This document shows positions 1 to 64,000 of a DNA stretch of 64,000 nt, piece by piece. Location of the stretch: assembly GCA_030446805.1 (NCBI GenBank), contig JAUJMO010000005.1:24022-88021 (forward strand), given 5' to 3'. Source of the stretch: Caulobacteraceae bacterium (GTDB lineage Bacteria > Pseudomonadota > Alphaproteobacteria > Caulobacterales > Caulobacteraceae). A program made the position numbers and the translations under genes. Within the stretch, counting starts at the first letter, position 1, and each line of letters starts with the position of its first letter. The notes under the pieces are model-generated. The model saw only the letters and a program-made list of their open reading frames with translations. It did not search any database and was not told the DNA's origin.

Positions 1-84
1 CAAACCCGTCGATCTCCTGGACCTAACGCGCCAGAGCCAAGCCTCGGGTGGGGCGCTCTTCGTAAAGGCGGCGAGGGGTGAGGT

Positions 85-627
85 TCAGAACGGCAGGATC
101 ACCGCGCGCGTGACCACGCCGTAGGGAAAGGCGGCCAGGGCGCCCACGCAGATGGCCACGCCGTAGGGAACGTCGCCCCGGCGATCCATCAGCCGTCCTA
201 CCCAATGGGAGGCGTCCGGACCCGTGTCGCCGACGAAGTCTCGCGCATGGCGACGCGCCGCGATCAGCATGAAGGTGAGCGCGCCGCCGGCCAGGGTGGT
301 CCACATCAGGAAGGGCGCCAGGCCAGGGGCGCCCAGCCAGAGGGCCGCGGCCGCCATCAGCTTGGCGTCGCCCCCGCCGATCCAGCGCATGGCGAACATG
401 CCCATGCCGACGACCAGGGCGCCGAAGCCCACGCCCAGGCAGGTGAGGAGCTCGCCGGCAGGCGCCCCGGCCGCGGCGGCCGCGCCGGCTGCGGGCATCC
501 ATCCCGCAAGCAGGCCCAGGGAGACCCAGTTGGGGATGGTGAAGCTGGTCAGGTCCTTCGCCGCGGCGCACAAGACCAGCAGCGGAAAGCTGAGGACGGA
601 CATGAGAAGCAGATCTTGCGGCGACAT
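85..627 (-). CDS. cpaA: Tad/Flp prepilin peptidase CpaA (TadV-like)
   Basis: Small polytopic membrane protease of about 180 residues that would cleave and process the Flp pilins encoded just upstream. The sequence shows several hydrophobic segments and the GGGDAKL stretch carrying the GxGD-type aspartate of the A24 prepilin peptidase family; the short length fits the CpaA/TadV subgroup without the N-terminal methylase domain. I chose the ATG at 627 because GGAGG lies about seven bases upstream; a longer frame to 693 adds a non-membrane tail with no ribosome site. It lies downstream of two pilin genes on the same strand, the usual pilA-cpaA order in Caulobacterales. Confidence 0.88.
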   Translation of the reverse strand: MSPQDLLLMSVLSFPLLVLCAAAKDLTSFTIPNWVSLGLLAGWMPAAGAAAAAGAPAGELLTCLGVGFGALVVGMGMFAMRWIGGGDAKLMAAAALWLGAPGLAPFLMWTTLAGGALTFMLIAARRHARDFVGDTGPDASHWVGRLMDRRGDVPYGVAICVGALAAFPYGVVTRAVILPF

Positions 628-809
628 GGCGATCCTCCGGCCGAGGGCGGACGGCCCACCATCGCTCCGTTCAAGTGAACCCGGGGTTACCAACGGGCTG
701 GGGGTCGGGAGCGCGGCTATTGGAGGCTCCGGACGTTATCTCCGGGGCCCAGGCCCTGACGCAAGAAGAGCCCCGAGCGGTGCTCGCGGCCCTTTCGCAA
801 ACCTGGATG

Positions 810-977
810 TCAGTTCTGGACGGCGGTCTCGACGTTTTCGAGGTTGCGTTGAACGCCGCCCCCGATAGCCACGGCGGCCGTGATGATGACCATCGAGATG
901 AGTCCCGCAATCAGCGCGTACTCTATGGCCGTGGCCCCGGATTGGTCGCGGAGGAAACGCCGGCAGAAGTCGCTCAA
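810..977 (-). CDS. Flp family type IVb pilin (first copy, TTG start)
   Basis: A 55-residue Flp/Tad major-pilin-like peptide. A short basic leader ends in QSG, followed by ATAIEYALIAG, the type IVb processing signal with Glu and Tyr at +5/+6 after the cleavage glycine, then a continuous hydrophobic helix and a short polar tail. The start is a TTG at 977 preceded by GGGAGGA. It sits between the second pilin (upstream) and cpaA (downstream) and is likely co-transcribed with both. It resembles the other pilin in leader and helix but differs in the tail, as expected for an old tandem duplication. Which copy is the main pilin cannot be told from sequence. Confidence 0.82.
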   Translation of the reverse strand: MSDFCRRFLRDQSGATAIEYALIAGLISMVIITAAVAIGGGVQRNLENVETAVQN

Positions 978-1033
978 GCTTTCCTCCCGAGAAAGGGGGG
1001 ACCGGGGCGAAGCCCCGATCCCCCGGTTGAGAC

Positions 1034-1207
1034 TTAGGAGGCGGGAGCGACGGCGCTCTCGACCTCACCGAATTTGGCGCCCACCGAACCGCCGATCTTG
1101 GTGGCGGCGGTGATGATGGTGATGGAGATCAGGGCGGCGATCAGGCCGTATTCGATGGCCGTGGCGCCGGACTCGTCTTGGGCGAAGCGCTTGAAGAAGG
1201 TGGTCAT
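1034..1207 (-). CDS. Flp family type IVb pilin (second copy)
   Basis: A 57-residue Flp pilin, PilA-like. The leader MTTFFKRFAQDESG is followed by ATAIEYGLIAA, matching the G/xxxxEY prepilin cleavage signal, then a hydrophobic helix and a small C-terminal tail ending in APAS. The ATG at 1207 has AAGGAG a few bases upstream. It is the first gene of the minus-strand pilin-cpaA group, so the promoter that drives Tad pilus expression should lie in the 315-base region beyond 1207, where a CtrA-like site is visible. In Caulobacter, pilA is CtrA-activated late in the cell cycle; the same is inferred here. Confidence 0.85.
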   Translation of the reverse strand: MTTFFKRFAQDESGATAIEYGLIAALISITIITAATKIGGSVGAKFGEVESAVAPAS

Positions 1208-1302
1208 TGAGGGTCTCCTTGTTCAGACTGAGCGAAAGTTGGGGACCGAGCCTTTCCTGCTCGCTCAGCCCTCGAACACTGGCCGACTTTCGCGCATCTC
1301 GC

Positions 1303-1318
1303 TTAATGGTCGCCTAAC
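1303..1318 (-). promoter_or_regulatory. Candidate CtrA binding site upstream of pilin genes
   Basis: TTAA-N7-CTAAC on the plus strand, equal to GTTAG-N7-TTAA on the minus strand. This is one base away from the alphaproteobacterial CtrA full box (TTAA-N7-TTAA). It lies about 96 bases upstream of the pilin start codon. CtrA control of pilA is established in Caulobacter; here it is inferred from the motif and position only. Confidence 0.45.
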
Positions 1319-1449
1319 AAGCCCAGCCCCTGAAATATAAATCGTGGTTCACAGCCGTTCATGATCAACAACCGTTAACCATGCCCTGTTTTTGGGCGAT
1401 CGACATCTGAGTCTCGCGCGCGCGTGCGCGAGAGGTGTTCAGGGTTTAT

Positions 1450-1465
1450 TGACCGTCGACGGTCA
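1450..1465. repeat. Perfect 16-bp palindrome
   Basis: TGACCGTCGACGGTCA is an exact palindrome, ending 57 bases before the start at 1523. A GC-rich hairpin with arms TCTCGCGC and GCGCGAGA precedes it at 1412-1433. Either an operator for a dimeric regulator or, in RNA, part of a 5' leader structure of the downstream pilus gene. Confidence 0.5.
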
Positions 1466-1522
1466 GAGTAACGCGGCGCCGGGTTTAACGCCCGCCCCAG
1501 ACTCCGTCGCAGGACACCCCCG

Positions 1523-1915
1523 ATGCGCCTCTCCAATCTCCGTTCCGCCGCTCTCGGCCTCCTGGCCGTCTTCAGCGCCGCCGGCCCCGCCTCGGCCGAC
1601 GGCGTGTTCGTGGCCGCAAGCGAAGCCAAGCGCGTCGCGCTGGCGGGCTGGGCCTCCGACGTCGTGGTGGGCGACCCCAACGTGGCCGACGTGGCCCTGG
1701 TCGGCCCCCAGACCCTGGTGGTCATCGGCAAGAAGACGGGCGTGACCAGCCTGATGGTCTTTGATCGGGCCCAGCGGGTGATCTTCCAGGGGCCGGTGAG
1801 CGTGGGGGTCTCGGGCGGTCACGTTGCGATGGTGCGCGGTTCGGAAGGCGGGTCGCCGGCCCAGGAACGCGTCTTCACCTGCGTCGGCGTGTGTTCGCCG
1901 ACGTCGGATCGGTAG
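1523..1915 (+). CDS. Stand-alone pilus assembly secretin N-terminal domain protein (CpaC N-terminus-like)
   Basis: A 130-residue exported protein. Residues 1-26 form a signal peptide ending in ASA. The rest matches the N-terminal domain found at the front of Tad/T2SS secretins such as CpaC (VGDPNVADVALVGPQ and TGVTSLMVFD are typical), but the protein stops after that domain, with no secretin pore domain. The C-terminus carries two close cysteines (FTCVGVCS). AGGA lies eight bases before the ATG. It is followed at 46 bases by two TadE-like genes on the same strand, so a role in the Tad pilus envelope complex is likely; its partner is unknown. Confidence 0.75.
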   Translation: MRLSNLRSAALGLLAVFSAAGPASADGVFVAASEAKRVALAGWASDVVVGDPNVADVALVGPQTLVVIGKKTGVTSLMVFDRAQRVIFQGPVSVGVSGGHVAMVRGSEGGSPAQERVFTCVGVCSPTSDR

Positions 1916-1960
1916 CCGGTCTTCAAACTCCTTTAGGGGCCGTCGGCTAAGCTTCCGCCC

Positions 1961-2518
1961 ATGGTGTCCATCTCCCTCCCGATCAGCCGGCTGCGGGACT
2001 TCGCGCGCGATCGCGGCGGCACCGCCGCGATCGAGTTCGCCTTCGTGGCCGGCCCCTTCCTGTTCATGCTGTTCGCCCTGATCGAGCTGGCGCTGATCTT
2101 TCTGCTTTCCACCTCCCTGGACGCGGCCAGCGACCGCGCCAGCCGAGAGATCCGGACCGGACAGTTCCAGACGGCCGCCACCCACACCAAACAGGATTTC
2201 AAGGACAAGATCTGCAACGGCATGACCTGGCTGGCGGGCAATTGCGGCAGCAGCCTGATCGTGGCCGTGACCACCTACGACAGCTACACCCAGTGGAAAG
2301 CAGCGCCCCACGAGCAATTCACATTGGTGAACGGCGAATGGACGATGAACCCGGAACCCGACTTCCCGGCGGACATCCCGCCCTCTCGGATCGTGGTGGT
2401 TCAGAGCTACTACAAATGGCCGCTGATCACGCCCTTCGTGAGCGCCCTGCAAAGGCTCGAGGGCGGCATAGCCGTCGTGTCCTCCACCCAGACCTTCAGA
2501 ACGGAACCGTACCAATGA
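1961..2518 (+). CDS. TadE-like pseudopilin, Tad pilus assembly
   Basis: A 185-residue TadE family protein. After a basic leader, residues about 18-50 read GGTAAIEFAFVAG and continue into one hydrophobic helix; the Glu within this type IV prepilin-like signal is typical of TadE. The rest is a periplasmic domain with two cysteines. Known TadE/TadF pseudopilins are processed by the TadV/CpaA peptidase and are needed for pilus assembly. Its stop overlaps the start of the next TadE-like gene (ATGA), so the two are translationally coupled. Confidence 0.85.
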   Translation: MVSISLPISRLRDFARDRGGTAAIEFAFVAGPFLFMLFALIELALIFLLSTSLDAASDRASREIRTGQFQTAATHTKQDFKDKICNGMTWLAGNCGSSLIVAVTTYDSYTQWKAAPHEQFTLVNGEWTMNPEPDFPADIPPSRIVVVQSYYKWPLITPFVSALQRLEGGIAVVSSTQTFRTEPYQ

Positions 2519-3105
2519 CGGTCTCCCCGCGCGGCGCCACCGCCTTCCTCCGGCGCTTCGCCGGCGATGACCGCGGCGTTTCGGCCATCGAGTTCGCCTT
2601 CATCGCGCCCATCCTGATCGTGTTCTACTTCGGCATGGCCGAAGTCTGCCAGCTGCTCATTGCCAAGCGACGGGTCAGCCATTCGGGCGCCGCGGTGGCC
2701 GACCTGATCAGCCAGACGGACGCGGCATTCACCACCAAGGACGAATTGCGGGATCAGATGTTGGCGGCGGAAAGCATCATGGCCCCATTCCCGACCGCGC
2801 CCCTGACCATGCGAGTTTTCAGCGTCACCAAGGAAACCGCGAGCACGGGGCTGATCAAGGTCGACTGGAGCTGCGAGGGGGTGCTTGGCGAAATCCCGAC
2901 CTGTCCGTCCGGGGCCCGCCCCAACGGTTCGACCTTCGCACCGGCGACGCCCTTGAACCCCGGCGAGAGCTTGATCGTGGCCGAACTGAGCTACAACTAC
3001 AGCTCTTCCATCGGCTACTTCATCCCCGGCGTGAAGGTGTTGACGCACAAGGCCGAGCTGCGCCCGCGCAAACAGGACGTGATCGGCTGCACCGATTGCG
3101 GCTGA
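2515..3105 (+). CDS. TadE/TadF-like pseudopilin, Tad pilus assembly
   Basis: A 196-residue second TadE-family protein. The leader RRFAGDDRG is followed by VSAIEFAFIAP and a hydrophobic helix, again with the Glu typical of processed pseudopilins. The periplasmic part contains cysteine pairs near residue 120 and at the C-terminus (GCTDCG). I chose the ATG at 2515, inside the preceding stop, because it starts right before the leader; the open frame extends further upstream without homology. Together with the preceding gene it probably forms the TadE/TadF pair for the pilins at 810-1207. Confidence 0.85.
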   Translation: MTVSPRGATAFLRRFAGDDRGVSAIEFAFIAPILIVFYFGMAEVCQLLIAKRRVSHSGAAVADLISQTDAAFTTKDELRDQMLAAESIMAPFPTAPLTMRVFSVTKETASTGLIKVDWSCEGVLGEIPTCPSGARPNGSTFAPATPLNPGESLIVAELSYNYSSSIGYFIPGVKVLTHKAELRPRKQDVIGCTDCG

Positions 3106-3185
3106 ACGCGCGACTCACGCGGGTGTGATTGGCGCCTGTCGGCTTCGCGACGCATGATGCGGAAACGGGGTGGAGGTTCCCCGTG

Positions 3186-3250
3186 GCGTCCGCCGCCGAG
3201 CCGCCCTCTGGTTCCCAGGGCCGCCCGGGGGCGGACGCGCTCCTTTTCTC
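3186..3250. terminator. Possible terminator between convergent genes
   Basis: Inverted repeat with 9-base arms GCGTCCGCC (3186-3194) and GGCGGACGC (3230-3238), enclosing a smaller CCCT/AGGG hairpin and followed on the plus strand by CTCCTTTTCTC. It lies between the end of the tadF-like gene and the convergent phosphatase gene. The spacer is long and the T-run interrupted, so confidence is modest. Confidence 0.35.
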
Positions 3251-3265
3251 AGCGCAGCCACTGTC

Positions 3266-4048
3266 TCAGCGCATCCCGTCGATGATCCGGGCCCGACGCG
3301 CCGGACTCACCCCGAGCGCTGTCTCGATGTACCGGTCGAGGCTCCCATACCGGCCCTCGATGGCGGCCAAGGCCGATCGAAGCCATTCCGGGTGCACTTC
3401 CAGAAAGGCTTGAACCGCGTCGCGCGGCGGGCGATGGCCGAATTCGCGCTCGATCAGGTCCGAGAAGCGGGCGACCCAGTCCTGAGTGCGCCGCGCCGCA
3501 TTGGTGAGCAGGTAGTCGGCTTCGATGTCGGCCCGGCTCACGCCCAGAAGGTGGTGGATCAGCGCCACCAGCAGGCCGGTGCGGTCCTTGCCCGCCGCAC
3601 AATGGATCAGGATGGGGCCGCCCGTGTCGCCCAAGGCCTCGAACGCCCGGCCGAAGAGATCCAGATGGGCCGGCTCGAACGGCAGCCGGGCGTACTCCTC
3701 CAACATGAAGGCGTGAGCGGTTTGCGCGGTCAGCTCCGCTTCACGGAGGAATTTGATATGAGGCGCCTCCGCATCCCCTTCGATCGCAGTTTCGATCACC
3801 TGGGCGCCGAACGCGGGCGGGCGAAGGCAGGGATCGCGGCGGCGCTCGTCGGGCCGGCGCAGATCGACCACCACGGCCAGACCCAAGGCGCCGAGCCGCT
3901 CTAGGTCCCTCTCGGTCGCCCGGCCCTGGTGAGCGGAGCGAAGCAGCCGCCCGCGCGGAAGCGGGCCCCCAGCGCCGAGATAGCCGCCGAAGTCGCGGAA
4001 GTTCTCCACCCCTTCGAAGCGCAGCAGCCGGTCGTCCGAAGAGGTCAT
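3266..4048 (-). CDS. Protein tyrosine/serine phosphatase (Y_phosphatase3 family)
   Basis: A 260-residue cytosolic phosphatase. The signature HCAAGKDRTG, with catalytic Cys150 and the following Arg, is the P-loop of the atypical bacterial tyrosine/serine phosphatase family (also seen in phosphoinositide-active members such as MptpB). The N-terminal FRDFGGY is typical of the same family. The ATG at 4048 overlaps the stop of the large hybrid kinase upstream (ATGA), so the two are co-translated. The pairing of a His-kinase with a tyrosine phosphatase is unusual; the substrate cannot be told from sequence. Confidence 0.85.
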   Translation of the reverse strand: MTSSDDRLLRFEGVENFRDFGGYLGAGGPLPRGRLLRSAHQGRATERDLERLGALGLAVVVDLRRPDERRRDPCLRPPAFGAQVIETAIEGDAEAPHIKFLREAELTAQTAHAFMLEEYARLPFEPAHLDLFGRAFEALGDTGGPILIHCAAGKDRTGLLVALIHHLLGVSRADIEADYLLTNAARRTQDWVARFSDLIEREFGHRPPRDAVQAFLEVHPEWLRSALAAIEGRYGSLDRYIETALGVSPARRARIIDGMR

Positions 4049-7000
4049 GCGTCCTCCAAGGGCGCCGCCGGCTCGTCCAGCACGTCGCGGATTCGTGCCG
4101 CCAGGTCGGCGTAGGTGAAGGGTTTGGTGATCAAACGCACCCCCGGGCCCAGCCGGCCCTGGTGAAGGATGGCGTTACGGGCGTAGCCGGTGGTGAACAG
4201 CACCTTCAGCCCTGGCCGGGCTACATGGGCCTCCGCCGCCAGCTGTTCGCCGTTGACGCCGCCCGGCAGGACCACGTCCGTGAACAGCAGGTCGCAATGC
4301 GTGGCCCCATCGCGAAGCAGCGTCAGCGCCAGGCGGGCGTCTCCCGCCTCGATAACGCGGTAGCCCAACTCGCTGAGCACCTCGACCGTGTAGGCGCGCA
4401 CGTCCGGGTCGTCCTCCACGACCAGAATCGTCTCCTCCGCCCCCCCTTCGGGCGCCTGAAGCTCGTCCGCCTGCGCCTCTTCTTCGCCGGGGCCCAGATA
4501 GCGTGGCAGGTAGATCTTGACGGTTGTTCCGCGGTTCTCCTTCGAGCCGCGCTCGGAGTAGATCTTCACATGCCCGCCCGACTGTTTGACGAAGCCGTAC
4601 ACCTGGCTGAGGCCCAGGCCCGTGCCCTTGCCCACCTCCTTGGTGGTGAAGAAGGGTTCGAAAACGCGAGCGGCGACCTCCCTGTCCATTCCGACGCCGG
4701 TGTCGGAAACGCAGATCACGACGTACTGGCCGGGCGTTACCTCGACGTTCTGCTGAACATAGGATTCGTCGAGCCGGGTGTTGGCCGTCTCCAGGGTTAG
4801 CTTGCCGCCGTCCGGCATGGCGTCCCGAGCGTTGACGGCGAGGTTCAGGATGGCGTTCTCCAACTGATTGGGGTCGACTTCGATCTTCCACAGGCCCGCC
4901 GCCAGCACCGTCTCCAGTTCGATGGTCTCGCCCAGCGCGCGCGACAGCAGCTCGCTCATGCCGGCCACCAACCGGTTGACGGACACGGGCTTGGGATCGA
5001 GCGGCTGACGGCGGGAGAAGGCCAGGAGCCGCTGGGTCAGGGTCACCGCCCGCTTGGCCCCGCTCATGGCGTTGTCGACGCTGCGCCGCTGCCGCGCCGC
5101 CTCCGCAGGCAGGCTGCGGCCCAGCAGCTCGAGGTTGCCGACGACGATCTGCAGCAGATTGTTGAAGTCGTGGGCGACGCCGCCGGTCAACTGGCCCACC
5201 GCCTCCATCTTCTGCGCCTGACGAAGCTGGTCCTGCACGCGCTCCAGGGCTTCCGCCTGACGCTTCTCGGCGTCGACGTCGCGGGCTGTGGCGAATATCC
5301 GGCCGGCTTCCGGCACGGCGGTCCAGGACAGCCATCTGTAGTCGCCATCCTTGGTGCGGTAGCGATTCTCGAACCGAGGCTTCGGCCGGCCCGCGCCCAG
5401 GGCCGACGCCTCGGCCGAGGTGCTCTCCACATCGTCCGGGTGAACCAGGTCCAGGAAGGACCGCCCTATGAGCTCGGCGGAGGCCCAGCCGAGTTGATCC
5501 GTCCAGGCTGGATTCACCGCGTCGATGCGGCCGTCGAAACCCGCCACGAGCATGAGCTCACGCGAGACCCGCCACATCCTGTCCCGCTCAGCGGCGAGCT
5601 GCTGGGCGCGCTGCTCGAGCTCGGCGCGTGAGCGCGCCAGGACATCGCGCGCCGCCACGATCTCGTCGAGGTCGGTCACGCCCGCGACGGCGCCCACGGT
5701 GTCGCCCGTGGCGTCCCGAAGCGGGGCCGCCTGGATGCGGAGCCAGCCGAAGCTGTTGTCGCCACGCCGGAAGCGCACCTCCGCTTCGGCGGGCTCCCCG
5801 GTGGCCAGAACGCGCCGAACCGGCCATTCGTCGGGCTCGATGCGATGGCCCTCGGCCGTATAGGCTTCCCGCGCGCTGTAGCTGGCCGTATCGTTCCCTG
5901 TGCGCACCGGGCGACGCAGCAGGGTCTCCATGTACCGGTTGGCTTGGACGACCCGCCCGGCCGGAGCTTCGGCCAGCAGCACGCCCACGGGCAGCGCGTC
6001 CATGATCGAGTTCAGGCGCGCTTCGACCATCTTCTGATCGTGGATGTCGGTGCAGGTGCCGTACCAGCGAGTGATGCGCCCCTCGGCGTCCCGCACCGGC
6101 AAGGCGCGACCCAAGACCCAGCGCCACTGGCCGTCATGGCGGCGCAGCCGGTACTCCACCCGGTACGGCTCCCCGGTTTCGAGGCATCGCGCCCAGAGCG
6201 CCTGGGCCGGCGGCTGGTCTTCCGGATGGAACATGCCCATCCAGCCCTCCCCGTCGGTCGAGCTTTCTGGCACGCCGGTGAACTGGTACCAGCGGCGGTT
6301 GAAATAGTCGTGGAACCCGTCCGGCCGGGTCGACCAGATCATCTGGTCGATAGAGTCCGCGATGTCGCGGAACCGCTGCTCGCTCTGGAGCAGCGCCTCC
6401 GCCGCGGCCTTTTCCTCCGTGATGTCGCGAACTTCGATGATCGTCCCGATCGGCTGGCCGAAGTCGTCGCGGATCGGACTGGCCGTGAAAGCGACGGGGT
6501 AGAAGCGGCCGTCCTTGTGAACGAACACCGTCTCGCCCCGCTCCTGATTGTTTTCCGGAAAGGCCTGATCGATGGGGCACTCGGACAGGGGAAAGGGTCG
6601 CCCATCCGGATGCGTATGGTGCACCACGTTATGAAGCGGCCGTCCCTGCGTCTCCGGCAGGGTGTAGCCGGTGAGCTGCTCGGCGGCGGGGTTCATGAAG
6701 ACGCACTGTTGGCGCTCGTCCATCATGAGAATGGCGACGCTGGCGTTGTTCAGCACGGCGTTCAAGCGCCGGGCGGTCTCCAGATAGGCCTCCTCGGCCC
6801 GCTTCCGGTCGTCGATGTCCGTGCTGGTTCCGAACCAGCCGGTGATGCGGCCCGCTTCATCGCGAAGCGGCTCGGCGCGCACCACGAACCAGCGGTAGGC
6901 GCCGTCGAGGCGCCGGTAGCGGCACTCGACGACATAGCTCATGGACCCGGCGCGAGCCTCCTCCCAGGCCGCCGCGGTCTGGGCCAAGTCGTCCGGGTGC

Positions 7001-8433
7001 AGCGTCCGGAGCCAGCCCGGCCCCACCGACTCGGCTTCGGTCAGGCCCGAGTAGGCGTACCATCGGGCGTTGTGATAGGTCACCGCGCCGTCCCGATCGG
7101 CGAACCAGACAAAGGCGGGGATGGTGTCGGTCAGCGTCCGGAAGCGGGACTCGCTGGCCCGCAGGGAGTCTTCAGCGGCCTTGCGCCCACTGATGTCGGT
7201 CACCGCGCCGACGTAGCCGAGGTAGGTTCCGTCCGGGGCGAAACGGGGCTGGGCGGTTTCGATGGCCCAGCTGTAGCTCCCGTCCGCCCGCCTCAGGCGG
7301 TACTCGGCGTGAAAGGGAGCCCGGCCGGCATTGGCCTGGCGAAAGATCTCGCGCGTTCGCTCCTTGTCCTCCGGGTGGGTCGCCTGCAGCCAGCCGTGAC
7401 CCCGGGCCTCCGCCTCGGTTTGGCCGGTGAAGGCGAACCAGGGCTGGTTCAGGTAGGTGCAGACCCCGTCCGGATCAGTGACCCATAGGATCACCGGGGC
7501 GGAGTCGGCCATCTCCTGGAAGCGGCGGGCGTCCTCGGCAAGCGTTTGGGTCAAGCGCCGCTGCTGCGTTTCATCCCGGGCGATCTTGATGAAGCCGCGC
7601 AGTTCGCCTCCGTCCCCGTGCAGGGGCCGCACCGAACCGTTCATGTAAACGGGCGAGCCGTCGCGCCGGACGTGCCAGCGTTCATCCGGCGCGCAACCCT
7701 CCCGCGCAGCGGTGGCCAATTCTTCAGCCGGAGCGCCCGCCGCGCGGTCCTCGGCCGTGAAGATCACCTCCGCGTTCAAGCCGATCGCTTCCTGGGCCGA
7801 CCAGCCGAAGATGGATTCGGCGCCCGGCGACCAACTCGTCATCACGCCGGACGAGTCCGTCATGAGGATCGCATAATCCCGCGCGCTCTCGACGACCGCC
7901 CGATTCTTCTCCTCGTTTTCGCGGAGCGCGGCCTCGCCCTTCACCTTGCCGGTCGTCTCTGTGCAGGCGCAGAAAAAGCCCGCCACCCGCCCCTGCTCGT
8001 CGCGTACCGGCGTGTAGGAGAAGGAAAACCAGGTGTCCTCCTGGTATCCGAAGCGGCGCATCGGAATGTGCAGGTCCTGGTACGAGCGCGACTCCCCGGC
8101 CAGAACCTGGGCCACGATGGGCTCGAATTGAGCCCAGATATCGGACCACACTTCCGCGAACGGCCGTCCCAAGGCGGCGGGGTGCTTGGCCCCGAGGATG
8201 GCGGCGTAGGCGTCGTTGTAGATGAGGGTCAGGCCGTCGCCCCAGGCGACGAACATGGGCTCCCGCGAGGCCAGCGTCAGTTGGACCAGCGTCTTCAGCG
8301 ACTGCGGCCACCGCTCCACCGGGCCCAGGGGGGTCGCGGTCCAGTTGCGGTCGCGCATCAGCCGGCCCGTTTCACCCCCGGCGGCGAACAGGTCGGCGGC
8401 TCCGGGACGGAGGAAGGGCGAGATATCGTTCAT
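4045..8433 (-). CDS. Multi-PAS hybrid sensor histidine kinase
   Basis: A 1462-residue soluble hybrid kinase. About eight PAS/PAC domains occupy residues 15-1060 (recurring HPED/HPDD and xWYxxTG signatures), then a HisKA domain with His1088 in VAHDFNNLL, an HATPase with DTGVGMD and GTGLGLS, and a C-terminal receiver with VVEDDPD and phospho-acceptor Asp1386 in TDVVLPGG. No transmembrane helix is obvious, so it senses a cytoplasmic signal. I chose the ATG at 8433; a TTG at 8514 would add 27 residues. There is no ordinary response regulator next door; instead a tyrosine phosphatase overlaps its 3' end. A GANTC motif lies upstream at 8475-8479. Confidence 0.9.
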   Translation of the reverse strand: MNDISPFLRPGAADLFAAGGETGRLMRDRNWTATPLGPVERWPQSLKTLVQLTLASREPMFVAWGDGLTLIYNDAYAAILGAKHPAALGRPFAEVWSDIWAQFEPIVAQVLAGESRSYQDLHIPMRRFGYQEDTWFSFSYTPVRDEQGRVAGFFCACTETTGKVKGEAALRENEEKNRAVVESARDYAILMTDSSGVMTSWSPGAESIFGWSAQEAIGLNAEVIFTAEDRAAGAPAEELATAAREGCAPDERWHVRRDGSPVYMNGSVRPLHGDGGELRGFIKIARDETQQRRLTQTLAEDARRFQEMADSAPVILWVTDPDGVCTYLNQPWFAFTGQTEAEARGHGWLQATHPEDKERTREIFRQANAGRAPFHAEYRLRRADGSYSWAIETAQPRFAPDGTYLGYVGAVTDISGRKAAEDSLRASESRFRTLTDTIPAFVWFADRDGAVTYHNARWYAYSGLTEAESVGPGWLRTLHPDDLAQTAAAWEEARAGSMSYVVECRYRRLDGAYRWFVVRAEPLRDEAGRITGWFGTSTDIDDRKRAEEAYLETARRLNAVLNNASVAILMMDERQQCVFMNPAAEQLTGYTLPETQGRPLHNVVHHTHPDGRPFPLSECPIDQAFPENNQERGETVFVHKDGRFYPVAFTASPIRDDFGQPIGTIIEVRDITEEKAAAEALLQSEQRFRDIADSIDQMIWSTRPDGFHDYFNRRWYQFTGVPESSTDGEGWMGMFHPEDQPPAQALWARCLETGEPYRVEYRLRRHDGQWRWVLGRALPVRDAEGRITRWYGTCTDIHDQKMVEARLNSIMDALPVGVLLAEAPAGRVVQANRYMETLLRRPVRTGNDTASYSAREAYTAEGHRIEPDEWPVRRVLATGEPAEAEVRFRRGDNSFGWLRIQAAPLRDATGDTVGAVAGVTDLDEIVAARDVLARSRAELEQRAQQLAAERDRMWRVSRELMLVAGFDGRIDAVNPAWTDQLGWASAELIGRSFLDLVHPDDVESTSAEASALGAGRPKPRFENRYRTKDGDYRWLSWTAVPEAGRIFATARDVDAEKRQAEALERVQDQLRQAQKMEAVGQLTGGVAHDFNNLLQIVVGNLELLGRSLPAEAARQRRSVDNAMSGAKRAVTLTQRLLAFSRRQPLDPKPVSVNRLVAGMSELLSRALGETIELETVLAAGLWKIEVDPNQLENAILNLAVNARDAMPDGGKLTLETANTRLDESYVQQNVEVTPGQYVVICVSDTGVGMDREVAARVFEPFFTTKEVGKGTGLGLSQVYGFVKQSGGHVKIYSERGSKENRGTTVKIYLPRYLGPGEEEAQADELQAPEGGAEETILVVEDDPDVRAYTVEVLSELGYRVIEAGDARLALTLLRDGATHCDLLFTDVVLPGGVNGEQLAAEAHVARPGLKVLFTTGYARNAILHQGRLGPGVRLITKPFTYADLAARIRDVLDEPAAPLEDA

Positions 8434-8557
8434 ATGCGGGAGGTTGCGAGCCCCGCTCGGTAGCTGACGGGCCTGAATCGCGCAATGTTCCGCAGGTCGC
8501 AGGTCTGCGCGCAAGCGTCGCGCCCTTACCGGACCTCAACACAGTCGGTTTCTGTGG

Positions 8558-9991
8558 TCAGCGGAACGGGGGTTCGTTGAAGGCCCGCAACTTGCGGGAG
8601 TGCAGGCTGGGCCCCTCGGCGCGCATCAGGTCCGTCGCCGCGATCCCGATGCGGATGTGTTCGCTGATCGCGCGTTCGTAAAATAGATTGGCCTGGCCAG
8701 GCAGCTTGATCTCACCGTGCAGCGGCTTGTCCGACACGCACAACAGCGTGCCGTAAGGCACTCGGAAGCGGTAGCCCTGGGCGGCGATGGCCGCCGACTC
8801 CATGTCGATGGCCACCGCACGGGACTGGTTGAAACGAAGCGCGGAGGTCGAGTAGCGGAGCTCCCAATTGCGGTCGTCGGTGGACACCACCGTGCCGGTG
8901 CGCAGCCGCGCCTTGAGCGCCTCGCCGCCCTCCCCGGTCACGATCTCGGCCGCGCGCTGCAGCGCCACCTGGACCTCGGCGATCGGCGGGATGGGGATCT
9001 CGCGCGGCAGCACCTCGTCCAGCACCTTGTCGTCTCGGAGATAGGCGTGCGCGAGGACGTAGTCCCCGATGGTCTGCGACGGGCGCAGCCCGCCGCAGTG
9101 GCCGATCATCAGCCAAGCCTGCGGGCGCAGCACGGCCAGGTGGTCGCAAATCGTCTTGGCGTTGGTGGCGCTGACCCCGATGTTGACGAGGCTGACGCCC
9201 GAGCCGTCCTTCGCCATGAGGTGGTAGGCGGGCATCTGATGCCGCCGCCAGGCTGCGTCGGCGATGGCGCGTTCCGGCTCCGCCGTCTGGGGCGTGACCA
9301 CCACCCCGCCCGCGCAGGACAGCGCTTCATAGGGTCCGTCCTCGCGCAGGCGAGCGCAGGCCCATTCCACGAACTCGTCGACGTAGCGGTGGTAGTTGGT
9401 GAACAGGATGAACTGCTGCGTGTGCTCCGGGGGCGTTCCCGTGTAGTGGCGCAGGCGGGCCAGGGAAAAGTCCGTACGAAGCCCGTCGAACAGCGCCAGG
9501 GGCCTCGACGCCCCTGGCCGCCACACGCCGTCGGCGATCTCGTCGCCGATCTGGGCCAGCTCCGTGGCCGGGAACCAGCGCGCGAGGTCGGCCGACACGG
9601 CGGCGTCCAGACTGAACCCCGCTCCGTCCAGCACATAAGGAAAGGGTATCTCCTGACGGCTGCGGCCAACTTCGACGCTGACCCCGTAGTCCTGGACCAG
9701 CAACCCGATCTGCTCAGTGAGGTAGGCGCGGAACATCTCCGGCCGGGTCACGGTGCTCGCATAGGGTCCGGGCGCCGAGAGCCGGGCGTAGGCGCGCGCC
9801 ACGCGAGGGCGGGCCACGTCGGGCGCGGTGATGCGCAGCTCGGGATAGGCGAACACACCCGCCCGGCGCAGCGCGGGATCGGGGGGCGGCCCGCCGTCGA
9901 GGTAGGAGGCCAGCGCGGCCCTCAAGGCCTCCGCGGCCTCGGCGTAATGGGCCTGAAGCTGGTCAACGGCGGCGGAGGGGTCGGTGAACAT
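8558..9991 (-). CDS. amn: AMP nucleosidase
   Basis: A 477-residue enzyme that hydrolyses AMP to adenine and ribose 5-phosphate. Length and sequence fit the full-length proteobacterial Amn: an N-terminal regulatory domain (to about residue 180) and a C-terminal nucleoside-phosphorylase-like domain with GHCGGLR and AIDMESAAIAAQG. The ATG at 9991 is preferred over a GTG two codons earlier. It follows phoB on the same strand after 130 bases. In E. coli amn belongs to the PhoB regulon, so its place at the end of the pst-pho block is meaningful, although I see no convincing Pho box directly before it. Confidence 0.9.
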   Translation of the reverse strand: MFTDPSAAVDQLQAHYAEAAEALRAALASYLDGGPPPDPALRRAGVFAYPELRITAPDVARPRVARAYARLSAPGPYASTVTRPEMFRAYLTEQIGLLVQDYGVSVEVGRSRQEIPFPYVLDGAGFSLDAAVSADLARWFPATELAQIGDEIADGVWRPGASRPLALFDGLRTDFSLARLRHYTGTPPEHTQQFILFTNYHRYVDEFVEWACARLREDGPYEALSCAGGVVVTPQTAEPERAIADAAWRRHQMPAYHLMAKDGSGVSLVNIGVSATNAKTICDHLAVLRPQAWLMIGHCGGLRPSQTIGDYVLAHAYLRDDKVLDEVLPREIPIPPIAEVQVALQRAAEIVTGEGGEALKARLRTGTVVSTDDRNWELRYSTSALRFNQSRAVAIDMESAAIAAQGYRFRVPYGTLLCVSDKPLHGEIKLPGQANLFYERAISEHIRIGIAATDLMRAEGPSLHSRKLRAFNEPPFR

Positions 9992-10121
9992 GACCACCCT
10001 ATAATGGGCTCCCGCGCGGGATTCGAGCCTCTGAGGCGGGACAGCGGGGGTCGGCTGCGTTTACGGCGCCGCTGCGCCGGGCGTTGCGGGACCGGCTCCG
10101 CAGGCCCTTGCAGGAACGCCA

Positions 10122-10814
10122 CTAACCCTCGAGGTCGAGGGAGTAGCCGGCCGAGCGCACCGTGCGGATGGGATTGGGTGCGGTGTCGGCGCCCAGCGCC
10201 TTGCGCAGCCGACCGATGTGCACATCCACCGTGCGGGCTTCCACATAGACCTCCGAGCCCCAGACCGCATCCAGCAGCTGCTCGCGGGAGAACACGCGGC
10301 CGGGGTGCTGGATCAGGTAGTCGAGCAGGCGGAACTCGGTCGGGCCCAGATGAACCTCCCTGCCCCCGCGGCGGACGCGGTGAGCCACCCGATCCACCGA
10401 AAGGTCTCCGTGCTGCACCCGATCCTCCGCCAGCCCCGGGCGGATGCGGCGGAGCACGGCGCGGACCCGGGCGGTCAGCTCCGTCATGCTGAAAGGCTTG
10501 GAGACGTAGTCGTCGGCCCCGGTGTCCAGGCCGCGGATCCGGTCGCTTTCCTCGCCGCGGGCGGTCAGCATGATCACCGGCAGGTTGCGACTCTCGCCCC
10601 GCGCGCGAATGCGGCGGCAGACTTCGATGCCGCTCACCTTGGGCAGCATCCAGTCCAGGATGACCAGGTCGGGCTGGGCTTCCTCGACACGGGCCAGCGC
10701 CTCCTCGCCGTCGCCGGCCACGGACACGCGGTAGCCTTCCTTTTCGAGATTGTACTGCAACAGGGTGGCGAGGGCGTCCTCGTCCTCCACCACCAGGATC
10801 GAAGGCTGCGCCAC
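10122..10814 (-). CDS. phoB: Phosphate regulon response regulator PhoB
   Basis: A 230-residue OmpR-type regulator: receiver domain (residues 1-120) with ILVVEDEDAL, the phospho-acceptor Asp in ILDWMLP and the conserved Lys in SKPF, and a C-terminal winged helix with VWGSEVYVEARTVDVHIGRL, characteristic of PhoB. It is encoded four bases after phoU on the same strand and is the partner of the PhoR kinase at the head of the block. It activates phosphate-starvation genes by binding Pho boxes; a candidate box lies before pstC, suggesting autoregulation of the operon. Confidence 0.95.
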   Translation of the reverse strand: MAQPSILVVEDEDALATLLQYNLEKEGYRVSVAGDGEEALARVEEAQPDLVILDWMLPKVSGIEVCRRIRARGESRNLPVIMLTARGEESDRIRGLDTGADDYVSKPFSMTELTARVRAVLRRIRPGLAEDRVQHGDLSVDRVAHRVRRGGREVHLGPTEFRLLDYLIQHPGRVFSREQLLDAVWGSEVYVEARTVDVHIGRLRKALGADTAPNPIRTVRSAGYSLDLEG

Positions 10815-10818
10815 CGAC

Positions 10819-11535
10819 CTAGACGCCGGCGGGAGCCGGCGCCAGCGCGTCCGCCTTGGGCCTGGCGTCGATCATGTCCTCGCCCGTCATCTCGTAGTGG
10901 ATGATCTCGGCGACGTTGGTGGCGTGATCGCCGATGCGCTCCAGGTTCTTGCCCACGAACAGCAGATGGGCGCAGGGCGAGATCGTCCGGGGGTCGCCCA
11001 TCATATAGGTGAGCAGCTCGCGGAAGAGGCTGTTGTAGTGCTCGTCCACCTCTTCGTCCCGTCGCCAAACGGCGAGCGCAGCTTCGAGGTCCGAGCCCGT
11101 GTAGGCGTCCAGCACCTCCTTCATGCGCGAGGTGACCAGCCGGCCCATCCGCTCGATCGAGCGGGTGAGCGGGCTCATGGGCGCGGCGTCCGCCAGCACC
11201 AGCGAGCGCTTGGCGATGTTGCGGGCGAGGTCGCCGGTACGCTCCAGCGAGTGCGCGAGCTTCATGGCCGCGACGGCGCGGCGCAGGTCGTTGGCCTTAG
11301 GCTGACGCAGCGCGATGAGGCGGATGGCGCGCTTCTCGATGTCGCGCTGGAGCGCGTCCAACTTCTCGTCACGCTCGATCACCTGGTGGGCCAGGGTGGT
11401 GTCGCGGCGGGCCACGCAGTCCACGGCGTCCGAGACCTGGGCCTCGGCCAGGCCGCCCATGCGGGCCACCTCCGCCGCCAGCTGGGAGAGCTCGTCGCCG
11501 AAAGCGCGCACGATGTGGTTGTCGGTGTTGGTCAT
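10819..11535 (-). CDS. phoU: Phosphate signalling protein PhoU
   Basis: A 238-residue, all-helical PhoU protein with two repeated three-helix halves, each with an acidic metal-binding motif (RDTTLAHQVIERDEKLD and the ERIGDHATNVAE region). Known PhoU links the PstSCAB transporter to PhoR and keeps the Pho regulon off when phosphate is sufficient. The start ATG abuts the pstB stop and the stop precedes phoB by four bases, so it is part of pstC-pstA-pstB-phoU-phoB. Confidence 0.95.
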   Translation of the reverse strand: MTNTDNHIVRAFGDELSQLAAEVARMGGLAEAQVSDAVDCVARRDTTLAHQVIERDEKLDALQRDIEKRAIRLIALRQPKANDLRRAVAAMKLAHSLERTGDLARNIAKRSLVLADAAPMSPLTRSIERMGRLVTSRMKEVLDAYTGSDLEAALAVWRRDEEVDEHYNSLFRELLTYMMGDPRTISPCAHLLFVGKNLERIGDHATNVAEIIHYEMTGEDMIDARPKADALAPAPAGV

Positions 11536-12461
11536 CAGCCGAACCTCCCGGTGATGTAGTCCTGGGTGCGCTTGTCCCGGGGGTTGGTGAAGATGTCCTC
11601 CGTGGGGCCGGCTTCGACCACGCGTCCAAGGTGGAAGAAGGCGGTCTTCTGCGACACGCGCGCGGCCTGGCTCATGGAGTGGGTCACGATCACGATGCAG
11701 TACTGGCCGCGGAGCTCGTCGATCAGTTCCTCGATCCGGGCCGTGGCGATGGGGTCCAAGGCCGAGGAGGGCTCGTCCATGAGGATCACTTCCGGGCTGA
11801 CGGAGATGGCGCGCGCGATCACCAGCCGCTGTTGCTGGCCTCCGGACAGGCTCGTGCCCGGCTGGTCCAGCCGGTCGGCCACCTCGTTCCAGAGCCCGGC
11901 CTTTCTGAGGGAGGCCTCGACGATGCCGTCCAGCTCGCTCTTGCCGCGGGCCAGGCCGTGGATGCGGGGCCCGTAAGCCACATTCTCATAGATGGTCTTG
12001 GGGAAGGGGTTCGGCTTCTGGAACACCATGCCGACGCGCGCGCGCAGGACCACGGGATCGACGTCGCGCGCGTTCACGTCCTCGCCGTCCATGGTGATGG
12101 AGCCGGTGGTGCGTGCGCTGGGGATGGTGTCGTTCATGCGGTTCATGGTCCGCAGGAAGGTGGACTTGCCGCAGCCGGACGGGCCGATGAAGGCGGTCAC
12201 GGCCCGGTCGGGGATGTCCAGGCTGACGTCGAAGATCGCCTGTTTGTCGCCGTAGAAGACGTTGACGTCCCGCGCCGACACCTTGACGGCGCCCACCGCG
12301 GCTCCGGCCTGCGGACCGGTGTGGATCTCCAGGGTGGGCGCGGCCCGCCGTGGCTCCGGCGGCAGGGGCCCGTCCACGCCGGAGTTGTCAGCGTGCGGAG
12401 GCTGTACGGCCGGCGCGAGCAGGGTCGTGTCGGCGGTGACGGCGCGATTGAGCAGGCTCAT
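11535..12461 (-). CDS. pstB: Phosphate ABC transporter ATP-binding protein PstB
   Basis: A 308-residue ABC ATPase. Walker A is GPSGCGKST, the signature is SGGQQQRL and Walker B ends in [13 protein letters not shown], all typical of PstB. An N-terminal extension of about 50 residues, poor in conserved sequence, precedes the ABC domain, making the protein longer than the usual 250-260 residues. It would energise the PstA/PstC channel encoded directly upstream; the gap to pstA is only seven bases. Confidence 0.95.
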
Positions 12462-12468
12462 GGGGTCC

Positions 12469-13785
12469 TTACCAGCGGCGTTCGAAGCGGCGGCGGAGCG
12501 TGATGGCGAGCGCGTTCATGCAGATCATGAAGAGCAGCAGCACCAAGATGGCGGCCGCCGTGCGTTCTTCAAAGCCGCGCTCGGAGGCGTTGTTCCAGAG
12601 GAATATCTGCACGGGCAGAACGGTGGCCGCGTCCGTGGGCCCGCTGGGAATCGATGGCGTGAAGGCCACCATTCCGATCAGCAACAGGGGCGCGGTCTCG
12701 CCCAGCGCCTTGGCCAGGGCCAGGATGGCCCCGGTCATCACGCCCGGCATGGCCAGCGGCAGGACGTGATGGAATACCGTCTGAGTGCGGCTGGCGCCCA
12801 CGCCGAAGGCGGCCTCCCGGATGGAGGGCGGCACGGCCTTGAGCGCGCTCCGGGTGGCGATGATCACCGTGGGCATGGCCATCAGGCTCAGCACCATGCC
12901 GCCCGCCAGCGGGGAGGCGCGCGGCAGGCCGAAGGTGTTCAGGATCACCGCCACGCCCAGCAGGCCGTAGACGATGGAGGGCACCGCCGCGAGATTGTTG
13001 ATGTTCACCTCGATAAACTGCGTAAGCCGGTTCCGGGGCGAGAACTCCTCGAGGTATAAAGCGGCCAGCACGCCAACCGGGACCGCCAGCAGGGCCGCCA
13101 CCAGGATGGTCAAGGCCGAGCCGATCACGGCGCCCAGCAACCCCGCGATCTCGGGCTGGGTGCTGTCCGTGCGGGTGAACAGGGTGGTGTTGAAGCCGGA
13201 GCGGACCAAGCCCTCGGCTTGAAGCCGGTCCAGCGTGTCGAGCTGCTGATTGCTGAGCGGGCGGTCGCCTTCGGGCTGTTCGCGCGTGATCCCGCCCTTG
13301 AAGTAGAAATCCGCCTCGTCGCTGACCGCGCCGCCGACCGTCACGGTCCGGCCGATCAGGCTCGGGTCCTCGCGAACGCGGACAAGCAGGTTGAGCCCGA
13401 GGTCCGGGGACAGCAGACGCCGAATCTGGCCGGAGGCCAAACCCTCCGGATCGTCACGACCGCCCAGTCGAACCAGCACGGCCTCGGCGATCATCTGGTC
13501 GAAGTTGGTGCCTTCGATGTAGCTGCGGTCCACGCGCGCCGGATCGATGCGGACCTGCGTTGTAACAGAGTGCGTCCAGAAAGCGGTGTAGCCCTGGCCC
13601 ACGATGCGGGTCAGCAGCACGGCCAGAAAGCTCAACGCCAGGATGATGGCCAGGCGACCGTACCATTTGAATCGCTGCTCGGCGGCGTAGCGACGTTTCA
13701 GCCGCCGTTCGGCGGCGACCTGCACGGCCGAGGCGGCGGGCGAGGCGGCCCGCAGGCCCGCAAGGGGGGGCAGAGCCTCAGTCAT
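12469..13785 (-). CDS. pstA: Phosphate ABC transporter permease PstA
   Basis: A 438-residue inner-membrane permease. The C-terminal half (from about residue 220) has the six-helix BPD transport fold and the [20 protein letters not shown] coupling loop; the N-terminal half contains one membrane helix and a periplasmic domain of about 160 residues, which makes it longer than E. coli PstA but is common in alphaproteobacteria. I chose the ATG at 13785, overlapping the pstC stop by eight bases; a GTG three codons upstream is an alternative. Confidence 0.92.
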
Positions 13786-15028
13786 ATTGCTCACGGTATC
13801 TCTGCACCACCGCGAGCGCGATGATGTTGAGGATGAGGGTCACCACGAACAGCGTGAGGCCCAGGCCGAAGGCGGCCAGGGTCTTGGGGCTGTCGAACTC
13901 CTGGTCGCCCGTGAGCAGGGTGACGATCTGAACAGTTACGGTGGTCACGGTGTCGAGCGGATTGGCGGTGAGGTTGGGCTGGAGCCCCGCGGCCATGGTC
14001 ACGATCATGGTCTCGCCGATCGCGGCGCTCACGCCTAGCAGAAAGGCGCCGGCCACGCCTGGAAGCGCGGCGGGCAGGACCACCTTGCGCACCGTCTCCG
14101 ATTTGGTCGCGCCCATGGCGTAGCTGCCGTCGCGCAGCGACTGAGGCACTGAATTGATGATGTCGTCCGACAGCGAGCTGACGAAGGGGATCAGCATGAT
14201 GCCCATCACCAATCCGGCCACCAGGGCCATCTGGTTCTGCACCTGTGACAGGTAGAGCCCCAGCCCGTTCAGAGGGCCGCCCACCAGTTGCGCGCCGACG
14301 GCGTTGAACGTCCCCCGCAGCGCCGGCCCAACCGTCAGCGCGGCGAAGAAGCCGTAAACCACGCTGGGCACCCCCGCCAGGATCTCCATGGCGGGCTTGA
14401 CCCAGGCCCGGGTGGTCCGGCCGGCGTACTCCGAGAGATAGATGGCCGAGAACAGGCCCACCGGTCCGGCCACGCTCATGGCGATCAGCATGATGAGGAA
14501 GGTGCCCGCGAACAGAGGCACGGCCCCGAAAGCGCCGGAGGCCCCGGCCTGGTCGGCGCGGAGCGCGATCTGCGGGCTCCAATGCGTGCCGAATAAAAAG
14601 CTCCACGGCGAAACGGCGTCGAAGAAGCGGAGGCTCTCGTAGAGCAAGGACAACACGATCCCGAGCGTCGTCAGGATCGCCACGCCCGAGCAGGCCATCA
14701 GTACGGCGCGCACCCAGCCGTCCACCCGCGTGCGCGCCCGAAAGCTCGGTTGCACCTTGGGATAGGCCCAGAGCGCGCCGGCCACCGCCAGGACCAGCGC
14801 AAGCCCGGGCAGATATGCGCGGCCGGGCAACTGGTCGCCGGCCAAGGTCAGTACAATCAGCAAGAGCAGCGCGGGCACGCCCGTCCACAAAGCGACGTAG
14901 CTGCCGTAATAACCTGGCAGGGAGTTCAGCCGCCCCCCGCCCGCCGCGGCCAGCACCTTTCGGCGCGCCAGCACATAGGTGAGGGCGGAAAAGGCGAACA
15001 GCGCCAACAGGAGCAGACCGGTGGACAT
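13778..15028 (-). CDS. pstC: Phosphate ABC transporter permease PstC
   Basis: A 416-residue inner-membrane permease with an extended N-terminal membrane region (three predicted helices in residues 1-120) followed by the BPD permease domain and the coupling loop around DGSYAMGATKSETVRKVVLPA. The ATG at 15028 is at the start of a hydrophobic helix; a longer frame to 15094 adds a charged, unlikely tail. It is the first gene of the pst-pho operon here. The phosphate-binding protein gene pstS, often just upstream, is missing from the window. Confidence 0.93.
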   Translation of the reverse strand: MSTGLLLLALFAFSALTYVLARRKVLAAAGGGRLNSLPGYYGSYVALWTGVPALLLLIVLTLAGDQLPGRAYLPGLALVLAVAGALWAYPKVQPSFRARTRVDGWVRAVLMACSGVAILTTLGIVLSLLYESLRFFDAVSPWSFLFGTHWSPQIALRADQAGASGAFGAVPLFAGTFLIMLIAMSVAGPVGLFSAIYLSEYAGRTTRAWVKPAMEILAGVPSVVYGFFAALTVGPALRGTFNAVGAQLVGGPLNGLGLYLSQVQNQMALVAGLVMGIMLIPFVSSLSDDIINSVPQSLRDGSYAMGATKSETVRKVVLPAALPGVAGAFLLGVSAAIGETMIVTMAAGLQPNLTANPLDTVTTVTVQIVTLLTGDQEFDSPKTLAAFGLGLTLFVVTLILNIIALAVVQRYREQYD

Positions 15029-15120
15029 GGGGTCGTGCGCGCCTTCAGGACTGCGCCACCCACGGTCTCGTCCGCGGGGCCGCCCAAGGTTCACTCATGC
15101 CCGACAAACTTCGCCCCGAT

Positions 15121-15138
15121 GCGACAAAGCGGTGACAG
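15121..15138 (-). promoter_or_regulatory. Candidate Pho box upstream of pstC
   Basis: On the minus strand CTGTCAC-N4-TTGTCGC, compared with the PhoB consensus CTGTCAT-N4-CTGTCAT. The first heptamer matches six of seven bases and the second four of seven. It lies 93 bases upstream of the pstC ATG in the phoR-pstC gap, a normal distance for a PhoB-activated promoter. This suggests pst transcription starts here rather than at phoR. Confidence 0.5.
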
Positions 15139-15175
15139 TTTTGTTTCAGGGCGCCGCTGTTTCAGCGTGGGGCGC

Positions 15176-16549
15176 TCAGCCGGACACGGCATCCGGCTGA
15201 GGGAAGTAGGCGATGAAGGTCGAGCCGTCGCCTGGAGTGCTGTCGACCGACAATCCGCCCCGGTGGCGGTTGACGATGTGGCGCACGATCGCCAGCCCCA
15301 GGCCCGTACCCGGCCGTTCGCCGCTCTTCTGGCCGGCCACGCGGTAAAAGCGTTCGGCGAGACGGGGAAGGTGCTCGCGCTCGATGCCAGGGCCGAAGTC
15401 GCGAACCCTCACAGCCGCGTATCGCCGGCCGGGTTCCCGGTCCGGCGTCAGCAGGGACAGGCGCGCGGCCCCGGGATGGGCGGCGGCCCCGGCGGCCTCT
15501 GCGTCCAGGCCCGGAGACAGCTCGATGCACACCCGCCCGCCCGGGGCGGAGTAGTTGAGGCCGTTGTCCACGAGGTTCTGAACCACCTGAACCACTTGAT
15601 CCCGCTCGCCGGAGATGAGCACGGGTTCAGCCGGGAGTTCGGTCTCCAGCTGCACCGACCGCCGGGAAGCCAGGGGCGCCAGGGCGTCGACGACGTCCGC
15701 CACCGCCAAGCGCAGGTCCACGGCCCCGACAGGCGGCACGTGTTCGTTGAGCTCCGCACGGCTGAGCGACAGCAGGTCGTCCACGAGCCGCGCCATGCGC
15801 TCGGCTTGTCCCGCCATGATGGCCAGAAAGCGTTGGCGCACCGCCGGGTCGTCCCGGGCATGGCCGCGCAGGGTTTCGACGAAGCCCGACAACGAGGCCA
15901 AGGGGGTCCGCAGCTCATGGCTGGCGTTGGCCAGGAAATCGGCGCGCGTGCGTTCCGCCCGACGCACGTCGGTCTCCTCGTGCAGAACCACCAGGACCCG
16001 ACGCTCCGGCGCGGAGGCGAGCGGTGTGGTCCAGACCCGCCACACGCGCTCCTGAACCCCGCCGCTTTCCCAGACGGCTGTTCGCGCCATCGCGCCGAAG
16101 AGGCTTTCCTCCACCGCCTCCAGCACCTCCGGATCACGCACGGCGGCCACCAGGAGCGCGCCTTGGCGAGGGATGCGCAGGAGTTCGCGGGCGGCGCGGT
16201 TGGCCGCTTCCACGCGGCGCGAGGCCATGTCCTCCGGCTCGGCCGCCGTGACCACCAGGGCGGGGTCCGGCAGCAGCTCGAAGGCGGCTGCAAACGATGC
16301 GGTCGGATCGGGCGGGCGCTCCGGTCCCGACTCCCCGCGCGGCAGGAGCCTCATCGCACGCACCTGGCCGGCTCGAACGGTCTGCCAGGCCGCCACCAGG
16401 GCCACCAGGGCGACCGCGGCCGCGACCGCCCGGCCGTCCGCCCGATCGGCGAGGGCCATGGCCAGGAGCACGGCGACGGCCACCGCGCCGGTCCAGGCGG
16501 CTGACCAGGTGCGTCGGAAGGGTACGGCAGGGGGCGGCTGAAGCGTCAT
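15176..16549 (-). CDS. phoR: Phosphate regulon sensor histidine kinase PhoR
   Basis: A 457-residue membrane histidine kinase. Two hydrophobic segments near the N-terminus (residues 15-55), a PAS-like region (about 90-210), then HisKA with NASHELRTPL and an HATPase domain with NLVDNGLNYS, DFGPGIE and GTGLGLAI. It precedes pst-phoU-phoB and should phosphorylate PhoB in low phosphate. I prefer the ATG at 16549; another ATG at 16576 would leave almost no space to the divergent crtE. There is no clear ribosome site for either. Confidence 0.9.
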   Translation of the reverse strand: MTLQPPPAVPFRRTWSAAWTGAVAVAVLLAMALADRADGRAVAAAVALVALVAAWQTVRAGQVRAMRLLPRGESGPERPPDPTASFAAAFELLPDPALVVTAAEPEDMASRRVEAANRAARELLRIPRQGALLVAAVRDPEVLEAVEESLFGAMARTAVWESGGVQERVWRVWTTPLASAPERRVLVVLHEETDVRRAERTRADFLANASHELRTPLASLSGFVETLRGHARDDPAVRQRFLAIMAGQAERMARLVDDLLSLSRAELNEHVPPVGAVDLRLAVADVVDALAPLASRRSVQLETELPAEPVLISGERDQVVQVVQNLVDNGLNYSAPGGRVCIELSPGLDAEAAGAAAHPGAARLSLLTPDREPGRRYAAVRVRDFGPGIEREHLPRLAERFYRVAGQKSGERPGTGLGLAIVRHIVNRHRGGLSVDSTPGDGSTFIAYFPQPDAVSG

Positions 16550-16653
16550 GGGACCAAGCGGGCGGGCGCGCCTCATGCCTTAGCAATATGACAGCCATTC
16601 GGGTCGCTGGCGACGCCGTTGCTCCGGCGCGCGCGCCCGGACATAAGGCCAGC

Positions 16654-17499
16654 ATGCAGGAGGGAGCGGCCGAAGGCAGGCGCGAAGCGGTGGACCGCCG
16701 GCTCGCCACGCTCGTGCCCGAGACCGCCGGGGCCGCGGCCCGGCTCACGGAAGCCGCGCGCTACGCCCTGCTGGCGCCGGGCAAGCGGATTCGTCCCCTG
16801 CTGGCCATGGCGGCCGCCGAGCACTGGGGCGGCGATCCGTCCGCCGCCCTGGACGCGGGCTGTGCGGTGGAGATGGTCCACGCCGCTTCCCTGATCCTGG
16901 ACGACCTGCCGTCCATGGACGACGCCGCTTTGCGTCGGGGGCGGGCCACCGTTCATCGCGTGTACGGCGAGGACCTGGCGGTGCTGGCGGCGGTGGCGTT
17001 GCTGGCCCGGGCTTTCGGGGTGCTCAGCGCGCCCTCGACGATCGCGCCCGAAGCGCGGCTGCAGCTGTCCGCGGAGCTGGCGGGGGCGGTCGGTTTCGAG
17101 GGGCTGACCGCCGGGCAGACGCGCGACCTGCATCAGCGAAACGGGACGGGGCTCGAAGACGTCGCCTTGCTGAATCGGCAGAAGACCGGCCTGTTGTTCG
17201 AACTTGCGGCGGTGGCCGGCGCCTTGGCGGCTGGAGCGGACGGCCAGGTCGAGGCGGCCCGTCGCTTCGGCGAGCGGCTGGGCGCCGCTTTCCAGATCCG
17301 CGACGACCTGCTCGACGTCGAGGCGGAGGCCGCCCTGACGGGCAAGGACGCGGGCCAGGACGGCGACAAGCCCACCGTGGTCTCCTTGCTCGGGGCCGAG
17401 GGCGCCCGCGCTCGGCTGGCGGCCGAGCTCAGCGCGGCCCAAGCCGCCGCCGGCGACGGCCCCCTGACGCGACTGGCGCAGTGGAGTTTTCCCGGCTGA
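16654..17499 (+). CDS. crtE: Geranylgeranyl diphosphate synthase CrtE
   Basis: A 281-residue trans-prenyl transferase that extends isoprenoid diphosphates to GGPP, the entry substrate of carotenoid synthesis. The first aspartate motif DDLPSMDD and the second, RDDLLD, are present, with GQTRDL and the conserved GKRIRPLL region. I chose the ATG at 16654 with AAGG upstream; an ATG at 16588 in the same frame would add 22 weakly conserved residues. It is divergent from phoR and heads the plus-strand crtE-crtZ-crtW group. No separate isopentenyl diphosphate isomerase gene is present here. Confidence 0.9.
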   Translation: MQEGAAEGRREAVDRRLATLVPETAGAAARLTEAARYALLAPGKRIRPLLAMAAAEHWGGDPSAALDAGCAVEMVHAASLILDDLPSMDDAALRRGRATVHRVYGEDLAVLAAVALLARAFGVLSAPSTIAPEARLQLSAELAGAVGFEGLTAGQTRDLHQRNGTGLEDVALLNRQKTGLLFELAAVAGALAAGADGQVEAARRFGERLGAAFQIRDDLLDVEAEAALTGKDAGQDGDKPTVVSLLGAEGARARLAAELSAAQAAAGDGPLTRLAQWSFPG

Positions 17500-17577
17500 G
17501 CCACGACGGGGGCGCGATAGGCGCTCGATACGTCGCCCACCCTCCCCGCAGGCCGCGAGAGGACCTATACTGCAGAG

Positions 17578-18069
17578 GTGCCGCGCGCCCTGCTCAACGC
17601 CGTTCTGCTGATCGCGAGCTTTCTCGCCATGGAGGGCGTGGCCTGGGCGGTGCACCGCTATGTCATGCACGGGATCGGCTGGGGTTGGCACCGCTCGCAT
17701 CACGAGCCGCACGGCCCGGGGCGTTGGGGCTGGCTGGAGCTGAACGATCTCTACGCTGTCCTTTTCGGCGTGGGGGCCGTGGCCCTGATCTGGGCGGCGT
17801 CGCGGGACGGCTACGCCCCGCTGTACTTCGTGGGGGTCGGCATCAGCCTCTACGGCCTGGTCTATTTCATCGCGCACGACGTGCTCGTTCACCGCCGCGT
17901 CCCGCTGAAGTGGACTCCCAAGCGCGGCTATCTCAAACGGCTCGTCCAGGCGCACCGGCTGCACCACGCCACCCAGGCCCGCGAAGGCGCCGTGTCCTTC
18001 GGCTTTCTCTACGCCCCGCCCGTGCGCCGCCTGAAGGCGCAGCTCCAGTCGCGCGAGCAGCAACCGTGA
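17578..18069 (+). CDS. crtZ: Beta-carotene 3-hydroxylase CrtZ
   Basis: A 163-residue membrane di-iron hydroxylase that adds 3-hydroxyl groups to beta-ionone rings. The histidine clusters HRYVMH, HRSHH, HDVLVH and HRLHH match the fatty-acid-hydroxylase-type iron ligands of bacterial CrtZ, interspersed with hydrophobic segments. The start is GTG at 17578. The stop overlaps the GTG of crtW (GTGA), coupling the two ring-modifying enzymes. In the presence of CrtW, products up to zeaxanthin and astaxanthin are possible. Confidence 0.93.
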   Translation: MPRALLNAVLLIASFLAMEGVAWAVHRYVMHGIGWGWHRSHHEPHGPGRWGWLELNDLYAVLFGVGAVALIWAASRDGYAPLYFVGVGISLYGLVYFIAHDVLVHRRVPLKWTPKRGYLKRLVQAHRLHHATQAREGAVSFGFLYAPPVRRLKAQLQSREQQP

Positions 18070-18779
18070 CGCCCGTGCGCCAGGCCGCCACCGGGTTGTT
18101 GTTGGCCGTCGCGCTGCTGGCCGTTTGGACGGGTCTGCACGCCTATGGCGTGTTCTTCTGGCGGCCCACGCGGGCGGGCATGCTCGCGGCGCCGCTGATC
18201 GTGCTGGCCCTGACCTGGCTCAGCGTGGGGCTGTTCATCACCGCTCACGACGCCATGCACGGCGCGCTGGCGCCAGGGCGGCCGCAGCTGAACCGGGCGA
18301 TCGGCACGGCCTGCCTCTTGATCTACGCCGGCTTTTGGTTCGACGCGCTCCTGCCCAAGCACCACGCCCACCACCGCAATCCGGGCACGGCCGACGACCC
18401 TGACTTCCACCCGGACAAGCCCGGAGCTTTCTGGCCCTGGTACCTCCGCTTCTTCCGCGAGTATTTCGGCTGGCGCGAACTGGCCTGGGTGGCGGGGGTC
18501 TCCGCGCTCTACATCCTGCTGCTCCGGGCGCCGCTGGTGAACGTCTGGCTGTTCTGGGCGGGGCCGGCGCTGCTGTCTTCGCTGCAACTGTTCACCTTCG
18601 GCACCTGGCTGCCGCACCGGCACGGGGACGACCTGCTCGACCACCACCGAGCCCGCTCCAATGACCTGCCGAAGTGGCTGTCGCTGCTGACCTGCTTCCA
18701 TTTCGGCGGGTATCACCACGAGCACCACACTCACCCGCACCTGCCCTGGTGGCGGCTGCCCGAAGCGCGGCGGGGCTAG
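18066..18779 (+). CDS. crtW: Beta-carotene 4-ketolase CrtW
   Basis: A 237-residue integral membrane ketolase that introduces 4-keto groups into beta-ionone rings. It has the CrtW histidine boxes HDAMH, HHAHH and HHEHH plus FTFGTWLPHR, and about four hydrophobic segments; the length is normal for the family. The GTG start at 18066 overlaps the crtZ stop. Its TAG stop shares the four bases CTAG with the stop of the convergent crtB, so the two operons overlap tail-to-tail. Confidence 0.94.
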   Translation: MTPVRQAATGLLLAVALLAVWTGLHAYGVFFWRPTRAGMLAAPLIVLALTWLSVGLFITAHDAMHGALAPGRPQLNRAIGTACLLIYAGFWFDALLPKHHAHHRNPGTADDPDFHPDKPGAFWPWYLRFFREYFGWRELAWVAGVSALYILLLRAPLVNVWLFWAGPALLSSLQLFTFGTWLPHRHGDDLLDHHRARSNDLPKWLSLLTCFHFGGYHHEHHTHPHLPWWRLPEARRG

Positions 18780-19735
18780 ACCGGCGGATCCCAAAGCCCG
18801 TGACGGTCGGGCTCAGGCCGGTTCGCCTCGAGGCCCCGCGCCTTGGCGGCGACGAAGGCGGCCTCGGCCACGCGAGCGAGCTTGGCGGGCTTGGACACGA
18901 CCACCCGCCGATCCCAGGCTTGCGGCCCGCCGGCGATCAGGGTGCGCCCGATCTGGCGGTACACGCCCCGCGCCGAGGCGATCGCCCAGGCCGAGCGGAA
19001 CGGCAGCCGCGATACTCCGATCCGGGCGGAAGCGTAATAGGGCTCCGCCGCCTCCAGCTGCCGGCGCGCCACGTCGAACACCGCAGTGCGAAGCGCCGGA
19101 TCGTCCACCCGGTCCTCGGGCACGCCAGCCTCGGCCAGCCAGTCGAGCGGGAGGTAGACGCGCCCGCCCGCCGCGTCATCCACCACGTCGCGGGCGATAT
19201 TGGTCAGCTGGAACGCCAATCCCAGGTCGCCCGCGCGCTTCAGGGTCGCAGCATCGGTCACGCCCATGACCCGGGCCATCATCACGCCGACCACTCCCGC
19301 CACGCGCCAGCAGTAGAGCAGCAGCTCATCCAGCGTGCGGTATCGCCGCCCCTCCACGTCCATGGCGAAACCGTCGATCAGGGCCAGCGCCGGCTCCGGC
19401 GGAAAGCGGTAACGCTGCGCCACGGCCTGAAAGGCGGCGAACACGGGATCGGCTTGCGGCTCGCCCGCGAGCGCCGAACGCGTGCGGGCGTAGAGGCGCT
19501 CCAGCCGCTGCTTCCGCTCCTCGGGCGTGAGCGTCTCGCGCCCGTGGCCGAGCTCCTGCCCATCAATGACGTCGTCGCAGTGCCGGCACCAGGCGTAGAG
19601 CAGATAGGCCCCCGCGCGCGTGTCGCGGCTGAACAGAGCGGCGGCTTGGGTGAAGGACTTGGACCCTTCCCCCATCATGGCCCGGCTCATGTCGACGAGG
19701 TCGCCCGCGGGCGCGCCCCGCTCCGTCGCTGTCAT
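18776..19735 (-). CDS. crtB: Phytoene synthase CrtB
   Basis: A 319-residue enzyme that condenses two GGPP to 15-cis-phytoene. The squalene/phytoene synthase aspartate motifs are visible as DDVID and in QLTNIARDVVDD, with GRVYLP after the second. I chose the ATG at 19735, which overlaps the crtI stop (ATGA). It is the last gene of the minus-strand crtY-crtI-crtB group. The MSRAMMGEGSKSF N-terminal region is typical of bacterial CrtB. Confidence 0.95.
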   Translation of the reverse strand: MTATERGAPAGDLVDMSRAMMGEGSKSFTQAAALFSRDTRAGAYLLYAWCRHCDDVIDGQELGHGRETLTPEERKQRLERLYARTRSALAGEPQADPVFAAFQAVAQRYRFPPEPALALIDGFAMDVEGRRYRTLDELLLYCWRVAGVVGVMMARVMGVTDAATLKRAGDLGLAFQLTNIARDVVDDAAGGRVYLPLDWLAEAGVPEDRVDDPALRTAVFDVARRQLEAAEPYYASARIGVSRLPFRSAWAIASARGVYRQIGRTLIAGGPQAWDRRVVVSKPAKLARVAEAAFVAAKARGLEANRPEPDRHGLWDPPV

Positions 19736-21234
19736 GCCGCCTGCAGGTCCTTGAGGATCAACTCCGCAGTGGCCTTGGCGCTGCCCACCACGCCCGGCAC
19801 TCCCGCCCCGGGGTGGGAGCCGGCTCCGACGAAGTAAAGGTTGCGCAGCACGTCGTCGCGGTTGTGGGTGCGGAACCAGGCGCTTTGGGTCAGGATCGGC
19901 TCCAGGCTGAAGGCGCTGCCAAGGTGGGCGCCCAGTTCGTCGCGGAAGTCGCAAGGGGTGAAGATCCGGCTGGTGACCAGGTCGGCCTTGAGACCCGGAA
20001 TGTAGCGTTCCTCCAGGTGGTCGAGGATGCGGTCGCGGTAGAGCGGCCCCTCCTGCGCCCAGTCGATGTCCGGGGCGGCGCCCAGGTGGGGCACGGGCGA
20101 CAGGACGTAAAAGGCCTCGCAGCCCTCGGGAGCCAGGGAGGGGTCGGTCCTGGTCGGCGCGTGCAGGTAGAGCGAGAAGTCCTGCGCCAGCTCCGGGCCT
20201 TTGAAGATCTCGCCGATCAGCTCCTTGTAGCGCGGGCCGAAGATGACCGTGTGGTGCTCCAGTTGCGGATGCTTCCGCTTCAGGCCGAAGTAGATGACGA
20301 ACAGCGACATGGAGAAGCGTTTACGCTTCACCGCCCTGGCCGCCGCCTGGCCGCGGCGGTCGGCGCGCAACAGCTTGTCATAGGTATGAACCACGTCGCC
20401 GTTGCTGGCCACCAGATCGAAAGGCAGCTCCGAGCCGTCGGGGAGCGCCACGCCGGTGATGCGGCCCGCCCCGGTGGTGATGCGGTCCACCGGCGTGTTC
20501 AGCCGCATCTCGCCGCCCAACTCCTCGAAGAGGCGCACCATGCCGCGCACCAGCGCGCCCGTCCCGCCGCGCGGAAACCACACGCCCCAGCGCCGCTCCA
20601 GCGCGTGGATCAGGGCGTAGATCGAGGATGTGGCGAACGGATTGCCGCCCACCAGGAGGGAGTGGAAGCTGAAGGCCTGCCGCAGGTGCGGCTCCTTGAT
20701 GAACTCCGCCACCTTGTCGTGGACGGAGCGCCAGGCCTGCAGCTTGGTCAGCTCGGGCGCGGCGCGGAGCATCTGGGAAAAGCTGAGAAAGGCGGTGGTT
20801 CCCAGCTTCTCATAGCCCTCATGGAGGAGCTCTTCGGAGTAGGCGAGGAAACGGCGGTAGCCGTCCACGTCGCGGGGCGAGACCGCGGCGATCTGGCGAT
20901 CCAGCTCGGCCTGATCGTTGACGTAATCGAAGCTGAACCCGTCGCTCCACTCCAGGCGGTAAAAGGGGCTCACGGGCAGGAGCTCGACATGGTCCGACAG
21001 CCTGCGGCCGGAGAGCGCCCAGAGCTCCTCCAGAGCCGAAGGATCGGTGATCACCGTGGGGCCGGCGTCGAAGGTGAAACCTTCGTCCTGGTAGACATAG
21101 GCTCGCCCGCCCGGCTTGTCCCGGGCCTCGAACACGGTGGTGCGCACGCCCGCCGATTGCAGCCGGATCGCCAGCGCCAGCCCGCCGAAGCCTGCGCCGA
21201 TCACCGCCGCCGTCTTGGCGCTCACCTCCACCAT
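19732..21234 (-). CDS. crtI: Phytoene desaturase CrtI
   Basis: A 500-residue FAD-dependent desaturase that converts phytoene to lycopene. The N-terminal dinucleotide motif VIGAGFGGLALAIRLQ, then FEARDKPGGRAYVY, and the C-terminal VGAGSHPGAGVPGVVGSAK are diagnostic of CrtI. The ATG at 21234 overlaps the crtY stop (TGATG), so the 10-residue extension in the longer frame is disregarded. The coupled order crtY-crtI-crtB is the standard proteobacterial one. Confidence 0.95.
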   Translation of the reverse strand: MVEVSAKTAAVIGAGFGGLALAIRLQSAGVRTTVFEARDKPGGRAYVYQDEGFTFDAGPTVITDPSALEELWALSGRRLSDHVELLPVSPFYRLEWSDGFSFDYVNDQAELDRQIAAVSPRDVDGYRRFLAYSEELLHEGYEKLGTTAFLSFSQMLRAAPELTKLQAWRSVHDKVAEFIKEPHLRQAFSFHSLLVGGNPFATSSIYALIHALERRWGVWFPRGGTGALVRGMVRLFEELGGEMRLNTPVDRITTGAGRITGVALPDGSELPFDLVASNGDVVHTYDKLLRADRRGQAAARAVKRKRFSMSLFVIYFGLKRKHPQLEHHTVIFGPRYKELIGEIFKGPELAQDFSLYLHAPTRTDPSLAPEGCEAFYVLSPVPHLGAAPDIDWAQEGPLYRDRILDHLEERYIPGLKADLVTSRIFTPCDFRDELGAHLGSAFSLEPILTQSAWFRTHNRDDVLRNLYFVGAGSHPGAGVPGVVGSAKATAELILKDLQAA

Positions 21235-22388
21235 CACCCGTCCGCCTTCACCGATCCCTCCCACAGATAGGCGAGCGCGCGGCGAACGGGCACGGGCGGC
21301 TTGCCGACCAGGATGCGCGCGGCGTCGCGGGCGGTAGTGCGCCCGGCGTAAAAGCGCTCCACCAAAGGCTGCGGCAGGCGATAGAACCGCTCCAGCACCC
21401 GCCAGCGGAGCTGCGGATCGGCCGCTCGGAACAGCAGCCGATTGAGCAGCCGGTAGAAACTCCGCGCTCGCCAGGCCTCCAGCGCGTGCTCGCGCGTGAG
21501 CGCCAGCAAGGCGTCAGCGGACAAGTCGGAGGCGGCCGCGATGCGTTCGGCCATGGCGGCCGCGTCGGGCAGGCTGTAGCCGGTGGTGGGGTGGAACAGG
21601 CCGGCCCGCAGGCCCGACCGGGCGGTGGTCGCGCCCGCCCAGAAGCGCGCCATGTCCCCGCCCAGCGCAATGGGCAGCACGCCCTCCTCCTCCTCTTCGA
21701 CCGCCTCCACCCGCCAGCCGCGGGACAGGGCGTAGGCGTCGATCCGGGCGCGCAGGACGGCGGCGTCCAGAGCAGGGGCGTCGGCGTAGTAGGTGTCCTC
21801 GACCAGGACCCGTCGCTCGTCCAGGGGCAGCAGGTATACGAAGCGGTAGCCGTCGATCTGGGGCACGGTGGCGTCCATGATCACCGGCTCGCTGAGGCCG
21901 TGAGGCTGGGCCAGCCGGAGCCTTCGGCCGACGAACTTCTGCCAGGCCAGGACCAGCGCGGGTGAGGGTCCGGGGCCTCGGCCGTCGATCACGGCGCGCG
22001 CCGGCAAGGTCTCCCCCGAGCGCAGCACCACGCGGTCCGGAGCGCTGCGCACCGCCTCCCCGTTCAACCGGACGGCGTCGGGCGGCAAGGCGGCCGTGAC
22101 GACCTGGTGCAGGCGCTCGGAGGTGACCGACTGGTAGGGGGTGCCGAGCCGGCGCTCCTTGCCCGGGAAGCGGACGCTGTAGCCGGGCCAACGGTGCACG
22201 ATCAGCGGTTGGAGCCACCCCCGCTGCTCGGGCGAGACGTCCGTGTCGAAGAAGGACCAGGTGTGCCGGGCCCCCAAGACCGGGCCCCCTTCCACGAGCA
22301 GCAGGCGCAGCTCCGGCCGGAGCGCTCGCAGGCGCAGGGCGATCAGGCTGTTGGCCAGCCCGCCGCCAAGCAGGATGAGGTCGTGCAC
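21234..22388 (-). CDS. crtY: Lycopene beta-cyclase CrtY
   Basis: A 384-residue flavoprotein cyclase converting lycopene to beta-carotene. It opens with LILLGGGLANSLIALRL, the family's nucleotide-binding motif, and includes DGRGP and the FRAADPQLRWRVLERFYRL region typical of CrtY. The start is GTG at 22388. It is the first gene of the crtYIB operon, nine bases after a same-strand symporter gene, so crt expression on this strand may begin upstream of the symporter. Confidence 0.94.
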   Translation of the reverse strand: MHDLILLGGGLANSLIALRLRALRPELRLLLVEGGPVLGARHTWSFFDTDVSPEQRGWLQPLIVHRWPGYSVRFPGKERRLGTPYQSVTSERLHQVVTAALPPDAVRLNGEAVRSAPDRVVLRSGETLPARAVIDGRGPGPSPALVLAWQKFVGRRLRLAQPHGLSEPVIMDATVPQIDGYRFVYLLPLDERRVLVEDTYYADAPALDAAVLRARIDAYALSRGWRVEAVEEEEEGVLPIALGGDMARFWAGATTARSGLRAGLFHPTTGYSLPDAAAMAERIAAASDLSADALLALTREHALEAWRARSFYRLLNRLLFRAADPQLRWRVLERFYRLPQPLVERFYAGRTTARDAARILVGKPPVPVRRALAYLWEGSVKADG

Positions 22389-22397
22389 CCGCGCCTG

Positions 22398-23699
22398 TTA
22401 AACGGTTCCCGAGCCCGGCGGGAGGGGCCCCGTGACCGCCGGGGCGGCCTCCAGCCCGGCTTCGGGCGCGGGCTCGAAGCGGGTGGAGGTCTGGGCCACC
22501 ACCAGATCGGCTGTGACGTTGCCCACCGTGCGGAAGATGTCGGGCACGGTCTCCACCGCCAGCAGCAGCGGCAGCAGCTCCAATGGAACGCCCAGGGCCA
22601 GGCACACCGGCCCGATGATGGCGAAAAAGGAGACCTGGGCCGGCAGTCCCACGCCGGCCAGATTGGCCACCGCCGCGACCGCCGCCCCGACCAGCAGCTC
22701 CACCGGCCCGAGTTCGATCCCGTACAAGGCGGCCAGGTAGATAACCACTGCGAGATTGGCGGGCACGCTCGCATACCGGAACACCGAAACGGCCAGGGGC
22801 AGCACCAGATCGCGCACCCGTTCCGACACCCCCGACCGCTCGGCGGCGGTCAGCATGGCGGGCAGGGTCGCCAGAGAGGACTGGGTGCTGAGGGCGACGG
22901 CCTGGGCCGGCGCCCCGGCGCGCAGAAACCTGAGCAGCCCCACGCGGCCGAAGACCACGGCCAAGGGGTAGAGGAGCAGGATGGCCGCGGTCATGACCGC
23001 CGAGACGACCACCACATACTGGACCAGCACGCCGGCCGCGCCGATGCCCACCCGCGCGCCCACGACCAGCGCCAGGGCGAACACCCCGAACGGCGCGAGC
23101 CACAGCACCCCGCCCACCAGCACCAGCATGGCCTGCCCGATGGCGCGAAAGGCGCCGGTGATCCGGTCGCGCAGGTCCGGCTCGATCCGGGTGGCGGCGA
23201 AGCCGAACAGCAGGCCGAAGACCACCAAGGGCGCCACAGCCGTCTCTGCGGCCGCCTGCACCGGATTGGCCGGGATGAAGGAGCGCAGAAACTGGCCGGC
23301 CGAGGCGATCTCCGGGGCGGCCGTTCCTGGCGCCAACCCGGCCCTGAGCGCCGCGCCCGCTTCCGCCGGCACGGGCCACAGTTGCAGCAACAAGGGCGTC
23401 AGACCTGCTGCGACCAACCCGCCGAAGAAGAGCAGAGCGGCGAATATCGCGATCACCCGCCCGGTGAACCGTCCCGCGCGGGCCGCGTCCGCCGCCGAGG
23501 CCACCCCCGTGACGATCAAGGAGAAGACCAGCGGGATCACCGTCATTCGCAACGCGTCCAGCCACACCCCGCCGATCGGCTCGGCGACGGCCACCGCGCC
23601 GTCGCGCAGCGTGGCGTCCGCGCCCCGCAGCGCCGTCCCGACCAGAAGCCCGGCGATCAGGCCCAGCAGGATGCGCGCAGCGAGTGGAAAGCGTCTCAT
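22398..23699 (-). CDS. Dicarboxylate/amino acid:cation symporter (DAACS family)
   Basis: A 433-residue secondary transporter of the DctA/GltP family with about eight to ten hydrophobic segments. The serine-rich hairpin reads LSTQSSLATLPAML and the NMDG-equivalent region is YASVPANLAVVIYLAALYG, with divergence from the canonical NMDGT, so the substrate is uncertain. I chose the ATG at 23699 at the beginning of the first helix. It ends nine bases before crtY, so they may share a transcript; a functional link to carotenoids is not evident. Confidence 0.85.
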   Translation of the reverse strand: MRRFPLAARILLGLIAGLLVGTALRGADATLRDGAVAVAEPIGGVWLDALRMTVIPLVFSLIVTGVASAADAARAGRFTGRVIAIFAALLFFGGLVAAGLTPLLLQLWPVPAEAGAALRAGLAPGTAAPEIASAGQFLRSFIPANPVQAAAETAVAPLVVFGLLFGFAATRIEPDLRDRITGAFRAIGQAMLVLVGGVLWLAPFGVFALALVVGARVGIGAAGVLVQYVVVVSAVMTAAILLLYPLAVVFGRVGLLRFLRAGAPAQAVALSTQSSLATLPAMLTAAERSGVSERVRDLVLPLAVSVFRYASVPANLAVVIYLAALYGIELGPVELLVGAAVAAVANLAGVGLPAQVSFFAIIGPVCLALGVPLELLPLLLAVETVPDIFRTVGNVTADLVVAQTSTRFEPAPEAGLEAAPAVTGPLPPGSGTV

Positions 23700-23823
23700 T
23701 TCATCCACAAGCCGGACTTTGCTGCGCCGCACAAGGGGGGCCGCTCCAAGCCCGCTGCGCGGTAATCCTCCTCGGGTTACAAGCCCGCGCTAGAGGGACG
23801 GCCTTCCCGAGAGCTTTTCAGCC

Positions 23824-24372
23824 ATGATGACCGCCGCCGATTTCGACCTGCCCGTGCTGGAGCTCGCGCCGCTCCTGATCGGCGCCACCCTCCTGGTCGA
23901 AGAGGTGGGCGGCGTGATCGTTGAGACGGAAGCCTATCACCATGAAGACCCGGCCTCGCACAGCCGCTCAGGGCCCACGGTCCGCAACGCCTCCATGTTC
24001 GCCGGGCCCGGCGTGGCCTACGTGTATCGCTCCTACGGCATTCACTGGTGCCTCAACCTTGTGGGGCCGCGGGGCACGGGCGTGCTGATCCGCGCACTGC
24101 GGCCGACGGCCGGCTTGGACCAGATGATCCAGCGCCGTGGCTTAGCCGACCCCCGGCGGCTCTGCTCCGGTCCGGGCCGCGTCGGCCAGGCGCTTGGGAT
24201 CACCCGCAGCCACGACGGACTGTCCCTCGACCGGCGGCCTTTCAAGGTGGACGCGCCCGCGACGCCGCCGGAGGTCGTCGCGGGACCGCGAGTCGGCATC
24301 AGCAAGGCCGTGGATCAGCCCTGGCGTTTCGGCCTGAAGGGCTCGCCGTTCCTCAGCAAGCCCTTCCGCTGA
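23824..24372 (+). CDS. DNA-3-methyladenine glycosylase (AAG/MPG family)
   Basis: A 182-residue base-excision repair enzyme related to human AAG. Diagnostic stretches are VETEAYHHEDPASHS (with the catalytic glutamate), VAYVYRSYGIHWCLN and the GPGRVGQALGI loop. The length is normal for bacterial members. Two adjacent ATGs (23824, 23827) are possible starts. It stands alone, convergent with gcrA, with only seven bases between stops. Confidence 0.9.
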   Translation: MMTAADFDLPVLELAPLLIGATLLVEEVGGVIVETEAYHHEDPASHSRSGPTVRNASMFAGPGVAYVYRSYGIHWCLNLVGPRGTGVLIRALRPTAGLDQMIQRRGLADPRRLCSGPGRVGQALGITRSHDGLSLDRRPFKVDAPATPPEVVAGPRVGISKAVDQPWRFGLKGSPFLSKPFR

Positions 24373-24379
24373 AGCCGGG

Positions 24380-24886
24380 TCAGATATAGCGCCGGAGACT
24401 GCGCGCGAGCTCGCTGGGGCTCGACTTCTTCTTGGATTGCGGCGGCTGGTAGGCCACCCGGCTGTGCTCGGAGCAGTAGGTGCCCTCGGTGCCGCGACCG
24501 CAAAAGGTGAAGCCGTCGCTGGACGGATCGCCGATCGGCCATTTGCACATGTGGGCCGAAAGCGTGAGCACGGTCGCCGTGCCGGGCGCCTCCGTCACAT
24601 AAACCCGGACAGGCTCCGAGCGCGGAGCGGCGCCGGCCCCGGCGCCCTGGCCGGCTTCGCTGCGGCGGGGTGCGGAAACAGTAGCCGGACGCGCCGGACG
24701 CGGCGTGCGCAAAGTCGCCCGGGCCGGCTGAGACGGTGCAGCGCGACCGGACAAGCCCAGGCGGTGGACCTTGCCGATCACGGCGTTGCGCGTGACGCCG
24801 CCCAGCTGCTTGGCGATCTGACTGGCGGACAGGCCGTCCAGCCACAGTTTCTTCAGAACTTCGACGCGATCATCCGTCCAGCTCAT
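24380..24886 (-). CDS. gcrA: Cell-cycle transcription regulator GcrA
   Basis: A 168-residue GcrA homologue. Residues 1-45 (SWTDDRVEVLKKLWLDG, ASQIAKQLG, TRNAVIGKVHRLGL) form the DNA-binding domain known to recognise GANTC-methylated promoters; the C-terminal part has CKWPIGDP, FCGR and YCSEHSRVAY, the cysteine/histidine region that contacts sigma-70. An Ala/Pro/Arg-rich linker separates them. I chose the ATG at 24886 directly before SWTDDR. The upstream region carries candidate CtrA, DnaA and CcrM sites, matching the known cell-cycle wiring. Confidence 0.95.
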   Translation of the reverse strand: MSWTDDRVEVLKKLWLDGLSASQIAKQLGGVTRNAVIGKVHRLGLSGRAAPSQPARATLRTPRPARPATVSAPRRSEAGQGAGAGAAPRSEPVRVYVTEAPGTATVLTLSAHMCKWPIGDPSSDGFTFCGRGTEGTYCSEHSRVAYQPPQSKKKSSPSELARSLRRYI

Positions 24887-24927
24887 TGGCGCATCTCCCG
24901 CCGACGAGACGTCGGCGACTATATCTG

Positions 24928-25018
24928 GATTCGGAAGCGGCTGGATCGCCGCGCCCAACACCAGATACAGTAAACAAACGGTTAACGGGCACAATACGTA
25001 GGGCTAGGTCTGTCCACA
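24928..25018 (-). promoter_or_regulatory. gcrA upstream region with GANTC, CtrA-like and DnaA-like sites
   Basis: Three elements lie upstream of gcrA: GATTC (24928-24932), a CcrM methylation motif 42 bases from the start; TAAA-N7-TTAAC (24971-24986), one base from the CtrA box; and CTGTCCACA (25010-25018), two bases from the DnaA box TTATCCACA. In Caulobacter, gcrA is activated by DnaA and repressed by CtrA, which fits. Function here is inferred. Confidence 0.45.
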
Positions 25019-25098
25019 GAAACTAGATGTGGCGCCGAGTGTTTCCTGTGGGAGAACCAGCTCGCTACCGGGTTGCACCGCAGTCGGACCCGGCGCAC

Positions 25099-25941
25099 AT
25101 GGCGCGGATGACCGCGTCCGACCTCGCCCCTCCCCCCCGCCGACCGCAGTCGCTGGAGCCGCGTCGGTACCGCGGCGTGAACTGGCTGGGATTGCGGACG
25201 CTCTACACCCGCGAGGTGCGCCGCTTCTGGAAGGTGGGCCTGCAGACGGTGGCCGCCCCGGTGGTCACCACCTTGCTTTACATGCTGATTTTCGTGGTCG
25301 CCATGCAGGGGGTCAGCCCGCCGGTGGGAACGGTGCCCTTTGCCGAGTTCGTGGCGCCGGGCCTGGTCATGATGGCCATACTGAACAACGCCTTCGCCAA
25401 CGCCTCGTCGTCTTTGATCCAAGCCAAGCTGATGGGCACCGCGCCCGACTTCCTGACCCCGCCCCTGTCCCCCGCCGAACAGGCCGCGGGCTTTTCCTTG
25501 GGCGCCGCCACCCGTGGTGTGGTGGTGGGCGCCGTGACCGCCCTGGTGGTCTTCCTGCTGGCGCGACGCGTGACCGTGGTCGAGCCCTGGGCCGTGCTCT
25601 ACTTCGGGATCACGGCCTCCTTCATGATGGGCTTCGCCGGCGTGATCGCGGGTCTCTGGTCGGAGAAGTTCGACCAGCTCTCAGCCGTGACCAACTTCGT
25701 CATCGTGCCCCTGACCTTTTTGTCCGGCACCTTCTACCTGATCGACCGCCTGCCCGAGCCTTTCGCCACCCTGAGCCGCTTCAACCCGTTCTTCTACCTG
25801 ATCGACGGCTTCCGTTACGGGTTCATCGGCCACGCCGACAGCAACCTGCGCATCGGCGTGACGCTCACGGCCGTGCTGACCGTGGCGCTGGGCGGGCTCT
25901 GCTGGATCCTGTTTCGGCGTGGCTACAAGCTGAAGAGCTGA
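25099..25941 (+). CDS. ABC-2 type transporter permease
   Basis: A 280-residue membrane protein of the ABC-2 (NodJ/YadH-like) export permease family, with about six hydrophobic segments, the FAEFVAPGLVMMAILNNAFANASSS-type central region and the C-terminal FLSGTFYLIDRLPEPF. No ATP-binding partner is adjacent, so the ATPase must be encoded elsewhere. ATGs at 25099 and 25108 are both possible starts; the open frame to 25027 covers regulatory-looking DNA and is unlikely to be translated. Substrate unknown. Confidence 0.82.
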   Translation: MARMTASDLAPPPRRPQSLEPRRYRGVNWLGLRTLYTREVRRFWKVGLQTVAAPVVTTLLYMLIFVVAMQGVSPPVGTVPFAEFVAPGLVMMAILNNAFANASSSLIQAKLMGTAPDFLTPPLSPAEQAAGFSLGAATRGVVVGAVTALVVFLLARRVTVVEPWAVLYFGITASFMMGFAGVIAGLWSEKFDQLSAVTNFVIVPLTFLSGTFYLIDRLPEPFATLSRFNPFFYLIDGFRYGFIGHADSNLRIGVTLTAVLTVALGGLCWILFRRGYKLKS

Positions 25942-25947
25942 CCTGCC

Positions 25948-27822
25948 TTACTGGCAGGCCAAGCACTCCTCGTAGTCGACCCGTGCGGCGACCTTGACCG
26001 CCTTCTCCGCCGCCGGGTCGGCGCCCGCGAAGGCGGCCCGCTGCACGGATTTGCTGCGGAGGTAGTAGAGCGACTTCACGCCGCGCTCCCACGCGCTCCA
26101 GTGGATCATGTGCAGGTCGAACTTGTCGACGTCCCCCGGGAGGAAGACGTTCAGCGACTGCGACTGACAGATCTCCGGCGTGCGGTCCGCGGCCAGTTCG
26201 ATGATCCAGCGCTGGTCCAGTTCGAAGGCGGTCTTGAACACGTCCTTCTCGTCGGGGGTGAGCGCGTCCAGGTGCTGCACCGATCCCTCGTTCTCCAGGA
26301 TGGAGCTCCAGGTCTCGGCCGTGTCCAACCCACGCTCGGCCAACAGGCGCTGAAGGTAAGGGTTCTTGACGGCGAAGGAGCCGCTTAGGGTTTTGTGCGT
26401 GTAGATATTGGCGGGGATCGGCTCCACGCCGGCCGATGTGCCGCCGCAGATGATGGAGATCGAAGCCGTGGGCGCGATCGCCAGCTTGTGGCTGAACCGC
26501 TCCATCACGCCGCGGTCGGCGGCGTCCGGACAAGCGCCACGCTCGGCGGCCAGCGTGCGGCTGGCGGCGTCGGCCCGCGAACGCAGGTGGCGGAACAGCC
26601 GCCGGTTCCAGCTCTTGGCCAGGGCGGACTCGAACGGCACGCCCTGTCCTTGCAGAAAGCTGTGAAAGCCCATCAGGCCCAGACCCACGGAGCGTTCGCG
26701 GCCGGCGGCGTAGATGGCGTCGGCCATGGCCGGAGGGGCGCGGTCGATGAAGTCCTGCAGCACATTGTCGAGGAAGCGGAAGGTGTCCTCGATGAAGGTC
26801 GGATGGTCGCGCCACTCCAGGAAGGTCTCGGCGTTGACCGACGACAGGCAGCAGACGGCCGTGCGCTGCCGTCCATGGTGGTCCATGCCCGTGGGCAGCA
26901 TGATCTCGGAGCAGAGGTTCGACTGAGTCACCTTGAGCCCCAGCTCGCGCTGGTGCGACGGCAGCGCCCGGTTCACCGTGTCGGAGAAGATCAGGTAGGG
27001 CTCGCCCGTCTGCAGCCGGATCTCCAGGATCTTCTGCCAAAGGGAGCGGGCGTCCACCTGGCGCATCACCTCGCCCGTCTTGGGCGAGCGAAGCCCGAAC
27101 AGGGCGCCCTCGCGCACCGCCTCCATGAACTCGTCCGTTATGGAGATGCCGTGGTGCAGGTTCAGCGACTTGCGGTTGAAGTCGCCGGACGGCTTGCGGA
27201 TTTCCAGGAACTCTTCGATCTCCGGATGGTGGACGTCGAGATAGACGGCCGCCGAACCCCGCCGCAGGGAGCCCTGGCTGATCGCCAGGGTCAGGCTGTC
27301 CATGACCCGGATGAAGGGAATGATCCCGGACGTCTGGCCCGCGCCCTTCACCTTCTCTCCGATGGAGCGGACCCCACCCCAATAGGTGCCGATGCCGCCG
27401 CCGTTCGAGGCCAACGCCACGTTCTCGTTCCAGACGCTCTGGATACCCTCCAGGCTGTCGGAGACGGCGTTCAGGAAGCAGGAAATGGGCAGGCCGCGAT
27501 CCGCGCCGCCGTTGGACAGTACGGGAGTGGCCGGCATGAACCACAACCGGCTCATGTAATCGTACATTCTTTGGGCGTGGTCGGCGTCGTCGGCGTAGGC
27601 GGTCGCCACGCGGGCGAACATGTCCTGGTAGCTCTCGCCCGCGAGCAGGTAGCGATCTTCCAGCGTCTTCTTGCCGAAATCGGTCAGGAGGTCGTCGCGT
27701 GAGCGGTCCACCTCGACCTTGCGCACCAGTTGCAGATGAGGCTTGGCCTCTGTCCTGACCACAGTCGGTGCAAAGCTCCCGTCCATCGTCTCGGACCGCA
27801 CCGCTTCACTCGCGCCCAGCAT
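25948..27822 (-). CDS. nrdA: Class I ribonucleotide reductase, alpha subunit
   Basis: A 624-residue catalytic subunit reducing ribonucleoside diphosphates for DNA synthesis. Visible features: PATPVLSNGG and the substrate-site Cys in PISCFLN, SNGGGIGTYWG, the active-site NLCSEI, and the C-terminal redox pair in ECLACQ. The N-terminus starts almost at the 10-helix barrel domain, with no recognisable ATP-cone. I chose the ATG at 27822; the frame upstream to 28203 is non-homologous. The beta subunit gene is not in the window. It converges on the ABC permease gene. Confidence 0.93.
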   Translation of the reverse strand: MLGASEAVRSETMDGSFAPTVVRTEAKPHLQLVRKVEVDRSRDDLLTDFGKKTLEDRYLLAGESYQDMFARVATAYADDADHAQRMYDYMSRLWFMPATPVLSNGGADRGLPISCFLNAVSDSLEGIQSVWNENVALASNGGGIGTYWGGVRSIGEKVKGAGQTSGIIPFIRVMDSLTLAISQGSLRRGSAAVYLDVHHPEIEEFLEIRKPSGDFNRKSLNLHHGISITDEFMEAVREGALFGLRSPKTGEVMRQVDARSLWQKILEIRLQTGEPYLIFSDTVNRALPSHQRELGLKVTQSNLCSEIMLPTGMDHHGRQRTAVCCLSSVNAETFLEWRDHPTFIEDTFRFLDNVLQDFIDRAPPAMADAIYAAGRERSVGLGLMGFHSFLQGQGVPFESALAKSWNRRLFRHLRSRADAASRTLAAERGACPDAADRGVMERFSHKLAIAPTASISIICGGTSAGVEPIPANIYTHKTLSGSFAVKNPYLQRLLAERGLDTAETWSSILENEGSVQHLDALTPDEKDVFKTAFELDQRWIIELAADRTPEICQSQSLNVFLPGDVDKFDLHMIHWSAWERGVKSLYYLRSKSVQRAAFAGADPAAEKAVKVAARVDYEECLACQ

Positions 27823-27959
27823 AACCGCCCCGAATCGTTCGAACTGAAAAATCGTCGTGCCACCCACATTTAGGTCTGGACGGCTTCGGCGACCCCAATA
27901 TCTAGGCCACAGGGTTAAGCAGACGTCAACGACAGCGGCGCCCGCATCCGTGGATCGGC

Positions 27960-27968
27960 TGTGGATGA
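27960..27968 (-). promoter_or_regulatory. DnaA-like box upstream of nrdA
   Basis: TCATCCACA on the minus strand, one mismatch from TTATCCACA, 138 bases upstream of the nrdA start. A GANTC motif (GAATC, 27832-27836) also sits ten bases before the start. DnaA control of nrd genes is known in E. coli and cell-cycle control in Caulobacter; here it is inferred from the motif. Confidence 0.35.
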
Positions 27969-28046
27969 ACCCGTGCTGCGCCGGGTGCGGACGTAGGCCC
28001 CGCGCGCCGGAAGCGAGCCGTGTCCGGGACCCGGGCGCCAGGCCGC

Positions 28047-28478
28047 TCAGGGGCAGTGTTTGATGCGGGCCGCGCCGCAGGTGGCGCCCATGTGCGCCTT
28101 GGCCCAGTCCTCGACGCTTTGGGAGCCGTCGATCACGCAGCGGGGGCGACCTTCCGCCACCACCAGGACCACGCGCTCGCCGGAACCCGGGTTGAACCAC
28201 CAATCCTGGCCGCCTCTGTTCACATGCAGCAGACCGGGCGAGGAGAGATGGCAGATCGTGGCCCGGTCGTAGGCCTTGCAGGACACGTGGCCGCTACGGC
28301 GGCGAAAGGTCACGTCGTTGAACTGCGCCGTCTTCAGAGGTCGGCCCAGTCCCGCAAAGGCGGCCGCGTCCGCACCGGCGCAGGCCGGGCCCTCGATCCT
28401 TGGCGGCGGAGGAAGCTGCGGCCCGCAAGCGGCGGCCGAGGCCATCACCAGCAGGCAGGAAAGGCGGCCGACGCTCAT
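28047..28478 (-). CDS. Small uncharacterised lipoprotein
   Basis: A 143-residue predicted lipoprotein. The signal sequence MSVGRLSCLLVMASAAAC ends in a lipobox (AAAC), followed by a Pro-rich stretch. The mature part contains six further cysteines, likely forming disulfides in the periplasm, and no domain I recognise. It lies upstream of nrdA on the same strand with a 224-base gap, so it is probably separately regulated. No function can be assigned. Confidence 0.7.
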   Translation of the reverse strand: MSVGRLSCLLVMASAAACGPQLPPPPRIEGPACAGADAAAFAGLGRPLKTAQFNDVTFRRRSGHVSCKAYDRATICHLSSPGLLHVNRGGQDWWFNPGSGERVVLVVAEGRPRCVIDGSQSVEDWAKAHMGATCGAARIKHCP

Positions 28479-28730
28479 GGCGCGGGTCTAGCACGGCCCG
28501 CCACGCTCGCCAGGCCGGAGCGGAACCGTCCCGCTCCATGCTCCACCCGGGTCGCGGTTTGCGGCTACCGACCAGATGGTCGACGGCTCACCGCCGTGGC
28601 GGGGTCCACCACACCCCGGGCAGCGCCGGCTCCTGGACGCCGTATCGACCGCGGCGGCGCTGACGGGCAGCGGCCGCTTCCGCCGGTGCGGGGGAGGCGC
28701 TAAGCAATCGGACTGTTGAGGAGCGCCCGC

Positions 28731-29723
28731 ATGATCGACCCCGCCCAGCCCCGTCATGACTGGACATTGGCTGAAGTGGAGGCGCTGTTCGCCCTGCCCT
28801 TTCCCCAACTCGTGTTCCAGGCGGCGGCCGTGCACCGGCGCTGGTTCGATCCCTCCGAGGTGCAGCTGTCGCAGCTCCTGAGCGTCAAGACGGGGGGCTG
28901 CGCGGAGAACTGCGGCTACTGCTCGCAGTCGGCCTCGTTCGACACCGGGCTCCGGGCCTCCAAGCTGATGGATCCTCAGGTCGTGATCGCCCAGGCGGAG
29001 CAGGCCAAGGCCGGGGGCGCGCAACGCTTCTGCATGGGCGCGGCCTGGCGCGAGCTGAAGGACCGCGACCTGCCCAAGCTGGCGGCCATGATCTCCGGCG
29101 TGAAGGCCCTGGGCCTGGAGACCTGCGCGACGCTTGGGATGCTGACGCCGGCCCAGGCGCAGGAGCTCAAGGCCGCGGGGCTGGACTATTACAATCACAA
29201 CCTGGACACGGGGCCGGACTATTACGCGGCGGTGGTGACCACGCGCACCTACCAGGACCGACTGGATACGCTGGCGGCGGTGCGCGATTCAGGCATGAGC
29301 ACCTGCTGCGGCGGCATCGTCGGCATGGGCGAGTCGCGGCGTGACCGTGCCGGTTTGCTGCACGCCTTGGCCACCCTGCCCGCGCACCCGGACAGCCTGC
29401 CGGTCAATGCCCTGGTTCCCGTGGCCGGGACGCCGATCGGGGACAAGGTGCGGCGGGAGGGCGAGCTCGACGGGCTGGAGTTCGCTCGCACGGTGGCCGT
29501 AGCGCGGCTGGTCTGCCCCAGGGCGATGGTGCGCCTGTCGGCCGGGCGCGAGACCATGAGCCGCGAGCTCCAGGCGCTGTGCTTCCTGGCCGGCGCCAAC
29601 AGCATCTTCGTGGGCGGGCGACTGCTCACCACGGCCAACCCGGAGCGCGACACGGACGCCGCCCTATTCGCCGACCTCGGCCTGCGCCCGATGGCGGAGC
29701 CGGCCCCGCCGGCCCGCGCCTGA
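28731..29723 (+). CDS. bioB: Biotin synthase BioB
   Basis: A 330-residue radical SAM enzyme that inserts sulfur into dethiobiotin, the last step of biotin synthesis. The 4Fe-4S/SAM motif [11 protein letters not shown], the [12 protein letters not shown] segment and GGIVGMGES are characteristic of BioB. The ATG at 28731 has GAGGAG ten bases upstream. Other biotin genes are not in the window, so this is a detached bioB. The next gene starts 98 bases downstream behind its own palindromic operators. Confidence 0.95.
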
Positions 29724-29754
29724 CAAGGTGACGAAAACTTAATCCAGGCGGCGG

Positions 29755-29772
29755 GATCACAAATTTGTGATC
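29755..29772. promoter_or_regulatory. Palindromic operator-like site 1 (perfect dyad)
   Basis: GATCACAAATTTGTGATC is an exact 18-base palindrome between bioB and the VWA lipoprotein gene. A second, imperfect copy is centred 33 bases downstream. The two are followed by GGGGAG and the ATG at 29822, so they most likely overlap the promoter. The binding protein is unknown. Confidence 0.65.
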
Positions 29773-29787
29773 GGGAGTTCCCGCTGT

Positions 29788-29805
29788 GATCACGAGTTTG
29801 TGATT
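29788..29805. promoter_or_regulatory. Palindromic operator-like site 2
   Basis: GATCACGAGTTTGTGATT shares the GATCAC and TTTGTGAT arms of the upstream perfect palindrome, with two mismatched pairs in the dyad. It ends 16 bases before the start codon of the VWA lipoprotein. Bound protein here would block transcription or translation initiation, so repression is the simplest model. Confidence 0.6.
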
Positions 29806-29821
29806 ACAGGGGAGCAGATCC

Positions 29822-31450
29822 ATGAAGGGTCGAAGCGTGTGGCTGGCCGTGGCGCTGACGGCTTTGACGGCGGGCTGTGGGCGATCAGGCGGCGGGGCGG
29901 ACTACGCCGAAACAGCCAAGACGGAGGCCACGGCGGCGGAGACGGGCCCCCCCTATCCGGCCTACCCGCCCTATCCGGTGGACCCAAGCGTCCGCACGGG
30001 CGAGCCCGCCCGCTATCCCGACGCAAAGCCCAATCCGGTCAAGCGCACGGCCGAGCAGCCGGTCTCCACCTTCGCCATCGACGTGGACACGGCCTCCTAC
30101 GCGGTGGTGCGCCGCTTCCTGGCCTCCGGCGCCAAGCCGCCGGTCGACGCGGTGCGGGTGGAGGAGTTGATCAACTACTTCCCCTACGACTATCCGCGCC
30201 CGGCCCGCGAGGAGGTGTTCAAGCCCTTCGTGGCCGTCGCTCCCTCGCCCTGGGCTCCGGGCAAGCGGCTGATGCATGTGGCGCTCACCGGCTATGACAT
30301 TCCGCGCAGCGAGCGGCCGCCGCTGAACCTGGTGTTCCTGGTCGACGTCTCCGGCTCGATGGAGGGCGAGGATCGGCTGCCCTTGGCCAAGAAGGCGCTG
30401 GGCGTGCTCGTGGACCAGCTGCGTCCGCAGGACCGAGTGGCCATGGTGGTCTATGCCGGCCAGTCCGGGGAGGTGCTGGAGCCCACCTCCGGACGCAACA
30501 AGGCCAAGATCATGCGGGCGATCCGCGAACTCGGCGCGGGCGGCCCCACGGCCGGCGCGGAGGGGCTGGAGCACGCCTATCAATTAGCGCGAGAGAACTT
30601 CGACGAGGATGCGGTCAACCGCGTGATCCTGATGACGGACGGCGACTTCAACGTGGGCGTCATCTCCGAAGACCAGCTGGAGGACATGGTCGCCGACCAG
30701 CGGCAGACGGGAATCTATCTGTCCGTCTACGGCTTCGGTCAGGACAACCACCAGGATCGCCGGATGCAGGCGATCAGCCAGGCGGGCAACGGCACGGCCG
30801 GCTACATCGACACCCTGGACGAGGCCCGGAAGGTGTTTCGCGACGACTTCACCAGCTCCGTCTTCCCCATCGCCGACGACGTGAAGATCCAGGTCGAGTT
30901 CAACCCGGCCGCCGTCGCCGAATGGCGGCTGCTGGGCTATGAGACCCGGCTCTTGGCGCGCCAAGACTTCAACAACGACCGGGTGGACGCGGGGGAGGTC
31001 GGAGCCGGCGCAACGGTCACGGCCATATATGAGATCACCCCTCCGGGCGGGCCGGTCGCGGTGGACCCGCTGCGTTACGGTGGCGAGCCCCGGGCCGAGC
31101 TGGAGGCCCGCCGGGCGGGCGGGGATGAGATCGCCCTGGTGCGCTACCGCTTCAAACGGCCGGGCGGGACGCAGACGGCGCTGCGCGAACGCCCGGTCAC
31201 CGAGCAGGACGCCTACCCCACCTTGGACGCCGCGCCGGAGTCCACCCGGTGGGCGGTGGCGGTGGCCGGCTACGGCCAGCGGCTTCGCAACGACCCCAAC
31301 CTGGGTCCCCGCTTCGGGTGGGACCGCCTGGAGCGACTGGCCCAAGGCGCGCGGGGTGACGACCCTTGGGGGCTCCGCGCCGAGTTCCTGCGGCTGGTGC
31401 GCGCGGCCCGGGACGCCGAGCCGGCGGAGCGGGCCGGTGAGGCGGCCTAG
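29822..31450 (+). CDS. VWA-domain lipoprotein (YfbK-like)
   Basis: A 542-residue lipid-anchored periplasmic or surface protein. The signal peptide ends in the lipobox LTAGC. A von Willebrand N-terminal domain begins near STFAIDVDTASYAVVRRFL, then a VWA domain with the MIDAS residues in LVDVSGSM and MTDGDFN, then the C-terminal DUF3520-type domain of YfbK proteins (PGGTQTALRERPVTEQD). GGGGAG precedes the ATG. Two palindromes lie directly upstream, suggesting dedicated control. YfbK-type proteins have no firm function; metal-dependent binding of a partner is inferred. Confidence 0.85.
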   Translation: MKGRSVWLAVALTALTAGCGRSGGGADYAETAKTEATAAETGPPYPAYPPYPVDPSVRTGEPARYPDAKPNPVKRTAEQPVSTFAIDVDTASYAVVRRFLASGAKPPVDAVRVEELINYFPYDYPRPAREEVFKPFVAVAPSPWAPGKRLMHVALTGYDIPRSERPPLNLVFLVDVSGSMEGEDRLPLAKKALGVLVDQLRPQDRVAMVVYAGQSGEVLEPTSGRNKAKIMRAIRELGAGGPTAGAEGLEHAYQLARENFDEDAVNRVILMTDGDFNVGVISEDQLEDMVADQRQTGIYLSVYGFGQDNHQDRRMQAISQAGNGTAGYIDTLDEARKVFRDDFTSSVFPIADDVKIQVEFNPAAVAEWRLLGYETRLLARQDFNNDRVDAGEVGAGATVTAIYEITPPGGPVAVDPLRYGGEPRAELEARRAGGDEIALVRYRFKRPGGTQTALRERPVTEQDAYPTLDAAPESTRWAVAVAGYGQRLRNDPNLGPRFGWDRLERLAQGARGDDPWGLRAEFLRLVRAARDAEPAERAGEAA

Positions 31451-31722
31451 CTTTCCTCGTCGAAGCGGGCGCTGACCAAGGCGACAAGGGCGTCGGCGGC
31501 GGCTTCCGCCTCCGGGCCCTCAGCCTCGATGTCGAGCGCGCAGCCAGGGCCCGCGGCCAGCATCATCAGCCCCATGATCGACTGGGCGTCGACGGTCTGG
31601 CCGTCCTTGGAGACGCGGACCTCCGCGTCGAACTGGGCCGCCAGCTTGACGAACTTGGCTGAGGCGCGCGCGTGCAGGCCGCGGGTGTTGCACACGCCCA
31701 CCGTTCGACGGGCGGCGCTCAA
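31447..31722 (-). CDS. ptsH: Phosphocarrier protein HPr
   Basis: A 91-residue HPr of the regulatory PTS. The active histidine is His17 in GLHARAS, and Ser48 in AQSIMGLMML is the HprK target site. The start is a TTG at 31722 overlapping the EIIA stop (TTGA); no ATG is available nearby. It accepts phosphate from enzyme I (not in the window) and passes it to EIIA. It converges with the VWA lipoprotein gene, their ends overlapping by four bases. Confidence 0.9.
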   Translation of the reverse strand: MSAARRTVGVCNTRGLHARASAKFVKLAAQFDAEVRVSKDGQTVDAQSIMGLMMLAAGPGCALDIEAEGPEAEAAADALVALVSARFDEES

Positions 31723-32123
31723 GCGCCGCCCGCCATGAGGTAGCTGGCGACGGAGATGTACTTGCGCCCGGCGTCCTGGGCGGCCTGGACGCAGACCTCC
31801 ATGGGCTCGCGCGCGCGCACGCTGGCGAGCTTGATCAGCATGGGCAGGTTCAGACCGGCGATGACCTCGCCGTGGGTTTCCCGCATCACCGATATGGCCA
31901 GGTTGGAGGGCGTGCCGCCGAACATGTCGGTCAGCAGGATCACGCCGCGGCCGCTGTCGACGCGCCGGCAGGCCTCCACGATGTCCCGGCGACGTTGCTC
32001 CATGTCGTCGTCCGCCTGGATGCTGACGGCGTCCACCGCCGTCTGCGGCCCGACCACATGCTCCATGGCCAGCACGAACTCGTCCGCCAGCCGCCCGTGG
32101 GTGACGATCACCAAACCGATCAT
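31719..32123 (-). CDS. PTS EIIA component, mannose (ManX) family
   Basis: A 134-residue EIIA-Man-type protein. The phospho-acceptor His9 is in IVTHG, and DMFGGTPSN is the family signature. In alphaproteobacteria such proteins, without a membrane EIIC, act in the regulatory PTS that feeds carbon and nitrogen status to other systems. It is coupled to HPr downstream. The gap to hprK upstream is 111 bases, where rapZ is found in many relatives but is absent here. Confidence 0.9.
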   Translation of the reverse strand: MIGLVIVTHGRLADEFVLAMEHVVGPQTAVDAVSIQADDDMEQRRRDIVEACRRVDSGRGVILLTDMFGGTPSNLAISVMRETHGEVIAGLNLPMLIKLASVRAREPMEVCVQAAQDAGRKYISVASYLMAGGA

Positions 32124-32234
32124 GCGAGGTGAAATGCTCCCCGCCCCGACGCATGGGGCGCCGGCGGCGAATTGACGGGCGATGAGTGCGCGGCCCGGTC
32201 GCGGAGCGCCGCTATACGCCGCTGGCGCCGGGAG

Positions 32235-32687
32235 TCAAAAATCGGCGTCGCCTGGCCGACTTGCAAGGGCGTGAGCCAGGGCGAGTTCGACCTTGGCCGG
32301 AGCGGAGGCCTCCAACGGCCGCAGCACCGTGCGCTCCACAGCCACCCCGGCCAGGGTCTGTCGGGCGCGATTCGGAATGCGGTCCAGCTCGATGTCGGAA
32401 GCCACACAGTGGACCACCAGAGCCACCCGGGTCAGTTCGCGCCACCCAACCGCCAGCACATCCAGCCCGCGAACCTCGAGGAGGCGGGCGAGCGCGGGCG
32501 GCGCCTTGGCGTAGAGCCGGCCCGAGGACGCCCACAGCTGCACGCGGTCGTCGGCCACCAGCGACCACCCGCGCTCGATCAGCCGCAGCATCAGGTCGCT
32601 TTTGCCCACTCCCGACCGGCCGGTGAGCAGAACGCCGGCCCACCCCGCCGAGGTGCGCCGGGCCACGCAGCCGGCGTGTTCGATCAC
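32235..32687 (-). CDS. hprK: HPr kinase/phosphorylase, short alphaproteobacterial form
   Basis: A 150-residue protein corresponding to the C-terminal catalytic half of HprK. The Walker A motif GRSGVGKSD (Lys29) and the VADDRV segment are present; the N-terminal domain of firmicute HprK (about 130 residues) is missing, as is usual in alphaproteobacteria. It phosphorylates the serine of HPr, encoded two genes downstream. The ATG overlaps the chvG stop (ATGA), tying PTS regulation to the ChvG/ChvI system. Confidence 0.88.
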   Translation of the reverse strand: MIEHAGCVARRTSAGWAGVLLTGRSGVGKSDLMLRLIERGWSLVADDRVQLWASSGRLYAKAPPALARLLEVRGLDVLAVGWRELTRVALVVHCVASDIELDRIPNRARQTLAGVAVERTVLRPLEASAPAKVELALAHALASRPGDADF

Positions 32688-34168
32688 GGACGTGCGCCCG
32701 CTTCCGGCAGGGCCATCTGGAACCGCGCCCCGAGCAGCCGGCCCGTCTCGTCCAACCGGTTCTCGGCCCAGATACGCCCGCCGTGGGCGTCGACGATCTG
32801 ACGCGCGATGGACAGTCCCAGGCCCGAGTTGCCGCCGAAAGCCGCGCCCTTCGGCCGTGAGGTGTAGAAGCGTTCAAACACGGTTTCGAGATTGTCCACC
32901 GGCACCCCCGGCCCGTTGTCCTCCACGGCGACCACCGCCTGCCCGTCCTGCCGCAGCAGGCGCACCCGCACGGCCGACTCCGGCGGGCTGAACGAACGCG
33001 CGTTGTCGATCAGGTTGCGCACCACCTGCCCCAGCGGTCCGTCCCGACCTTGCACATAGACGGGCGGATCGGCCTGCCGCTCGTAGCGCACCTCGGTCTC
33101 GGACGGCCGGCGCGTCTCGCCGTAAAAGGCGATCAGCTCGGCCAGGAGCGCGTCCAGGTCCACCGGATGCGGAGCGTCGCGCGACAGCTCCGCGTCGAGC
33201 CGGGATGCGTTGGAGATGTCGGTGATCAGCCGATCCAGCCGGCCCACGTCCTGTTTGAGGATGCCGAGCAACCGGGCGCGCGGAGCCTCGTCGCGGACCA
33301 GCTCCAAAGTTTCCACGGCGGAGCGGATGGAGGTGAGCGGGTTCCTGATCTCGTGCGCCACGTCGGCCGCAAAGGCCTCGATGGCGTCCATGCGCTGGCT
33401 GAGCGCCCCCGTCATGGCTTGCAAGGCGCGGGTGAGGTCGCCGATCTCGTCGTCCCGGCCGGCGAGGCGCGGTAGCTGGATCGATCGGGCCCTGGACAGG
33501 CGCACCAGGTCCGCTGCGTGCGCCAACTCCACGATCGGCCGTGCGACGAAGCGGGCCAGCAGCACGGAGGACAGCAGGCTGACGGCCACGGCGACCAGAA
33601 TGAAAGGGATCAGATTGCGCCGCTGCGCGGCCAGCACCTCGTTGAAATCGCCGGCCTCGATGGTCAGCACGCCGAGGGGCGCCCGCACACGCCGGATCGG
33701 GATGGAGACGGAGACCACTCGCTCACCCAGCACCGAGCGCCGCACTTCCGAGATGATCTCGCCCGTCGTGCGAGCGCGCGCCACCTCCGCTTCGAAGTGG
33801 CTGCGCGCGCGGGCGATGTCCTCCGGCGAAGGGCGCGCTTCCGGCTTGGCCGAGACCGGCGGCAGCGGCCGGGCCTCGATGACGTTCGTGACCGTGTTGC
33901 TGTCGATCACCACCCGGCCCTGGGCGTCGGTCAGGCGCGCGCGCTGGTCCTCGAAGATGAAGCTCCGCTGCAGGATCTCCGAGGCGGTCAACTGGTCGAA
34001 ACCCTGGGCGGGGTCTTCGAAGGTGGCGTAGGCCGCGATCAGCTCGGCCAGGAACCGCCCCTGGATGGTCAGGCTTTCCTTGCGGGCGTCCACCAGCGCC
34101 TGGCGCTGCTCGTTGAGCACCAGGGCGCCGGCGACCAGGATCGCCAGGCTGAGCAGGTTGAGCGCCAC
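32684..34168 (-). CDS. chvG: Envelope/acid-stress sensor histidine kinase ChvG
   Basis: A membrane histidine kinase, 494 residues from the GTG at 34168. The first hydrophobic segment starts immediately (ALNLLSLAILVAGALVL), followed by a periplasmic domain (about 25-165), a second helix (about 185-207), HAMP, HisKA with DVAHEIRNPL and an HATPase with NLIDNARSFS, DNGPGVP and GLGLSI. The same frame continues upstream through an Arg-rich stretch typical of the ChvG cytoplasmic tail but contains no ATG, GTG or TTG, so the true start may be non-canonical and lie within the end of chvI. Confidence 0.88.
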   Translation of the reverse strand: MALNLLSLAILVAGALVLNEQRQALVDARKESLTIQGRFLAELIAAYATFEDPAQGFDQLTASEILQRSFIFEDQRARLTDAQGRVVIDSNTVTNVIEARPLPPVSAKPEARPSPEDIARARSHFEAEVARARTTGEIISEVRRSVLGERVVSVSIPIRRVRAPLGVLTIEAGDFNEVLAAQRRNLIPFILVAVAVSLLSSVLLARFVARPIVELAHAADLVRLSRARSIQLPRLAGRDDEIGDLTRALQAMTGALSQRMDAIEAFAADVAHEIRNPLTSIRSAVETLELVRDEAPRARLLGILKQDVGRLDRLITDISNASRLDAELSRDAPHPVDLDALLAELIAFYGETRRPSETEVRYERQADPPVYVQGRDGPLGQVVRNLIDNARSFSPPESAVRVRLLRQDGQAVVAVEDNGPGVPVDNLETVFERFYTSRPKGAAFGGNSGLGLSIARQIVDAHGGRIWAENRLDETGRLLGARFQMALPEAGARP

Positions 34169-34226
34169 GATCAGCCGCCCGAGGCGCGTGCCCAGAAAGG
34201 GCAGCGCCCGGATCCGGCGCCGGCGC

Positions 34227-34931
34227 TCAGCTTTCTCGGTAGCGATAGCCGACCCCGTACAGCGTCTCGATGGCGTCGAACTCCGGGTCGACCTGCCGGA
34301 ACTTCTTGCGCATGCGCTTGATGTGGCTGTCGATGGTGCGATCGTCGACGTAGACTTGGTCGTCGTAGGCCGCGTCCATGAGATTGTCCCGGCTTTTCAC
34401 GAACCCGGGCCGGGAGGCCAGCGCCTGCAGCAGCAGGAATTCGGTGACGGTCAACTTGACCTGCTTGCCGTCCCATACCGAGGCGTGGCGTGCCGGATCC
34501 AGGGTGAGCTTGCCTCGCTTGATGGCCTTGGACGGCGTGCCGGCAGGCTGCGCCGCCTCCTCCGCGTCGGCGCCGGCGCGGCGGAGCAGCGCCTTGACGC
34601 GCTCCAGCAGCAGTCGCTGGCTGAACGGCTTGTGGACGTAGTCGTCCGCGCCCAGGTTGAAGCCCAGGATCTCGTCGATCTCCTCGTCCTTGGAGGTCAG
34701 GATGATGACGGGCAGCTCCGACGTCTGGCGAAGCCGCCGGAGCACCTCCATGCCGTCCATCCGGGGCATCTTGACGTCGAGGATGGCGAGGTCCGGCGGA
34801 TCGCGCTCCAGCCCGGTCAGGCCCGCGGCCCCGTCGTGATAGGCGCGCACCTTGTGCCCCTGACTCTCCAAGGCCAGCGACACGGAGGCCACGATGTTTT
34901 CGTCGTCGTCGATCAGCGCAATGTCGGCCAT
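34227..34931 (-). CDS. chvI: Two-component response regulator ChvI
   Basis: A 234-residue OmpR-type regulator: receiver domain with ALIDDDENI, phospho-acceptor Asp in [11 protein letters not shown] and Lys in HKPF; winged helix at the C-terminus with [17 protein letters not shown] and GVGYRYRE. ChvI regulates envelope, acid and symbiosis-type responses in alphaproteobacteria. Its order chvI-chvG-hprK-EIIA-HPr is conserved in the class. It is divergent from the DUF4142 lipoprotein gene. Confidence 0.93.
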
Positions 34932-35067
34932 GGTGTGCGGGATTTAGGGGAGGGGAGCGGCAGGGGCAAACCGGCGCCCGAACCGGCGCTCCTCCCGCGG
35001 CGATGCGGCGGAACCTGGGCGGTGGCGGCGTGTTGCAGGGCCGCAATCCTCAACACAGGACATTCGG

Positions 35068-35661
35068 ATGAAGCGCCTTCTCCTCCTGGCCGTCGCCGCC
35101 ATCCCGCTTTCCGGCTGCTCCACCCTTAACCGCATGGCCGGAATGGGCCACGGGGCCATGGCCGGCCCACCCATGCCCATGGCGGCGCCCACCCCGGGCA
35201 TGATCATGCCGACCCAGGCCAACGCCTATCTCCGCGCCGCGGGCGAGAGCGACATCTACGAGATCACCTCCAGCCAGCTGGCGCTGCAGCGGACCCAGAA
35301 CCCTGAGATTCGAGCCTACGCCACCAAACTGATCGACCACCACACGGGCACCACCAACGCCACACTGGCCGCGGCCAAGGCGGGGCGCGTGCTTCCGCCG
35401 CCCGCCGTGCTGGGCCCGCAGAAGCGCGCCATGGTCCAGCAGCTCGAGGGCCAGACGGGCGCCGCTTTCGACCAGCTCTACATCCGCCAGCAGGTCTCCG
35501 CCCACCAGGAGGCCCTGGCGCTGCACACCAACTACGCCCGGGCCGGCGACGTGGCGTCCCTGCGCGCCTCGGCCGGAGCCGCCGTGCCGATCGTGACGGA
35601 TCACCTGGCCGAAGCCGGGGCCATGCAGTCGCGCATGGGTGGCCAGACGGGCGTCATGTAA
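35068..35661 (+). CDS. DUF4142 lipoprotein
   Basis: A 197-residue predicted lipoprotein: signal peptide MKRLLLLAVAAIPLSGC with lipobox LSGC, a short Met/Pro/Gly-rich linker (residues 20-50), then a helical DUF4142 domain including YEITSSQLALQRTQNPEIRAYA-like helix and a histidine pair in LIDHHTG. Such proteins fold as ferritin-like four-helix bundles, with unknown activity; some are associated with envelope stress. It is followed by a strong terminator, so it is monocistronic. Confidence 0.82.
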   Translation: MKRLLLLAVAAIPLSGCSTLNRMAGMGHGAMAGPPMPMAAPTPGMIMPTQANAYLRAAGESDIYEITSSQLALQRTQNPEIRAYATKLIDHHTGTTNATLAAAKAGRVLPPPAVLGPQKRAMVQQLEGQTGAAFDQLYIRQQVSAHQEALALHTNYARAGDVASLRASAGAAVPIVTDHLAEAGAMQSRMGGQTGVM

Positions 35662-35682
35662 GCCGATCGCTGAGCGTAAGCG

Positions 35683-35718
35683 AACAAGCCCCGAGCGAGG
35701 TTCGGGGCTTGTTGTTTT
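35683..35718 (+). terminator. Rho-independent terminator after DUF4142 lipoprotein
   Basis: Perfect 12-base-pair stem AACAAGCCCCGA / TCGGGGCTTGTT with a seven-base loop, followed by GTTTT, 22 bases after the stop. On the opposite strand the stem reads AACAAG and is less clearly followed by T residues, though it could also serve the convergent L,D-transpeptidase gene. Confidence 0.85.
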
Positions 35719-35733
35719 GCAGGGGCGAACCAG

Positions 35734-36828
35734 TCAAATCGGCTTGGATCGCTCCAGAAACACCACCCGGACGCCGGGCTTGACCTGAGCGGCCAGCTCC
35801 TCGGCGTCCCAGTTGGTCAGCCGCACGCACCCGCTGGAGGCGGTCTTGCCGATGAAACGCGGCTCGGGCGTGCCGTGGATGCCGTAGGTGTCCTTGGTGA
35901 GATCGATCCAGACCGAGCCCACAGGATTGTTCGGGCCGGCCGCGACCTTGACCACCTTGTCGGCCGCGCCGGAGTTTATCTTCTTGGGATCGAAGGTGTA
36001 GGTCGGCTCCGGCGCGACGCCCTTGACGGCCATCTCGCCGCCCGGCGTGGGCAGGACGGAGCTGCCGATCGTGGCCGGATAAAAGGCCAACAGCTTGCGG
36101 CCTTCGCCATAGACGCGCACGGCGCGCTCGGCCTTGTCCACCTCGATCAGGGTCACCGCGCCCGGGAGCTGGTCGGGCGCCAGGGCCGCCACCAGGATCG
36201 TTTGGCCGGCGCGCCGGAAGTCGACGTTCGGGTTCAGCGCCTGCAGCGCCTCTTCCGTCATGTGGAAGCGCTCGGCCAGGAGCTCCAAGGGACTGGTGTA
36301 AGCCAGCACCGGCAGCCTGCCTTGCGCCTCCAAGTCGTCGGGGATGGTCTCGACGAAGGGGCCGCGCAGATCCTGTTCGACGATGGTGTACTCGGCCAAG
36401 GCGGGGCGGTTGTCGAGCTGGGTGAGCTTGTTGAACACCGCCTCGTCCAGCTGACCGTCCACGGGGAGATCATTGGCCCGCTCGAAGGCGGCGATCGCCT
36501 GCCGGACATTCTCGCCCATGGTGCCGTCGATCACGCCCGGGGAGAAGCGCGCCCGATCCAGCAGCACCTGAGCCCTGAGAATGGCTGGAGACCGGTCGCT
36601 GGTGGAGGCGGCGTCCGTGGAGAAGCTGGCCGCATCCACGGCGGCCGGATCCATCGGCTGGATCCCGGCCGCCCCGCCGAGAGCGGTCGTGCCCGCCGCG
36701 GCGGGTGCGGGAGCCCCGGCGGTCTGCGCGCCGTCCCGATCGGCCGCGTTCTCCTGGTCGGCGCCGTTGCAAGCGCTCAAGGCCAGGGCCAGGACAAGCG
36801 GGCTCACGCTCAGAACGGTTCTTTTCAC
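35734..36828 (-). CDS. L,D-transpeptidase lipoprotein (YkuD domain)
   Basis: A 364-residue predicted lipoprotein. The signal peptide ends in LALSAC; then come an Ala/Pro-rich linker, a peptidoglycan-binding helix bundle (about residues 80-135), a LysM-like stretch (AERFHMTEEALQALNP) and a YkuD catalytic domain with HGTPEP and SSGCVRLTNWD, the His/Cys motif of L,D-transpeptidases. The GTG at 36828 has AGGAAG nine bases upstream. It cross-links peptidoglycan or attaches proteins to it. It lies downstream of a VanY-like carboxypeptidase that shares its post-lipobox sequence. Confidence 0.9.
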   Translation of the reverse strand: MKRTVLSVSPLVLALALSACNGADQENAADRDGAQTAGAPAPAAAGTTALGGAAGIQPMDPAAVDAASFSTDAASTSDRSPAILRAQVLLDRARFSPGVIDGTMGENVRQAIAAFERANDLPVDGQLDEAVFNKLTQLDNRPALAEYTIVEQDLRGPFVETIPDDLEAQGRLPVLAYTSPLELLAERFHMTEEALQALNPNVDFRRAGQTILVAALAPDQLPGAVTLIEVDKAERAVRVYGEGRKLLAFYPATIGSSVLPTPGGEMAVKGVAPEPTYTFDPKKINSGAADKVVKVAAGPNNPVGSVWIDLTKDTYGIHGTPEPRFIGKTASSGCVRLTNWDAEELAAQVKPGVRVVFLERSKPI

Positions 36829-36839
36829 AGTCAGGCTTC

Positions 36840-37901
36840 CTATCGTGGACGCGTCCCCCGACCGTAAGTCGCTCCCCCGACTTCCGTTCCCGCTCCAGCC
36901 GCCCCCTGGCCGTAGCCCGTTTCCGCGGTGACCCGACCCCGGCCGGGCGCCAGGCGGTAGCCTGCGGGCGCGACCTCGATGGGTTCGCGCACATACTCCC
37001 AATGCCAGGGCTCGAAGGCGTAGTTCACGAATCCAAATCGCCCCGCGTTGTGGACCAACCATCGGTAGGCGGCGGTTTGCGACATCGCCAGACGATTGAT
37101 GTCGTTGGTGGAGTCCACGGGATGGCCCGGCGCATTGCCCACTACGATGTCCACCGCCAGCCCCGTCCGATGCACGGAGCAGGAGGCGCGGCGGATCCCG
37201 TCGCAATTGCCCTCGCGCGCGCAGCGGGCGGCGTCGGCCTCAGGGTCGCGGTAGGCGGAGAAGACCTTCAGCATCTGCGGGTCCCGGGCGAGCTCGGGGA
37301 CCTCCGCCTTGGCCGCGGCCTGCATCCGGCGAAGCGCCGTCAGCACGGCCGGACGCATCATCACCACCTTGCCGCCATAGCCTTCATCGACACGCGCCAC
37401 GGCCAGGACGCGATCGGGCGGCGGCGCCGGACACACGCCGTCGCCCCGCAGCTCCACATACGGCCGCTCTCGGTGCCAATCGACCTTCATCAGATCAAAC
37501 TGCTCGGGGCGGAGCGCGCCGTCGGCCGGCAAGGCGCGGGACGCCTGCCAACGGCGGAGCGCGGCGGCGAAGCCCGGGGTGTCGGGGGGGCACAAAGTGC
37601 CGATCGTCCGCGCGATCCGCGGGGCGTAGGTCTCCCAGCCGTACTCCGGCCGACCGAACGGCGACCAGGACAGGCTCCGGCGCGAGATGGCGTTGGTTTG
37701 GGCGGAGGCCTGTTCGGCCGGCCCGCCGCGCAGGCAGTCGCCCGTGGCCACGGTGGGCAGGAGCGGAGCCGCCCCCCTCGAACTCGCTATGGGAGGCGGC
37801 GCCGTGGGCAGGCGGTCACTCACGTTCTCCTGGTCCACCCCGTCGCAGGCCGCGGCGGCGAACAGGAGGAAACCGCTCAGCAGGCTGGCCGCGCGTCTCA
37901 T
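36840..37901 (-). CDS. VanY-type D-alanyl-D-alanine carboxypeptidase lipoprotein (M15B)
   Basis: A 353-residue predicted lipoprotein. The signal peptide ends in AAAC, followed by DGVDQENVSDR; a peptidoglycan-binding-like helix region (about residues 100-140) precedes an M15 peptidase domain with CSVHRTGLAVDI and EPWHWEY, the zinc-binding and catalytic motifs. The ATG at 37901 begins the signal peptide. It trims pentapeptides in the periplasm and could supply the tetrapeptide donors for the L,D-transpeptidase encoded 11 bases downstream, so the pair forms a peptidoglycan remodelling unit. Confidence 0.88.
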   Translation of the reverse strand: MRRAASLLSGFLLFAAAACDGVDQENVSDRLPTAPPPIASSRGAAPLLPTVATGDCLRGGPAEQASAQTNAISRRSLSWSPFGRPEYGWETYAPRIARTIGTLCPPDTPGFAAALRRWQASRALPADGALRPEQFDLMKVDWHRERPYVELRGDGVCPAPPPDRVLAVARVDEGYGGKVVMMRPAVLTALRRMQAAAKAEVPELARDPQMLKVFSAYRDPEADAARCAREGNCDGIRRASCSVHRTGLAVDIVVGNAPGHPVDSTNDINRLAMSQTAAYRWLVHNAGRFGFVNYAFEPWHWEYVREPIEVAPAGYRLAPGRGRVTAETGYGQGAAGAGTEVGGATYGRGTRPR

Positions 37902-37991
37902 GCCCGCATCATGCCGCGAGCCGGGTGGGAACGGCAAGTGCGGCGTGTTCGATCGTCCGGTGCGCGGAGGAGCTCGGCGGACGACGGGCAG

Positions 37992-39686
37992 TCAGGCCTC
38001 GCTGGCCGTCGGCGCCGGGCTGCGGAACACGGCGGCGTCCTCCGCGGACAGGTGGTAGCCCTGCGCGGTGTCCTCGCCCTGGTCCTCGTATTCGGGCTCC
38101 GGCTCGGGCTGGGGCAGGTCGGCCTCGGTGATCCAGCCGGCCGCCACGCGGGCGCGAAGCACCAGCATCTCCGCGTCCTGCGGCGAGAGGTTGAAGGATT
38201 CCAGAGCTCCGGGGACCCGGACGCGGCCTTCCGGACGCTGCTCGTAGCCGCCCCGGATCTCGTCGGTGGACAGGTCGGCCAGATCCTCGACCGTCTTCAC
38301 GCCGGCTTCGCCCAGGGCCACGGCGATGGGCAGCGTCACGCCCTGGACCTCCAGCACGCCGTCCTCCACGCCCAGTTCGATGCGCCGGGCGTCGAGCGCG
38401 GCGTTCTCCCGCTCGATCGAGTCGCGGGCGCGGGCCTGGAGCTCCTCGGCGGTGTCCTCGTCGAAGCCCTCGATGTTGGCGATCTCGTGCGGCTCGACAT
38501 AGGCCACCTCATCCACGGAGGTGAAGCCTTCGGTGGCCAGCAGCTGGGCGATGACCTCGTCCACGTCCAGGGCTTCCTGGAACAGCTGGGTGGTCTCGGT
38601 GAACTGCTTTTGACGGCGCTCGCTTTCCTGAGACTCCGTCATGATGTCGATCTGCCAGCCGGTCAGCTGAGAAGCGAGGCGCACGTTCTGGCCGCGGCGG
38701 CCGATGGCCAGCGACAACTGCTCGTCCGGCACCACCACCTCGACCCGCTCCTCCTCTTCGTCCATCATCACCTTCGACACTTCGGCCGGAGCCAGGGCGT
38801 TCACCAGGAAGGTGGCCTCGTCGGGGTTCCACTGGATGATGTCGATCTTCTCGCCCTGCAGCTCGGCCACCACCGCCTGCACGCGCGAGCCGCGCATGCC
38901 GACGCAGGCGCCGACCGGGTCGATCGAGCCGTCGTTGCTCAGCACGGCCATCTTGGCCCGCGAGCCGGGGTCGCGGGCCACCGCCCGGATCTCGATCACG
39001 CCGTCATAGACCTCCGGCACCTCCTGGGCGAACAGCTTGGCCGTGAACCCCGGATGCGCCCGCGACAGCATGATCTGCGGACCCTTGGTCTCGCGCCGCA
39101 CGTCGTAGATGTAGGACCGGATTCGGTCGCCCACGTTGAACAGCTCGCGCGGGATCGACTGGTCGCGACGCATGATGCCTTCGCCGCGACCCAGGTCCAC
39201 GACCGTGTTGCCGTATTCGACGCGCTTGACGGTGCCGTTGACGATCTCGCCCACGCGATCCTTGAACTCCTCGAACTGCCGCTCGCGCTCGGCCTCGCGC
39301 ACCTTCCCGGTCACCACCTGGCGCGCCATCTGGGTCTGCACCCGGCCGAATTCGAAGGGCGGCAGGGTCTCGACATACTCCTTGCCGACATAGGCTTCGG
39401 GGTCGTGGCGCTTGGCCTCCGCGAGGGTCTCCTGCATGCCCTCCAGCTCGGGGTCCTCGATCTGGTCCACCACTGTGATGTGGCGGGTCAGGGTGAGCTC
39501 GCCGGTCTTGTGGTCGATCTTGGCGCGGATGTCGTGCTCGGCGCCGTATTTGACCTTGGCCCCCTTTTGCATGGCCTCCTCGATCGCCTCGATGACGATC
39601 TCGCGCTCGATGCTCTTCTCCCGCGCGACCGCGTCGGCGATCAGCAGAAGCTCCGCGCGGTTCGCGCTGACGCCGGATACGGCCAT
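37992..39686 (-). CDS. nusA: Transcription termination/antitermination factor NusA
   Basis: A 564-residue NusA with N-terminal RNA-polymerase-binding domain (1-130), S1 domain (around [22 protein letters not shown]), two KH domains (with [12 protein letters not shown] and [12 protein letters not shown]) and two C-terminal helix-hairpin-helix repeats with an acidic tail rich in Glu/Pro. It follows rimP by two bases, the universal rimP-nusA order. Downstream infB is not adjacent here; the next same-strand gene is a cell-wall lipoprotein beyond a 90-base gap. Confidence 0.96.
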
Positions 39687-39688
39687 GA

Positions 39689-40252
39689 TCAGCTTTCCTC
39701 TTCTTCGGTTTCTGTATCTTCGTCGGCCTCAGCCGCGATGCGGGCGGCCCGCGCCTCGGCCCCGCGCTCCATGAGCGCGTCGTTCATCACCAGCTTGGCT
39801 TCAAAGACCCAGGCGAAAGGCAGCCAGGCCGTCTCCTCCGTCTCGCCCTCGAGATTGAGACCCACCGTGTCGCCCTCGACCCCGGCGATCTCGCCTTTAA
39901 AGCGCTTGCGATTCTCGACCAGCCGGTCCAGCTCCAGCCTGGCCTCCAGCCCGGCGTAGGTCTCGAAGTCCTGCAGCCGGGTCAGCGGCCGGTCGATCCC
40001 GGGGCTGGACACCTCCAGCGTGTACTCCCCGCTGATCGGGTCCACCGCGTCCAGCACCGCCGAGATCGCGCGCGAAAGCCGCGTGCATTGGTTGATGGTG
40101 AAGTCGTGGGTGGCGGGATCCTCCGCCAGCACCTGCAGCCGGCGCACCGCCCCGCTCATCAGCCGGACACGGACGATCTCGACGCCCTGGCTCTCCGCCA
40201 CGGGGTCGATCAGCTCCAGTATCTTTCGGTCTTCGGCCGTCTTGGCGCGCAA
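39689..40252 (-). CDS. rimP: Ribosome maturation factor RimP
   Basis: A 187-residue RimP, needed for 30S subunit maturation. It has the [15 protein letters not shown] start of the alpha/beta domain, the [12 protein letters not shown] signature and the C-terminal SH3-like fold, then an acidic tail. I chose the TTG at 40252 because GGAGAG stands eight bases upstream and the length fits; an in-frame ATG at 40375 would add 41 non-conserved residues and run through a terminator-like hairpin. It is co-transcribed with nusA. Confidence 0.85.
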
Positions 40253-40297
40253 TGTCTTGTCTCTCCGGCCGCCGCGCAGCCGCCCGCGGTCGTTTGC

Positions 40298-40332
40298 CCA
40301 AACAAAAAGCGGCGGGCCTTTCGGCCGCCGCT
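40298..40332 (-). terminator. Intrinsic terminator/attenuator-like hairpin in the rimP-nusA leader
   Basis: On the minus strand a GC-rich stem (arms AGCGGC and GCCGCT plus GGCC/GGCC, one bulged base, tetraloop) is followed by TTTTTGTTTG. This is a textbook intrinsic terminator lying 48-80 bases upstream of the rimP start, with no minus-strand gene before it to terminate. A leader attenuator for the rimP-nusA operon is the likely explanation. Confidence 0.7.
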
Positions 40333-40543
40333 CGAAAGCCTCATCCGAGGCGTTCAGCGATGTCTCCGCACTCATATAGCGCGAGCTGGGGCGGGGTGGA
40401 AGGGGCTCACCGCGGCTAACGGCGCACAATGGCCCTGTGGGCCCGTGCGTGCGCGTGCCGTCGCCAGGACCGCCCATCCCCTTGAAGCCGCACGCGTTTC
40501 GCTTCACTCCTGCCCCAAGCCTGAGTCGGGCCAGGGCGCGCGT

Positions 40544-40846
40544 ATGATCAAATCCGAGCTGATCACCAAACTGGCGGGGGAGAACCCGCACCTGACCCGC
40601 GCGGACGTGGAGCGCGTGGTCAACACCGTGCTGGACCGCATGACGGACGCGCTGGAGGAAGGCGGCCGGGTGGAGCTGCGTGGCTTTGGCGCATTTTCAG
40701 TGCGGGAGCGCCCTGCGCGGGCCGGCCGCAACCCTCGCACGGGCGCAACGGTGGAGGTGGCGGCCAAGGCCGTGCCCTTCTTCAAGAGCGGCAAGGAGCT
40801 CCGAGCCACCCTAAACCTGGAAGGCGACGCCGAGCCCGAGGAGTGA
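40544..40846 (+). CDS. ihfB: Integration host factor beta subunit
   Basis: A 100-residue DNA-bending protein of the HU/IHF family. It has the basic arm with RNPRTG, the GFGAFSV core strand and the [10 protein letters not shown]-terminal helix. MIKSELI is the typical IhfB start (ATG at 40544). IHF with its alpha subunit (not here) shapes DNA at promoters, including cell-cycle ones in Caulobacter. Its stop overlaps the GTG of trpF (GTGA). Confidence 0.93.
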
Positions 40847-41478
40847 ACCCCCTGGTCAAGATCTGCGGTCTTTCCACGCCCGATGCCGTGGACGCGGCGC
40901 TGGACGGCGGGGCCACCCACCTGGGCTTCGTCTTCTTCCCCAGGAGTCCGCGCGACATCGATCCCCTGATGGCGGCGGAGCTGGCCGGCATGGCGCGGGG
41001 CAAGGCGCTGAGCGTGGCCGTGTGCGTCGATCCGGACGACGCCCTTCTGGATCGGCTGCAGTTGGAGGTCGGACCGGACCTGTACCAGTTGCACGGGCGG
41101 GAGACGCCGGAGCGGGTGGCCGAGATCCGCGCCCGAACCGGGGCCGGGGTGATCAAGGCGCTGGCGGTGAAGTCCGGCTCCGACCTCGACGGGGCGGCGG
41201 CTTACGAGAGGGCGGCCGACCACCTGATGCTCGACGCCCATCCCTCGGGCGACCTGCCGGGCGGCGCAGGCGTGGGCTTCGACTGGGGCGTGCTGGCGGG
41301 GCGGAGCTTCGCCAAGCCCTGGTTCCTGGCGGGCGGTCTGAGGCCGGAAAGCGTGGCGGCGGCCTTGCGCATCACCGGCGCGCCGGGCGTGGACGTGTCC
41401 TCTGGCGTGGAGAGCGCGCCGGGCGTAAAGGAGCCGGCCCTCATCGCGGCCTTCCTCAAGGCCGCCCGCAACGCCTAG
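40843..41478 (+). CDS. trpF: Phosphoribosylanthranilate isomerase TrpF
   Basis: A 211-residue TIM-barrel enzyme of tryptophan synthesis, isomerising PRA to CdRP. The catalytic Cys and Asp motifs are [15 protein letters not shown] near the N-terminus and the [19 protein letters not shown] segment; LAGGL and [14 protein letters not shown] form the phosphate-binding end. The GTG start at 40843 is embedded in the ihfB stop. It begins the trpF-trpB-trpA run. Confidence 0.95.
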
Positions 41479-41486
41479 GCGAGCCC

Positions 41487-42749
41487 TTGAACGCACCCGC
41501 CGCCAACACCTGGTCCGCCTATCCCGACGCGCGCGGCCGCTTCGGCGACTATGGCGGTCGCTATGTGGCCGAAACCCTGATGCCGCTGGTGCTTGAGCTG
41601 GATGGGGCCTACCAGGCCGCCAAGGCGGACCCGGCGTTCCAGGCGGAGCTGGACGACTTCCTGACCCACTATGTCGGCCGCCCCAGCCCGCTCTATTTCG
41701 CTGAGCGGCTCACGGCGCACCACGCTGGAAACGGGGCCAAGGGCGGAGGCTGCGCCCGCATCTGGTTCAAGCGGGACGAGCTGAACCACACGGGCGCGCA
41801 CAAGATCAACAACTGCATGGGCCAGATCCTGCTGGCCCGCCGCATGGGTCGCACCCGCATCATCGCGGAAACCGGCGCCGGCCAGCACGGCGTGGCCACC
41901 GCCACCGTTTGCGCCCGCTTCGGCCTGCCCTGCGTCATCTATATGGGCGCGACCGATGTCGAGCGGCAGAAGCCGAACGTGTTCCGCATGCGCCTGCTGG
42001 GCGCCGAGATCGTGCCGGTCACCAGCGGCCGGGGCACGCTCAAGGACGCCATGAACGAGGCCATGCGCGACTGGGTGACCAACGTCGAGGACACCTATTA
42101 CCTGATCGGCACGGCGGCCGGGCCCCACCCCTACCCGGCCATGGTCCGCGACTTCCAGGCGGTGATCGGGCGGGAGGCGCGCGCCCAGATGCTGGAGGGG
42201 GCGGGCAAGCTGCCCGACGCCTGCCTGGCCTCCATCGGCGGGGGCAGCAACGCCATCGGCTTGTTCCATCCCTTCCTGGAGGACGACGTCCGCCTGATCG
42301 GCATCGAAGCCGCGGGCCACGGCCTGACCAGCGGCCAGCACGCGGCCTCCATGACGGGAGGTCGCCCGGGGGTGCTTCACGGCAACAAGACCTACCTGCT
42401 CCAGGACGAGGATGGTCAAATCCTGGACGCCCACTCCATCTCCGCCGGTCTCGATTACCCCGGCATCGGCCCGGAGCACGCCTGGCTGAAGGACAGCGGG
42501 CGCGCCGAGTACCGCACCGCCACCGACCTGGAGGCGCTGGCCGCCTTTCAGGAATGCGCACGGCTGGAAGGGATCATCCCGGCCCTGGAGCCCGCCCACG
42601 CCCTGGCCCGGGTGGGCGAGATCGCCCGAGAAGTCGGCCGAGGCGGCGACGTCGTGCTGAACATGTGCGGCCGCGGGGACAAGGACATCTACACGGTGGC
42701 CGACGCGCTCGCCGGCCACGCCGACCATCCGGCCGAGACCAAGCTTTGA
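41487..42749 (+). CDS. trpB: Tryptophan synthase beta subunit TrpB
   Basis: A 420-residue PLP enzyme joining indole and serine to make tryptophan. The PLP lysine is in HTGAHKINN, with [11 protein letters not shown] and the phosphate loop GGGSNAIG, all hallmarks of TrpB. I chose the TTG at 41487, eight bases after the trpF stop, preceded by GGCGAG, because the first residues after it match the TrpB N-terminus (FGDYGGRYV). Its stop overlaps the trpA start (TTGA). Confidence 0.95.
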
Positions 42750-43549
42750 GCGTCGCACGGCTGGACGCCCGTTTCGCCCTTTGTCGGGCGGAGAACCGGG
42801 CCGCCTTCGTGGCCTATCTTATGGCGGGCGACCCTGACGCGGAGCGGTCGCTGGCGCTGCTGTGCGGCCTGTCGGTCGCGGGCGCCGACGTGATCGAGCT
42901 GGGATTTCCGTTCTCGGACCCGATGGCCGAGGGCCCGCCCATCCAACGCGCCTCGCTGCGCGCCCTGGAGGCGGGAACGACCCTGACCTCCACGCTGGAG
43001 CTGGTGCGCCGCTTCCGGGCGGGCGAGACGGGCACCCCGCTCATCCTGATGGGCTATCTCAATCCCGTGCTGAGCTATGGCTACGACCGGTTCGCGGCCG
43101 ATGCGGCCGAGGCGGGGGTGGACGGCCTGCTCGTCGTGGACTGCCCCCCGGAAGAGGCCGACGATCTGGCCGATGCGCTGGACCCGCAGGGGCTGGCCCT
43201 GGTGCGGCTGGCGGCGCCCACCACCGACGCCGCCCGGTTGCCGGCCGTGGTCCGGCGCGCTTCTGGGTTCGTCTATTACGTCTCCGTGGCCGGAGTGACG
43301 GGGGTGAAGTCGGCGGCGGCCGAGACGGTCGCCCCGGCGGTGGAGCGCATCCGCGCGGCGGCGGGCGGCCTGCCCGTGGCGGTGGGCTTCGGCATCCGCA
43401 CGCCGCAGCAGGCGGCGGCCGTAGCGCAGGCGGCTGACGCCGTGGTGGTGGGCTCGGCCCTGGTCGACACCCTGGCCGATCAGGGCGTGGAGGCCGCCCT
43501 GGCCCAGACTTCCGCCCTCGCCCAAGCCGTGCGAAACGCGCGCCGATGA
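42746..43549 (+). CDS. trpA: Tryptophan synthase alpha subunit TrpA
   Basis: A 267-residue TIM-barrel subunit that cleaves indole-3-glycerol phosphate and passes indole to TrpB. The catalytic glutamate is in [16 protein letters not shown] and the second acid in VVDCPPEE, with the GFGIRTP phosphate loop. The TTG start at 42746 overlaps the trpB stop and its own stop overlaps the accD ATG. A stoichiometric complex with TrpB is expected from the coupling. Confidence 0.95.
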
Positions 43550-44463
43550 CGGACGGCACGGACTCCCGCGGCGAAAGGCCGAAGGCGCCCCCTCGCGGAC
43601 GCCGCTCGGGCTGGCTGTCGCGCTTCGCGCCGGGCGTGCGTTCGGACGCCAAGCGGGACGCCCCCGAAAACCTCTGGGTCAAGGACGCCGACACCGGCGA
43701 GTTGCTCTACCGTCCCGACCTGGAGGCGGCGCTTTGGGTCACGCCTTCCGGCCGTCACATGCGCATCGGGCCGGAGCAGCGCTTCCGGGCCACTTTCGAC
43801 GACGAACTGTGGGAGGACGTCGCCGCTCCGGAAGGCGTGGAGGATCCGCTCCGGTTTTCGGACGGCAAACCCTATCGCGAGCGGCTGGACGGAGCCCGGG
43901 CATCCACCGGCCGCTCGGACGCCATGGCCATCGCGGCCGGCAAGATCCGGGGCACGCCGGCGGTGGCCTTGGTTCAGGATTTCGGCTTCATGGGCGGCTC
44001 GCTGGGCGTGGCCGCCGGCGAGGCCTTCATCGCCGCGGCGCGGGCGGCGGTGGAGCGGGAGGCCCCGCTGGTGGCCTTCACCGCCTCGGGCGGGGCGCGG
44101 ATGCAGGAAGGAACGCTGTCCCTTATGCAGCTGGCGCGCACCACCCTGGCCATCCAGGAGCTCAAGGCCGCACGGCTCCCTTACATCGTGGTGCTGACCG
44201 ATCCCACGACCGGCGGCGTCACCGCCTCTTACGCCATGCTGGGCGACGTGCATCTGGCCGAGCCCGGCGCCCTGATCGGCTTCGCCGGCCCTCGCGTAAT
44301 CGAGCAGACCATTCGCGAGAAGCTTCCCCCTGGATTCCAGCGCTCCGAGTTCCTGCAGGACAAGGGCATGGTCGACCGGGTCACCCCCCGCGCCGAGCTG
44401 CCCGCCGTGCTGGGCTCCATCCTGAGCGTCCTGATGGCGGGCCGCGCCAGGGCTGCGGCCTGA
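43546..44463 (+). CDS. accD: Acetyl-CoA carboxylase carboxyltransferase beta subunit AccD
   Basis: A 305-residue carboxyltransferase subunit producing malonyl-CoA with AccA. The crotonase-fold core is well conserved ([56 protein letters not shown]). The N-terminal zinc-ribbon region, recognisable from NLWVKD and GRHMRIG, lacks all four cysteines present in E. coli AccD, so no zinc site can form. Coupled to trpA upstream and folC downstream, a common alphaproteobacterial order. Confidence 0.94.
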
Positions 44464-45779
44464 CGGACGTCCTCAGGGCGCATGACGCCGCCTTGGAGCG
44501 GCTGAAGCGGCTGCACCCGCGAGCCATCGACCTTTCGCTCGGGCGGATGGAAGGGCTGCTGGGTCGGCTGGGCCGTCCGCAGGATCGCCTACCGCCCGTC
44601 GTCCATGTCGCCGGCACCAACGGCAAGGGCTCCACCGCGGCCTTTCTGCGGGCCGCGGCCGAGGCGGCGGGGTTGCGGGTGCACGTCTTCACCTCGCCGC
44701 ACCTGGTGCGCTTCGCCGAACGCATCCGCCTGTCGGGGGCGCTGATCGAAGACGAGGCCCTGGCCGAGTTCCTGGCGCGCACGGAGCGGGGCAATGCGGA
44801 GAAGCCCGTCACCTTTTTCGAAATCACCGCAGCAGCGGCCTTGCTGGCCTTCTCCGAAACTCCGGCCGACCTCCTGGTGCTCGAGGTGGGACTGGGCGGG
44901 CGCTTCGACGCCACCAATGTGGTCGCCGCCCCGGCGGTGTCGGTGATCGCGCCGGTGGACCTGGACCACCGCGAATTCCTGGGTGACGACATCGGGGCCA
45001 TCGCGGCCGAAAAGGCCGGCGTGCTCAAGCGCGGGCGCCCTGCCGTGATCGGGCGGCAGGGCGAGGCCGCCCTGGCCGTCATCGAGGGGGAGGCGGAGCG
45101 GTTGGGCGCCCCGCTCAGGGTGCTGGGCCGCGAATTCGACGCCTGGCCGGACCGGGGCGGGATGGTCTTCCAGGACGAGGCCGGCCTGCTCGACTTGCCG
45201 GCGCCTTCCCTGTTCGGCGGCCACCAGGTCGACAACGCGGGCTTGGCGATCGCGGCGGCGCGCGCCTTGGGCGATCGGCGGATCACGCCGGAAGCGATCG
45301 CCGCCGGCGTCGCCGGCGCGACCTGGCCCGCCCGGATGCAGCGGTTGACGGCCGGGCCCCTGGCCGAAGCGGCGCGGGCCCGCGGTGCGGACCTCTGGCT
45401 GGACGGCGGCCACAACCCGCACGCGGCGGCCGCCTTAGCAGCGTCCCTGGCGCGCATGGAGGCGCGGGACCGACGGCCCACGACGCTGATCGTGGGCCTA
45501 CTGGCCAACAAGGACGCGGCTGGCTGGTTCGCGCCCCTGGTCCCGCTTCGCCCAAGGGTGCTGACCGTCGGCGGCTATGCGGACGCCGCGGCCGCCCCCG
45601 AACACCTCGCGCGGGTGGCGCAAGACCTTGGGCTCGAGGCGGGTGCCTGCTCCGAGCTGGACGGGGCGCTCGCACGCGCGCTGGCGATGCAAGGGCCGCC
45701 GCCGCGCGTGCTGATCGCGGGCTCGCTCTACCTCGCCGGAGAGGTGCTGAGCCGCTCGCCCGAGACCTGGCCGACCTAG
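44460..45779 (+). CDS. folC: Dihydrofolate/folylpolyglutamate synthase FolC
   Basis: A 439-residue Mur-ligase-type enzyme that adds glutamate to folates. The P-loop GTNGKGST, TSPHLVRFAERI and DHREFLGDD and the C-terminal DGGHNPHA are all diagnostic. The N-terminal start is unusual: the frame overlaps the accD stop with a CTG (CTGA) at 44460, consistent with the coupled NTGA pattern of this operon; a TTG at 44493 is the alternative. Its TAG stop shares CTAG with the stop of trxA on the other strand. Confidence 0.9.
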   Translation: MTDVLRAHDAALERLKRLHPRAIDLSLGRMEGLLGRLGRPQDRLPPVVHVAGTNGKGSTAAFLRAAAEAAGLRVHVFTSPHLVRFAERIRLSGALIEDEALAEFLARTERGNAEKPVTFFEITAAAALLAFSETPADLLVLEVGLGGRFDATNVVAAPAVSVIAPVDLDHREFLGDDIGAIAAEKAGVLKRGRPAVIGRQGEAALAVIEGEAERLGAPLRVLGREFDAWPDRGGMVFQDEAGLLDLPAPSLFGGHQVDNAGLAIAAARALGDRRITPEAIAAGVAGATWPARMQRLTAGPLAEAARARGADLWLDGGHNPHAAAALAASLARMEARDRRPTTLIVGLLANKDAAGWFAPLVPLRPRVLTVGGYADAAAAPEHLARVAQDLGLEAGACSELDGALARALAMQGPPPRVLIAGSLYLAGEVLSRSPETWPT

Positions 45780-46114
45780 GCCGCTGAGCGCTCCACGCCG
45801 GCTTCGTTCAGCCACTCGAGGATGCGTTGCTTAGGCATGGCGCCGACCTTCATGGAGGCCATCTGGCCGCCGCGGAACAGCATCATGGTGGGGATGCCCC
45901 GGACGCCGTAGCGCGCCGGTGTGCGGTCCGCCTCTTCGATGTTCATCTTGGCCACAACGATCTGGCCGCTCAGCTCTTCGGAGATCTGCTCCAGCGCCGG
46001 GGCGATCTGCTTGCAGGGGCCGCACCATTCGGCCCAGAAGTCCACCAGCACCGGGGTGGCGGACTGCAGGACGTCGCGTTCAAAGGTCTCGTCGTTCACG
46101 GACACTGTGGCCAT
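45776..46114 (-). CDS. trxA: Thioredoxin TrxA
   Basis: A 112-residue thioredoxin with the redox pair Cys31 and Cys34 in WAEWCGPCK and the cis-proline loop GIPTMMLF. The length is standard. The ATG at 46114 is preferred over a longer frame of five residues. It reduces protein disulfides in the cytoplasm and is a donor for ribonucleotide reductase. It follows addA by 81 bases on the same strand. Confidence 0.95.
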   Translation of the reverse strand: MATVSVNDETFERDVLQSATPVLVDFWAEWCGPCKQIAPALEQISEELSGQIVVAKMNIEEADRTPARYGVRGIPTMMLFRGGQMASMKVGAMPKQRILEWLNEAGVERSAA

Positions 46115-46195
46115 GGTCGCACGCTCCAAAGCCGGGCTTTCGCCGTATCTCGGCGCCTCGGCAGGTGGTCGATGTATGCCTGGGCCAGAGCCGGA

Positions 46196-49100
46196 TCAAT
46201 GTGCGCTGCGAAGCGCGGCCAGACGCTGCTCCACAAGCAGCTCGGGCACGGGCATGAGCCGCGGACCGTCCGTCCATAGCAGCGCGGCCTCCACTCGTCG
46301 TCCGGGAAACACCTCACGAAGGACCGCGGTGTAGACGGCCATCTGGTCGAGATAGGCGGGGTCGGCCGCTTCGATCGACGCGGGCGCGGTTCGGTTGGTC
46401 TTGAAGTCGACCACCAGGACGCGGTCGGGCCCGACCACCAGCCGGTCCACGCGGCCGGAGACGGGGGGCAGGCCGACTGCGGCCCCGGCCAGCGCCGCTT
46501 CCGCCCGCGAGCCTGGGCCGAACACGGGCGCAAAGGCGGGTTCGCGCACCACGGCCAGCGCCGCTTCGGCGATCTCGGTGCGTTGCGCCTCCGACAGGCC
46601 GGTCTGTTTAGAGAGATAGGTCCGCGCGTCCGCCTCGCGGCGCCCCGGGGGCAGGTCTGGCAGCAACTCCAGGAGCTTGTGGATCAGCTCGCCCCGGCGA
46701 AACCGGCCCAGCCCGCCCTGTTCGGCCAGGGGCGAGGGCGCGCCTCCACCCGCATGGGCCATGCGCGTGGGCGAGGTGAAGTCCGGCCGGGCTTCCGCCG
46801 CGGCGGGACGGCGGGCCCAATCCGGCGTCTGCCCCGCGGCCGACGCGCCTGCCGGACCTGCCCCGGCGCGCTGGGGATCGGGGCCGAAACGGCGGACGCC
46901 CGCCTCGATGTCGCGCGTCTCCGGCGCGATGTCCGCGTGCTCCAGGGCGGTGCGGGCCAGGGCGTACCAGCTATCCGGAGCGGGCTCGCCCGTCTTGCTT
47001 TGCGCTTTGTCCAGGCGGCCGCACAGGATCAGCCGGTCCCGCGCCCGGGTGAGCGCCACATAGAACAAGCGCAGCGCCTCGTCGCGCCGGGCCTGTTCGC
47101 GAAGCTGGCGGGCGGCTTCCGTCGGCTCGCAATCGGCCTTCTTGCTCCCGCACCAAAGAAAGCCGCCGTCCTCCGTCTTCAGCAGCGCCGGACCGTCCAC
47201 GCGGGGTTTGGCGGTGGTGTCCGGGAGGATCACGATCGGAGCCTCCAGCCCCTTGGCCCCGTGCACCGTCATCACACGGACCTCGCCGCGGGGCTCCTCC
47301 AGCTCGCGTTTCACCTCCACATCGGCCTGGGCCATGGCGGCCGCGAAGCTCTCCAGATCGACGATCCCCCTGGCCTCGGCCGCCAGGGCCTGGGACAGGG
47401 TTTCGTGCAGCGCGTCCTGGGCCTCGCCGCCCAGACGGGTCAGAAAGCGCAGCCGGTTGGACCGGCCCTCCGCGTCGGCGCGCTCCAGCGTGCGCGACAG
47501 GAAGTCGAAGGGCGTGCGCCCGGCCTGGGCTTGCGCCCATCGGAGCAGGTCCCGCGCCGCAGCCCAGCCGGAACGCTCGTCCGCACGCTCGCGCAACGCC
47601 TTCCACAGCCGGCCCTCGCGGCCTTGGGCCAGGGCGTAGAGGTCGGCCTCGTTCACATCGCAGAAAGGGCTGCGCAGCAGGGTGGCCAGGGTCAGGTCGT
47701 CGTCGGGAAAGAGGACAAAGCGCACCAGCGCCAGCAGGTCCTGGAAGGCGATGTGCTCCGACAGCTTGAGCCGGTCGGCGCCCGCCACGGGAACGCCCTG
47801 CAGCTTGCAGGCGCGGATCACCTCCTCGAAGGAGGCGTCGCGCCGCTGCACCAGGACCAAAAAGTCGCCGTAGTCGACCGGACGCCGGGCCCCTCCCTTG
47901 CCGCCCACCGTCTCGCCACGCTCCACGGCGGCCTTGATGCAACGGGCGATGGCCTCGGCCAGCTGCTTGCGGCCGCTGCCGGGGGCCTCGACGTCCAGCG
48001 GACGCCAGGGGTCGGGGTCCTCCACCGACGGCTCGGGGATCAGCGGCCAGAGCTCGACGGAGCCCGAAGCCTCCTCCCGCACGGTTTCGTGCCGGATGGG
48101 GTCCTCACGCCCGGGCTGCAGACCCGCGCGAGCGGCCGGGTCGTCGAACACGGCGTCCACGAAACGGAGCACCTGCGGGGTCGAGCGCCATGACTTGACC
48201 AGGGCGGGGTCGCGGAAGCGGCAGCCCGCCTCCTGTGTCAGTCGCCGATAACGTTCGGTCTCCTCCAGCAGCCGCTCGGGCTGGGCGCCCTGGAAGGAGT
48301 AGATGGACTGCTTCTCGTCGCCCACGGCGAAAACGGTGCGTTCGCACGGGGCGTCGATCCCGTGGCCGGCGAAGAACTCGGCGGCCAGCGCGCCCACGAT
48401 GCGCCACTGGTCGGGCGCGGTGTCCTGGGCCTCGTCGACCAGGATGTGGTCGATCCCGCCGTCCAGCTTGTAGAGCACCCAGGCCGCATCGGCCCGTTCG
48501 GTCAGCAGGGCGCGGGTGCGCGCGATCAGGTCGGCGAAGTCCAGCGCGCCCCCGAGCCGCTTGGTTTCCGCATAAGCGACCTGGTAGGCCACCGCGAGGG
48601 TGAGCGCGGCCACGGTGTCGACCGCCACCAGCGCCGCCTTGAAGCGCGTCCGGGCCGCCTGCAGCCGGTCCTGCTCCTCCTCCATCCGCTCGCACAGGCC
48701 GGCGTCCTTGAGCGCCCGGCTCTTGGCGAACAGGGTGCGCGGCGTGCCCTCGCCGCCCGAAGTGAACAGCGCGTCCAGGGCTTCGCTCCAGGCCGGCTCG
48801 CCCGCTCCGATCAAGTCCAGCACGCGCAGCAGCTTGGCGGCGCAGTCCCCGTCCGCCTTGCCGCCGCCAGCGGTCAGCGTTTCGGCCGCGCGTCGCCAGA
48901 GCCCACGGTCGATTCCGGCCAGCGCCTCCGCCTGGAGCGCGTCCACCGACGAGGGCGCGGCGAAGCCGCAGCGGTCCCACACGTCGGCCTGCGCGCCCAC
49001 CAGCCCGCCCCAGCGCTCGACATAGGCGGCCACCGCTTCGCGTTCCGCGTCGAAACAGCCGAACAGCCCGTCGAAGCTGCGCAGATCCAGCGCCACCGAC

Positions 49101-49636
49101 AGGTGGGCGTAGGCCTCGGCCACCGGCCCTTCGCCGGCCAGGGCCTTGCGCGCGACGGCCTCGCGAGCCTGGGCCGTCACGGCGGCCAGCCCCGCGTCCT
49201 CCAGCACCTGGAAGCGCGGCGAGACCCCCGCCTCCAACGGAAAGCGGCGGAGCAGGCGCTCGCAAAAGGCGTGAATGGTCTGGACCTTCAGCCCGCCGGG
49301 GGTTTCCAGTGCGCGCGCGAACAGGGCCCGGGCCACCGGCAGCAGCACGGTCTCGCCCTCGCCCAAGGCCGTCAGCTCCGCCCGGAGCGCCGCATCGGGC
49401 ATGACCGCCCAGGCCCCGAGCCGCTCGAAGAGGCGTCGCTGCATCTCGGAGGCGGCCGCCTTGGTGTAGGTCACGCACAGCACCGCTTCGGGCCGCGCGC
49501 CGCGGAGCAGCAGCCGCGCTACGCGGTCCACCAGGGTGCGCGTCTTGCCCGACCCGGCGTTGGCCGTGAGGAAGACCGAACAAGCCGGATCCGACGCCAG
49601 GACCTGCGGGTCCCCGGTGCGAGCGTTGGCGCTCAT
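46196..49636 (-). CDS. addA: Double-strand break repair helicase-nuclease AddA
   Basis: A 1146-residue UvrD-like helicase with a C-terminal nuclease, half of the AddAB complex (the alphaproteobacterial RecBCD counterpart). Walker A is TANAGSGKTRTLVDRV at residues 24-39, Walker B/DEAQD is ILVDEAQDTAPDQWR, helicase motif VI VALTRARDRL, and the nuclease motif VVDFKTN near the C-terminus. The ATG overlaps the addB stop (ATGA), so both subunits are made together. Confidence 0.95.
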   Translation of the reverse strand: MSANARTGDPQVLASDPACSVFLTANAGSGKTRTLVDRVARLLLRGARPEAVLCVTYTKAAASEMQRRLFERLGAWAVMPDAALRAELTALGEGETVLLPVARALFARALETPGGLKVQTIHAFCERLLRRFPLEAGVSPRFQVLEDAGLAAVTAQAREAVARKALAGEGPVAEAYAHLSVALDLRSFDGLFGCFDAEREAVAAYVERWGGLVGAQADVWDRCGFAAPSSVDALQAEALAGIDRGLWRRAAETLTAGGGKADGDCAAKLLRVLDLIGAGEPAWSEALDALFTSGGEGTPRTLFAKSRALKDAGLCERMEEEQDRLQAARTRFKAALVAVDTVAALTLAVAYQVAYAETKRLGGALDFADLIARTRALLTERADAAWVLYKLDGGIDHILVDEAQDTAPDQWRIVGALAAEFFAGHGIDAPCERTVFAVGDEKQSIYSFQGAQPERLLEETERYRRLTQEAGCRFRDPALVKSWRSTPQVLRFVDAVFDDPAARAGLQPGREDPIRHETVREEASGSVELWPLIPEPSVEDPDPWRPLDVEAPGSGRKQLAEAIARCIKAAVERGETVGGKGGARRPVDYGDFLVLVQRRDASFEEVIRACKLQGVPVAGADRLKLSEHIAFQDLLALVRFVLFPDDDLTLATLLRSPFCDVNEADLYALAQGREGRLWKALRERADERSGWAAARDLLRWAQAQAGRTPFDFLSRTLERADAEGRSNRLRFLTRLGGEAQDALHETLSQALAAEARGIVDLESFAAAMAQADVEVKRELEEPRGEVRVMTVHGAKGLEAPIVILPDTTAKPRVDGPALLKTEDGGFLWCGSKKADCEPTEAARQLREQARRDEALRLFYVALTRARDRLILCGRLDKAQSKTGEPAPDSWYALARTALEHADIAPETRDIEAGVRRFGPDPQRAGAGPAGASAAGQTPDWARRPAAAEARPDFTSPTRMAHAGGGAPSPLAEQGGLGRFRRGELIHKLLELLPDLPPGRREADARTYLSKQTGLSEAQRTEIAEAALAVVREPAFAPVFGPGSRAEAALAGAAVGLPPVSGRVDRLVVGPDRVLVVDFKTNRTAPASIEAADPAYLDQMAVYTAVLREVFPGRRVEAALLWTDGPRLMPVPELLVEQRLAALRSAH

Positions 49637-52600
49637 GCCTCGCTCCCTTCCTCGTCACCGCCGATCACCGCCCATTCCCACACGCGCGCAAGCTGGTCGT
49701 AATCGCCATGGCTTGAGGCGAAGGCCGGCACCGGGCGGGAGCTGTAGGGCGTGGCCGGGTCGTCGAACCAGGCGATGCGCCGCCGCAGTCCCGCCAACGC
49801 CTCGGCCGCCAGGTCGGCGCTCTCCCCGGGCTCGGCCACGACCACCTCGCGGCCCGGCGGGCTCCGGCCGGTGATCTTCACATAGACCAGCTGCCCGGGC
49901 TCGATCTGCCCCGCCTCTTCGAAGCCTCCGCCCGCCAGGATCGCGGCCGTGAGCGTCAGCTGAGGCGCCAGCCCCGCCTTGACCTGCTTCTTCGAGGGCG
50001 GCTCCCCTGTCTTGAAATCGATGACGTGGCCGCAGTCGCTGATCTCCAGCCGGTCGGCCTTGGCCTTCAGGACGAAGTCGAGGGCCGGCAGCTGCAGGGT
50101 TCCGGTCTGCTCGATCAGCAAACGGGCGCAGCCCCCGCGCCGGCGACGCTCCAACTCCACCGACCATCCGGCGGCCTTGCGCGACAAGGCGTTCTCGCGG
50201 GCCATGGCGTGGTCGTGCATCCCGGCCTCCACCAGGGCTTCCCCCATGAGTTGCTCGAACTCGACGTCGGCCTCGGGGGGCAGCACGCCAGGGTGCCGCT
50301 CCGCAAAGCGCTGAAAGGCCAGGTGCAGGGCGCTGCCCCGCTCGCGCGGGCCAACCGGCTCGTCCGGACGGCTGAGCACGTCCAGCTTGAGGATGTTGCG
50401 CGCATAGATGGCGTAGGGATCGCGGATCCAGGCCTCGACACGGGTCACGAACAGCTCGCGGGGGCGAACGCTGACCGGGGGTGTCGGGCGCGGACGCTTG
50501 GCCGGCCGGAACTCCGCCGGCTGATCCAGGGCGCGGGCCAGCGACAAGGTCCCTCCTGCCTCCGGAAGCGCCACGCCCGCTCCGGCCGCGAGGGTCTCCA
50601 GGCGCCATAGCCAGCGCGACTTCACCGCCGGCTGCCCCCCCCGGCGCTGGCTGTGGACCAGGAACACCTCAGGCGCGCAGGCGGCCTGGGAGAAGTCGTG
50701 AGCGGCCAGGCCGACCCGGCGCTCGGGCGAGGGCAGGCCCAGGCGCGCGCGCATGGGGCGGCTCAGAAAGGGATCGGTGGGCGGCGCGGCGGGCCAGACG
50801 CCCTCCTCCAGCCCCGCCAGGACCAGCCGATCCGCCCGCACCAGCCTCGCCTCGATGGCGCCCAGGATGCGCAGCCGCGGATGGGCTCCGCCGCCGGTTC
50901 GCACGATCTCCCCCGCGAACACGCGCTCCACCAGCTCCGCGTACCCGCCGGGGGTCACCGGGGGCATGCCGCCGCTCTCCTCCAAGAGGGCGGTGAACAG
51001 ACCCGCGGCGGCGTCGCCGTCGCCGCCGGCCCAGAGCGCGCCGGCCCGCCCGTCGGCGTTCGCGGCCAAGGTCTCCAGCAGGACGGCGTGCGCGCGCGCC
51101 GCAACCGCAGTCTCCGCCGCCCCGTCGTGGAACACCGCACAGGCCTCGGCCAGCGCCTCTTCCAGATCGTCCACCAGGTCGGCGGCCAGGCCGAAGCGGT
51201 GCAGGAGGGCGGCCGCCTCCTCGGCCGAACTCCCGTGCTGGAGGGCGGCGGCGTGGCGGCGTTCGCCTTCCTTCTCCAGCCGGTCGCGAACCACCCCCCA
51301 GTCGCGCGGCCGGGCGCCGCGTAGTCCGTAGCGCTCCAGGGTGGTCCGCTGGCTCCACAGCGCCTCGCCGTCGCGGCCCAGGCGCACCCGTGGGTGCTTC
51401 AAGAGGCCCAGCGCGGCCACCGGGTCGGCCCGCCCGTCCATCAGCCCAGCCGTGAGCTGGACCAGCACGCCGACCGGCGCCGTCGACAGCGCCGCGCCCG
51501 CCGAACTGTCCGCCGTCACGCCCCACCGCAGCAGCCGAGCGGACACCCGCCGCCCAAGCGCCTGATCGGGCGTGACCAGGGCGGCGGTGCGGCCGGGCGT
51601 CTCCAGCGTCTCGCGCAGCAGTAGGGCGATGGCCGCCGCCGCCTCGTCCTCGTCGCGGGCCGTGAGCATGGACAGGCCCTGGAGGCCCTCCGCAACCGGG
51701 TCGGCGCCCGCGGCCTCCCCTTCCGCCTTGAGGTCGGCCACGATGCGGAGCCAGTCGGCTGTGGCCTCCGCCGGGCGTAGCGCTTCGTTGATCAAGCGGC
51801 GGCGCGCCCGTCCCCGCACGCTTTCCGGGGAAGCCGGCCAGGTCTGCACCTCCTCCCGACCGACCCCCGCGCGCCGGAGCAGCCGGGCCAGACCGTGCTG
51901 AGGATGCTGGGCGGCCTCGGCCCGATCCACCAGCGCCCAGGCCTCGTCGGCCAGGTTCTTGTCCAGGCCCGGCAGCACCGTGCACCCGCGCGGGGCCGCC
52001 GCCACCACCCGGAGCAGGTCGGCCGTGGACGGCGCCGAGCCGGTGGAGCCCGCAGCCACCAGCACGCCCGTGGGCGGCGCCGCGGCCCATCGCTCCCCCA
52101 GCGCGCGCAGCAAGGCCACACGCCGCGTGCTTGGGTCCACCAGCCCGAGCTCCGCCAGACGTTTCGGCCAGGCGTCCACCGCCAGGCGCAGGAAGTCCGC
52201 CGAGCGCAGCCAATGCGCGGCGTGTTCGCCGTCGGTCAGGCTGTCCAGACCTTCGCGCGGATCCACCTCCTCGATGGCCGCGCTGTCCAGGAAGGCGCCC
52301 AGCGCGTCCGCCAGATCGAGCGCGCCGGCCACGTCCAGCTCGCGGCCGAGGGCGGCCTCATGCTCGGCCGCCAGCCGGGCCAGCTCGAAGCGGCGCTGGT
52401 GCGCGCCGATGGCCGGCGGCAGGTCCAAAGCCAGGTCGCCGGGCTCGAACGGCGGCTCGCCCTCGTCGAGGTCGCCCAGAGCGCGCACCTGGGGCGGCAG
52501 CAGCGGGCGGTCGGCCGAGGCCCGCAGAAAGGCGTTGACCAGCTCGCGCGCCCCCCGGCGCGTAGGCAGCAGCACGACCGCGTCGGCCAGCGCCTCCGGG

Positions 52601-52716
52601 TCGTCCGCTCCGAGCGCGTCCAGCAGCCCCCGCGCGAGATCTTCAACAAACGGCCGGTGCGCCGGGATGGTGAACCAGCGCGGCCCCGGCCCCGCGAACA
52701 GGCCGCCCGGAGTCAC
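49633..52716 (-). CDS. addB: Double-strand break repair protein AddB
   Basis: A 1027-residue AddB partner. The N-terminal helicase-like region has LLPTRRGARELVNAF but no intact Walker A, and the C-terminal PD-(D/E)XK nuclease reads ALDFVLKAKADRLEI and VIDFKTGEPPSKKQ. The cysteine cluster that binds Fe-S in firmicute AddB is not visible, as in other alphaproteobacterial AddB. The GTG at 52716 overlaps the murU stop (GTGA), placing it in a five-gene coupled run. Confidence 0.92.
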   Translation of the reverse strand: MTPGGLFAGPGPRWFTIPAHRPFVEDLARGLLDALGADDPEALADAVVLLPTRRGARELVNAFLRASADRPLLPPQVRALGDLDEGEPPFEPGDLALDLPPAIGAHQRRFELARLAAEHEAALGRELDVAGALDLADALGAFLDSAAIEEVDPREGLDSLTDGEHAAHWLRSADFLRLAVDAWPKRLAELGLVDPSTRRVALLRALGERWAAAPPTGVLVAAGSTGSAPSTADLLRVVAAAPRGCTVLPGLDKNLADEAWALVDRAEAAQHPQHGLARLLRRAGVGREEVQTWPASPESVRGRARRRLINEALRPAEATADWLRIVADLKAEGEAAGADPVAEGLQGLSMLTARDEDEAAAAIALLLRETLETPGRTAALVTPDQALGRRVSARLLRWGVTADSSAGAALSTAPVGVLVQLTAGLMDGRADPVAALGLLKHPRVRLGRDGEALWSQRTTLERYGLRGARPRDWGVVRDRLEKEGERRHAAALQHGSSAEEAAALLHRFGLAADLVDDLEEALAEACAVFHDGAAETAVAARAHAVLLETLAANADGRAGALWAGGDGDAAAGLFTALLEESGGMPPVTPGGYAELVERVFAGEIVRTGGGAHPRLRILGAIEARLVRADRLVLAGLEEGVWPAAPPTDPFLSRPMRARLGLPSPERRVGLAAHDFSQAACAPEVFLVHSQRRGGQPAVKSRWLWRLETLAAGAGVALPEAGGTLSLARALDQPAEFRPAKRPRPTPPVSVRPRELFVTRVEAWIRDPYAIYARNILKLDVLSRPDEPVGPRERGSALHLAFQRFAERHPGVLPPEADVEFEQLMGEALVEAGMHDHAMARENALSRKAAGWSVELERRRRGGCARLLIEQTGTLQLPALDFVLKAKADRLEISDCGHVIDFKTGEPPSKKQVKAGLAPQLTLTAAILAGGGFEEAGQIEPGQLVYVKITGRSPPGREVVVAEPGESADLAAEALAGLRRRIAWFDDPATPYSSRPVPAFASSHGDYDQLARVWEWAVIGGDEEGSEA

Positions 52717-53441
52717 GCGGCGACACCCGCCAGATGCGCTTCGGCCTCGTCCCGCGCGCCGGGATCGCCCACGTGCATCCAGACGCCGTCCAGCACCGCC
52801 CCGAACAGCCGTCCCTCGGACGCCAGGCGCCGCCAGGTCGGCGTCAAGGAAAACCCGCCCGCCGGACCGTCGTCCACGATCTGCGGCTTGGTGATGTGCA
52901 CGCCCATATAGGCGTAGGGGGCGCTGTCCGACTGGCCGCGGAAGCGCAGCCGCCCGTCGTCCTCCAGAAAGAAGTCCCCTCGCCCCTCGAACCCGATGGA
53001 CTGCTCGCGTGAGGCCAGCAGCAGGGCGGCGTCCATCCGCTCCGGATCCCACATCTCGGCGAAGCGCCGCAGAGCTCCCACCCCGCCGGTCCAGACGGAG
53101 TCGATGTTGGCCACCCAGACGGGATCGTCGCCCAGCAGCGGCCGCGCTTTTTTCAGGCCGCCGCCCGTCTCCAGCAGTTGCTCGCGCTCGTCGGAGATGA
53201 CGATCCGGGGCGCGGTGCGCCTGGCCAGATGGTCCTCCAGCCGGTCGGCGAACCAGTGGACGTTCACCACGGCCGTCTCCACGCCCGCATCGGCCAGACG
53301 GTCCAGAACGTGGTCGATCAGCGCGCGGCCGCCCACCTCCACCAGCGCCTTGGGGCGATCGTTCGTGAGCGGGCGCATCCGCGTGCCCAGTCCGGCCGCC
53401 AGCACCATCGCCGTCTTGGGGCCGGCCGGGGGTGCGTTCAC
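52713..53441 (-). CDS. murU: N-acetylmuramate alpha-1-phosphate uridylyltransferase MurU-like
   Basis: A 242-residue nucleotidyltransferase with the LAAGLGTRMRPLT signature and KALVEVGG. Within this family it could be mannose-1-phosphate guanylyltransferase-like, but its coupling to an AmgK-type kinase points to MurU, which makes UDP-MurNAc from MurNAc-1-phosphate and so bypasses MurA in cell-wall recycling. The GTG at 53441 overlaps the amgK stop (GTGA). Confidence 0.85.
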   Translation of the reverse strand: MNAPPAGPKTAMVLAAGLGTRMRPLTNDRPKALVEVGGRALIDHVLDRLADAGVETAVVNVHWFADRLEDHLARRTAPRIVISDEREQLLETGGGLKKARPLLGDDPVWVANIDSVWTGGVGALRRFAEMWDPERMDAALLLASREQSIGFEGRGDFFLEDDGRLRFRGQSDSAPYAYMGVHITKPQIVDDGPAGGFSLTPTWRRLASEGRLFGAVLDGVWMHVGDPGARDEAEAHLAGVAA

Positions 53442-54571
53442 GCCGAAGCCTGCACGAGCGGGGAGGCGGGCGCGTAGCGACTGAACCAGTCCTGCAGCGG
53501 TTTCATCCCCGGCTGGGCGAGGTCGCGCTCCAGATTGGCCCACACCCGGGGGAGGAAACGCCCGTAACGCGGCTTGTGGTCCCGCACGATCAGCCGGGCG
53601 AAGATGCCCAGGATGCGCGCATTGTTCAGGGCCGCCAGCGCCCAATAGTCCTGCATGAAGGACGCCACGTCCGCCGGCGGGCGCAGTTCGAAATAGCGCC
53701 CCAGCGCCGCGGCCTCGAGCTCGCCGGGCACGTCGCGCCGGGCGTCCTGCAGCAGGGACAGCAAGTCCCAAGCCGGATGGGCCCGCACAGCGTCCTGGAA
53801 GTCCAGCATGCCCACCCGGGCCGGCCCCTCGCGCTCCGGCAGCCAGATCAGGTTCTCCGCATGGTAGTCGCGGTGGGCGAACACGGCGGCGCCCTGGGCG
53901 CCGCGCCGCACGACCGGCTCCCACAGGGCGCACCATTGCTCCACGGCTTCCGCCTCCAGCTGCGTGCCCACGACCAGCTTGGGCCACCACTCCAGGAACA
54001 GGTCCACGCCCGTGGTCAGCGCCATGCCGTCATAGTCCAACAGCGGCCAGGCGACCCCGTGGGCCCGCATCACCGCGGGAGGCTCCGTCGCATGCAGCCG
54101 CGCCAGCGCCTCCACCGCCCCATGATAGAGCTCGCGCGGATCGGCCCCGGCCTGGATGCGCCGGGTGAACAGATCCTCGCCGAGGTCTTCCAGCACGGCC
54201 AGCCCCGCCCGAGGGTCGGCCGCCACCACCTCGGGCGCCGACAACCCCTGCTCGCGGAGCCAGCCCGCAGCCGCTGCAAAGGCGTCCACCCGGCCGGCCG
54301 CCAGGCGCGCCATGGCGTTGTACCCGGCCGCCTGGCGCTCCTGCGGCGTGGCTCCGGGAGGGCAGGGCTTCGACTCGGCCGAGGGCGGCGCGTCCATCAG
54401 CATCAGCGTCCCGCCGGAGGGCAGGTGCAGCCGCTCGTAGCGGCGGGTGGAGGCGTCCCCGGGCAGGGGCTCACGGCGCACGCCGCCCAGGCCGGCATCG
54501 GCGAGAAAGCGGCGGATCGGGCCCTCGCGCCCGGCGTCCACGCCCGACACGCCGCTAGAGTCGTAGGTCAC
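53438..54571 (-). CDS. amgK: N-acetylmuramate/N-acetylglucosamine anomeric kinase AmgK-like
   Basis: A 377-residue aminoglycoside-phosphotransferase-fold kinase. The catalytic loop HRDYHAENLIW and metal-binding DFQDA are intact. In this context it should phosphorylate MurNAc at C1 for MurU. I chose the GTG at 54571, which overlaps tsaE by 17 bases and has GGAGG upstream. Many genomes annotate it only as phosphotransferase; the amgK-murU neighbourhood is the reason for the more specific call. Confidence 0.85.
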   Translation of the reverse strand: MTYDSSGVSGVDAGREGPIRRFLADAGLGGVRREPLPGDASTRRYERLHLPSGGTLMLMDAPPSAESKPCPPGATPQERQAAGYNAMARLAAGRVDAFAAAAGWLREQGLSAPEVVAADPRAGLAVLEDLGEDLFTRRIQAGADPRELYHGAVEALARLHATEPPAVMRAHGVAWPLLDYDGMALTTGVDLFLEWWPKLVVGTQLEAEAVEQWCALWEPVVRRGAQGAAVFAHRDYHAENLIWLPEREGPARVGMLDFQDAVRAHPAWDLLSLLQDARRDVPGELEAAALGRYFELRPPADVASFMQDYWALAALNNARILGIFARLIVRDHKPRYGRFLPRVWANLERDLAQPGMKPLQDWFSRYAPASPLVQASA

Positions 54572-55001
54572 GCCGCCTCCAATCCCCGTGCGCGGTGATC
54601 CGGGCCCGCCGTCCCGCGCCTTCGTGCGCCAACTCGACCTCGAGCGTGTGCGCGGACGCACGCCGACCTTCCAGTCGCTCCGGCCATTCGATCAGGACCG
54701 CGCCCTCGTCCACCGCCTCGTCCAGCCCGAGTTCCCGCGCCTGGGCCGGTCCGCTCAAACGGTACAGGTCGAAGTGCGCCACCGGAAAGTCCGGCCCGTC
54801 ATAGGTCTGCACCAGGGTGAAGGTCGGGCTGGGCGCCTCCTCCTCCGGCGTGGTCAGGGCGCGGATGGCGGCCCGCGCCAAGGTGGTCTTGCCCGCTCCC
54901 AGCCCGCCTTTCAGGTGCACCGCGTCGCCCCGCCGCAGCGCGCGCGCGACGGCCCGGCCCAGGCGCGCGGTGGCGGCTTCGTCCTCCAGGGGCAGTTCCA
55001 T
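54555..55001 (-). CDS. tsaE: tRNA threonylcarbamoyladenosine biosynthesis ATPase TsaE
   Basis: A 148-residue P-loop ATPase. Walker A is LKGGLGAGKTTLARA, and PTFTLVQTY, HFDLYRL and EWPERL are the other TsaE signatures. With TsaB, TsaC and TsaD it makes t6A37 in tRNAs decoding ANN codons. It heads the coupled run tsaE-amgK-murU-addB-addA on the minus strand, divergent from the ferredoxin gene with a 101-base gap. Confidence 0.94.
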   Translation of the reverse strand: MELPLEDEAATARLGRAVARALRRGDAVHLKGGLGAGKTTLARAAIRALTTPEEEAPSPTFTLVQTYDGPDFPVAHFDLYRLSGPAQARELGLDEAVDEGAVLIEWPERLEGRRASAHTLEVELAHEGAGRRARITAHGDWRRRDLRL

Positions 55002-55066
55002 GTCGCGGGATTCGCATGCGTTCCCGCCGTCGGCAAGCTTGCGCGCGGGGGCTCCGTCCGGAATAG

Positions 55067-55441
<375 letters not shown>

Positions 55442-55736
55442 GCCCGCGGATGCGGGCCCCGCTCAGCCCTTTGTTCGACACGCGGCAGGCCGTCGAACTC
55501 AGAAAAGGGGCCGCGCCCGAACGGCGTCGCGCGGAGCGGGGGTCAAGGTTGCGCGCCAGCGCCCCGCAGGGGCCCCTTGACGCCCGCGAGCAGGCGCGCT
55601 CCAGCCCCGGGGGCAGGTCGCGGGCCAGATGAAGGCGTGGCCTTGGCCCCCTCGCCCGGGTGGGGTCGGGACGCTTCAGTTCTCTGCGGCGCGCGCCTGA
55701 ACAAGCGGGGGCCGGGGCCTCCGTGGCGACGTGCAG
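55442..55736. other. Intergenic region between ferredoxin gene and divL
   Basis: 295 bases between convergent genes with no gene recognised. A hairpin GCCCGC-GGAT-GCGGGC (55442-55457) directly follows the ferredoxin stop and is trailed at a distance by CCTTTGTT, perhaps a weak terminator. The rest is GC-rich and without repeats I can support. Confidence 0.4.
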
Positions 55737-58046
55737 CTAAGCCGCGACCAGGGCCTTGACCAGCGCCCACGCGCGCTCGGGCAGGTGGCAGATGAAGGTG
55801 GCCCCCTCGCCCGGAACGCTTTCCAGCGCCACCCAGCCGCCGTGCAGCTCGACCAGGGCCTTGACCAGCGCCAGCCCCAGGCCGGGACCGCCCCGGTCCC
55901 GGCTGGTGAAGCGGTCGAAGATGTGCGCCTGGACGTGGAAGGGGATGCCGCGGCCGCTGTCCTGCACCGAGATCTGCACCTCGCCGAAGGTCCGCCGCGC
56001 GCCCAGCTTCACCGTGCCGCCGGGCGTGGCCGCCCGGATGGCGTTCTCCATCAGGTGATCGAGGATCTGGGCGAGCCGCCGCGCATCCGCCCGGATCACG
56101 CCGGCCAGCTCGTCGGCGGTGATCTCCACCGTGACCTCGCCCGCCTCCGCCTCGCGGTTGCTGCGGTCGCGGGCGGCGCAAAGGAGCTGGCGGACATCCA
56201 CATCGCCCAGCACCAGCGCCATCTCCCCGGCGTCCATCATGGCCATGTCCAGGACGTCGTCGATGGAGCGCGCCAGTTGCGCGGCGGCCGTGCGCACCGC
56301 CGCCAGGTGACCGCGCGCCCGGTCGGGCAAGGCCGAGGCCTGCCGGTCGAGCAGCTCGCTGTAGCCGATGATGGTGGTGAGCGGCGTGCGCAGCTCGTAG
56401 GAGACGTTGCCCACGAAGTCGCGCTTGAGCTTCTCCGCCTCCGCCAGGGCGGTCTCCCGCCGGGCCAGCGCCCCTTCGAGCTCGCGCGTGGCGGTCACGT
56501 CCGTAAAGGCGATCAGCGTCGCCCCGTCGGGCAGGGGACGGGTCTGGAATGCGATCACCCGGCGGTCGCTGGTCCGCGCCTCGCCGCTGATGGCCGCGCG
56601 GGCCTGGGGATCGGGGTCGGCCACGCGTGCCTTGAGGTCGCGCCAGAACTGCATGTCGTGCAGCAGGGGCACGCACATCTCGGCCACGGTGTCGAAGTCC
56701 GTCGCGTCCCCGATCGCCTCGTGCGGAATGTTCCAGAACCGCTCAAAGGCCTCATTATGCAGCCGCAGCCGCCCGTCGGACCCGAACACGGCCACCGCGT
56801 CGTTCAGCTTGTCCAGCGTGGCCTGCTGCACCTTGATGAGCGAATTGTACTGCGCCTTGAGCCGGACCTCGCCCGTGATGTCGGCGAACAGCAGCAGCAG
56901 TCCCCCGAGCGGGTGAGGTTGCCTGACGACGCGGAGGGTTCGGCCGTCCGGCAGGCTCCAGAGCTCGTCCGGGGGCGCATCCAGGGTCTCGTAGAAGCCC
57001 AGCTCGCGAGCGCGCCACACGCCGTAATCAACCGTCTCGGGCAGGCGCCGGCGCTGGCGCAGGCGGTCCAGAACCTCCGCATGGCTGGGCCGCTCGGCCA
57101 GCCAGGCGGGTTCCAGGCCCCACAGGTGGGCGAAGGCCGTGTTGTGGAAGCTGAGCCGCTTGGCGCTGTCGAAGATGGCCACCGCGTCCGCGAGATGGTT
57201 CAGCGTCTCGTCGTGCGCCTCCACGTGGCGCTTGAGAACGTCGCGGCTTTCCTCGGCTTCGGTCACGTCCAGCGCCCAGCCGGCCGCCCCCCCGCCCTCC
57301 AAAGGCTCGGCCACCACACGGAAGGCGCGACGCTGCCCTCCGACGGCCACCCAGCGAACGGTTTCGCGTCGGGCGCCGCCGCCGGCCGCTTCGGCCGCCG
57401 CGGCGTCCGCACCCTGGTCGAAGCCGAGACCACGCTCCACAGCGTCGTCGACGCTGGAAGCGCCCACAGCCTTGAGCCAGGCGCGGTTCGCCCAGCGCAG
57501 CCTCCGGTCGGCCCCGGTGATCCAGGCCGGTGTATCCTGCCCGTCCAGCACTGCGGCGAAGCGGCTGGCCGACGGCAGCTCCGTTTCGATAGCCGGCGAC
57601 AGGCGCAGCCAGGCGAACACGCCGGCCGTGCGGCCCTCCACCAGCACGGATCCGTTGGGTCCGCGCGCCTCGAAGGACAGCGGCTCTCCCCGTTCGCACA
57701 GGGCGGCGAGCTTGCGCGCATGATCCGGGTTGGCGTCGGCCAAGGCGGCCACCATGGCGCCCGGGTCCGGCTCCGAGCCCAGCGCTTCGGCGCAGAGCTG
57801 CAGGCTGTCCTCGCCGGAGGCCAGGCGCGCCCGCCCGTCCTCCAGGATGACCACCGCACTGTCAAAAGCTTCGGCCCCGGCCTGGGCCGCTTCCGTGCTG
57901 AGCTCCAGCTCCGCCAGCTTGCGCTGCAGCGCCGCCACGCGCCGCTCCTCGCGGCGGCGCACCATAAAGGCCCACACCGTGACCGCCAGCGCCAGAAACA
58001 CCGCCCCTGCGGTCGCCACGAAGGCTGCGTCGGAACCGGCCATCAC
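55737..58046 (-). CDS. divL: Cell-fate pseudo-histidine kinase DivL
   Basis: A 769-residue membrane-anchored protein with one N-terminal helix (residues 8-30), a long PAS-rich sensory region (about 160-530) and a kinase-like core. At the phosphoacceptor position the HisKA box reads VGNVSYELRTPL, with Tyr550 replacing histidine, the hallmark of DivL; the HATPase motifs (HLMENAIRAA, DSGRGIPF, GGPGLGLAL) are kept. Length and tyrosine position equal Caulobacter DivL, which links DivK to CckA-CtrA. It follows ahcY by 36 bases on the same strand. Confidence 0.95.
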   Translation of the reverse strand: MMAGSDAAFVATAGAVFLALAVTVWAFMVRRREERRVAALQRKLAELELSTEAAQAGAEAFDSAVVILEDGRARLASGEDSLQLCAEALGSEPDPGAMVAALADANPDHARKLAALCERGEPLSFEARGPNGSVLVEGRTAGVFAWLRLSPAIETELPSASRFAAVLDGQDTPAWITGADRRLRWANRAWLKAVGASSVDDAVERGLGFDQGADAAAAEAAGGGARRETVRWVAVGGQRRAFRVVAEPLEGGGAAGWALDVTEAEESRDVLKRHVEAHDETLNHLADAVAIFDSAKRLSFHNTAFAHLWGLEPAWLAERPSHAEVLDRLRQRRRLPETVDYGVWRARELGFYETLDAPPDELWSLPDGRTLRVVRQPHPLGGLLLLFADITGEVRLKAQYNSLIKVQQATLDKLNDAVAVFGSDGRLRLHNEAFERFWNIPHEAIGDATDFDTVAEMCVPLLHDMQFWRDLKARVADPDPQARAAISGEARTSDRRVIAFQTRPLPDGATLIAFTDVTATRELEGALARRETALAEAEKLKRDFVGNVSYELRTPLTTIIGYSELLDRQASALPDRARGHLAAVRTAAAQLARSIDDVLDMAMMDAGEMALVLGDVDVRQLLCAARDRSNREAEAGEVTVEITADELAGVIRADARRLAQILDHLMENAIRAATPGGTVKLGARRTFGEVQISVQDSGRGIPFHVQAHIFDRFTSRDRGGPGLGLALVKALVELHGGWVALESVPGEGATFICHLPERAWALVKALVAA

Positions 58047-58082
58047 TTCCCCGAATCGGGGTTCAGCTTAGCCTGACCCCGA

Positions 58083-59474
58083 TCAGTAGCGGTAGTGCTC
58101 CGGCTTGAAGGGTCCGGCCGGCGGCACGCCGATGTAGGCCGCCTGCTCCGGCTTCAGCGGGGTCAGCTTCACGCCCAGTTTGTCGAGGTGCAGGGCCGCC
58201 ACCTTCTCGTCCAGCCGCTTGGGCAGAGTGTAGACCTTGTCTTCATAGGCTTGCTTGTTGGTCCACAGCTCCATCTGGGCCAGGGTTTGGTTGGTGAAGC
58301 TGGCGCTCATCACAAAGGACGGGTGCCCCGTGGCGTTGCCCAGGTTCACGAGCCGGCCTTCCGACAGCACGATGATCTTCTTGCCGTCCGGGAACTCCAC
58401 ATGGTGGACCTGCGGCTTGATCTCGTCCCACTTGAAGTTGCGCAGGCCCCCGATCTGGATCTCGGAGTCGAAGTGCCCGATGTTGCACACGATGGCGTTG
58501 TTCTTCATCGCCCGCATGTGGTCCACGGTGATGACGTCCTTGTTGCCGGTCGCGGTCACGAAGATGTCGGCGTAGTTGACCGCATCCTCGACCGTCTTGA
58601 CCTCGTAACCCTCCATGGCCGCCTGCAGGGCGCAGATCGGGTCGACCTCCGTCACGATCACGCGGGCGCCGCCTTGGCGCAGGGACGCGGCCGAGCCCTT
58701 GCCCACGTCGCCGTAGCCGCAGACAACCGCCACCTTGCCGGACAGCATGACGTCCGTGCCGCGGCGGATGGCGTCCACCAGCGACTCGCGGCAGCCGTAC
58801 AGGTTGTCGAACTTCGACTTGGTGACGCTGTCGTTGACGTTGATGGCGGGAAAGGGAAGCTCGCCCCGCTGCGCCATCTGGTAGAGGCGGTGGACGCCGG
58901 TCGTGGTCTCCTCCGAAACGCCGCCGATGCTGTCGCGGATGGCGGAGTAGAAGCCGGGCTTCTCGCGCAGGTAGCGCTTCATCACGGCGTAGAGCGCCTC
59001 CTCCTCCTCGTTTTCGGGCTTGTCGAGGACCGAGGCGTCCTTCTCGGCTTTAGGGCCCAGCACGCAGAGCAGGGTCGCGTCGCCGCCATCGTCGAGGATG
59101 AGGTTGGGATGGCCGCCGTCGGCCCATTCGAAGATCTTGTGGGCGTACTCCCAATACTCCTGCAGCGTCTCGCCCTTGACGGCGAAGACGGGCGTGCCGG
59201 TCTCGGCGATGGCGGCGGCGGCGTGGTCCTGGGTCGAGAAGATGTTGCACGACGCCCAGCGCACCGTGGCGCCCAGGGCCTGCAGGGTCTCGATCAGCAC
59301 CGCGGTCTGGATCGTCATGTGCAGGGAGCCCGCGATCCGGGCGCCCTTGAGAGGCTGTTCGGCGCCGAACTCGCGACGGAGCGCCATAAGCCCCGGCATC
59401 TCCGTTTCGGCGATCTCGATCTCCTTGCGGCCCCAGGGGGCAAGGGAGAGATCGCGAACGATATGGTCGACCAT
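58083..59474 (-). CDS. ahcY: Adenosylhomocysteinase
   Basis: A 463-residue NAD-dependent hydrolase of S-adenosylhomocysteine, sustaining methylation. NAD-binding [16 protein letters not shown], the substrate signature [15 protein letters not shown], and the C-terminal KPEHYRY are conserved. The ATG at 59474 has GAGG eight bases upstream; a longer frame to 59540 is not homologous. In Caulobacter-like bacteria methylation by CcrM makes this enzyme relevant to the cell cycle. Located just upstream of divL. Confidence 0.96.
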
Positions 59475-59550
59475 GCTTGGAACCTCGGGCGGGGACGGGC
59501 GCGATATAGCCGCCCGGAGCCCAGGCGGCAACGCACACATAAGGATGTCT

Positions 59551-59757
59551 TTATGTCACTTGCTGGTAGCCGAAGCTGTCCCTCACCTGCTCGGCGAAGA
59601 AGCGGCCCTTGCTTTCCGCCCGGAGGAAGTCGGCGTAGAGGGCCGGCGGAACCTCGAAATAGGCGTAACCGTCGCCGTCGATGAAGATCACCAGCAGGGT
59701 GCGCGAACTCGGCTCGTAGTCGATCCCGCGGATGGCGCTGGACTCGACGGCCGGCAT
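59551..59757 (-). CDS. KTSC domain protein
   Basis: A 68-residue protein made up of a single KTSC domain: [19 protein letters not shown], then the [19 protein letters not shown] segment and the C-terminal SFGY. KTSC proteins are small and of unknown function, sometimes near RNA-related genes. It starts one base after the rimM stop and so is in the ffh-rpsP-rimM transcript, where trmD is usually found. Confidence 0.8.
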
Positions 59758-59758
59758 C

Positions 59759-60265
59759 TCACTCCGTCTCCTCCGGGCGGACGGCGATCAGGCGTCGCTC
59801 CCCCAGCCGCACCTCCGGCACGGCGTCGCGTGTGAAGGGGAGCATCCAGCTTGGCTGGCCTTCGCCAGGGTCGATCTCGAGAAGGTCTCCCGCGCGGTAG
59901 TTCTGTACCGATTTCACCACGCCCAGCGGTTCGCCCCCGGGGGTCTCGGCCCTCAGGCCGATCAGGTCGGCGAGGTAGAACTCGTCCTCCTCCGGCTCCG
60001 GCAGGGCGCCGCGCGGAACGAACAAGCGCAGCCCGCGCAGCGACTCGGCCTGTTCGCGAGTGGCGACCTCCTCCGCACGGGCGATCACCGCGTCCTTGAC
60101 CGCACGCCCGCCGGTCAGGGTGAGCGCCGGCGTTCCGTCCTCCCGCAGGAGCCTGCCGTAGCCCACCAGGGCCAGCGGCGCCTCCGTGTAGCTGGTGATG
60201 CGCAGCTCGCCGCGGACGCCGAAAGCGCCCGCGACCCGCCCCACGAGGATGAGGGCCGCGCTCAT
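59759..60265 (-). CDS. rimM: 16S rRNA processing protein RimM
   Basis: A 168-residue RimM: N-terminal RimM domain (LVGRVAGAFGVRGELRI) and C-terminal PRC-barrel (YLADLIGLRAET and the EIDPGEGQPSWMLPFTRDAVPEV segment). It assists maturation of the 30S head by binding S19. The gap to rpsP is 29 bases. The usual trmD and rplS do not follow; a KTSC gene does. Confidence 0.95.
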   Translation of the reverse strand: MSAALILVGRVAGAFGVRGELRITSYTEAPLALVGYGRLLREDGTPALTLTGGRAVKDAVIARAEEVATREQAESLRGLRLFVPRGALPEPEEDEFYLADLIGLRAETPGGEPLGVVKSVQNYRAGDLLEIDPGEGQPSWMLPFTRDAVPEVRLGERRLIAVRPEETE

Positions 60266-60294
60266 CGCGTCCTCCGTCTCTTTCCCTGGAAAGC

Positions 60295-60762
60295 TTAGGA
60301 GGGCTGCGCTTCGGTGTCGGCGACCGTATCGACGTCGCCGGCCGGAACCTCGTCCGCCAGGGCGGGCTCGTCAGCGGCGGGCGCAGCAGCGGCCTCCGCC
60401 CGCGCGGCGGCTTCGGCTTCGGCGCGGTCGGCGTCACGCTGGGCGCGTTCGGCGGAGCGTTCCTGGGCCTTTTTGCCCGGGGCGCCCTTGGCGGGGTTGT
60501 TGCCGGGCGCCCACTGCACCAGGCCCTCGTTGCTCAGGAAACGAGCCACGCGGTCGGTCGGCTGGGCGCCCTTGCTCAGCCACTCGGTGATGCGCTCGCT
60601 CTTGAGCTTGATGCGGTCCGGGCTGTCCTTGGCCAGCAGCGGATTATAGCTGCCCACGCGTTCGATGAACCTGCCGTCGCGGGGCGAGCGGCTGTCGGCC
60701 ACGACGATCTGGTAGTAGGGGCGCTTCTTGGCGCCGCCGCGGGCGAGACGGATCTTCAGCAT
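60295..60762 (-). CDS. rpsP: 30S ribosomal protein S16
   Basis: A 155-residue S16. Residues 1-80 are the conserved protein ([38 protein letters not shown]). After about residue 82 there is a low-complexity tail rich in Ala, Glu and charged residues, about twice the usual length; such tails are common in alphaproteobacterial S16. It is 12 bases from the ffh stop. Confidence 0.95.
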
Positions 60763-60774
60763 CGAGAGTGGTCC

Positions 60775-62349
60775 TTAGCTCTTTTTGAAGCCGGGGAAGC
60801 CGCCGCCCAATCCGGGCAGGCCTCCAAGGCCGGGGAGGCCGCCCGAAGGCGGCGGGGTTTGATCGGGGGACGGCAGCTTGCCGCCTCCCAGGGCTTTCAG
60901 TCGGGCCAGGTCGGGACCGCCCAGGGCGGGCGCGCCCGCCCCCATGCCGGGGGCCCCGCCCGGGCCGCCCATGCCCATGGCCTGGGCCAATTGGGCGAAA
61001 CCGCGTCCGCCGCCCTTGCCCATGGCCTTGAACATATCGGCCATCTGGCGGTGCTGCTTGAGCAGGCGGTTCAGCTCGGCCACCTCCACGCCCGCGCCCT
61101 TGGCGATCCGGCGCTTGCGTGAGGCGTTCAGGATTTCGGGCTTCTTGCGCTCGGCCCTGGTCATGGCGCTGATGATGGCTTCCTGCCGCTTCAGCGCCTT
61201 GTCGCCACCGGCCAGATCCGCGTCGGCGAGCTGCTTTTTGATTTTCTGCACGCCGGGCAGCAGGCCCATGATCCCGCCCATCCCGCCCATCTTCTGCAGT
61301 TGCTGCAGTTGGCTGCGGAGGTCGTCCAGGTCGAACTGCCCTTTGGCCAGCTTGCGGGCCGTGCGTTCGGCCGCGGCCTGGTCCATGTCTTGGGCGGCGC
61401 GCTCGACCAGGCCCACCACGTCGCCCATGCCCAGGATGCGCCCGGCGACCCGCTGAGCGTCGAAGGGTTCGAGCGCATCGATCTTCTCGCCCGACCCCAG
61501 GAACTTGATCGGCAGGCCCGTGACCGCGCGCATGGACAGCGCCGCCCCGCCGCGGCTGTCGCCGTCCGTCCGCGTCAGCACCAGACCCGTCAGCGGCAGG
61601 CGCTCGTGGAAGGCCCGGGCGGTGCGCACCGCGTCCTGGCCGGTCAGGCTGTCGGCCACCAGCAGGGTCTCGGTCGGCGAAGAGACGCGGGCGATCTCCG
61701 CCGCCTCGTTCATCATCGCCTCGTCCAGGGTGATGCGGCCGGCGGTGTCCAGGATGATCACGTCATAGCCGCCGAGCCGGCCCGCGTTCAGCGCGCGGCG
61801 GGCGATGTCGGGCGCGGTCTGCCCCGCCACGATCGGCAAGGTGTCGACTTGCGCCTGTTCGCCGAGCGTCGCCAGCTGCTCCATGGCCGCGGGGCGTCGC
61901 GTGTCCAGGCTGGCCATCAGCACGCGCTTGCGACCCGTTCCGCCCATTCCGGCGCCAACGGGGCCGCCCCTTTGCAGCCGGAGCCCCAGCTTGGCGGCGG
62001 TGGTGGTTTTGCCCGAGCCCTGCAGCCCGGCCATCATGATCACGGCCGGCGGATTGACGTTCAGGTCCAGGTCGGTGGGCGTGTCGCCACCCAGCATCTC
62101 GACCAGCCCGTCGTGGACGATCTTGACCACCTGCTCCGACGGCTTGACCGAGCGCAACACGGCCTCGCCCGTGGCCTGCTCGCGGGCCCGGCTGATGAAC
62201 TCCTTGACCACCGGCAGGGCCACATCGGCCTCCAGCAGGGCCACGCGCACCTCGCGCATGGCCTCGTCGACGTCGGCCGCCGACAGCACGCCGCGACCGG
62301 TCAACCGGTCGAAGGTCGCGCCTAATCTGTCGCCCAGGCTCTCGAACAT
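60775..62349 (-). CDS. ffh: Signal recognition particle protein Ffh
   Basis: A 524-residue SRP GTPase: N domain (MFESLGDRLGATFDRL), G domain with GLQGSGKTTTAAKL, DTAGR and TRTDGDSRGG, and a methionine-rich M domain binding 4.5S RNA and signal peptides (QMADMFKAMG), ending in a Gly/Pro tail. The ATG at 62349 follows GAGG; a GTG one codon before is the alternative. First gene of ffh-rpsP-rimM. No SRP RNA gene was found near it. Confidence 0.96.
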   Translation of the reverse strand: MFESLGDRLGATFDRLTGRGVLSAADVDEAMREVRVALLEADVALPVVKEFISRAREQATGEAVLRSVKPSEQVVKIVHDGLVEMLGGDTPTDLDLNVNPPAVIMMAGLQGSGKTTTAAKLGLRLQRGGPVGAGMGGTGRKRVLMASLDTRRPAAMEQLATLGEQAQVDTLPIVAGQTAPDIARRALNAGRLGGYDVIILDTAGRITLDEAMMNEAAEIARVSSPTETLLVADSLTGQDAVRTARAFHERLPLTGLVLTRTDGDSRGGAALSMRAVTGLPIKFLGSGEKIDALEPFDAQRVAGRILGMGDVVGLVERAAQDMDQAAAERTARKLAKGQFDLDDLRSQLQQLQKMGGMGGIMGLLPGVQKIKKQLADADLAGGDKALKRQEAIISAMTRAERKKPEILNASRKRRIAKGAGVEVAELNRLLKQHRQMADMFKAMGKGGGRGFAQLAQAMGMGGPGGAPGMGAGAPALGGPDLARLKALGGGKLPSPDQTPPPSGGLPGLGGLPGLGGGFPGFKKS

Positions 62350-62352
62350 CAC

Positions 62353-62636
62353 CCTACCTCACGCGCCAACGCCGCTGCCCTGTCTTCGTTGACGTCGGAG
62401 GCGCGCAGAAGCGCGCCCCCGTGGACGATCACGTCGACGGGGGTCCTCCCCGTCCTCAGCCGGCAGATGGGCGCCGGGGTCGTGACGGTGGAGGGCGACA
62501 AACGCCCAAAAGGACGAGCTTGCGCCGGAAGCGCGGGGCTATGGCCCGGACGGGCCCGCTGGTCAAGCCTGAGCTTCGCCCCCGGTCGCGGCAGGCGAGG
62601 GCCGGGCGTGTCGGCCCGGTCCCGCTCCCAGGTCGT
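62353..62636. other. Intergenic region between crp-like gene and ffh
   Basis: 284 bases upstream of ffh on the minus strand. It must hold the promoter of the ffh operon and the end of the preceding crp-like transcript. I saw no tRNA, SRP RNA consensus, clear terminator or further gene in it. Confidence 0.5.
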
Positions 62637-63383
62637 TCAGACCGGCCGGAGCGCGGCCTTTGTCCGCTTCTGCGCCGCAGCGTAGCATTCGCAGCTGGCC
62701 CGCTCGAGCGCCGGGCGGCTCAGCACGGTGATGCGGCCGCGCTTGTAGCCGATGGCGCCCGACTTCTGCAGCGCGCTGGCCACCGCGGTGACCGTGGTGC
62801 GCTGGGCGCCCAGCATTTCGCCCAGAAACTCCTGGGTGAGGGGCAGGATCTCCGCGCCCGCCCGGTCGTGTGAGTTGAGCAGCCATTTCGCCAGCCGCGG
62901 CTCCAGCCGGTGCACCGCGTTGCAGGCGGCGTTCTGCTGCAGCTCCAGCGACGCGCGTCCCGCGTGCAGCTCCATCACGGCCTGCACGCCCGGACGGTTC
63001 CGCGCGAGTTCGCGCAGGCGCGCGGCGTCCACCCGCAGGGCTTCGCCCGGCAGCTGGACGACGCACCGGGCCGCCGCCCGATGGGGGATGGCGTAGGACA
63101 AGGTGTCCGTGGCGCCTTCACGGCCGACCATCAGCGCCTCCACCGCCGAGCCGTCGCCCATGACCACCACCAGGGACATGGCCCCGCTCAGGGGGAAGAA
63201 GACGGCCGTGATCTCGTCGTCGGGTTCGAACAGGATCTGACCCTGCGTCAGGCGCACGCGCTTGCCCGCCCGCTCCAGCGCCTCGCGATCCTCGGCGTCC
63301 AGGCGGGCCAGCAGGGCGTTGTCCGTTGCGATCTGGCCGTTGACGGCGCGGGCCGCCGTTGCAGTCTCCATTTGCACGATCAT
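62637..63383 (-). CDS. Crp/Fnr family transcriptional regulator
   Basis: A 248-residue regulator with an N-terminal cyclic-nucleotide-binding-like beta-barrel (residues 25-140, e.g. QGQILFEPDDEITAVFFPLSG) and a C-terminal Crp-type winged helix (LTQEFLGEMLGAQRTTVTAVASALQKSG). No Fnr-type N-terminal cysteine cluster is present; the closest cysteines are in the barrel (RCVVQL, QNAACNAV) and near the C-terminus (CECY), so the signal is unknown. The ATG at 63383 overlaps the stop of the preceding small gene (ATGA); an inverted repeat before that gene may be its own operator. Confidence 0.88.
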   Translation of the reverse strand: MIVQMETATAARAVNGQIATDNALLARLDAEDREALERAGKRVRLTQGQILFEPDDEITAVFFPLSGAMSLVVVMGDGSAVEALMVGREGATDTLSYAIPHRAAARCVVQLPGEALRVDAARLRELARNRPGVQAVMELHAGRASLELQQNAACNAVHRLEPRLAKWLLNSHDRAGAEILPLTQEFLGEMLGAQRTTVTAVASALQKSGAIGYKRGRITVLSRPALERASCECYAAAQKRTKAALRPV

Positions 63384-63670
63384 GAAGCCACCAGGGTCAA
63401 GTTCGGTTGGCGACGAAAGCTCGCGCCTTCGACCAGGGCCAGTTCGCCGTATTGGTTCTGGGCCAGAACCTCGACCGTCATGCCGGCCCCGCGCATCTCC
63501 CGCGCCATGTCCAGAACGCAGTTCAGCGCGTCCCTTTGCGCGCCGAAACGGCCCACTCGCTCGCCGTCCATGAACAAGCGCCAAGCCCCGTCCATCTCGA
63601 TCACCGCCAGACGCACGCCGGGCGCCCGGTGCGCCTCTTGTTTCCTCCCAACCACATGCCCGTCCAGCAT
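63380..63670 (-). CDS. Small uncharacterised protein coupled to crp-like gene
   Basis: A 96-residue protein with no recognised family. It reads as one small alpha/beta domain with a VIEMDGAWRLFMDGERVGRF strand pair followed by a helix (ALNCVLDMAREM) and a final strand TVEVLAQNQYGE. AAGGAG stands eight bases before the ATG at 63670, and the stop overlaps the crp-like start, so it is real and co-translated. It might modify or sense for the regulator, but that is only inferred from the coupling. Confidence 0.72.
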   Translation of the reverse strand: MLDGHVVGRKQEAHRAPGVRLAVIEMDGAWRLFMDGERVGRFGAQRDALNCVLDMAREMRGAGMTVEVLAQNQYGELALVEGASFRRQPNLTLVAS

Positions 63671-63694
63671 GACCCCGCTCCTTTTTTTTATATT

Positions 63695-63712
63695 TGTTCA
63701 GCAAGGTGAACA
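63695..63712 (-). promoter_or_regulatory. Inverted repeat upstream of the crp-like operon
   Basis: TGTTCA-N6-TGAACA, exact 6-base arms with a 6-base spacer, 25-42 bases upstream of the start at 63670 and directly before an AT-rich stretch (AAATATAAAAAAAA). The N6 spacing is that of Crp-family sites, although the half-site differs from TGTGA. Autoregulation by the encoded Crp-like protein is inferred. Confidence 0.55.
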
Positions 63713-63907
63713 TGCCGCAAGCTTCGTCATGCCTCAATCACTAATGTTAGCCGCCCGACATTTCCGGTGCGACGTTTCGCGCGCCGGTTGCAGAGCAGCT
63801 GAATGGCGAGCCGCCGGGATCCAAGTCGGTCCACGCGGGGCTTCGCAGCACGGCTGCAGGGGCGACCTCCTCCCGGAGGCGCTGGCGTACCCCCGGGGCG
63901 GCGGGCG

Positions 63908-64000
63908 TCAGCGGGCGGAGATGCGCGGCCCGTCGCACAGACGTTCGACCACCCAGACCTGAGCCGCCTCGAGGTCGGGGAAGATGGGGTGGTCGGCCCC
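63908..64000 (-). CDS. C-terminal end of an unidentified protein (partial)
   Basis: An open frame enters from beyond the right edge on the minus strand and ends at a TGA at 63908-63910. The last 30 residues (including DHPIFPDLEAAQVWVVERL) have normal amino-acid composition and third-position GC for this genome. Too short to name. It lies 196 bases upstream of the inverted repeat that precedes the crp-like operon. Confidence 0.4.
   Translation of the reverse strand, partial: GADHPIFPDLEAAQVWVVERLCDGPRISAR

Follow-up and report, generated by a model that had tools for sequence, protein, structure and literature searches.

Operators of TetR- and MarR-type regulators are even palindromes of 16-18 bp with a variable centre of 4-6 bp; they lie over the core promoter and are sometimes doubled, with QacR as an example of nested double operators. 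CRP recognizes TGTGA-N6-TCACA and FNR-type regulators TTGAT-N4-ATCAA. The envelope response regulator ChvI uses the motif TTGC-N3-GCAA (PMC9731502), and in Caulobacter crescentus HigX binds envelope-gene promoters at the inverted repeat ATGTTASC-GSTACCAT, which has no spacer (PMC13384398). RtrC, also from C. crescentus, has a predicted MarR-like fold and a pseudo-palindromic site, with sites near transcription starts and an adhesion regulon of 113 ChIP peaks whose targets act in holdfast, motility and c-di-GMP (PMC9648850).

The locus described here, a pair of palindromes ahead of a YfbK-like VWA lipoprotein gene, carries sites of a family-wide consensus, ATCACR-N4-YGTGAT (full site (G)ATCACR-N4-YGTGAT(C), half-site ATCACR). 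These sites resemble TetR/MarR-type operators in architecture, but without consistent linkage to a TetR or MarR gene. With CRP and FNR sites they have the GTGA/TCAC half-site letters and a similar length in common; assignment to this class was rejected because the half-sites are inverted, TCAC-N6-GTGA here against the CRP order given above. The ChvI system shares the theme of envelope homeostasis, but its motif differs from the pair and is absent from positions 29724-29821 of the window (the whole 64-kb stretch of DNA analyzed), so that membership of the ChvI regulon was discarded. HigX has envelope promoters and an inverted repeat in common with the present system, whereas its repeat lacks the N4 spacer; the HigX regulon was likewise rejected, as the ATGTTASCGSTACCAT inverted repeat is absent from the same interval. 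RtrC comes from the same order and, by its description, also binds a pseudo-palindrome, but its targets differ from the lipoprotein and exported-protein genes found here. Negative autoregulation by RtrC would place an operator at its own promoter; among the loci sampled, none was seen to have a site next to an rtrC-like gene. A literature search by the exact site sequences returned no match.

The palindrome pair and its conservation

Both palindromes, named S1 and S2, lie inside the 98-bp intergenic gap between the stop codon of a bioB-like gene and the start of the VWA gene. The features are as follows.
28716-29723, plus strand: bioB-like biotin synthase, upstream neighbour, with Radical_SAM and BATS domains
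29755-29772, no strand assigned: S1, candidate distal operator, from the sequence, with arms and spacing kept in the sister species G001
29788-29805, no strand assigned: S2, candidate proximal operator, from the sequence, with a perfect counterpart in G001
29809-29814, plus strand: probable ribosome-binding site GGGGAG, from the sequence
29822-31450, plus strand: YfbK-like VWA lipoprotein, candidate regulated gene, with PF12450, PF00092, PF12034 and the lipobox LTAGC

The initial annotation had described an exact palindrome with an imperfect second copy before a YfbK-like surface protein, and each of these elements was borne out. Direct reading gave S1 (GATCACAAATTTGTGATC) as an exact 18-bp palindrome and S2 (GATCACGAGTTTGTGATT) as a near-copy with one mismatch to GATCAC-N6-GTGATC. 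The two have the arms GATCAC and TTTGTGAT in common, with a centre-to-centre distance of 33 bp, and S2 ends 16 bases ahead of the ATG at 29822; S1 lies 49 bp from this start codon. The 542-aa product of the VWA gene contains vWF_A, VWA and YfbK_C domains in addition to its lipobox. The next gene downstream is convergent and encodes an HPr-domain protein; on its far side, ~3 kb from the pair, a ChvG-like sensor kinase gene occupies 32684-34168 on the minus strand.

At the composition of the window, a perfect 18-bp palindrome of any sequence is expected by chance ~0.9 times per 64 kb, so a single one is not remarkable. The expectation for exact GATCAC-N6-GTGATC is ~0.0013, and with a near-copy alongside S1 this makes a chance origin appear very unlikely. 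When up to two mismatches were allowed, the window contained six sites against 2.06 expected, a number reached in 2 of 100 shuffles; S1 and S2, adjacent in the same gap, are the only two with fewer than two mismatches. A scan of the region for sigma-70 promoters and terminators found none, Rfam gave no credible match, and the region had no match among phage records. Elsewhere in the window, a site between Tad-like and phosphatase-like genes (3114-3129, CTCACGCGGGTGTGAT) departs from the motif by a single mismatch and is conserved in G001; it is probably due to chance.

G001, a metagenome-assembled genome, represents the only other member of the genus in our genome set, and its VWA protein is 95% identical to that of the host. 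Its pair, GATCACATGTTTGTGATC and GATCACGAGTTCGTGATC, has unchanged spacing, and both copies are exact GATCAC-N6-GTGATC. S1 differs between host and G001 by two substitutions, both within the N6 centre, so that the arms are kept, and the two changes in S2 make the G001 copy perfect. Taken alone, this conservation is weak evidence, because the entire gap is highly similar in the two species. Conservation before orthologous VWA genes, set beforehand as a test, failed outside the genus: the pair was absent before all 17 other well-matched orthologues in the order (48-65% identical). Because the motif recurs before other lipoprotein and exported-protein genes in the host and the family, absence at VWA orthologues proved to be the wrong test for refuting an operator. 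Judged from the sequences, the operator itself appears family-wide and the membership of the VWA gene genus-specific, the latter resting on two species.

Recurrence and placement of the motif

The host genome and Caulobacterales were searched for the site, as the initial annotation had suggested, and the motif was found again before other lipoprotein and exported-protein genes. A scan of the host genome allowing one mismatch uncovered a second pair (G000:C5:255449-255487, minus strand; GATCACGTGCATCTGATC-ACA-CATCACGAGTTCGTGATC), also kept in G001, which ends 15 bp before the gene of a 104-aa, alanine-rich lipoprotein downstream of polA. Weaker candidate sites, each with one mismatch, lie at C1:1297812, with a Gly/Thr-rich lipoprotein gene starting ~60 bp downstream, and at C4:328991, which is kept in G001 and precedes by ~93 bp a gene named, from a look at its sequence only, as an efflux-type outer-membrane lipoprotein. 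In genus g4, the orthologue of the small lipoprotein has no proximal site. A degenerate pair (CTCACGAATTCGTGTG and CTCACGGCGTTTTGAT, 37 bp apart) was seen further upstream of it, its copies ~440 and ~400 bases away from the start of the gene (L433, also L434), and is kept in two g4 species.

We scanned the family, taken to be Caulobacteraceae from the initial annotation and the gene content, with ATCACGAGTTCGTGAT, allowing one mismatch, and the order with ATCACGNNNNCGTGATC. Family sites are mostly intergenic, about 15-110 bp from the start codon, and lie ahead of genes for exported proteins: DUF4349 lipoproteins, one fasciclin paralogue group, YceI, MsrA, PAP2, DUF2459 and others, with short lipoproteins downstream of motA as a further class. 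As a control we used the dinucleotide-matched palindrome ACATCGNNNNCGATGTC; gene calls and signal-peptide tests followed simple home-made rules that were the same for both sets. Among 45 sampled family sites of ATCACG-N4-CGTGAT, 40 are intergenic versus 3 of 34 for the control (Fisher p ~2e-13), and 34 of the 45 have the start of an exported, lipoprotein or membrane gene within 120 nt downstream versus 0 of 34 (p ~7e-13). With orthologous sites collapsed, the corresponding values are 6e-11 and 4e-10. Across the order, the motif occurs in 78 genomes and the control in 148; raw enrichment was rejected as evidence, since the matched control is the commoner of the two, and a reversed-sequence control was discarded as biased because it contains the rare CTAG. 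The placement of the sites is informative and unusual, their raw number uninformative.

Independently of the motif, we took the upstream regions of Pfam DUF4349 genes in the family. Of these 26 regions, 18 contained a site with no more than one mismatch, 12 of them a perfect one; shuffled sequences had none. Among the regions lacking a site, some belong to the second gene of a tandem pair or to a gene whose start is wrongly placed, and the DUF4349 genes behind L329 and L324 do carry sites (L042, L281). The same procedure applied to fasciclin genes recovered a site before only 2 of 30, the host gene examined being among those without one; fasciclin was therefore rejected as a general target, a minority of its paralogues carrying the site. 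From these two results, DUF4349 appears to be the core target, the sole general one of the two families examined in this way, and the other targets would vary by genus.

Several further occurrences were recorded. In many species of genus g3 (L082-L090 and relatives), the region separating divergent nrdA-like and PAP2 genes contains a ATCACGCGTTCGTGAT-type site, a well-conserved single candidate operator. The motif also stands beside motA-like genes in several genera (L050, L051, L097, L233, L243, L246, L252, L258) and, in L243, L246 and L252, ahead of a short alanine-rich lipoprotein gene. Paired TCACC-NNNN-GGTGA-like palindromes at locus position ~1500 in other genomes of the family (L043, L049, L053), adjoining a TetR-like gene in L049 and L053, were rejected as instances of the motif and belong to a different operator type. 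Scattered sites before secreted proteins occur in other orders of the class as well, a hint that the regulator could predate the family.

Probable mode of action and alternative readings

We consider it likely that S1 and S2 are operators of one dimeric helix-turn-helix regulator, probably a repressor, of a lineage-variable regulon of envelope lipoproteins. Such a protein would sit on S1/S2-type sites through the half-site ATCACR and govern a small set of lipoproteins and other exported or membrane proteins that differs between lineages. In the host genus this set would include the YfbK-like VWA lipoprotein together with the small alanine-rich one; in other parts of the family, its members would include lead DUF4349 genes, one fasciclin paralogue, YceI, MsrA, PAP2 and short lipoproteins. 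As the sites would often overlap the expected -10/+1/leader region, we infer that repression is the most probable mode. The regulator would obstruct RNA polymerase, keep the synthesis of a few surface lipoproteins low, and leave its site upon an envelope signal. The initial annotation had also proposed cooperative binding. The host pairs are spaced 21 and 33 bp, near whole helical turns, and an extra half-site 11 bp outside the palindrome was observed 9 times against 0.87 expected (p ~4e-7); an apparent GTGATCACR overlap at offset 15 was set aside, since a C that commonly follows the site explains most of it. Two dimers could bind together at double sites spaced 21-33 bp, or where an additional half-site lies one turn out, and this geometry is compatible with side-by-side dimers, from which we infer cooperativity.

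That the palindromes are chance sequences, kept merely by the close kinship of two sister genomes, would agree with the overall similarity of the gap in G001 and with the missing pair at other VWA orthologues; it is contradicted by the second, independent pair in the same genomes, by the strong placement bias and by the motif-blind DUF4349 result, and we regard it as scarcely credible. Another alternative is an RNA element, in which the palindromes, as hairpins in the leader, would mask the ribosome-binding site or stabilize the mRNA. The VWA leader folds strongly (z -5.0), and the S2 stem can extend via CTGT/ACAG until GUUCCC pairs with the GGGGAGC ribosome-binding region; most of this extension survives in G001 with a G-U pair. 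Palindromes fold by construction, however, for many sites the distance to the start codon is 50-110 nt, and the second host pair shows, by eye, no evident stem over the ribosome-binding site. Half-site counts, which give ATCACR, are also at odds with a stem in the 27 sites whose letters the search pattern had not dictated: positions 2-4 never vary, compensatory pair changes are absent at positions 1-5, and pair 6 is broken by A.C mismatches in four of the 27, besides a few G.T and A-T pairs. Complementarity of the bases flanking the 16-mer is no higher than column composition predicts (98 distinct intergenic contexts). Because the arms are without RNA-type covariation and the flanks without stem extension, the sites are best read as putative DNA half-sites recognized by a dimer, and an RNA role seems highly improbable. 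The generic features of a dimeric operator are present in that the sites are two-fold symmetric, intergenic, conserved and not RNA-like; together with placement and the DUF4349 result, they favour the original proposal that a dimeric regulator recognizes a DNA operator here.

The sign of regulation is a separate matter. The sites could instead serve an activator or form part of an activated promoter; with RtrC of Caulobacter, the position of the site decides between activation and repression (PMC9648850). S1, given its distance from the start codon, could sit upstream of a core promoter, and some sites are >80 bp away from the start. Proximal sites at 15-28 bp, on the other hand, leave little room for a core promoter and leader, a position that fits repression. 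Overall we judge activation unlikely; for sites farther from the start codon it is a serious competitor of the repressor reading.

Candidate regulators and implications

A regulator gene sharing the site had been sought as a further check, and here the search came back empty: among the proteins flanking ~100 site contexts, no regulator, TetR and MarR types included, is consistently linked. Regulator genes turned up as neighbours in single cases: at L074, where a MarR gene precedes a DUF4349 gene, and at L205, with an IclR-like gene. The 51-bp fragment carrying the pair, or a DUF4349 promoter from a tractable relative, provides a ready bait for finding the regulator.

Our search of papers found no work on the regulation of DUF4349 lipoproteins. 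The motif provides a concrete sequence signature, covering these lipoproteins and the YfbK-like VWA lipoprotein, for an envelope regulon without a description in the papers searched. More tentatively, it may point to an undescribed regulator, family-wide and possibly class-wide, that is dedicated to lipoprotein and exported-protein genes, with a fixed operator and targets rewired between genera, and that perhaps senses lipoprotein or envelope load.
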